Positions 1-23,454 of a stretch of 23,454 nucleotides of DNA are shown here, in pieces. Source of the DNA: a virus. Both the position numbers and the translations under genes were made by a program. The notes under the pieces are model-generated. The model saw only the letters and a program-made list of their open reading frames with translations, was not told the origin of the DNA and did no database searches. The stretch lies in the IMG/VR virus record IMGVR_UViG_3300017759_000089, positions 1 through 23,454 of that record, one strand, 5' to 3'. Position 1 is the stretch's first letter. Every line of letters starts with the position of its first letter.

Positions 1-33
1 GGACGCAGGCCGACGCGCGAAAAGGACCCGCAG

Positions 34-205
34 TTGTTGTTAATATATAAACAACAATTGCAATTGATTTGTATTACTAATAAATAGCGATTACTAAATG
101 TTAATTAACATTTATATGTTATACTTTTTGCTCTACTTATTAGCTTCACGGCCTACTTTTTGTTAATTATAATTAATTAAATGTAGCCCCGCTAAATGTT
201 ACTTA
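34..205. other. AT-rich palindromic intergenic island
   Basis: This is a strongly AT-rich stretch just left of very GC-rich DNA. It holds an 8-bp inverted repeat TTGTTGTT/AACAACAA (34-41 and 50-57), a perfect 20-bp palindrome at 95-114 centred on TTAATTAA, and a second palindrome, TTAATTATAATTAA, at 163-176. No reading frame of gene-like length is seen. Such a block could be a promoter region, a protein-binding region or part of a replication origin; the sequence does not decide. Positions 1-33 carry no recognisable gene end. Confidence 0.6.
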
Positions 206-494
206 AGGTGCGCGATCGTGCGCACCCCTGAGCGCTAATGAGCGGGGGCGAGCGTGGCCGGATCCGGCGGGTAGTGGCGGCCACAGGGCGGCGGGCCGCA
301 GCGGCAGGGCGCAGGGCGGCACAGCCAGCAGCCGGGCAGCAGGGCGCTCCCTAGGGGCGCAGCAGCAGGGCGCAGCCCCTCAGCCCCTCTCAGGATCGCC
401 TCAGGCAGGCCGCGGCATAGCCGCAGGGGTCGCAGTGCCGGCAGGGCGCGGCGGACCTCTCAGGGCCTCTCAGGCGCCGCAGCGATCGGCAGGC
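206..494. repeat. GC-rich low-complexity CAGGGC-rich non-coding stretch
   Basis: About 290 bp without a credible gene. A short hairpin at 207-226 (GGTGCGC/GCGCACC arms) opens it. From about 280 the DNA is dominated by irregular reiterations of CAGGGCG, GCAGCAG and CCTCTCAGG. It lies beyond the leftward terminator at 495-527, so it is probably untranscribed from the gene cluster. Spacing is irregular, so it is not a clean tandem array or a CRISPR. Function unknown. Confidence 0.55.
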
Positions 495-527
495 AATAAA
501 AAACCCCCGCCCGGTTAAGGGCAGGGG
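495..527 (-). terminator. Rho-independent terminator ending the leftward cluster
   Basis: Read on the minus strand, CCCCTGCCC, a 6-nt loop and GGGCGGGGG (one mismatch in nine pairs) are followed by TTTTTTATT. It sits about 25 bp past the last gene of the minus-strand cluster, where a terminator is expected. Confidence 0.8.
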
Positions 528-551
528 CAGGGGCAGGGGTTGAGGGGGCGG

Positions 552-779
552 CTAATGCGTCAACAGGGGCGACTGAAGCGACAGCGTGGCATCAGACAGG
601 TGATCCCAATCGATGCCGTTAATGCCGTTGCCGTCTTGCCGGATCCACAGGGTCACCCTGTGGTCAGCGATGCCGAAACGAACATCAACTACCACACCAA
701 GCTCGCAACCGTCGGCCGTCGTCACGACTGCACCGATTAATGCGGAAACAGGCAGGTCGCCTGTTGGTTGGATTTTCAC
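552..779 (-). CDS. Small hypothetical protein, 75 aa
   Basis: This is the last gene of the GC-rich leftward cluster. It starts at GTG 779-777, three bases after the stop of the GP88-like gene, so translational coupling is likely, and it ends just before a strong terminator. The protein has no membrane segment or cysteine cluster. Its middle alternates hydrophobic residues (VVTTADGCELGVVVDVRFGI), suggesting a small beta-rich fold. I do not recognise the family. Position and coupling support a real gene; the function is open. Confidence 0.6.
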   Translation of the reverse strand: MKIQPTGDLPVSALIGAVVTTADGCELGVVVDVRFGIADHRVTLWIRQDGNGINGIDWDHLSDATLSLQSPLLTH

Positions 780-782
780 AGC

Positions 783-1874
783 TCAGCCCTCCCACGTCAG
801 CAGGGCCGAGCCATCGGCCAGGTGCTGCGGCATCCCGTGGGCGGCCAGGCTGAAAGCGTCGGCCTCGGGGCCACAGCCCCGGGCATTCTTCAAGCGCAGC
901 AGCACGGCCACGCCGTGGGGGTCGGCCCACCTGTGGTCACCCCCGGCGTCACCGTCGACGGTCGGCACGGTGATCGACTCACCCCCGGTGGTCAGGGTGA
1001 GAGCCGAGGGCAGGGGGGCGCCCTTGCGGACCCGTACGGGCACAGCCAGGCGGAAGCCATGGCGCAGGGCATCCATGCCCCGGCGGCAGGCCGTGGGGGC
1101 GTCTGGCTTGAATGAGCTGGTGACGTCGACGGGGCCGGCGTCTCGCTGCGCGATAAGTCCTAGGGAGCCCTCTACGGGGGCGGCGCTGTACTCGTAAGGG
1201 CGCAGCTCGGGCAGGGCGGCCAGGCGGGCGGGCATGGTGATCGCCTCGCCGGGGGTCACGTCGACCCCATACCGGGCGGCGATCGCGTCGGCTTCTGCTG
1301 GGGTGATCGGCACCCGTTGCAGGTGGTGGGGGTGGTCATCCGTGCCCCTCAGCCTGACGGCCAGGGGCAGGCCGTCCCGGCGGGCCCGCAGCAGGTGGCG
1401 CAGCACAGAGAAAAACAGGGCCCGGGCGAAAACCTCGGGGTCGGCCAGGCGGGCCAGGGTCCGGCGGCCACGGGCAGCGACAATCGGGTTCTTCTCAGGC
1501 GACCCCATGCCGGCATGGCCAGCCCATGCCAGGCAGGCGCCACCGGCGCCACCACAGCCGGCTGTGGCCCATGGGCAGCCGTTGTAAGCACGGGCCTTCT
1601 GCGTCAGGCCGTGGGCCTCAGCCAAGGCGAACAGCTCGGGCACGAACGACCGCGGGCCGCCGGCCGAATTGTCGGGGTTGATCGCCTCGGCCAGGGACTG
1701 GGCGGGCAGCGTGTAAAGGATCACGGAGCGAGCGCGGGCTTGGCCGTGCCGCAGCTTGGGGCTCTGCCGGTCAGTGGTGAGCAGGGTGGCGGTTGTTAGG
1801 CCGAAGCGCTGCAACAGGGCGCGGGCATCGGCGGGCACGGCGCAGGGCCGCGACGGGTTGATCAGGGCGGGCAT
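783..1874 (-). CDS. GP88-like phage protein with Cys-rich motif
   Basis: A 363-aa protein from ATG 1874. The frame is open further up to 1922, but that would overlap the upstream gene, and the 1874 start carries the CGTTGCTCCC leader also seen before the gene at 3354. A central motif has cysteines in CPWATAGC, a Gly-rich stretch and ACLAWAGHAGMG, followed by an AARGRRTLARLADPEVF helix. This order (C-x5-C, CL, A/S-G-x-G, AR-x-R-T, then F) is that of a phage and plasmid family I associate with mycobacteriophage GP88. No activity is established for that family as far as I know; the cysteines might bind metal. It is the largest gene of the cluster and lies 20 bp downstream of the preceding gene. 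Family assignment moderate, function unknown. Confidence 0.75.
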   Translation of the reverse strand: MPALINPSRPCAVPADARALLQRFGLTTATLLTTDRQSPKLRHGQARARSVILYTLPAQSLAEAINPDNSAGGPRSFVPELFALAEAHGLTQKARAYNGCPWATAGCGGAGGACLAWAGHAGMGSPEKNPIVAARGRRTLARLADPEVFARALFFSVLRHLLRARRDGLPLAVRLRGTDDHPHHLQRVPITPAEADAIAARYGVDVTPGEAITMPARLAALPELRPYEYSAAPVEGSLGLIAQRDAGPVDVTSSFKPDAPTACRRGMDALRHGFRLAVPVRVRKGAPLPSALTLTTGGESITVPTVDGDAGGDHRWADPHGVAVLLRLKNARGCGPEADAFSLAAHGMPQHLADGSALLTWEG

Positions 1875-1894
1875 GGGAGCAACGGGTAAAGGGG

Positions 1895-2260
1895 TCAGAT
1901 CAGGCCACACAAGACGAGCCAAGAATCAGGGTCATCCGGCTCAACGGTCCGGCCGTCCGGCGTCTCGGCCATGCCGTCTAAGGTCCACCGCATGGCGTCG
2001 GCGTGCGACGGGACGACGTGCCAAGCATCGCCAAAGCGGAGCCGTAGCACCTTGTGAGGGCCAAATTGGCCCACGTCGCCGGTGGTGAGCAGCCAGTCGC
2101 CCGTTTCGGGATGCTTCAAGCGGCGGCGGCCACCGTGGGGGCTGCGGGCAATGCGGATCGTTTGGTCGGCGTTGCGCTTCAAAAGGGTGGGGGCTAGCAG
2201 CAGCTGCTCAGCTGCGACGGCTTCCCAGTGGGGGGCCGTCCAATCGGTGCGGTGGGTCAT
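1895..2260 (-). CDS. Hypothetical protein, 121 aa
   Basis: The ATG overlaps the stop of the upstream gene by 4 bp (ATGA), so the two are probably translated together. The protein is rich in Trp, Arg and Asp. It has a basic stretch near residues 30-50 (RIARSPHGGRRRLKHPETG) that could touch nucleic acid, but no recognised domain. The composition is very GC-rich, like the rest of the cluster. Not recognised; it could be a small nucleic-acid-binding phage accessory protein, but that is only suggested by charge. Confidence 0.7.
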   Translation of the reverse strand: MTHRTDWTAPHWEAVAAEQLLLAPTLLKRNADQTIRIARSPHGGRRRLKHPETGDWLLTTGDVGQFGPHKVLRLRFGDAWHVVPSHADAMRWTLDGMAETPDGRTVEPDDPDSWLVLCGLI

Positions 2261-2601
2261 GACTCAGGGCGGCGAGGGGCAGGGAGGGGCAGGACGTCGG
2301 CAAGGTTGGCCGGGCCGACCGGGTAGCTGTAACGGTCGCCGCCGTCCATCGACAGGGCGGCGCCGAGCACTTGCCAGTGCTCAGACCGTGGGCGATTGGT
2401 CAGGCGCTCGGCGTTGTAAACAGCCACGGCGGCCCATGCTGCGGCGTCCGGGCCGTCATTGAACGGGACGGTCGCCCGGTACTGGTCGCCGCGGCCGCGA
2501 CCGCGGCGGATCACGGCGACCCATCGGCCGCCGAGCGTATTGGTGGGGCCGCGGTACTCAACGGCGCAGCCGGGAACGTATCGGAAGGGGTAAGAAAACA
2601 T
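2257..2601 (-). CDS. Phage accessory protein, 114 aa (GPTNT motif)
   Basis: Starts at ATG 2601 after a pyrimidine-rich leader (CCCCTTGCCCTT), similar to the leaders of neighbouring genes. The N-terminal half reads YRGPTNTLGGRWVAV, then basic RRGRGRG and YRATVPFNDG, then an Ala-rich helix. I recall small actinophage and other phage proteins of unknown function with the same pattern: a GPTNT-x-G turn, a strand, a basic turn, V-P-F/W-D/N, then a helix with A-A-A. It is coupled to the next gene by ATGA. The role is not known; the family link is from memory and moderate. Confidence 0.65.
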   Translation of the reverse strand: MFSYPFRYVPGCAVEYRGPTNTLGGRWVAVIRRGRGRGDQYRATVPFNDGPDAAAWAAVAVYNAERLTNRPRSEHWQVLGAALSMDGGDRYSYPVGPANLADVLPLPAPRRPES

Positions 2602-2626
2602 AAGGGCAAGGGGTAGGGGTAGGGAT

Positions 2627-2902
2627 TCAGGCTTGACAGGCGCCTTCAGAGAGGCCTTGGTTGATCCAGTCGGTCAAGTCGCTAACGAGATCGGCCCACG
2701 ACTCCCACGGGTAGCCGTCCTGATAGCGGTCGCCGCACGGCTCTCGCAAGTACCAGACAGGCAGGCCCTCGGAGTCCTTGGCGGGTTCGATTGTCCAGCC
2801 GAGGGAGCATTCTTCAAACAAGCCGCGGAACTCATAGGCCCGCAGCTGCACCCCATCGCGCCATAGGTCGGCCGGATGGGGGCGGGTTGGATCGTTGAAC
2901 AT
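2627..2902 (-). CDS. Hypothetical acidic protein, 91 aa
   Basis: I place the start at ATG 2902, two bases after the TGA of the upstream gene (TGATCATG). A TTG 15 bases earlier in the same frame would overlap that gene and is less likely. The protein is acidic and Trp-rich, ending in an amphipathic helix (SWADLVSDLTDWINQGLSEG). No signal peptide or membrane segment. Not recognised. The alternating hydrophobic and acidic C-terminus suggests a small single-domain soluble protein. Confidence 0.6.
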   Translation of the reverse strand: MFNDPTRPHPADLWRDGVQLRAYEFRGLFEECSLGWTIEPAKDSEGLPVWYLREPCGDRYQDGYPWESWADLVSDLTDWINQGLSEGACQA

Positions 2903-2904
2903 GA

Positions 2905-3096
2905 TCAGGCGAGGCAATAACGGCGGGCGGTGGTGTGGGCGATCCCAAGGCGGGCGCCGATGGTGCGGTAACTGTGACCCCGGCGGCGCATCCGTTGCGC
3001 CCGCTGGCGGGGTGATTCAGTGACCCACAGGATCACTACGACAGGCAGGAGAACGCAGACGGCCAAGACGGCCGCCGCGGTGGTGATGGTGGCCAT
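2905..3096 (-). CDS. Membrane-anchored helix-turn-helix protein, 63 aa
   Basis: Residues about 4-25 form a clear hydrophobic segment (AAAVLAVCVLLPVVVILWV). It is followed by a basic linker and, at about 35-61, by MRRRGHSYRTIGARLGIAHT and TARRYC, which fits the resolvase/Hin-type helix-turn-helix (G-x-S-x-R-x-I-A-x-x-L-G-I-x-x-T-x-R-R). The protein therefore looks like a DNA-binding head on a single membrane anchor. The positive residues lie after the helix, so by the positive-inside rule the HTH faces the cytoplasm. It lies 3 bp after the two-helix membrane protein at 3100-3354 and 2 bp before the next start, so it belongs to this operon. A tiny membrane-tethered regulator or DNA-membrane tether is an inference. 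Confidence 0.7.
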   Translation of the reverse strand: MATITTAAAVLAVCVLLPVVVILWVTESPRQRAQRMRRRGHSYRTIGARLGIAHTTARRYCLA

Positions 3097-3099
3097 TGA

Positions 3100-3354
3100 T
3101 CAGGCATCGGGGTCAAGAACGCGGCCAGCGACGGCAACGCCAGAAGCGACGCCGCAGGCAACAAAGGAAAGGGCGGCCAGGTTGGCGGCCTTGGATGCGG
3201 CGGCGCTGCATCGGGCGGGCCCGATGGACTCAGGGCACAGGGCGCCGGTGGTGGCGATGACGCCGAGGATCCCGAACAGGGACACAAAGGCGGCGACGCC
3301 GGAAGCGCCGAGGCCAGCGCCGGTCAGGGTGCGGGCAATGGTGAGACGGGACAT
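3100..3354 (-). CDS. Small membrane protein with two predicted helices, 84 aa
   Basis: Two hydrophobic, Gly/Ala-rich segments (about 12-36 and 57-78) flank a short loop with two cysteines (ALCPESIGPARCS) that could form a disulfide. The start at 3354 is supported by the CGTTGCTCCCATG leader shared with the gene at 1874. A perfect 8-bp stem hairpin lies upstream at 3379-3399. It is the first gene of the leftward run that includes the membrane-anchored HTH protein. The size and two-helix layout would also fit a small holin-like protein, but nothing specific supports lysis. Function unknown. Confidence 0.65.
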   Translation of the reverse strand: MSRLTIARTLTGAGLGASGVAAFVSLFGILGVIATTGALCPESIGPARCSAAASKAANLAALSFVACGVASGVAVAGRVLDPDA

Positions 3355-3378
3355 GGGAGCAACGAATAAGGGTTAAGG

Positions 3379-3399
3379 GCGGCAGGGGCCGCCTGCCGC
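3379..3399 (-). promoter_or_regulatory. Leader hairpin upstream of the 3100-3354 gene
   Basis: A perfect 8-bp inverted repeat, GCGGCAGG and CCTGCCGC, with a 5-nt loop lies about 25 bp upstream of the ATG at 3354. It has no T-run, so it is not an ordinary terminator. It could be an operator or an RNA leader structure. Confidence 0.45.
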
Positions 3400-3411
3400 A
3401 AACAATACAGC

Positions 3412-3446
3412 AACGGGTGAGATCTGCACAGTGCCCCTCACCCGTT
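3412..3446. repeat. Hairpin repeat, copy 1 (AACGGGTGAG...CTCACCCGTT)
   Basis: A perfect 10-bp inverted repeat with a 15-nt loop. A near copy with the same left arm and much of the loop lies at 3729-3764. The pair brackets the small gene 3514-3665. Possible operator or mobile hairpin. Confidence 0.6.
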
Positions 3447-3477
3447 CTTCTGGAATTCTTAACAATCGGGCGCGGTC

Positions 3478-3506
3478 AAAAAATCGCCCCCGCGGTGGGC
3501 GGGGGC
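3478..3506 (-). terminator. Rho-independent terminator
   Basis: On the minus strand GCCCCCGC, a 5-nt loop and GCGGGGGC form a perfect 8-bp stem, then GA and six T. It lies 8 bp past the stop of the 50-aa gene at 3514-3665, making that gene a separate leftward transcript. Confidence 0.85.
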
Positions 3507-3513
3507 AGTGGGG

Positions 3514-3665
3514 TCACTCGGGGCGCTCCTCGGCCAGCATGGCGTCGGTGGCATCGATCAACCGGCGAGTGTCGGCGACCAGCTCGGCCAGGCGGCGGTC
3601 GGACTCCTCAGACTCGGCGATTAGGGCCGCGAGGCGGGCGCCGAGGGTGTCTGCGATTAGTCCCA
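3514..3665 (-). CDS. Small helical coiled-coil protein, 50 aa
   Basis: I chose ATG 3665, which follows TGTTGCCCCCT, close to the GTTGCTCCC leaders of two neighbouring genes. The open frame continues up to 3843, but that part is Pro/Arg-rich and does not look coding. The 50-aa product is almost wholly helical and highly charged (LAALIAESEESDRRLAELV and a following helix), with leucine-type spacing typical of a short coiled coil. It is followed at once by a strong terminator. It is the nearest leftward gene to the LexA-type boxes about 370 bp upstream, so it is a candidate, not a proven, SOS-controlled product. Confidence 0.55.
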
Positions 3666-3728
3666 TAGGGGGCAACAGGTAACAGGTAACGCGGGCGCGG
3701 GTGCGCCCGTTCATCCATCCTACCACCC

Positions 3729-3764
3729 AACGGGTGAGATCGCGAGCAGGGCCCCTCACCTGTG
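3729..3764. repeat. Hairpin repeat, copy 2
   Basis: AACGGGTGAG at 3729-3738 pairs with CTCACCTGTG at 3755-3764 (8 of 10). It copies the hairpin at 3412-3446. A third, arm-only copy, ACGGGTGAG, is at 3807-3815. Confidence 0.55.
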
Positions 3765-3956
3765 AGCGCAGGGCGGCCCCTCCCTCTCGTCCGGCGGGCG
3801 GCCCGGACGGGTGAGCAGGGCGCGGCCTGGTCGTGGGGGTCACCGTGGGCCACCACCACCGGCAGGCGGGCGCTCGCTCGGCTTGGGGGCGGGGGTGAAT
3901 GTTTTCACTAACACCGAACCTGGAAAATTTACGCGTCAGTTTATGTTAATGAATGA

Positions 3957-4033
3957 CGCAATCACGATTAATTGTTGATGCCGTCTCCGCGAGTTTGTGT
4001 TACTTAGGGGCGCAAATCACGATTGATTGTTGA
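3957..4033. repeat. Direct repeat pair next to the LexA-type boxes
   Basis: The sequence CGCA(A)ATCACGATT[A/G]ATTGTTGA occurs at 3957-3978 and 4011-4033, start points 54 bp apart. The copies differ by one inserted A and one substitution. The second runs directly into the first LexA-type box. It may be a second set of binding sites. Confidence 0.65.
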
Positions 4034-4034
4034 C

Positions 4035-4050
4035 TAGTACGTTTGTACTA
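4035..4050. promoter_or_regulatory. LexA-type (SOS) box 1
   Basis: TAGTACGTTTGTACTA fits the published cyanobacterial LexA-box pattern RGTACNNNDGTWCB as I recall it. It directly abuts box 2. The palindrome is seen; LexA binding is inferred, and a phage repressor with similar specificity is an alternative. Confidence 0.6.
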
Positions 4051-4066
4051 TAGTACATATGTACTA
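4051..4066. promoter_or_regulatory. LexA-type (SOS) box 2
   Basis: TAGTACATATGTACTA is a perfect 16-bp palindrome in the same pattern as box 1, beginning exactly 16 bp after it. A TTGACA hexamer begins 3 bp further on at 4070-4075. Confidence 0.65.
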
Positions 4067-4069
4067 CTT

Positions 4070-4075
4070 TTGACA
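4070..4075 (+). promoter_or_regulatory. Possible rightward -35 element between boxes 2 and 3
   Basis: TTGACA is a perfect sigma-70 -35 hexamer. No good -10 is found at 16-18 bp; TACATT at 14 bp overlaps box 3. If used, repressor bound at boxes 2 and 3 would cover this promoter. Weak without the -10. Confidence 0.3.
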
Positions 4076-4086
4076 CTTTTTCCGAG

Positions 4087-4102
4087 TAGTACATTTGTAC
4101 TA
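4087..4102. promoter_or_regulatory. LexA-type (SOS) box 3
   Basis: TAGTACATTTGTACTA is the third site with the same half-sites and spacing, starting 36 bp after box 2. With one flanking base each side the palindromic arms reach GTAGTAC/GTACTAC. Three such sites in 68 bp are very unlikely by chance. Confidence 0.65.
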
Positions 4103-4120
4103 CATTTTGTGAGCGAAAAA

Positions 4121-4229
4121 GACCCTAAACCGGAAAGTCCCTATAACCGACCCCTTGCAAGAACTTCGGGGTTTTTGACCCTAAACCGAAAAGGCCCCAT
4201 AACCGAACCCCCGCAAGAACTTCGCGCCC
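4121..4229. repeat. 56-bp direct tandem repeat, two copies
   Basis: Unit 1 (4121-4176) and unit 2 (4177-4229) begin GACCCTAAACCG and end GCAAGAACTTCG with few changes between. Each unit contains two shorter related elements, TAAACCG and TAACCGA, 18 bp apart, giving four at 4126, 4144, 4182 and 4200. This iteron-like layout follows directly on the stop of the last leftward gene. It may be a protein-binding array or a transcript-end structure. Confidence 0.7.
4149..4176 (+). terminator. Possible rightward terminator within repeat unit 1
   Basis: CCCC at 4151-4154 and GGGG at 4168-4171 (extendable by outer pairs) are followed by TTTTT at 4172-4176. The 13-nt loop makes it weak. It would stop a rightward transcript from the LexA-box region after roughly 70 nt. 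Confidence 0.3.
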
Positions 4230-4414
4230 TACGTCAACGGCGCCACCACAAAAGGCCAGTCGAAGTGCTTGCAGAGCTTTTGCACAACGCCTACTCGGGC
4301 CTCGGGCACCAACAGCAGGCCTTCGGTCAAGTCAACACGGAAGGGCCTGATGTTCAGGCCCGCCATAATGGTCTCGGCGTACTGGCGCTGCTCGATCAGA
4401 TCAGGATTGCCCAT
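4229..4414 (-). CDS. Hypothetical protein, 61 aa, coupled to the ligase gene
   Basis: The ATG at 4414-4412 lies within the last codons of the ligase gene in another frame (overlap 14 bp), so translation is probably coupled. The product is a compact soluble protein with no membrane segment, and it does not resemble the OB, zinc or HhH parts of a bacterial ligase that this ligase lacks. It is the last gene of this leftward group and ends at the tandem repeat. Its position might suggest a ligase accessory subunit, but only position supports that. Confidence 0.55.
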   Translation of the reverse strand: MGNPDLIEQRQYAETIMAGLNIRPFRVDLTEGLLLVPEARVGVVQKLCKHFDWPFVVAPLT

Positions 4415-5150
4415 AGCGCTTCATTGCAAGTGCCCACAGCGGCGCCTTTGAGTTCTCGCCAAGCTTTCGCTGCACTGCGTGATCAAAGACTTTGACCACG
4501 ATGCCGTCTGTTGGCCAGCTGTCAAACAATTGGCCATCGAGCCATTTTTGGTGCAGATCCTTGACCTGCCTCGGGAACGTGCAAACCAGCGTGTCTGGCA
4601 CGTCAAAACCACGCTTACGCAGGTGCTCCATGCTGCAGCTCTCGCTGCCTTCTGAACCAACAATCCTGAACGCACAAAACAACAGGCCATCACCACTGGG
4701 CCTGCGGTTCAACGCACGAGCTGCGTGCTTCTGCGACTGACCATCGGCGATGCCATACAGCTCGCCATGTATTTCAATCACGCCACTGGCCATGAATTTC
4801 TTCGGGATGCTCGGCACGAGCATGGCTGTCTCCATTGCGCAGCGTCCTGAGCGAGTCCAAGCGCCAACCAGATCACCGTTGACGTAGCGCAGCGCCAACG
4901 TGCAGCCGTCAATCTTGGGCTGAACGACCATCGTGGTGCCGGCCGGCAGGGTCGAGTACCAGTAATCAAAGGGCTGGTTGTCCAGGCTCAAGAGAACCGT
5001 GGCGTCATCATCCAGCTCAGGGGCATGAGGAGCCTTGCTTCGCAGCTGCTCCAGCAGCTGGTCGTAGGCATTGTCACTCATGATTGGCTCACCGTTGCGG
5101 TAAGCAGTATTGGCTTTGCGGACTTCAGCACGCAAGGCTGCGATGGACAT
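4401..5150 (-). CDS. Minimal NAD+-dependent DNA ligase (domain Ia + adenylation domain)
   Basis: DNA ligases of this type seal nicks using NAD+. I chose ATG 5150 because the LigA-like region begins at once: an Ia-like helical part (AEVRKANTAYRNGEPIMSDN, residues 8-27, then AYDQLLEQL), the conserved LLSLDN, catalytic KIDG (Lys79), IHGELYG (127-133), TDGIVVKV (214-221) and APLWALAMK (236-244). Keeping both domain Ia, which in LigA binds NMN, and the NTase core argues for NAD+ rather than ATP. The protein stops right after motif V: there is no OB-fold, zinc finger, HhH or BRCT region, so at 249 aa it is far shorter than cellular LigA (about 670 aa). Usual TRGDG reads TRSGR. It might act only with a partner, or only self-adenylate. 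The gene lies downstream of the virion-type gene and upstream of the coupled 61-aa gene. Confidence 0.85.
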   Translation of the reverse strand: MSIAALRAEVRKANTAYRNGEPIMSDNAYDQLLEQLRSKAPHAPELDDDATVLLSLDNQPFDYWYSTLPAGTTMVVQPKIDGCTLALRYVNGDLVGAWTRSGRCAMETAMLVPSIPKKFMASGVIEIHGELYGIADGQSQKHAARALNRRPSGDGLLFCAFRIVGSEGSESCSMEHLRKRGFDVPDTLVCTFPRQVKDLHQKWLDGQLFDSWPTDGIVVKVFDHAVQRKLGENSKAPLWALAMKRYGQS

Positions 5151-5221
5151 TTTTGTAATGAGCAGAGGTAAGGCGCAGGCGCCGAGCGGATCATATGGCC
5201 CAGCGCCTTGCATGGCAAGCC

Positions 5222-6040
5222 TTACTTCAAGGCTTCCCTCAGCATGGGAGCGACTCTGAAGTTCACCTGCCTTTCGATTTGACCGTAGTAGTCAAAGATC
5301 TCAGGCACAGCAGGTGTCACTGGCAGGTAGGTGAACAACAGCTGTAAGACGCTCGGCTGTCCCAAGCCCTTGATTCGATAAATGCCGGGCTTGACCACGT
5401 CGAACAGAGAGCCCTTGGTTGGCGGCTTTTGGATCTGGGCGCCCATGAAGATGCGACCTTGACGATCTTTTGAGAAATGCCGGTAGTTGTTGTTTCTGTT
5501 GAAGCCAGAAAGCTTTCTCTTTGCACCGCCAAAGGAAAGACTTGAATTCAGCTCAGTCTTGCTGCGTGACCGTGGAAGCGAAGACGTAAGGCCCGACCAA
5601 GCACGAGCATATTCATATGGCTTGACCTTGCCTCCTAGGCCGACAGCAAGGTTGCTTGTAACAGGCCGTGGATATTCATTGCCACTGACAGCGCCAGTGC
5701 TGCGCAGCATGCGAGTGAATTTGGTTTCGTAAGCCTGGGTGTTGCCCGTGCCCCTTGTCGTTGGTTCTAAGTAACGAGAAGGACTGTTGCCCTTGGGGAC
5801 GTTATCTCTGAATGACAAGCGAACTTTGTAGTTCGACTCGACTTTGTAGTTGAGGCTGCTGAGCGTGAGGTTGTTTGGGTTGTTGTAAACCTCTTTCATG
5901 TACTTAGGAATATCTTTCTTGGCCAGCGTGTAGCCCAAGCGGCTCATGGTGGCGCGAGCAGCGCGAGGGAGGGTAACGCTCTGAAAAATTGTTAGATCTT
6001 TAATGACGTAGTCAATGTTGTGAGTAATGACACGAGCCAT
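5222..6040 (-). CDS. Phage virion-assembly-type protein (putative minor head/tail protein)
   Basis: A 272-aa protein from ATG 6040. The frame extends to 6163, but the extra Cys/Arg-rich N-terminus lies in the origin-like repeats and looks non-coding. The order of features matches a phage structural family I recall from siphoviruses and podoviruses: an N-terminal helix with TLPRAARATMSRLGYTLAKK, the strand-rich YKVESNYKVRLSFRD, then SRYLEPTTRGT (the usual RYLxPQIxGG position), an AYETKFTRMLR helix, and near the C-terminus VVKPGIYRIKG followed by an aromatic VNFR segment. That family is usually annotated as hypothetical or virion protein. Oddly, it sits alone between the ligase and the origin-like region rather than in a morphogenesis operon. 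Family moderate, exact structural role unknown. Confidence 0.6.
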   Translation of the reverse strand: MARVITHNIDYVIKDLTIFQSVTLPRAARATMSRLGYTLAKKDIPKYMKEVYNNPNNLTLSSLNYKVESNYKVRLSFRDNVPKGNSPSRYLEPTTRGTGNTQAYETKFTRMLRSTGAVSGNEYPRPVTSNLAVGLGGKVKPYEYARAWSGLTSSLPRSRSKTELNSSLSFGGAKRKLSGFNRNNNYRHFSKDRQGRIFMGAQIQKPPTKGSLFDVVKPGIYRIKGLGQPSVLQLLFTYLPVTPAVPEIFDYYGQIERQVNFRVAPMLREALK

Positions 6041-6139
6041 AGGACTAACGATCGGATCTCCGCCAAGTGTAGGCAAACAACGAGCTGAGGACCGCGTCAC
6101 GGTGTTACAGCAGCGTGACACGAACCGTGACATCCAAAT

Positions 6140-6163
6140 CCCTTGCAGCAGAAGGGATGTCAC
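6140..6163 (+). repeat. Origin region, left inverted-repeat arm
   Basis: Begins CCCTTGCAGCAGAAGGG, an internal 5-bp stem, and ends in ATGTCAC. Pairs with 6287-6310 (21 of 24 identical in inverted orientation). Confidence 0.75.
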
Positions 6164-6286
6164 ACTGTTACACTTATCTCTATATATAAATATATATATG
6201 AGGATGTATATGTGTGTTTTTTTATAGGGGGTTATATATATCTCTATAGGTGTTTCTCCGGAGATTTTGTAACACCCGTAGCATCC

Positions 6287-6310
6287 GTGTCATCCCTTCC
6301 ACTGCAAGGG
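6287..6310 (-). repeat. Origin region, right inverted-repeat arm
   Basis: On the minus strand it begins CCCTTGCAGTGGAAGGG and ends in ATGACAC. It mirrors the left arm across about 120 bp of AT-rich DNA. Confidence 0.75.
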
Positions 6311-6362
6311 GTTTCAACCGTGACGCCACCGTTGCAGTCTCACGCAAATCCGTAACAAGACT

Positions 6363-8885
6363 CTAAATGAGACCATCTAGCGGCACCAGCGTCGCTCTGC
6401 TCGTTCCCATAGCGGGATACCGCAGCGGTGACGACTTTCGGGCGCCAGGGAGCCGTCCAAGTGATCTTTTGTACGCATTTCCGCTCCACGGAGTTTCTTT
6501 CAGCAGCGACTGAAGGTTGCTGTTGTTGTTAGACACGGCGAGCATTCCTTCGTGGTACTTCAGGCCATAACGAGCGATAACTACATTCGGATCCTCAGAT
6601 CCATCCCTACCATGTGTAGCTGTAATAGCACCACGTTGAGCCATTCCGATTAACTCACGAAGGGTGATTCGCCGGCCATCAACAATCACCATCGAGTCAA
6701 TAATGTGCAGCAAGCACTTGTGCTCATCGGCCTCATCTGCATCAGGCTTGTCGGCTTCCCAGTTCATGGATTCCACCATGGCGATGGCGGTGTCCAGGCT
6801 CACCACCTGACAGCCATCAGGGCTCAGCGAGAAAAAGCCAGCTAGCAGTGTTCCATTCTGATCGCCGAAACGAGCACCGAACTTTCGGCCAAGTGCAGTC
6901 GAGAAAGTTCTTGCGTTCTGGCGGATCACCGGGATGTTCTTAAGTGTCCTAGCGATTAATTGGCGGCCGTTGTCCTCAGTGCAAGCGGTAAGAATGCGTT
7001 GCTCAAACTTCCGCCAGAAGTCCTCTTCTTGGCTGTCATCGCGCATCAAGCCAAGAACACAGAAGCGATCGATGTCAGCTTTCTGGATCAGGTTGACGTT
7101 GATGGATGAGACGCAGAACATGCTGCGGATCTCAAAGCTGTTGGCGCCACCAGAGGTTGTGCCCTTGTAGATCTTGCCGCCTTCAGAGGATGCGATGCGT
7201 GCAAGGGAGAGGACGTTTTGGACTGTTTGCTTGTCGCGGGCCTCGTTCTGCTCAAACTCGTCGAATACCACTGGGATGGCGTCGGACTTGAGGGTGCCGC
7301 GAAGGCCGGCTTCAGTGGTGCCGCCAGTTGCTGACTGGCAGATCCCGCCAAGCAATGGCCGCATGAAGTACTTGAGGATGGTGGTCTTGCCGGTGCCGGC
7401 TCCACCTGTGATCCAGATGTGAGGCCGCCAATCGAGGGCGCCACAGACTGGCGCTAGGACAATCCAGCCAAGAAGGAATGCGCTTGAGGCATCGGTCTTC
7501 TCCCAGCTGAACTGCCGAGCGATGGCGACGAGTTCAGCGCATACGGCGTCAGAGAGGGTCTCGTCCGAAGGGCCGTTGATGGATTTGGCGTGTTCGTAGA
7601 AGTACCAGGACTGTGGCGGGTTATCGATGTCGAGGTGATGCGGATCCTTGTCCTGCTCAACAACGGTCAGCCGATTGCCGCAATGCATGATGACTCGATG
7701 TGAGTCGTACCAAGCGCCGCGGCCACGAACGCGGTCAGGGTCGTAGATGCCTTGGTCTTTGCAGGCTTTGATCAGGCTGTCAGCGGCCTCATCCCAGTCG
7801 ACGGTTGCACCTTTGGGGAAGAAGGAAGCCCACCAGCCGAGTGGTGCGAGGTTTAGGAGACCAAGCTTAATATGTCGAGAATCAGAAAGAGCAATAACCT
7901 GACCGCCATCACTAGGGAGGTAGTAATAAGAGCCTCGGTCATGACCAAGGCATCGAAATGGTGCTGATGAGCCGAGTCGGTCTTCGTCTTCTGGTTCATC
8001 GTCGACGTGAACTTCGCCGGTTTCAGGGATGACTTCTGGTGGGGTGTATTCATCGAAGTTGCTTTTGAGGTAATCGCGTGCTTCGTCTTGAGACCATTCG
8101 GCGTCAGCGATGTCCCAGCCTTTGGGGACGCCTTCAGGTGGCCTGACGATGCGTATGGTTTCAGCGCCAAGGCAAAGAAGCTTGTCGGCAACGGCCTGCA
8201 TCGCAGCGCGGCCTTCGTCATCAGCATCGGGCCATAGGAAGATTTTGCGGTCTTTAAGAGGTGAAAAGTCGGTTTTACCGTGACCTTTACAGCCACCAGA
8301 CCATGTGGTGCAGGCAAGGGTTGGGAAGTATCTTGCTGCTGCTTCGCAGGCTTTTTCGCCTTCAGTTACGACAACCCAGCCGGTGGTCGCCCGGATTTTG
8401 CCGAGGTTGTAGAGAGGCTTTGAGTTTGCTTTTTTGTAGTGGTCTGGGAGCTTGGCTTGCCATTTTGTGCCGTTGAACCAGTACTGGCGGAAGGTTTTGC
8501 CGGTTTTGCTGTCCGGCCGCCTGATGACAACGAAGTCATCGGCGTAGCGATAGACCGCTTCAGCCCCAGCAGTTGGCGGCTCTGGGCGTGCCTTTGCGAT
8601 GCCGAGGTGACGTTCCACTTCTGATGCAGCTCGCTTGAAGTCCCAGTTGTTTTTGCGCATGAGCATGTCCATGCCGCTGCCAGCACCGCCGGACTGGGTT
8701 TTGCCACCGCATTTGTTGCAAAACCAAGAGCCGCTGCCGTCTTGATCGTCAAAGCGATAGCGATCAGTGCCGCCGCAAAGTGGGCATGAGCCGTGCTTGT
8801 TTTCCAGCTGCTTGCCAGTTAGGCCAGCGAGGGCACCAAGAATTGAGGGCCAGTGGCCCTTAGCGGCTTCGCTTATGTCTTGCAT
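6363..8885 (-). CDS. Primase-helicase (zinc ribbon + TOPRIM + P-loop helicase)
   Basis: An 840-aa replication protein that would make primers and unwind DNA at the phage fork. Domains in order: a primase zinc ribbon with C34, C37, C56 and C59 (CPLCGGTDRYRF and WFCNKCG); a TOPRIM fold with VVVTEGEKACEAA (about 171-183, catalytic-type Glu) and FLWPDADDEG (216-225, metal-binding Asp residues); an acidic linker (about 285-305); and a helicase domain with Walker A GGAGTGKTT (494-502) and Walker B VVFDEFE (539-545), of the DUF927/P4-alpha-like type. All key residues appear intact. The start overlaps the TGA of the ribbon-helix-helix gene, so the two form one leftward operon that may be self-controlled through that regulator. 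The origin-like repeats lie directly downstream. Confidence 0.9.
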   Translation of the reverse strand: MQDISEAAKGHWPSILGALAGLTGKQLENKHGSCPLCGGTDRYRFDDQDGSGSWFCNKCGGKTQSGGAGSGMDMLMRKNNWDFKRAASEVERHLGIAKARPEPPTAGAEAVYRYADDFVVIRRPDSKTGKTFRQYWFNGTKWQAKLPDHYKKANSKPLYNLGKIRATTGWVVVTEGEKACEAAARYFPTLACTTWSGGCKGHGKTDFSPLKDRKIFLWPDADDEGRAAMQAVADKLLCLGAETIRIVRPPEGVPKGWDIADAEWSQDEARDYLKSNFDEYTPPEVIPETGEVHVDDEPEDEDRLGSSAPFRCLGHDRGSYYYLPSDGGQVIALSDSRHIKLGLLNLAPLGWWASFFPKGATVDWDEAADSLIKACKDQGIYDPDRVRGRGAWYDSHRVIMHCGNRLTVVEQDKDPHHLDIDNPPQSWYFYEHAKSINGPSDETLSDAVCAELVAIARQFSWEKTDASSAFLLGWIVLAPVCGALDWRPHIWITGGAGTGKTTILKYFMRPLLGGICQSATGGTTEAGLRGTLKSDAIPVVFDEFEQNEARDKQTVQNVLSLARIASSEGGKIYKGTTSGGANSFEIRSMFCVSSINVNLIQKADIDRFCVLGLMRDDSQEEDFWRKFEQRILTACTEDNGRQLIARTLKNIPVIRQNARTFSTALGRKFGARFGDQNGTLLAGFFSLSPDGCQVVSLDTAIAMVESMNWEADKPDADEADEHKCLLHIIDSMVIVDGRRITLRELIGMAQRGAITATHGRDGSEDPNVVIARYGLKYHEGMLAVSNNNSNLQSLLKETPWSGNAYKRSLGRLPGARKSSPLRYPAMGTSRATLVPLDGLI

Positions 8886-9034
8886 CAGCCTTTGCCGTCC
8901 ATTGCGCGAGTGATCATCATCCGGACGAACGCTGATCTAGAGATGGTGAGGCTTTTAGCTTGATTGTCGAGCCATTCGACAAGATGCGGAGGTATGTCGA
9001 TGGTGATGACGTTGCGTTTAGCCGGGGGCTGCAT
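8885..9034 (-). CDS. Ribbon-helix-helix regulator, 49 aa
   Basis: A basic start is followed by the RHH strand NVITIDIPPHL (8-18), helix 1 VEWLDNQAKSLT (19-30), and SRSAFVRMMITRAM as helix 2 (32-45). This is the CopG/Arc-like fold that binds DNA as a dimer through the beta strand. Its stop overlaps the primase-helicase ATG (TGATG). A 10-bp repeat, GCTAGCGATC, occurs twice 15 bp apart just upstream, a likely operator. It probably represses its own operon and perhaps the divergent helicase gene; that is inferred from position. Too short for most gene callers. Confidence 0.8.
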   Translation of the reverse strand: MQPPAKRNVITIDIPPHLVEWLDNQAKSLTISRSAFVRMMITRAMDGKG

Positions 9035-9041
9035 TAAACTT

Positions 9042-9073
9042 GCGAAGCGCTAGCGATCCGCAGGCTAGCGATC
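9042..9073. promoter_or_regulatory. Candidate RHH operator: direct repeat GCTAGCGATC x2
   Basis: GCTAGCGATC occurs at 9049-9058 and 9064-9073, a 15-bp period, with a partial copy (GCGAAGCGC) in front. It fills most of the 45-bp gap between the divergent RHH regulator and SF1 helicase genes. A repressor bound here could control both directions. Confidence 0.55.
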
Positions 9074-9079
9074 TATCCA

Positions 9080-10750
9080 TTGCTCGTCTACCCCTTGGTC
9101 GCCAATTCACGCCCTGATTCCAGCCAAGCAAATCCGCAGCAAGCATTTGCGGTACAGCAGATCAGCGAATCAATCATCTTTCGTTCACTTAAAGGGGGAA
9201 GCCTTCAAGGCCCTGCTGGATCTGGCAAGACAACAGTTTTGGGATGGATAGCGGATCGAGTGCATGTCGAGCTTGGACCTAATGCAATCTTGTTTGCTGC
9301 TCCTACTCACAAGGCAAAAAGAGTTCTTGGGTATGGATTGAACCTTGGGCTCAAAACCAAAGTTGTAACTGTTGCAAGCCTCATCGGAGTCAAGACAAGC
9401 ATGGACTTTGATAAGGAAAACTTTGACTCACCTGAGTACAAAGAAGTCATCAAGAGGGCCGAAAGCTTTAGACAGGCGAATCGTTCTGTTAGGGCTATTT
9501 TCATCGACGAATCTTCGATGATTGCGCAAAACGTTGCTGACAAGCTTGAGCTTTTTGCTACTGAGTGCCTTTCAAGCATATGGTTCTGCGGAGACGCTTA
9601 CCAGCTGCCCCCAGTTGACAAAGATGAAGAGAGTGATGAAGAACTTTTTAGCCAACAGGAAGATTTACTGTTCGGCAACATGTGTAGTCAGTTTGTCAGC
9701 TCACAAGGTAATCGCCACGCTTTGATTTCCGTCGCTAGGCATTCAGGGCCTATACTTGATTTTGCGTCAAGTATGAGAGCTAATTGGCGCAATCACTTGG
9801 ATTTTCCTGTTAAAGATGTAAGCTCTAAAAACTCATACATCGAAGTCTTTGGCTCAGAAGATCTTTGGATTGAGTGCTTGTGTTATTTGATAAAGGAGTA
9901 TGGCACAAGGGCTAGAGCTGTTTGCTATAGAAACGACACAGTTGACAGGATTGGCACAAGGGTAAGGGAAAGTCTTTACGGCGAAAAGTCTTTGCGTGGC
10001 TGGCTTCCCGGCGAGCTTGTCTTGATACCTAAGTACATAAAACCAGTTCATTACGACCAAAAATCCAACTCCTTGCGGTACTCCAAAGAGCCTGGGGAGG
10101 ACAGAGCAAGAGCGTTGTATGCATGCACTGAATGCGAAATCAAAGATGTAGAATTTTTCGAGATTGACTTGAAGATTGATCTTTATTCAACCCTAACGGC
10201 TAGATCAGGAATTCAGGATTTCCCTGTTGAGCTGCGTGGCACATATCAGCAGCTAACAGTAGTTCCTTTAGACGCCGAAAACATGCAACCATTTAAGATG
10301 CTGGTTCCTGCGATGGATTGCAATACTGCGGCTGAAAACTACAAAACAGTCAAAGCCACAAGAAGACGTTTTGTTTCTAATAAGTGGATCAACACAAAGA
10401 AAGAGAAAGATTTTGGGATGTCATTGAAAAAATTTAACGACTGCCATCCTTTGATTAGGCCAATTAACGTGATGACTGTTCATTCATCACAAGGCAGCAC
10501 GTTTGACTATGTTTTCGCACATGACGACATGAGAAATGCTCCTAAAGATGTCAGGAAACCGCTCATTTATGTTTCAGCGACTAGGGCTAAAAAAGGAGCT
10601 TACTTTTACAATCGAGACCTTGCTCAACTATCTCAACAGCATCCTCAGTCGAGCGAGCAATGCCAGCAATCCCACCAGCCTTCTCGACGCAGTTCATCCA
10701 GGCTTGTTGATACTGGGTTGCCCGACCTTTCGTGGTTTTCACTTCAATAG
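9080..10750 (+). CDS. Dda/RecD-like SF1 helicase
   Basis: A 5'-3' SF1B-type DNA helicase, by family probably acting on replication or recombination intermediates. Motifs: GPAGSGKTT (44-52, Walker A), APTHKAKRVL (74-83, Ia), FIDESSM (141-147, Walker B), GDAYQLPPV (171-179, III), TVHSSQGSTFDYVF (about 464-477, V) and YVSATRAKK (about 496-504, VI). The layout with APTHKAK is closest to T4 Dda. The start is weak: no ATG precedes Walker A in frame, so TTG at 9080 (or TTG at 9095) must be used. The last ~50 residues after YFYNRDL are Ser/Gln-rich, unlike the helicase fold, and are encoded opposite the VRR-NUC gene. The C-terminus may be an extension acquired by stop-codon loss. Confidence 0.85.
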   Translation: MLVYPLVANSRPDSSQANPQQAFAVQQISESIIFRSLKGGSLQGPAGSGKTTVLGWIADRVHVELGPNAILFAAPTHKAKRVLGYGLNLGLKTKVVTVASLIGVKTSMDFDKENFDSPEYKEVIKRAESFRQANRSVRAIFIDESSMIAQNVADKLELFATECLSSIWFCGDAYQLPPVDKDEESDEELFSQQEDLLFGNMCSQFVSSQGNRHALISVARHSGPILDFASSMRANWRNHLDFPVKDVSSKNSYIEVFGSEDLWIECLCYLIKEYGTRARAVCYRNDTVDRIGTRVRESLYGEKSLRGWLPGELVLIPKYIKPVHYDQKSNSLRYSKEPGEDRARALYACTECEIKDVEFFEIDLKIDLYSTLTARSGIQDFPVELRGTYQQLTVVPLDAENMQPFKMLVPAMDCNTAAENYKTVKATRRRFVSNKWINTKKEKDFGMSLKKFNDCHPLIRPINVMTVHSSQGSTFDYVFAHDDMRNAPKDVRKPLIYVSATRAKKGAYFYNRDLAQLSQQHPQSSEQCQQSHQPSRRSSSRLVDTGLPDLSWFSLQ

Positions 10751-10970
10751 AAGTAAACACCGCGACTTCCTGCCCGACCATGTCGGGGGTGATGGTGACT
10801 GTTTTCCAGCCGACCAGATCAGCTGATCCTTTGGCGAGGCCAAACTGCACCGGTCGGCCAGTCCGGGGATCAGGGAGCTGGCCGACTTGGTTCCTAAATA
10901 AGCGCACATCATCGCGAGTGCCAAGACCCAGGCGTATCTCTTGCTGGATCCTGGTCTCAACGTTTGCCAT
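10587..10970 (-). CDS. VRR-NUC domain nuclease, 127 aa
   Basis: A stand-alone VRR-NUC (PD-(D/E)XK) nuclease. The helix ETRIQQEIRLGLG (5-17) is followed by VRLFRNQVG, GLAKGSADLVGW (catalytic-type Asp), SIEVKTTKGRATQYQQAW (ExK core plus QxxxQ), and an AGGIAGIARSTEDAVEIV helix, in the usual order and at typical phage length. This family cuts branched or structured DNA, and phage copies often lie beside an SF2 helicase, as here: the RadD-like gene ends 9 bp upstream. Its 3' half overlaps the end of the opposite-strand SF1 helicase gene by 164 bp, though the conserved domain is complete. Confidence 0.9.
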   Translation of the reverse strand: MANVETRIQQEIRLGLGTRDDVRLFRNQVGQLPDPRTGRPVQFGLAKGSADLVGWKTVTITPDMVGQEVAVFTSIEVKTTKGRATQYQQAWMNCVEKAGGIAGIARSTEDAVEIVEQGLDCKSKLLF

Positions 10971-10979
10971 GCAGGGATC

Positions 10980-12344
10980 TTAATGCCTGCGCCCATAAAA
11001 GATTTTGTACGCCCAACCGGGCTTGTAGCCCTTCTTTTTGGCGAGTGCGAGGAGTTCAGGCAGGGTTCGCGCCCTGCCCTGTTCTTTGCGTTTTTCTCGG
11101 CGCTCGATTGCGTCTTGCCTGCGCATCTCTTTAAGTTCGCCCTCGCGTTGCGTCAGCTGGCGCTTGGGCTTGACCGGAAACTCAAAGCCGCAACATGGAC
11201 ATGCTGGTTGCGGCTTGAAAGCAGCGAAGCACATCGGGCATTGCCGCACTGATGGCGCAGGCTCATCGTTCTTCTTGCGCTTTTGCTTGCTGTCTAGTGA
11301 CCAAGCGCGAACGTCATCAACAAAGCCATGCTTGACAGTGCTGCCAACGTGATCCAGAACAATTGCGATTTTCCCGGGCTGTGGCCGAAGGATACGCCCG
11401 ACTTGCTGGAGGTAGAGGGCTTCTGATTGTGTGGGGCGTAGCAGGATTGCTGCTGAGACTGCTGGAACATCGGTGCCCTCGGAGACAACATCAACAGAGC
11501 AGAGGACTTGAGTGCGACCATCGGCTAGGCCAGAGATCGCCTCATCACGTTCCTCCATTTTCATGTTGCCGGTAACGAGCTTGGCGCGATAGCCAGCTGC
11601 GTTAAAAGACGCACAGACTGAAGTTGCGTGAGCTATTGAGCAGCAAAAGGCAATAGCAGGTAAGCCATCAGCAAGGCGACGGTAATGACTAACGGCACTA
11701 CCAGTAATTGTGGGGCGATCCATCGCCGCAGAAAGCTGATCATTTGCGTAATCCCCTGCGCGAGTTTTGACGTTGCTCAGATCGGCGATAACAGGCGGCG
11801 CGAAAACCCGGTGTTGTGACAAGAATCCAAGCTTTGTGAGCTGCTCGACGGATGGCCCAGAGACGAGTGTCGAGAAATGACTTCCTAGGCCGCGGCCGTC
11901 GAGTCGGCTTGGTGTTGCGGTGACGCCGATAATTTTTGCGTCGAAAAAGTGGCCGATAATTTTGTCCCATGAGCCAGCAACGGCGTGGTGGGCTTCATCA
12001 ATGATGATTAGATCTGGCGTAAATGACCCTGAGTTAAGCCTTCTTATTAGTGTCTGCACTGAGGCGACTTGTACTGGGTGATCTGATGAGTCGAAATCTG
12101 CGGCGATGATGCCGTGCTTAACACCAGCCTTTGTGAGCTTGTCTGATGCTTGGGTGACTAGCTCGCGGCGATGAACAAGGATCAGGACTTTCTTGCCTTT
12201 GTCATTTGCAAGGCGGCATATCTCACTAAAAACAACTGTTTTGCCAGAGCCTGTGGGCATGACCAGCAAAGCCCTATTGGACTGCATGACAGCGATTCGA
12301 ACACTGGCGATGGCTTGCTGCTGATAGGGACGTAACGGCACCAA
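10980..12344 (-). CDS. RadD-like SF2 DEAH helicase with C-terminal zinc ribbon
   Basis: A 454-aa ATP-dependent helicase or DNA translocase. Motifs: Q-like LRPYQQQAI (4-12), MPTGSGKT (29-36), LVHRREL, IIIDEAHHA (Walker B), VTATPSR (III), SVDVVSEGTDVP (V) and QQVGRILRP (VI). A four-Cys zinc ribbon, CPMC and CPCC, follows, then a highly charged helical tail ending in KPGWAYKIFYGRR. The architecture matches E. coli RadD/YejH and phage relatives, linked to RecA-independent strand processing. It forms a leftward pair with VRR-NUC. It diverges from the recombination operon over a 57-bp gap (12345-12401) that must hold both promoters, though I see no clear consensus there. Confidence 0.88.
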   Translation of the reverse strand: MVPLRPYQQQAIASVRIAVMQSNRALLVMPTGSGKTVVFSEICRLANDKGKKVLILVHRRELVTQASDKLTKAGVKHGIIAADFDSSDHPVQVASVQTLIRRLNSGSFTPDLIIIDEAHHAVAGSWDKIIGHFFDAKIIGVTATPSRLDGRGLGSHFSTLVSGPSVEQLTKLGFLSQHRVFAPPVIADLSNVKTRAGDYANDQLSAAMDRPTITGSAVSHYRRLADGLPAIAFCCSIAHATSVCASFNAAGYRAKLVTGNMKMEERDEAISGLADGRTQVLCSVDVVSEGTDVPAVSAAILLRPTQSEALYLQQVGRILRPQPGKIAIVLDHVGSTVKHGFVDDVRAWSLDSKQKRKKNDEPAPSVRQCPMCFAAFKPQPACPCCGFEFPVKPKRQLTQREGELKEMRRQDAIERREKRKEQGRARTLPELLALAKKKGYKPGWAYKIFYGRRH

Positions 12345-12401
12345 GGGGTTGCAATACGCTTAAGCAGGCTATAGCATGCGCAAGCACGCAGCAACACGCT
12401 T

Positions 12402-13247
12402 ATGAGCTTTGGTATCGAGATGAGTAACGCGGACTATCACGCGCATGCCGCAATTTCCAAGAGCAAGCTCGATGCTGCCCGCAAAAGCGGCAAGCACCTG
12501 TACGACATGCTGTACGGCCCGCCTCGCGAGTCGACTGCTGCCTTTGACATGGGCACCGTGCTGCATGCATCTGCTTTGCCTGGTGAAAACGCAGACCAGA
12601 TTGCGGTTCGCATGCCGGAAGGCATGAAGAAGACCACCAAGGAGGGCAAGGCCTTTGTGGCTGAGCATCAGGGCAAGATCATTCTCAACCCATCTGACGC
12701 TTACGTTGTCGACCAGATGATGCTGTCCCTCCGTGAGCATCCGTTTAGCGCCAGCTTGGTTAAAGGCGAGCTGAAGGGCAAAGCAGAGCAGAGCTTTTTC
12801 TGTACTGACAAGGAGACCGGCCTTGAGCTAAAGGCACGTCCTGACTTTATCCTTGATGATCTTTCTTTAATTATTGACCTTAAAACAACTATCGATGCTT
12901 CTCCCAAAGGATTTCAGCGCAGCGTTGCTAATTATCGCTACTTTTGTCAGGCCTCTTTTTATTTGGACGTCGTCGAAATGTCGACGGGCAAACGCCCTCA
13001 AGGCTTTTTATTCGTTGCGGTTGAAAAGCTTCGACCTTTCGCTACCGCCGTTTATTTAGCCGACCAGGCAATGATTGATCTTGGCAAGCAGCATGCTCGC
13101 GAAGATCTAAACAACATTGCGCAGTGGATCGCTGACGACAAGTTTCCTGGTTACTCCGAGCGGGTCGAGGAGATCTCCTTGCCCAAGTGGATGCTGCCTA
13201 AGGAAGACGGCACTACTACTGATTACCAACCTATTGAGCTTTACTAA
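12402..13247 (+). CDS. RecE-like PD-(D/E)XK exonuclease (DUF3799-like)
   Basis: A 281-aa nuclease of the phage RecE/lambda-exonuclease-like group, expected to resect double-strand ends to give single strands for the annealing protein. Visible elements: SNADYHAHAAISKSKL (8-23), FDMGTVLHA (48-56, conserved His), AEQSF (Glu129), LKARPDF (Asp148), IIDLKTT (Asp159-x-Lys161) and YFCQASFYLD (180-189), the complete catalytic set. An alternative ATG at 12420 would lose six residues before SNADYH. It opens the rightward recombination operon, whose RecT-like gene lies 1.1 kb on, an arrangement seen in many Red/RecET modules. It couples to the next gene through TAATG. Confidence 0.88.
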   Translation: MSFGIEMSNADYHAHAAISKSKLDAARKSGKHLYDMLYGPPRESTAAFDMGTVLHASALPGENADQIAVRMPEGMKKTTKEGKAFVAEHQGKIILNPSDAYVVDQMMLSLREHPFSASLVKGELKGKAEQSFFCTDKETGLELKARPDFILDDLSLIIDLKTTIDASPKGFQRSVANYRYFCQASFYLDVVEMSTGKRPQGFLFVAVEKLRPFATAVYLADQAMIDLGKQHAREDLNNIAQWIADDKFPGYSERVEEISLPKWMLPKEDGTTTDYQPIELY

Positions 13248-13783
13248 TGTCTATTGATTCACTTGCCGGAGAAGTCATTGTCGACGACAAGACTGGTCAC
13301 ACGGAGATGTTTATTCAGTTGAGCGACGATTACTGCGTTCAACTAGAAATGTTCGATCAAAAGGAATTTGTCAAATATCACGCTGGAGAAGAATCGAAAA
13401 TTACTGATAACGAGGGGCTGCCAGTTGAGAAGCTGAAAAACTCCTACAACAAAGTAACTCTTGTTTTCGTGAAAGAAGCTTGGTCTTACAAGGTTATTTC
13501 AAGAGAGATGTGGGAAATAATTCAGCAAAGAGAAATGCACTGCCAAAACGGCTTTGACTACGACGCCATAGCTGATGTCACTGACATGCTCCAGGGCTTT
13601 AGGGCTACGTCTAAAGACTTCGACCCTATTTTTGACAGCCAACAACGCATGTGTGTATTTACTGGAGACGTTTCTTCAAACGTTGGCGACTGCTGCAATC
13701 ATTCTCTTTACAACCGCGAAGATATTGAGTACGTCGACGTTATGACCACTAACGACATGTTGCCGGACAGGATGATTGACTAA
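13247..13783 (+). CDS. Hypothetical acidic protein, 178 aa
   Basis: ATG overlaps the nuclease stop (TAATG). The protein is acidic and soluble, with an N-terminal strand-rich part (IVDDKTGHTEMFIQL) and several late cysteines (MHC, MCV, DCCNH) that could form a small metal site. I do not recognise a family. Lying between RecE-like and RecT-like genes it may serve recombination or replication, but nothing in the sequence says how. Confidence 0.7.
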   Translation: MSIDSLAGEVIVDDKTGHTEMFIQLSDDYCVQLEMFDQKEFVKYHAGEESKITDNEGLPVEKLKNSYNKVTLVFVKEAWSYKVISREMWEIIQQREMHCQNGFDYDAIADVTDMLQGFRATSKDFDPIFDSQQRMCVFTGDVSSNVGDCCNHSLYNREDIEYVDVMTTNDMLPDRMID

Positions 13784-13944
13784 TGGCAAAGCCTGTAAAT
13801 CACAAAAACGATGAAGGTCAGTGGCACCTGCGCGAGATTGAGTTTCAGCTCGACAGCGCTCTTGCTGCCTTCAGCATTGCAGAAACGCGTGTTAAACACT
13901 ATCGCAAACAATTGCATGAATACTGGAATCCTCCTGATAGCTAA
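13783..13944 (+). CDS. Small helical protein, 53 aa
   Basis: ATG overlaps the previous stop (TAATG) and its own stop overlaps the next ATG in the same way. After a polar start the product is one long amphipathic helix (WHLREIEFQLDSALAAFSIA, then ETRVKHYRKQLHEYW). Size and helix suggest a small dimeric or partner-binding protein. Supported mainly by the unbroken chain of coupled starts. Confidence 0.6.
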   Translation: MAKPVNHKNDEGQWHLREIEFQLDSALAAFSIAETRVKHYRKQLHEYWNPPDS

Positions 13945-14087
13945 TGGCCAGCCCACATTGGGGCACTCGGCCTCAAGACGTTATTGCTGCGGCCAAGGCC
14001 CGTGCCAGAGCTGCACTTAACGAAAAAGACCCAAAGCTCACTCATTTAGAGCGAGCGTTTTACGAGGCTTACAAGCAACAGCAATGA
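13944..14087 (+). CDS. Small basic protein, 47 aa
   Basis: Reads MASPHWGTRPQDVIAAAKAR at the start, then a charged helix ending in Gln. TAATG coupling to the previous gene. The Ala/Arg-rich middle could bind nucleic acid. A 63-bp gap follows before the next gene. Not recognised. Confidence 0.55.
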   Translation: MASPHWGTRPQDVIAAAKARARAALNEKDPKLTHLERAFYEAYKQQQ

Positions 14088-14150
14088 CCACCGGGCATCC
14101 TTTCTCCCCCGACAAGGTGTAAGTCCCGACTTTCCATCTACCTATTTGTT

Positions 14151-14399
14151 ATGGCCCGTTTACCTGGCGCTAAGAACAAGACCCGCATTGAGATGACTTT
14201 GCCATCTTGGTACGGCGACAAGCTCAAAGAGCTTCGTGTTGATTCTGGCTTTGACTCTGATCAAGCTTTCTCCGCGTGGCTTCTGCGCAACACTGTTCAG
14301 ATCCTTTGTGGTCAGCGTGAGCCCAGTAACCAAAAGCTCGGTGACCTGCGCCTCCGCATGGAGCAAGCTCTTCCTAGCCCTGAGGTGATTAATGGCTGA
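14151..14399 (+). CDS. Putative small DNA-binding protein, 82 aa
   Basis: The N-terminus RLPGAKNKTRIEMTLPSWYG is basic and resembles the strand of a ribbon-helix-helix protein, followed by helices DKLKELRVDSG and DQAFSAWLLRNTVQILCG at the right spacing. RHH identity is plausible but unproven. It overlaps the RecT-like start by 8 bp, so it may regulate or assist that module. Confidence 0.6.
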   Translation: MARLPGAKNKTRIEMTLPSWYGDKLKELRVDSGFDSDQAFSAWLLRNTVQILCGQREPSNQKLGDLRLRMEQALPSPEVING

Positions 14400-15072
14400 T
14401 CAATCAGCTCTGACAACCACTTCAAATAAGTCGGTTTACAGCAGCATCCAGTCGTTTGAGTCGGCGCAGCGCATTGCTGCGTCTTTGGCTGAAAGCACAA
14501 TTGTCCCGATGATGTATCGGGGCAAAGCTGGTCTTGGCAACTGCATGGTGGCTCTTGAGATTGCCAACCGGATGGGCATGTCGCCCTTCCAAGTGATGCA
14601 AAATCTTGACGTTATTCATGGTCGCCCTAGCTGGAGAAGTCAGTTCATCATTGGCTTGATCCAAGGCTGCGGTCGCTTTAAGGGTTTTACCTACAACGAG
14701 GCCGCTAATTCCTGTCAGTGCTTCGCCTCTATAAAAACCACTGGTGAGCAGGTCTCTGGCCCCAAGATCACTTTGGACATGGCCAAGCGGGAAGGCTGGA
14801 CTAAAAACACGAAGTGGAGCACGATGCCACAGACAATGCTGCGTTACCGCGCTGCATCAGCCTTCGGCCGTTTCCACATTCCTGACCTGATCCTTGGCAT
14901 TCAATCTGTTGAGGAGAACGAGGTTATTGAGGCTGAAGTCACGGTTGCTCCTGAGCCTGCTGAAAGCAAGCTTGATCAGGTCACTAAGATTTTGGCTCCT
15001 GAAACCGAACCTCAGCATGTCCCCGAGCCTGAGCCGCCAGCTGTAGTGGAGGTCGATGACTTCTTTGACTAA
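14392..15072 (+). CDS. recT: RecT-like single-strand annealing protein
   Basis: A 226-aa phage recombinase of the RecT group that would coat single strands and anneal them to homologous DNA. Family marks: GNCMVALEIANRMGMSPF (49-66), VMQNLDVIHGRPSWRSQFII (68-87), an acidic/aromatic strand region, ITLDMAKREGW (126-136) and MPQTMLRYRAASAFGR (145-160) followed by PDLILGIQSVEE. The C-terminus (about 180-226) is a Pro/Glu-rich acidic tail ending DDFFD, like tails that dock to SSB-type partners or mimic single-stranded DNA. It is coupled downstream by TAATG to a HTH gene. Together with the RecE-like nuclease and the SSB-like gene it makes a complete recombination set. Confidence 0.87.
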   Translation: MADQSALTTTSNKSVYSSIQSFESAQRIAASLAESTIVPMMYRGKAGLGNCMVALEIANRMGMSPFQVMQNLDVIHGRPSWRSQFIIGLIQGCGRFKGFTYNEAANSCQCFASIKTTGEQVSGPKITLDMAKREGWTKNTKWSTMPQTMLRYRAASAFGRFHIPDLILGIQSVEENEVIEAEVTVAPEPAESKLDQVTKILAPETEPQHVPEPEPPAVVEVDDFFD

Positions 15073-15263
15073 TGGACAGCACACAGTTCTTAGACACCTA
15101 TCAGTTGGCAAAGCGTTGGGGCATGCACCCTCAAACGCTTGCTAGGTGGAGGCGCCGTGAATCTGGGCCTAAGTTCATCAAGGCCCAGCATCCTGTTCGT
15201 GTCCTCTATCCAATCCTTGAGATTGAAGAGTACGAGCAACAAAACCCTTTTCTTAAAAAGTGA
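15072..15263 (+). CDS. Excisionase/MerR-like helix-turn-helix protein, 63 aa
   Basis: TYQLAKRWGMHPQTLARWRR (9-28) is a winged-helix HTH of the AlpA/excisionase kind, followed by ESGPKFIKAQHPVRVLYP, the wing with its typical G-P-x-F/Y-I-K and R-V-L-Y-P, then a short helix EIEEYEQQ. This fold serves as transcription regulator or recombination directionality factor. No integrase is in the window, so a regulator role is as likely. TAATG coupling to the RecT-like gene. Confidence 0.8.
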   Translation: MDSTQFLDTYQLAKRWGMHPQTLARWRRRESGPKFIKAQHPVRVLYPILEIEEYEQQNPFLKK

Positions 15264-15265
15264 CC

Positions 15266-15715
15266 ATGGAGTTCAAGTTTAACTCAAACATTTTCAAGAA
15301 CAGTCCTGAGGATCAGCAACGGCTGTATGGGGACAAGTATGACCCCAACAAGAACTATCCAGTTTTTACTGGCACTGCAAGCATTCCTAAGAAAGAACTT
15401 GCAGGCCTGGTTGAGTATTTGCATTGGGCACTGCGCACCGAGCTAAAAACTGATTCCTATCTGGATGATGTCGTCGTTCCGGTCAAGATTTCTGGCTGGC
15501 AGAAAGAGTCAAAGAGCGGCAAAAAGTTTTTGAGCCTGGCTTATTCGCCTGACTACAAGACGATGATGGCTGCACGCGAGGTCAAAGAGGCTGCAGAGCT
15601 TACGGATACGCAAGAAATCATGCAGCATCAGCAGAACCTAGACAAAGCGGCCGCTAGCCTTGCCCAAGGCACTGCCGGCAGCGTGGTGAAGCCTGACCAA
15701 GAGGACATCTTCTGA
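15266..15715 (+). CDS. Putative single-stranded DNA-binding (SSB-like) protein
   Basis: About 149 aa from ATG 15266; a GTG two codons earlier overlaps the previous stop. The centre reads VFTGTASIPKKELAGLVEYL and VVVPVKISGWQKESKSGKKF then LSLAYSP, an OB-like pattern of strands with the W-x-K-x-x-K-x-G-K-x-x-L-S turn seen in phage ssDNA-binding proteins. The C-terminus is acidic and ends QEDIF, like the D-D-I-P-F tip of bacterial SSB that recruits partners. Position right after RecT-like supports the call. The fold is inferred from pattern only. Confidence 0.6.
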   Translation: MEFKFNSNIFKNSPEDQQRLYGDKYDPNKNYPVFTGTASIPKKELAGLVEYLHWALRTELKTDSYLDDVVVPVKISGWQKESKSGKKFLSLAYSPDYKTMMAAREVKEAAELTDTQEIMQHQQNLDKAAASLAQGTAGSVVKPDQEDIF

Positions 15716-15906
15716 TGGACATCCCGGACTCTCCATGGCAGATGCAGCGTCAGTGGATCCACCAGAAGCTGGATGACCTGCCGGAGGGTTCGTTTGTCAC
15801 GATCCCGGTCGAGCAGTATCGCGACTTGGTCATGCGGCAGTTCCAACTGCAAGACCTAGTCGCAGCCCAAAAAAAGCTATTGGAGAAACATGTCCCGGAC
15901 TTTTGA
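15715..15906 (+). CDS. Hypothetical protein, 63 aa
   Basis: Starts at TGATG overlapping the SSB-like stop. Residues 1-30 include a Trp/Gln-rich helix, then VTIPVEQYRDLVMRQFQLQD and a charged helix, with heptad-like leucines that could form a coiled coil. Not recognised. The strand-helix pattern TIPVEQYRDL resembles the N-terminal strand of small dimerising phage proteins, but that is weak. Confidence 0.6.
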   Translation: MDIPDSPWQMQRQWIHQKLDDLPEGSFVTIPVEQYRDLVMRQFQLQDLVAAQKKLLEKHVPDF

Positions 15907-16126
15907 AAAGATTGGCCTAGCCATGCTTCGGTGGGGTAGCAAGCGCCCTGTGCTGCTACAGCGTCCACCCAGCTGGACTGTGCAGTATCTGCGGCCTTTG
16001 CCAGCTGATAAGCCACCAATCAACGTGGCGCCGATTGGTCATGCTGGCATCTGGCTGATGAGGCGTGCCAACCCGCTTTCTTACGTCAACGCAAACGGCA
16101 GTGCCATCAAGGTGACTTTGCCTTAA
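15890..16126 (+). CDS. Hypothetical basic protein, 78 aa
   Basis: The ATG lies inside the last codons of the previous gene (17-bp overlap). The product is basic and Pro/Trp-rich, with strands likely in VLLQRPPSWTVQYLRPLP and near the C-terminus. No known domain. It is the last gene of the tightly coupled run that began at 12402; a 24-bp A/T-rich gap with possible promoter follows. Confidence 0.55.
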   Translation: MSRTFEKIGLAMLRWGSKRPVLLQRPPSWTVQYLRPLPADKPPINVAPIGHAGIWLMRRANPLSYVNANGSAIKVTLP

Positions 16127-16150
16127 AATTACAACTTACACTTTTTACTT

Positions 16151-16537
16151 ATGCGAAACATTTTTTACGACAGCAGTTCTTTAGGTAAAGCAGTATATAT
16201 AGCAGACATACAGTCTCTTACTCGAAACGATTTAAACACATTAGAGCGTGAACTCAATGTTGCTATCAGCAACATGAGCGCAAAGATGCATGAGGAAAGA
16301 GACACTACCGAGCTTGATTGGCTGCACAAACTTAGCGTCAAGCTAAAAATTTGCGAGCAATTCATAACTCGCATCAAGCAGGTAAAGGAGAATGATCTTT
16401 CAAAGCTTGAGTCCTATCACTTGTCTTACTTTCGGCAAGCAGTTTCTGCACTGATTGGTCCGTTGCAAGCTGATAAGCTCTACGAAAAAGCGCGTCAAGA
16501 TGCGCTTTTCCAAGTCGGCAAGGAGTCGAACTCTTGA
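16151..16537 (+). CDS. Hypothetical helical protein, 128 aa
   Basis: Nearly all helical from residue 25 on, with heptad spacing in NTLERELNVAISNMSAKMHE and in HKLSVKLKICEQFITRIKQ, suggesting a two-helix coiled coil. It follows the A/T-rich gap at 16127-16150, so it may begin a new transcript. Its base composition is more AT-rich than the genes before it. Not recognised. Confidence 0.65.
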   Translation: MRNIFYDSSSLGKAVYIADIQSLTRNDLNTLERELNVAISNMSAKMHEERDTTELDWLHKLSVKLKICEQFITRIKQVKENDLSKLESYHLSYFRQAVSALIGPLQADKLYEKARQDALFQVGKESNS

Positions 16538-16752
16538 GCAATTTTCAATGGGACGATAATCATCCTCAAGCGCAACACGGCGATGGTATCAGCCATCCCA
16601 AGAAGGGCGTCAAGACAAAGCCATTTAAGTTGCTGGTGCGCAATGGACAGGCTGCGCCAATGATCTGGCGCACCTCTGCTGAGAATCAAAAAGCCGCTAT
16701 TAATTACGGCAAGGCCCGCTGGCCTGATGCTGCCATTGAAGTGGTCAAGTGA
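16534..16752 (+). CDS. Small phage protein, 72 aa (TTG start)
   Basis: The start is TTG 16534, overlapping the previous TGA. An AGGAG at 16521-16525, 8 nt upstream, is one of the few clear Shine-Dalgarno sites in the window and supports it. The product begins SNFQWDDNHPQAQHG, has a basic stretch PKKGVKTKPFKLLVRNG, and ends in a helix with KARWPDAAIEVVK. Function unknown. Its stop abuts the opposite-strand gene at 16753. Confidence 0.65.
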   Translation: MSNFQWDDNHPQAQHGDGISHPKKGVKTKPFKLLVRNGQAAPMIWRTSAENQKAAINYGKARWPDAAIEVVK

Positions 16753-16824
16753 TTACTTCTTGCCGCCTTTCTTGCTGCCGCCTTTCTTGGTGCCTTTCTT
16801 TTTGTCGTCGTAGTGGTAGGGCAT
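16753..16824 (-). CDS. 23-aa Lys/Gly peptide
   Basis: Minus-strand ORF beginning MPYHYDDKKKG and continuing with KKGG repeats to KKGGKK. Half of its residues are lysine. It exactly fills the gap between two plus-strand genes: its stop touches the end of 16534-16752 and its ATG overlaps the ATG of 16823-17047 in CATG. From memory, Synechococcus phages carry similar tiny Lys/Gly-rich ORFs. It could bind DNA or RNA. Translation is unproven. Confidence 0.5.
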   Translation of the reverse strand: MPYHYDDKKKGTKKGGSKKGGKK

Positions 16825-17047
16825 GACCAAAAGTGTGTCGCGTCTTGACCTTAGCGCCGGCTTGACGCTAGAAGATGCCCTCGATCTGCTTTATCGCGGG
16901 AAGGCAAACGCCGTAAAACTGGCTACTGCTGCTGGCGTGTCTAAAACGGAGTTGCAGCAGGTCTTTGCCGACTACGTCTCGTCACGAGGCCTAGAGCCCA
17001 ACGCTTGGCAAAGAGATGATGAGGTTTCCTGGCCCTACATCACCTAG
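16823..17047 (+). CDS. Conserved cyanophage-type small protein, 74 aa
   Basis: The core GLTLEDALDLLYRGKANAVK and LATAAGVSKTELQQVFADYV looks like a small helical HTH-type domain. The ending SWPYIT is one I recall in small Synechococcus-phage proteins. Its start codon shares CATG with the opposite-strand 23-aa peptide. It ends just before a structured non-coding stretch at 17062-17146. DNA binding is possible but not shown. Confidence 0.65.
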   Translation: MTKSVSRLDLSAGLTLEDALDLLYRGKANAVKLATAAGVSKTELQQVFADYVSSRGLEPNAWQRDDEVSWPYIT

Positions 17048-17061
17048 GCCACAAAATTGGT

Positions 17062-17146
17062 TGCGGACTAAGGCCGACTCACGCATCCGCACCCCTCGCA
17101 CCTGATCCGCTGCAGGTGAACTGTCCTTCGCCCGTTTCAGGGTGAA
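17062..17146 (+). ncRNA. Candidate structured leader RNA: three consecutive stem-loops
   Basis: Three inverted repeats follow one another: TGCGGA/TCCGCA (17062-17067, 17086-17091), CACCTG/CAGGTG (17099-17104, 17113-17118) and TTCGCCC/GGGTGAA (17127-17133, 17140-17146, one G-U pair). They fill the gap before the 54-aa gene at 17164. No T-run follows, so this is not a simple terminator. It could be a riboswitch-like leader or small RNA. I could not match it to a known class; it is not a recognisable tRNA. Confidence 0.4.
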
Positions 17147-17163
17147 GAGCCCAAATTATAGCC

Positions 17164-17328
17164 ATGCGTCAACCAGATTCTGTTGGAGTTCACCTCATGA
17201 CACTTGGGATCATGCCTTTGTTCAAGCCTTGGTTTTTCGATGGATCAGTTGTGTATTGGGGTGAGCCTTGCCACACCCATAGCGCAGCACTTGAAGCAGC
17301 TGAGATACTGAGGGCGATATACAAGTAA
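17164..17328 (+). CDS. Small hypothetical protein, 54 aa
   Basis: Starts at ATG 17164 (an in-frame ATG at 17197 is an alternative) and reads a compact protein with PLFKPWFFDGSVVYWGEPCH followed by a C-terminal helix (SAALEAAEILRAIYK). Three bases separate its stop from the next ATG, so it probably shares a transcript with the zinc-type protein. Function unknown. Confidence 0.55.
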   Translation: MRQPDSVGVHLMTLGIMPLFKPWFFDGSVVYWGEPCHTHSAALEAAEILRAIYK

Positions 17329-17331
17329 TTT

Positions 17332-17643
17332 ATGGCCTCATTGCGTTACCACGCTGGACGAATGGTCCTTAGCGAGGATGGCGATGGATGGCGCGTCAAG
17401 ATAAAAACCAAGACCGGGAAACTCTCTTGCAGCTTGTCGGCAACTGAACTTGAGCAAGCAGTGCTTGAGGCAGAGCAACTGTATGCAGATGCGCGTTGCC
17501 TGAATAGTTCTCAGCCACGTTGCATGAACTGCATACACTGGGAAATAGTAAAAGCCAACTGCAATGTCGGCTGTCCTGAAGGGAGGATGACTGGTGGAAC
17601 CTTCGCTAAAGACTGCGCCTACTTTTGGCAATGTCCCGACTGA
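17332..17643 (+). CDS. Small protein with C-terminal Cys cluster, 103 aa
   Basis: An N-terminal strand-rich domain (WRVKIKTKTGKL) and a helix precede a Cys-rich C-terminus: CMNCIHW, then C and C in NCNVGCPEG, then KDCAYFWQC. The order C-x2-C-x2-W, G-x-P-E-x-R, then C-A-x-F/Y-W resembles a small phage zinc-binding motif that I recall without a function. A metal-binding role is likely; the partner is unknown. Confidence 0.65.
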   Translation: MASLRYHAGRMVLSEDGDGWRVKIKTKTGKLSCSLSATELEQAVLEAEQLYADARCLNSSQPRCMNCIHWEIVKANCNVGCPEGRMTGGTFAKDCAYFWQCPD

Positions 17644-17647
17644 TGCG

Positions 17648-17809
17648 ATGGACTATGGCGATGGCTTTTACATCATTCAAGGTGTAGAACCAATCGGTGA
17701 GCCTCGCTATTGCAGCTGCGGCCCTGATGGGCAGAGGCAGTTTTCAAATGATCTTTGGCAGGCTGACATCTACATCCAGCACATGAAAAATGCCAAAGCC
17801 AACGATTGA
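17648..17809 (+). CDS. Hypothetical protein, 53 aa
   Basis: I choose ATG 17648, five bases after the previous stop. A GTG at 17594 in the same frame would overlap that gene by 50 bp. The product reads YGDGFYIIQGVEPIGEPRYC with a following CSCGPDG turn and a helix ending HMKNAKAND. Not recognised. It overlaps the next ATG by 20 bp. Confidence 0.5.
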   Translation: MDYGDGFYIIQGVEPIGEPRYCSCGPDGQRQFSNDLWQADIYIQHMKNAKAND

Positions 17810-17972
17810 GCTTGCGGTCAAGGATGGATTCACTGCTTGGGTTGTGCAGTATGGCGGCATGGCACGCCACTTTCCGGAGTCAAAAGACTGGGCGGCTAAG
17901 CAGTTCTTTGAACTTGTGACTCTTGCTTACAGCCCCAAGGCTGCAACTGAGGAGTCAATTTCTGCAATGTGA
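17790..17972 (+). CDS. Hypothetical protein, 60 aa
   Basis: Start ATG 17790 is inside the previous gene. The product has a strand (ELAVKDGFTAWVVQYGG) and a helix (DWAAKQFFELVTLAYS). Its 3' end overlaps the convergent minus-strand gene 17927-18145 by 46 bp. Unknown function. Confidence 0.55.
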   Translation: MPKPTIELAVKDGFTAWVVQYGGMARHFPESKDWAAKQFFELVTLAYSPKAATEESISAM

Positions 17973-18145
17973 CCGACTGCCTGTTGCAACAGCTTTGCTT
18001 GATGCCAGTTGGTGCGGATCAAAGAGACGCACATTGTCCGAAGTGCGTCTTCGTCGTTGCAACCTTGAATGTCACGGACACTTTTTTCAAGCTCAAGCTC
18101 CTCCTCAAGGCTCTGAGTCACGACCATCCAGTCAGCCCAGCCCAT
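17927..18145 (-). CDS. Small helical cyanophage-type protein, 72 aa
   Basis: Almost wholly helical: EEELELEKSVRDIQGCNDED, then RTNWHQAKLLQQAVGHIAEI. I recall the ELEKSVR and TNWHQAxxLKQAVGHIAELE pattern in small Synechococcus-phage proteins of unknown role. A coiled coil is likely. It lies 22 bp downstream of the dCTP deaminase start-to-stop run as the last gene of this leftward group. Confidence 0.65.
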   Translation of the reverse strand: MGWADWMVVTQSLEEELELEKSVRDIQGCNDEDALRTMCVSLIRTNWHQAKLLQQAVGHIAEIDSSVAALGL

Positions 18146-18167
18146 AGCCCTGAAGATATTTATTAAG

Positions 18168-18686
18168 TCATGCCACAGACGGCATGACTGTCAAGTGATT
18201 GTTGTAATGACCGGTCTCTGCATAGCTATGCATTGGCGTGTTTGACATGGCGTGGAAGACCATCTGGCCGATTTTCAGACCAGGCCAAAGAGGCAATGCA
18301 TGATGCAATCGCTCGTTCTTCAACTCGAGAGTCAGCTTGCTTCCGTGCCAGCCTGGGTCGCACCAGCCAGCAAGCAGGTGATTAAGACCAGATCGTGCGC
18401 GGCTTGATTTGAGTACAAACTGGCCGCTGATGTCGTCGGGCAGGTTAAACAGCTCAAGTGTCTCAGCCAGGCAAAACTCGCCGGACTGAAGCATGAACGG
18501 CTCATCTTCTGTCCTGTCTGAGATGTCAATACGAATCAGCTCAGGGCTGTAGATGCTCTCGATCATCAGGTGATTGCCCAAACGCAGATCCAAGCTGGCT
18601 GGATTTAGCAGATCTGGGTTGAACGGGACGACCATGTCGCTTTTGCGGCAACGAGCTTGGATCTCCCAGTCACACAGAACCGCCAT
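18168..18686 (-). CDS. dcd: dCTP deaminase
   Basis: Converts dCTP to dUTP and ammonia, which feeds dTMP synthesis for phage DNA. The 172-aa length fits. Family marks: NPASLDLRLGN (28-38), KSSRARSGL (93-101, Ser and Arg of the active site), GWCDPGWHG (107-115), LTLELKN (118-124, Glu121 as the catalytic Glu that dUTPases lack) and LKIGQMVF (137-144). The residues favour deaminase over dUTPase. Cyanophages commonly carry nucleotide-metabolism genes. It is flanked on the same strand by small genes; no thymidylate synthase or dUTPase is in the window. Confidence 0.92.
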   Translation of the reverse strand: MAVLCDWEIQARCRKSDMVVPFNPDLLNPASLDLRLGNHLMIESIYSPELIRIDISDRTEDEPFMLQSGEFCLAETLELFNLPDDISGQFVLKSSRARSGLNHLLAGWCDPGWHGSKLTLELKNERLHHALPLWPGLKIGQMVFHAMSNTPMHSYAETGHYNNHLTVMPSVA

Positions 18687-18708
18687 TCGATCAATGCAAA
18701 ACGCAAGT

Positions 18709-18906
18709 CTACTTAGGTTCCTTTAGAGCGCTCTTTTCTTTGTGATAAGCACCCTTTTCGTGCATTTCGACCACATCTCGTACCCAAGGGACTAGCCAGT
18801 CATTGACTCTTGAACATTGGTCCCAGTTCACAGGCTTGGCGCATTGCAGCACAACAGTTGTCCAAAACGCACTAATAAACGCCCAGATCCAATAAAACTC
18901 ACTCAT
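18709..18906 (-). CDS. Single-helix membrane protein, 65 aa
   Basis: The N-terminus WIWAFISAFWTTVVLQCA forms one membrane helix. The rest is soluble and charged, with a basic end (YHKEKSALKEPK). Its start overlaps the peptidase stop by 8 bp, so the two are likely coexpressed, and it may act with the peptidase at the membrane. A spanin- or holin-like role is conceivable but not supported by a lipobox or a coiled coil. Confidence 0.6.
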   Translation of the reverse strand: MSEFYWIWAFISAFWTTVVLQCAKPVNWDQCSRVNDWLVPWVRDVVEMHEKGAYHKEKSALKEPK

Positions 18907-19639
18907 TAACCAAGATCACCCAGCCCGTGCCTGGGCCGTTCGCTTGCCACCGTTGATAGAACGCAGCTTGCCTCACACGGACATTACGTCCCAAATGCGG
19001 GTTGCTATGGCCTCCCTTCTCCATCTCGGGATACCCTCTCGGATCTTGCATGATCCACTCTGGATCGTTGCTGTTCTTACCCGCGTAACCACTGATTACG
19101 CTCCAATGCCCGCAACCTAAACCGCTGCACATTGGTGGTTCGCCACGAAGCATGTTGCCTGCGTGCAACCAACCAACCAGCACAGGCCTGCCGTTTTCGA
19201 CCTCAAGCTCAACCATGTCAGCATCGCCATCTTTGCGAAACTCAGCTTCTAGACCCAAGCTCCGCAACGCTGCTAGCTGAGCTTCTACCGAAGTGGTGTC
19301 GCCAAATTCAGCACGAATCGCATTGTATTGATCATCCGTGCGAACCTTCTTGTAATACGCAGCCACCATGGCCGCCGCTGAACTAAAGCATTCCCGATGG
19401 CCGGTTCCTGTCTTGTTATCGAGCTGTCTGAAGTAGGGCATGTAAATCTGCTGGTCATACCCGCTTTCTTTCCAGGACTGAAACCAATCAGCTTCGTTTT
19501 CTTCCAATAATTGCGGCGGCAGCGACTCTTCAAGCTGTTTAACAGCAGCCAACTGGTGGGGCGTACCACGAAAAAACTGGAAAAACGGCAACAAAGCAAG
19601 GGCCATTACTACCAATACAGCAGCTGACGCGCCAATCAT
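18899..19639 (-). CDS. Membrane-anchored C39-like cysteine peptidase
   Basis: A 246-aa protein with an N-terminal membrane helix (residues about 4-23) and a papain-like C39-type domain. The catalytic triad appears as Cys84 in HRECFSSAAAM, His178 in GCGHWSVISGY and Asp199 in IMQDPRG, at family spacing. C39 peptidases cleave after double-Gly leaders in bacteriocin export, but cyanophage versions lack the ABC transporter and their target is unknown. No transporter or bacteriocin precursor is near. Candidate substrates are the exported proteins at 20.4-22.1 kb, or host envelope proteins during lysis. It is followed by a small membrane protein in the same operon. Confidence 0.78.
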   Translation of the reverse strand: MIGASAAVLVVMALALLPFFQFFRGTPHQLAAVKQLEESLPPQLLEENEADWFQSWKESGYDQQIYMPYFRQLDNKTGTGHRECFSSAAAMVAAYYKKVRTDDQYNAIRAEFGDTTSVEAQLAALRSLGLEAEFRKDGDADMVELEVENGRPVLVGWLHAGNMLRGEPPMCSGLGCGHWSVISGYAGKNSNDPEWIMQDPRGYPEMEKGGHSNPHLGRNVRVRQAAFYQRWQANGPGTGWVILVNE

Positions 19640-19660
19640 GCCGAACTTAAATGGTTAATG

Positions 19661-19834
19661 CTATTTATCGACGCGAGAAGTTGGGAACAGCAAGTCTTTG
19701 AGATGCTTGACTGCCAAGTCATCTAGGTCGTTGTCGGTTTGCTTGACGACCCGCTCTAGCATCGCGACGATCAGTTCTTTAAAAGCCTTTGACCTGGCCA
19801 TTGACAGTAGCAATGGCTTGAGAATCAACAACAT
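19661..19834 (-). CDS. Small helical protein, 57 aa
   Basis: Begins MLLILKPLLLSMARSKAFKE, continues LIVAMLERVV and ends LKDLLFPTSRVDK. An amphipathic N-terminal helix and a second helix suggest a membrane-surface protein. I recall very similar short proteins starting MLLLLKPLLL in Synechococcus phages. It is 22 bp upstream of the peptidase start on the same strand. Confidence 0.6.
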   Translation of the reverse strand: MLLILKPLLLSMARSKAFKELIVAMLERVVKQTDNDLDDLAVKHLKDLLFPTSRVDK

Positions 19835-19861
19835 TAGATGCCTATGCAGGGCTCTAATAGT

Positions 19862-20113
19862 TTAGTTCCGATCGCTATGGCCCTCAAGTCGCGCTACTGA
19901 TCGCTCTAACTCGGCCAGTCTGCTGAAAATTTCTTGGTCTCTTGTTCTGATATCGGCGTGGAGAACATCAAGGCGACCGGCTAAATTGTCTACAGCAGTT
20001 GTCAGGCGTACCAAGGAGTCTCGACCTTGCTGGTTTTGACGGGACAGCCCAGTTAACCCAGCAGAAGCAACTCCTATGCTTGCCCCAGCGACTGCAGCCC
20101 AGACTTCAACCAC
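19862..20113 (-). CDS. Small membrane-anchored coiled-coil protein, 83 aa
   Basis: GTG start. Residues 1-22 (VEVWAAVAGASIGVASAGL) are a weakly hydrophobic membrane helix. The rest is a long coiled coil (RLTTAVDNLAGRLDVLHADI and EIFSRLAELERSVARLEG). Similar proteins occur in Synechococcus phages in my recollection. Inner-membrane spanin-like or a scaffold role would fit the layout; neither is shown. It diverges from the gene at 20140 over a 26-bp gap. Confidence 0.65.
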   Translation of the reverse strand: MVEVWAAVAGASIGVASAGLTGLSRQNQQGRDSLVRLTTAVDNLAGRLDVLHADIRTRDQEIFSRLAELERSVARLEGHSDRN

Positions 20114-20139
20114 TACTCGACCTCTAGCGTCAATCCATC

Positions 20140-20421
20140 ATGGCAGAGACGAAAGACTTGCAAGAGCAGGAACAGGAGGACCAAAACAGCTCTTGGCTAG
20201 GTGACGTTGTACGAGTCACTATCCTGCTTTGGTCAATGGGCATCTTGACCGCCAACTACCTTGGTATTTTTTCGCAAGCGGTAGACCCAACGTTTCCAGC
20301 CAGCTTGCTTACTGGGACGGCAGCGACTTACACGCCAGCATTGGGCAAGTTGAATAAGAAAAAGAAGGACGACAAAACCGTTAACGTAGACAATAAGGAC
20401 ACCAAAGCCGGAATCCAATGA
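20140..20421 (+). CDS. Single-helix membrane protein, 93 aa (possible holin-like)
   Basis: An acidic, Gln-rich N-terminus is followed by a hydrophobic segment (about 23-45, VVRVTILLWSMGILTANYLG) and a basic then acidic tail (KKKKDDKTVNVDNKDTK). The layout resembles small cyanophage membrane proteins sometimes labelled holin-like. The stop overlaps the next ATG (ATGA), linking it to the run of exported proteins. Lysis function is unproven and no endolysin is in the window. Confidence 0.6.
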   Translation: MAETKDLQEQEQEDQNSSWLGDVVRVTILLWSMGILTANYLGIFSQAVDPTFPASLLTGTAATYTPALGKLNKKKKDDKTVNVDNKDTKAGIQ

Positions 20422-20912
20422 AAAAGGCACTTCTGGCACTAGCTGCCAGCTTGCTTGCCGCTCCAGCGCAGGCAGACATCACGCATAGAATCCAGTCAAG
20501 CGTTTCGCTGTCGGTTGATGGAGCGGGATCCGTTGCAATCCGGCAGCCGAGTTCACTGGCAATATCTGGCTCTAACGTCACTTTGGACACTGCTAGTAAG
20601 TTCACTGCATTTAGTTCCGGTACTGCCCTCGGTTACACTCCTGGCGTTTACAGCATTACCACTGCTGGTGATGCTTTCAGTTACAGCGAAAGCTATACAG
20701 AAGGAGACGACGTTCCAACCGTCCTCTCAACAACAGTCACCGCCGGAGTAGTCCCAGCACTGCCGGTGTTCGGCAATACAACGACCACATCAGGCGGAGT
20801 CGCTGGAACACTAGCTGGCACGATTGCAACTGATGGCGCTATTTCGGTGACTGCGGGTTCGGCTGGTACTACTGCAATCGGTCAAGTCATCCAAGAACTG
20901 ACAATCAAATGA
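20418..20912 (+). CDS. Exported cyanophage-type protein, 164 aa (first of three)
   Basis: A clear signal peptide, MKKALLALAASLLAAPAQA with cleavage after Ala19, precedes a Ser/Thr/Gly-rich, strand-rich mature protein with repeats such as TTTTSGGVAGTLAGT and VTAGSAGTTAIGQ. I recall close relatives in Synechococcus phages with no assigned role. The repetitive beta pattern suits a secreted or envelope-exposed protein. It overlaps the next gene by ATGA. Confidence 0.75.
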   Translation: MKKALLALAASLLAAPAQADITHRIQSSVSLSVDGAGSVAIRQPSSLAISGSNVTLDTASKFTAFSSGTALGYTPGVYSITTAGDAFSYSESYTEGDDVPTVLSTTVTAGVVPALPVFGNTTTTSGGVAGTLAGTIATDGAISVTAGSAGTTAIGQVIQELTIK

Positions 20913-21328
20913 TTCTGTTGCTGCTTTTGCTTGTTGCCGCACCAGCAGCTGCGGTGCCTGTGGTGCCTAACTTTTCGCAAGGCGTTCTCTCCTCCACAAC
21001 AACGACCAAGACCAAAGTCACAGAAGTCATTAACTCGTATGAATACCGGACGGGCTACGAGCTATCGGTTAGTGGCACAAATATCAAGACTGACGCTGCT
21101 ATCGCTCCAATGGGTCTGACGACAACGTCAAACACCATTCAGGGCATCACCAGTAAATGGACCAGCCTTGATGCTGCAACTAAGCCAACCTGGACAATTG
21201 TTAATGAAGGCGAAGCGTTCCAGATGGTAGAAACTTTGTCCGGCCCAGGTTTGGTCAACCATACACTCATCAACCGTGACACCGACATTGAATCTATAAC
21301 TGAGACGACAAGTACCTTTACCCAATGA
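20909..21328 (+). CDS. Exported cyanophage-type protein, 139 aa (second of three)
   Basis: Signal peptide MILLLLLLVAAPAAA with likely cleavage after Ala15. The mature part is Thr/Ser-rich and strand-rich (TTTKTKVTEVINSYEYRTGY; GPGLVNHTLINRDTDIESIT). It shares the general style and SYSxxE-like pattern (GEAFQMVETLSGPG against GDAFSYSESYTEGD) with the preceding protein, hinting at a common fold from duplication. ATGA coupling on both sides. Unknown function. Confidence 0.75.
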   Translation: MILLLLLLVAAPAAAVPVVPNFSQGVLSSTTTTKTKVTEVINSYEYRTGYELSVSGTNIKTDAAIAPMGLTTTSNTIQGITSKWTSLDAATKPTWTIVNEGEAFQMVETLSGPGLVNHTLINRDTDIESITETTSTFTQ

Positions 21329-22053
21329 AGCGAGTCATAGCAACGCTTTTGCTGCTTTCCGCTCCAGCACAAGCTCAGGTTTCCAGCACTGCTGCACCAG
21401 TTGCAAACAGTTCGGGAAGTGTCACAAACCAAGCTGTGCAGGTGGTGCCATCACGCACATTCGGGTTCAACTATGCAGGTATATCTTGTCAAGGAGCGAC
21501 TCTTCACATCAATCCTTTTCTAAGTACAACTACTAGCTGGGCACATCCCTATGAGAGCTACTACCAAGAACCGGTATACGACACTCTCGATTTGGTGGGC
21601 ACGACAACTCCGGAGGGGATTGCCGCCCCAGACGGCGTCCCTGATAATCCGGGCAATGTCCTTTACTATCGTCCAATCAGGACGGGTCAAAAAACTAATT
21701 ACTCAATCAACGGCGGTATTACAGCCACGATTTCAGTACCGCTTGACCGCTCCCACGTTAGAAGCTGCAGAAAAGCAGCTGAAAAGCAGGTGGCATTGCT
21801 GGACGCCCAGCTTGCTGACAAGCGACTTAACTACGAAATCGCCAGGCTTAAAAACTGCGCTTCACTGATGAAAGAAGGCATCAGCTTTCACCCTGACAGC
21901 CCTTACAGCAAAATCTGTGCTGACGTAGTCCTGCAAAATCCGCCAGGCGTCATCCCGCCCCACATCCACAAAATCACTTACGGAGAGAACGCTGAAACTT
22001 CACGCGCTCAGCAACAGACTCAGGGCGAGGCTTCTTCCCCAGCATCCCCTTGA
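21325..22053 (+). CDS. Exported cyanophage-type protein, 242 aa (third of three)
   Basis: Signal peptide MKRVIATLLLLSAPAQA with cleavage after Ala17. The mature protein begins with a Val/Ser/Asn-rich part (APVANSSGSVTNQAVQVVPS) that I recall in Synechococcus-phage proteins. It has Cys in ISCQGATLHINPF, a NPGNVLYYRPIRTGQKTNYS segment, a C-terminal helix around paired cysteines (RSCRKAAEKQ, RLKNCASLM, SKICADVV) and ends near PPHIHKI. Disulfides and export to the periplasm or cell surface are likely. The last 80 bp overlap the end of the opposite-strand Pro-rich gene; the final ~25 residues may be an extension. Confidence 0.75.
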   Translation: MKRVIATLLLLSAPAQAQVSSTAAPVANSSGSVTNQAVQVVPSRTFGFNYAGISCQGATLHINPFLSTTTSWAHPYESYYQEPVYDTLDLVGTTTPEGIAAPDGVPDNPGNVLYYRPIRTGQKTNYSINGGITATISVPLDRSHVRSCRKAAEKQVALLDAQLADKRLNYEIARLKNCASLMKEGISFHPDSPYSKICADVVLQNPPGVIPPHIHKITYGENAETSRAQQQTQGEASSPASP

Positions 22054-22750
22054 GCTTTTTAACTGTCTTTTTGACAGTAGGTTTGACCAGCTTCAACACA
22101 TACTCACCTAACGGTTTTGCCACGATGGCTGACGTTGCAGCCGTTGCGGCAATCACGCCAGTCGTCAGTGCAACAGGTGCGGGTGGCAGGTAATTGTCGA
22201 TAATCTTGTCGATTGGCAAGCGTTCATACAGCGTTATGCACTGACCATCAACACGCTTATATCCAATGACAATCCCAGTGCCCTGCTTGCCTCTGACACC
22301 AATAGGTAATCCATCCAGTGGCGGGCATGGCAGTTGGTTGCTATCTAATGGGATGTCAGGAATGCCACTACCTGGCGACGGAAGAGGGGCTACCGGTTGG
22401 TTTGATTCACCAGCCGGTTTTTCTTTCTTGGGCTCTACCTCTTCTTCTGGTGGCGGTGGAGGTTTTGCCGCGCCATACACCAGCGTTCCAGGCGTGTAGT
22501 CGATTGGTTTGTACGACGGCATCTGCCCGCCGCAAACAGTGATGTTGCCCTTTGGATCGGTGTTGTAGATCTCACTGTCACCTGCTGCTGAGTTCCTGGT
22601 CTCTACACAGCCAGGGATGTCAGCAACAGGAAAACCGATTTGTAACGTCACCGGCGGCGCAACCGGAATACTCTGTGGAGGCATGGCACGCCAAGCCGGG
22701 ATCTCCGGCACTTGCACCGCACCAATACCAATCTCAGGGATTTCTGGCAT
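21974..22750 (-). CDS. Pro-rich protein with C-terminal membrane helix and basic tail, 258 aa
   Basis: Begins MPEIPEIGIGAVQVPEIPAW, with Pro-rich and VTLQIGFPVADIPGCVETR segments, then a Pro/Glu linker (PPPPPEEEVEPKKEKPAGE), a Cys-containing domain (QLPCPPLDGLP; DGQCITLYERLP), a hydrophobic helix (VALTTGVIAATAATSAIVA) and a very basic tail (PTVKKTVKKLKGMLGKKPR). I recall the same opening and order in Synechococcus-phage proteins. A membrane-tethered tail-like or cell-envelope protein is suggested. Its ATG overlaps the ATG of the plus-strand gene at 22749 (CATG), and its end overlaps the third exported gene by 80 bp. Confidence 0.7.
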   Translation of the reverse strand: MPEIPEIGIGAVQVPEIPAWRAMPPQSIPVAPPVTLQIGFPVADIPGCVETRNSAAGDSEIYNTDPKGNITVCGGQMPSYKPIDYTPGTLVYGAAKPPPPPEEEVEPKKEKPAGESNQPVAPLPSPGSGIPDIPLDSNQLPCPPLDGLPIGVRGKQGTGIVIGYKRVDGQCITLYERLPIDKIIDNYLPPAPVALTTGVIAATAATSAIVAKPLGEYVLKLVKPTVKKTVKKLKGMLGKKPRPESVAERVKFQRSLRK

Positions 22751-23063
22751 GAAGGGTGAACGGTTTGTTGCTGGTCAGCTTTGGATCGAGAGAAACCGTA
22801 GACGCGAAGGACCTGAGATCACTTACACAGTTTTGTGTGGCAGGTCGTCTCGGCTTTTTACAGATCACAAAATGATCTTGCGCCACATTAAATGGCCAAA
22901 GGGCACTCCGACAGGAGATTCATTACGCGAATGGCTAGGGTCGTTTGAGCAGAAAGCGGAGACACCCGCGCCAGAACTTGACATGGCGAAAATCAAGGCG
23001 AAAGGCTTTGGGCCTGAAGCTCATGACGACGATCCAACTGCTAACACTAAAATGGTGACTTAA
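22749..23063 (+). CDS. Cyanophage-type small protein, 104 aa
   Basis: The frame is open upstream to 22617, but that part lies opposite the Pro-rich gene and looks non-coding. ATG 22749 is the natural start. The product has strands (FVAGQLWIERN; EITYTVLCGRSSRLF), a basic helix (KMILRHIKWPKG) and a TGDSLREWLGS helix, then an acidic tail. The WIERxRRxEGPxxTxTxLCGRxxRxFT pattern is one I recall from Synechococcus phages. It overlaps the convergent gene at 23047 by 17 bp. Unknown function. Confidence 0.6.
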   Translation: MKGERFVAGQLWIERNRRREGPEITYTVLCGRSSRLFTDHKMILRHIKWPKGTPTGDSLREWLGSFEQKAETPAPELDMAKIKAKGFGPEAHDDDPTANTKMVT

Positions 23064-23277
23064 TCGGCAAGCCAGTCTCTGTCGGCAGTTCTGGCATCGC
23101 TTTATCGATTTGGCTAGGGATAGCCTCTGTCACTTCGCCAATGACATCGCCGGTTGCGTCCTCCAAGTAGTCCTCAATCATTCCTGGAACGCGAGCAAAC
23201 GCAACGATTGTCGCTCCAACCAACGTTCCAGACATCAGGAACGCCAGCACTGATAGAACGTTGAAAACCTTTTGCAC
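23047..23277 (-). CDS. Small membrane-anchored protein, 76 aa
   Basis: Residues about 5-27 (FNVLSVLAFLMSGTLVGATI) form one membrane helix or uncleaved signal. The rest is acidic, with VTEAIPSQIDKAMPELPTET and a Pro-rich end. I recall the MQKxFNVLSVLAF opening and AMPELP ending in Synechococcus-phage proteins. It follows the partial gene at the window end on the same strand, 11 bp apart. Unknown role, probably in the envelope. Confidence 0.65.
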   Translation of the reverse strand: MQKVFNVLSVLAFLMSGTLVGATIVAFARVPGMIEDYLEDATGDVIGEVTEAIPSQIDKAMPELPTETGLPIKSPF

Positions 23278-23288
23278 TTCTAAAGACG

Positions 23289-23454
23289 CTAATTCTGCTC
23301 TTCCATTTTACGTCGTTCGTAAAAACGTTTCAGGGCTAAACACTCCTCAGCACGGTGTGGTTGCCCTAGATGCTCAAATGCAAGTGCTCTCGCCTTTTCG
23401 TACCGAATTGCGGTAGGCAGCAACTCGCTTGGGACCCTAGTCCCAGTTGGGGAA
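23289..23454 (-). CDS. Partial small helical protein, cut by the window end
   Basis: The minus-strand frame is open to the last base and stops with TAG at 23291-23289. The visible 54 residues include VPSELLPTAIRYEKARALAF and HLGQPHRAEECLALKRFYER, a helical, basic protein with the conserved-looking A-I-R-Y-x-K-A-R-A-L pattern. The start lies outside the window. It probably forms one leftward transcript with the membrane protein at 23047-23277. Confidence 0.6.
   Translation of the reverse strand, partial: SPTGTRVPSELLPTAIRYEKARALAFEHLGQPHRAEECLALKRFYERRKMEEQN

Follow-up and report, generated by a model that had tools for sequence, protein, structure and literature searches.

The window, a stretch of 23,454 nucleotides that comprises positions 1 to 23,454 of the IMG/VR virus record IMGVR_UViG_3300017759_000089, carries a convergent cassette of exported and membrane proteins, here designated A to G, beside a putative endolysin gene:

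18899..19639, minus strand: neighbour, C39/C70-like cysteine peptidase, putative endolysin (PF13529, E 1e-5; phrog_10051 endolysin, E 1.5e-59), with an N-terminal hydrophobic anchor
19661..19834, minus strand: neighbour, 57 aa (phrog_2738), Syn5 gp48 homologue
19862..20113, minus strand: neighbour, 83 aa, N-terminal hydrophobic segment and predicted coiled coil (phrog_26178, E 3e-26; weak Rz-like spanin matches, E 0.05)
20140..20421, plus strand: gene A, 93 aa, DUF6450 (PF20048, Pfam E 9e-14; phrog_721/21865/2714), Syn9 gp161 / T4-GC218 family
20418..20912, plus strand: gene B, 164 aa, signal peptide and all-beta exported domain (phrog_564, E 2e-39), Syn9 gp167 / T4-GC237
20909..21328, plus strand: gene C, 139 aa, signal peptide and DUF6322 (PF19847, Pfam E 2e-34; phrog_650), Syn9 gp166 / T4-GC236
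21325..22053, plus strand: gene D, 242 aa, signal peptide, beta hairpins and a helix of about 42 residues with a conserved Cys (phrog_848/1755; phrog_848, E 2e-83), Syn9 gp165 / T4-GC235
21974..22750, minus strand: gene E, 258 aa, Pro-rich, conserved Cys (phrog_570, E 5e-60), Syn9 gp164 / T4-GC234
22749..23063, plus strand: gene F, about 104 aa (phrog_37139, E 2e-15), divergent from E
23047..23277, minus strand: gene G, 76 aa, N-terminal hydrophobic segment (phrog_568, E 7e-17), Syn9 gp162 / T4-GC414

An initial annotation had recognized three consecutive signal-peptide genes linked by ATGA overlaps, and these reading frames (20418-20912, 20909-21328 and 21325-22053) were verified. The ATGA at 20418, 20909 and 21325 are 4-base stop/start overlaps between A and B, B and C, and C and D; because the first of them ties B to the upstream gene, the unit is A-B-C-D. 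The Pro-rich, membrane-anchored protein that the block was said to face on the other strand is E (21974-22750), which overlaps D tail to tail by 80 bases, and the two genes are convergent in 288 of the 289 loci that carry both. The block had been placed at 20418-22750, which holds for its genes but not for its extent, as A, a DUF6450 membrane protein, and the single-span protein G also belong to it. Whether F is a member is uncertain, although it occurs in related siphovirus loci. The matches to DUF6322, DUF6450 and phrog_564, 650, 848, 570 and 568 represent direct family membership, and none of these families has a functional description apart from the name of phrog_568 (G), 'plasmid stability'. 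B is labelled 'OMP1' in the records of S-CAM1 and S-RIM8.

The signal peptides of B (MKKALLALAASLLAAPAQA, followed by D; cleavage between AQA and D), C (MILLLLLLVAAPAAA, followed by V; cleavage between AAA and V) and D (MKRVIATLLLLSAPAQA, followed by Q; cleavage between AQA and Q) are of the typical type. A crude signal rule applied to the genes of the window flags, besides these three, just the C39 peptidase and G, both for their membrane anchors, and a ligase for an internal segment. Among homologues with identities as low as about 40% (275 of B, 297 of C and 307 of D), position -1 almost always holds A, G or S and position -3 mostly a small residue, and every copy has a hydrophobic core although the peptide sequences vary. 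Judged from the sequences, the signal peptides are not due to chance: they are conserved in every lineage, across some 880 homologues of the three families, and no relative with a proven different role emerged. A, E and G are membrane proteins. E has a lone hydrophobic segment near its C terminus (residues 193-211 of 258) followed by a basic tail, and G has one such segment in 226 of 229 homologues. Hydropathy gives A a charged N-terminal region, a charged C-terminal tail and two hydrophobic segments, of which one is clear and the other weaker; the second segment is weak in most copies, and the record of its homologue in P-SSP7, gene 043 (E 4e-26), notes two transmembrane regions.

B and C, which the initial annotation took for possible duplicates, do not match each other by BLASTP, and the suggestion is borne out as distant homology only, through profile comparison, HMM cross-matches and a fold match. 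Their hhalign score of 33 exceeds those of 300 column shuffles (maximum 19) but not those of 12-column block shuffles (maximum 44), so that the score rests on two short motifs and the link leans on the HMM cross-matches and the fold match; B and C are likely to be distant duplicates. AF2 models, for which the alignment consisted of the window and IMG/VR sequences only, reach a pLDDT of 77 for B and of 67.5 for D, the latter with a helix over residues 125-166 of the mature form. Searches with the D and B models by Foldseek and VIA-align returned no significant match to solved folds, the TolC-family and pore-toxin rows for D all having meaningless values of E > 2. Profiles of B, C, D and E run against PDB sequences gave nothing meaningful, and a search of NCBIfam nothing useful.

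Examination of gene neighbourhoods in cyanophages finds the same families in a convergent cassette in about 390-426 GenBank records (B in 389, C in 408, D in 426 and E in 349), and HMMs of each family recover the genes of Syn9 and S-SM1; a near-identity search of the window against GenBank phages gave no useful match. The carriers are T4-like, S-TIM5-type, S-SKS1, lambda-like siphovirus and T7-like cyanophages, the last with A, C and D. All named phage matches are to cyanophages or marine samples, in agreement with the initial description of the proteins as cyanophage-type. The accompanying idea that a lytic phage rarely needs so many exported proteins does not hold, as D occurs in 426 records, compared with 456 records named as cyanophage that have CobS, and the cassette is close to universal in T4-like cyanophages, with S-PM2 and S-SZBM1 as phages in which it was not found. 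A host-derived or prophage origin was rejected, since a scan of 84,980 prokaryote species yielded six loci, all phage-looking (MAG, single-cell or 188-189 kb contigs) and each with several cassette genes. The location of the cassette differs from phage to phage: in T4-like phages it lies among replication genes or near psbA and has no adjoining endolysin, in S-SM1, P-SSM2 and S-SKS1 it is a few kb from pstS, and in siphoviruses it lies between tail-fibre genes and the C39 endolysin. Taken together, the cassette appears to be a conserved module that is shared horizontally among cyanophages.

Part of this module has been described before. A cluster of T4-GC 218/219/234/235/237 and a 'plasmid stability' protein, present in 15 of 16 cyanomyoviruses, was reported as possibly mobile hypothetical proteins, with no function given (Sullivan et al. 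2010, PMC3037559). The window is a member of this group, with the same families as Syn9 gp161-gp167 and the same convergent order of B-C-D against E. It differs in belonging to a siphovirus-type phage with a C39 endolysin alongside, in having A on the opposite side of the convergence, joined straight to B, and in having, by the listing of reading frames, no gp163-like gene between E and G, where the unrelated-looking F is found. The mobility proposed in that report and the variable location of the cassette would suit a selfish or mobile set of genes maintained by transfer, whose membrane proteins would form a small toxin- or stability-like system, as the name of G might suggest. We consider this very improbable, given that no transposase, integrase or repeats belong to the cassette, that G is a 76-residue single-span membrane protein whose name rests on inherited annotation, and that near-universal retention in T4-like cyanophages suggests a benefit to the phage.

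In the T4-like copies, a TAAATA core, compared here to the published late promoter NATAAATA, occurs in the stretch from 60 to 20 bases ahead of B in 65 of 75 cases, nearly always about 26-35 bases upstream of the start codon, and such a core also precedes A in 55 of 64. The corresponding frequencies are 1.5% for random positions and 7.9% upstream of other reading frames of the same loci, and the core is found before E in 2 of 81 copies and before D in none of 90. With cores before both B and A, both convergent operons look late in T4-like phages; we found no literature on the expression or function of the cassette. Late expression would suit virion proteins equally well, and tail-fibre genes adjoin the siphovirus and T7-like copies, so that B, C and D could be parts of the virus particle or of a tail-fibre complex, their signal-like N termini being cleaved by, or misread for, something else. 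To our knowledge, however, the virion proteins of tailed phages assemble in the cytoplasm without Sec signals, whereas AxA-type signal peptides are kept in the approximately 880 homologues of the three families. Moreover, the cassette genes are 'hypothetical' in the records of S-SM1 and S-TIM5, in which other genes carry virion labels, a point that concerns annotation only. A role in the particle, which was among the initial suggestions, is thus improbable. The virions of S-SM1 have been analysed by mass spectrometry.

The position of the cassette in T7-like cyanophages points to another late function. The interval separating the tail-fibre region from the small terminase is occupied in P-SSP7 (genes 042-045), P-SSP10 and P-SSP3 by a short E-like gene followed by A, C and D, and S-RIP1 has the same E-A-C-D-type block upstream of its small terminase. 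These blocks share the A, C and D families with the window (D against P-SSP7_045, E 2e-23) and differ in that no B was found, all genes are on one strand, the order is E-A-C-D, and C and D are much diverged. A relative of the 57-aa neighbour (19661..19834) is found next to D, or fused with it, in P-SSP7, P-SSP10 and P-SSP3. In T7, the gene order is 17, holin 17.5, 18, spanins (18.5/18.7) and 19, which places the holin between the tail-fibre and small-terminase genes. The likeness of A to 17.5 is that of a small membrane protein in the same slot rather than one of demonstrated sequence similarity, and the exported beta proteins are without a T7 counterpart. A therefore sits in a lysis-locus position both in the 17.5 slot of P-SSP7, P-SSP10 and P-SSP3 and, in siphoviruses, beside the C39 endolysin, whose catalytic Cys-His-Asp residues (C84, H178 and D199) are kept in 94 homologues. 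A strict complementarity between cassette and C39 enzyme was considered and rejected: S-PM2 and S-SZBM1 have the enzyme without the cassette, but the phage of the window has both. S-CAM7 has a C39 enzyme and a D-like fold match.

We propose, with a probability of about 0.5, that A-B-C-D and E-G constitute a host-specific lysis or egress module in which A is holin-like and B to E act on the outer envelope. This proposal draws on the exported or membrane-bound character of every core product, with signal peptides retained from lineage to lineage, on the late-promoter cores in T4-like copies, on the E-A-C-D block in the T7 holin slot, on the siphovirus copy beside a C39 endolysin with conserved catalytic residues, and on the lack of a virion-protein label in S-SM1 or S-TIM5. 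Furthermore, the cassette tracks the host rather than the phage lineage, in keeping with a target that is particular to the cyanobacterial envelope. Like Rz/Rz1 two-component and unimolecular spanins, it combines a membrane protein with exported partners that could span the periplasm. However, its components do not qualify as spanins: B, C and D have AxA-type sites (-3/-1 mostly A/V and A), no lipobox and no Cys at +1, which excludes lipoprotein o-spanins, and E, also without a lipobox, carries its hydrophobic segment near the C terminus, whereas an i-spanin has an N-terminal transmembrane segment followed by a periplasmic coiled coil.

A different envelope function could also account for several of these observations. 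The cassette could remodel the envelope of the infected cell, masking or closing a receptor against a second phage or altering outer-membrane uptake (for example of phosphate), with D as a pore-like outer-membrane protein. Such a function would agree with the conservation of exported and membrane proteins over unrelated phages of the same hosts, with the alternation of polar and non-polar residues in the strands of D (for example NYSINGGITATISI), with pstS near the cassette in S-SM1, P-SSM2 and S-SKS1, and with the term 'OMP1' used for B in some records. We nevertheless regard it as unlikely. Genes for exclusion are as a rule expressed early or from prophages, whereas both T4-like operons have late promoters and the T7-like copies occupy the holin slot; the pstS link is limited to some phages, in regions that are generally variable; and the fold searches with D and B gave no porin match. 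The broader initial idea of a role in the envelope is supported, and the late promoters and the holin slot fit host release better than an early-acting block of superinfection.

If the cassette serves in lysis or egress, all its products would go to the host envelope late in infection. A would act in the inner membrane as a holin or pinholin that opens or depolarises this membrane, and could thereby free the membrane-anchored C39 enzyme or, in other phages, another endolysin. E and G would be further inner-membrane parts, the Pro-rich stretch of E spanning the periplasm. B and C, with their related beta domains, and D, with its hairpins and long helix, would be secreted and may assemble at the peptidoglycan-outer membrane layer, either on it or within it, and there, together with E, they would weaken or open this layer, doing the job of spanins without being spanins. 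Tentatively, we consider it possible that a dedicated apparatus for breaching the cyanobacterial outer envelope, distinct from spanins, is common to several unrelated lineages of marine cyanophages and passes as a unit among T4-like, T7-like and lambda-like phages. It would consist of a holin-like A in the inner membrane, a Pro-rich tether and three secreted proteins, two with related beta domains and one of beta/helix type, with folds absent among solved structures.

Several observations count against a function in lysis or egress. S-PM2 and S-SZBM1, which are without the cassette, presumably still lyse their hosts, the T4-like copies have no adjoining endolysin, the B and D folds match nothing solved, and the second segment of A is weak in most copies. 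No family in the cassette is annotated as holin, spanin or lysis protein; A matches only DUF6450 and PHROGs of unknown function, and at its small size the missing holin match shows little.

New in our analysis are the conservation of the signal peptides in every lineage, the late-promoter cores before both T4-like operons, the E-A-C-D block in the T7 holin slot, the siphovirus copy beside a membrane-anchored C39 endolysin, and B and C, which look like distant duplicates. T4-like cyanophages lack the lysis-inhibition (r) genes of T4 (PMC2984593). There was no holin or spanin annotation at the cyanophage loci that we examined. Marine cyanophages account for the lysis of a considerable fraction of the main photosynthetic cells in the ocean. 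If the cassette is a lysis or egress module, a large set of anonymous near-core genes would gain a function, and how phages open the cyanobacterial outer membrane would become testable with existing cyanophage genetics. Even with another role, several DUF and PHROG families without function would be tied into one late, envelope-directed unit that crosses phage lineages.

The initial annotation had described a block of exported genes (B, C and D) facing a Pro-rich gene, E, on the other strand. This observation is correct, and signal peptides of the classical type open all three genes, but the limits of the block must be redrawn, since the unit should run from A to G:

20140-20421, plus strand: gene A (DUF6450), at least one membrane segment
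20418-20912, plus strand: gene B (phrog_564), signal peptide
20909-21328, plus strand: gene C (DUF6322), signal peptide
21325-22053, plus strand: gene D (phrog_848), signal peptide
21974-22750, minus strand: gene E (phrog_570), at least one membrane segment
23047-23277, minus strand: gene G (phrog_568), behind E, at least one membrane segment

Three ATGA overlaps join A, B, C and D, and the convergent D and E share 80 bases. A gene of uncertain membership, F (phrog_37139, 22749-23063), starts divergently from E, the two start codons overlapping by two bases; a longer F reading frame, opening at 22617, would run antisense through E, and that start is probably not genuine. No near match to the window, an IMG/VR virus record, was found among GenBank phages. 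At its left end (1-3750), where a weak GP88-like ORF lies and blastn against GenBank phages gave no match, the G+C content rises to about 67-72% between about 750 and 3750 (about 52% elsewhere in the window); this end may represent a chimeric metagenome-assembly join or a recent insertion. The genome is mosaic, since its primase-helicase (6363-8885) shares 40% identity with the one in Synechococcus phage S-H1, a phage with no cassette, and searches of six relatives of 34-45 kb that carry the cassette did not find it.

Conservation of the signal peptides, on which the claim of export depended, was borne out by a comparison of the stretch preceding the mature domain in 275 B, 297 C and 307 D homologues. 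At -1 most of them have A and nearly all the others G or S, at -3 A, V or S predominate, and no homologue lacks the hydrophobic core, while the peptide sequences themselves are highly variable. That such products remodel the envelope without causing lysis is possible but doubtful, and that they form part of the virion is quite unlikely. In T4-like and T7-like copies C and D overlap in different frames by about 120-160 bases (e.g., L087:19214-20110 and L333:38615-39235); there D has no conserved start codon ahead of its signal peptide, and the annotated starts lie far upstream within C.

B and C, suspected from the outset to be duplicates, are probably old ones. BLASTP detects nothing between them, but profile-profile comparison gives P values of 2e-6 with small alignments and 7e-5 with large ones, a score that in a control was found to rest on two short motifs; the same comparison finds nothing between B and D or C and D. 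Independently of this, the B HMM matches the C proteins of S-TIM5 (2e-4), S-SM1 (1e-3) and S-RSM4 (2e-3), and the C HMM matches B proteins at 3e-3, all E-values for a small ORF set. The predicted structure of B (all beta, mean pLDDT 77.3, pTM 0.48) has no convincing solved relative (VIA Z at most 2.9), and in the viral library its fourth-ranked match is a protein of phage AP013546 that, at 139 residues, has the length of that phage's C protein (E 9e-3, probability 1.00, 11% identity). The D model (mean pLDDT 67.5, pTM 0.36), in which beta hairpins precede a helix (residues 125-166 of the mature form), likewise has no convincing solved relative (best Foldseek E 0.55, VIA Z <5); it matches its own family in T4-like phages, in T7-like P-SSP10, P-SSP3, S-RIP1 and S-TIP37, and in the MEDS5 siphovirus group.

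No function is attached to the B, D and E families, DUF6450 or DUF6322, and the only functional label in the set, 'plasmid stability' on G, is doubtful. By tblastn, D matches 426 phage records, C 408, B 389 and E 349, and every one of these bears the name of a Synechococcus, Prochlorococcus, cyanophage, marine or uncultured marine virus. For comparison, CobS, which belongs to the core genes of T4-like cyanophages, turns up in 456 records with cyanophage names (365 + 61 + 24 + 6). IMG/VR holds hundreds of further homologues. In Syn9 the order is gp161 (A), gp162 (G), gp163 and gp164 (E), facing gp165 (D), gp166 (C) and gp167 (B), and the S-SM1 cassette corresponds to T4-GC 218, 414, 219, 234, 235, 236 and 237. 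The cluster was described by Sullivan et al. 2010 (PMC3037559) as possibly mobile, functionally linked hypotheticals, present in every T4-like cyanophage of their set except S-PM2. A selfish cassette is, in our judgement, highly improbable.

The same cassette occurs in S-TIM5, a different myovirus lineage, in S-SKS1, in phage AP013546 (Autographiviridae type) and in relatives of the window that are 40-45 kb long. One of these relatives, of 44.6 kb, is a siphovirus carrying lambda-like J, tape-measure and portal/major-head genes. Profile searches of the T7-like phages P-SSP7, P-SSP10, P-SSP3 and S-RIP1 recovered A (E 4e-26 to 5e-18), D (2e-23 to 8e-22) and C (1e-8 to 8e-6), together with a short E-like gene whose matches are weak (5e-4 to 0.12) and which in P-SSP3, with no profile match listed, is suggested by position and sequence look alone. 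No cassette was found in Syn5, S-SZBM1, S-H1 or the S-PM2 stretches examined; in the T4-like S-SZBM1 (L343:9327-10897) and S-PM2 (L091:45535-47801) a C39 endolysin lies near an RlpA-like (rare lipoprotein A type) gene. Six cassette-bearing contigs (L335-L340) labelled as cellular genomes (Nonlabens xiamenensis, 188 kb; Prochlorococcus AG-418-C09, 189 kb; and Bacteroidetes, Lewinella, Euryarchaeota and Gammaproteobacteria MAGs) look like mis-assigned cyanophage contigs.

The published late promoter of T4-like cyanophages is NATAAATA. In 65 of 75 T4-like copies its TAAATA core, often as CTAAATA in place of ATAAATA, lies in the interval from 60 to 20 bases upstream of B, nearly always about 26-35 bases from the start; random places have it in 1.5% of cases and other ORFs in 7.9%. 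The core also precedes A in 55 of 64 copies; at that position it is rare or absent before C, D, E and G. Judging from this motif, the T4-like cassette therefore appears to form two convergent late operons. The siphovirus copies do not use the motif.

Described in 2010, the cluster itself is already known, though functionally blank, and the window holds a further member. The open literature searched yielded no account of the cassette in siphoviruses and T7-like phages, of late promoters for both of its operons, of its place in the holin slot or of a relation between B and C; any of these may have been reported in subscription journals.

In P-SSP7 the tail fibres are followed by 042 (E-like), 043 (A), 044 (C), 045 (D), a 57-residue phrog_2738 protein, 046 and the small terminase; P-SSP10 and P-SSP3 agree, and in S-RIP1 the block lies upstream of the small terminase with phrog_2738 before it. 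T7 has a single gene, the holin, between tail fibre and small terminase, its spanins following the terminase. In the cassette-free Syn5 this slot holds two small genes: gp47, which has a membrane segment and a coiled-coil-like stretch, and gp48, a phrog_2738 member. A pair of this kind (19862-20113 and 19661-19834) lies in the window between A and a C39 peptidase, which matches an endolysin PHROG and keeps the catalytic residues. The cassette genes thus occupy a lysis-type locus in both T7-like and siphovirus genomes. Members of the phrog_2738 family, which has a ...TDNDLDD... motif, recur beside the cassette; the one in P-SSP3 is fused to the end of D.

What is observed is where the genes lie, their timing signals and the export of their products. 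The proposed reading is a lysis mechanism, to which we give roughly even odds (about 0.5). A would open or depolarise the inner membrane and activate a membrane-tethered endolysin, E and G would take up inner-membrane positions, and the exported B, C and D, together with the Pro-rich stretch of E reaching across the periplasm, would disrupt the outer layers.
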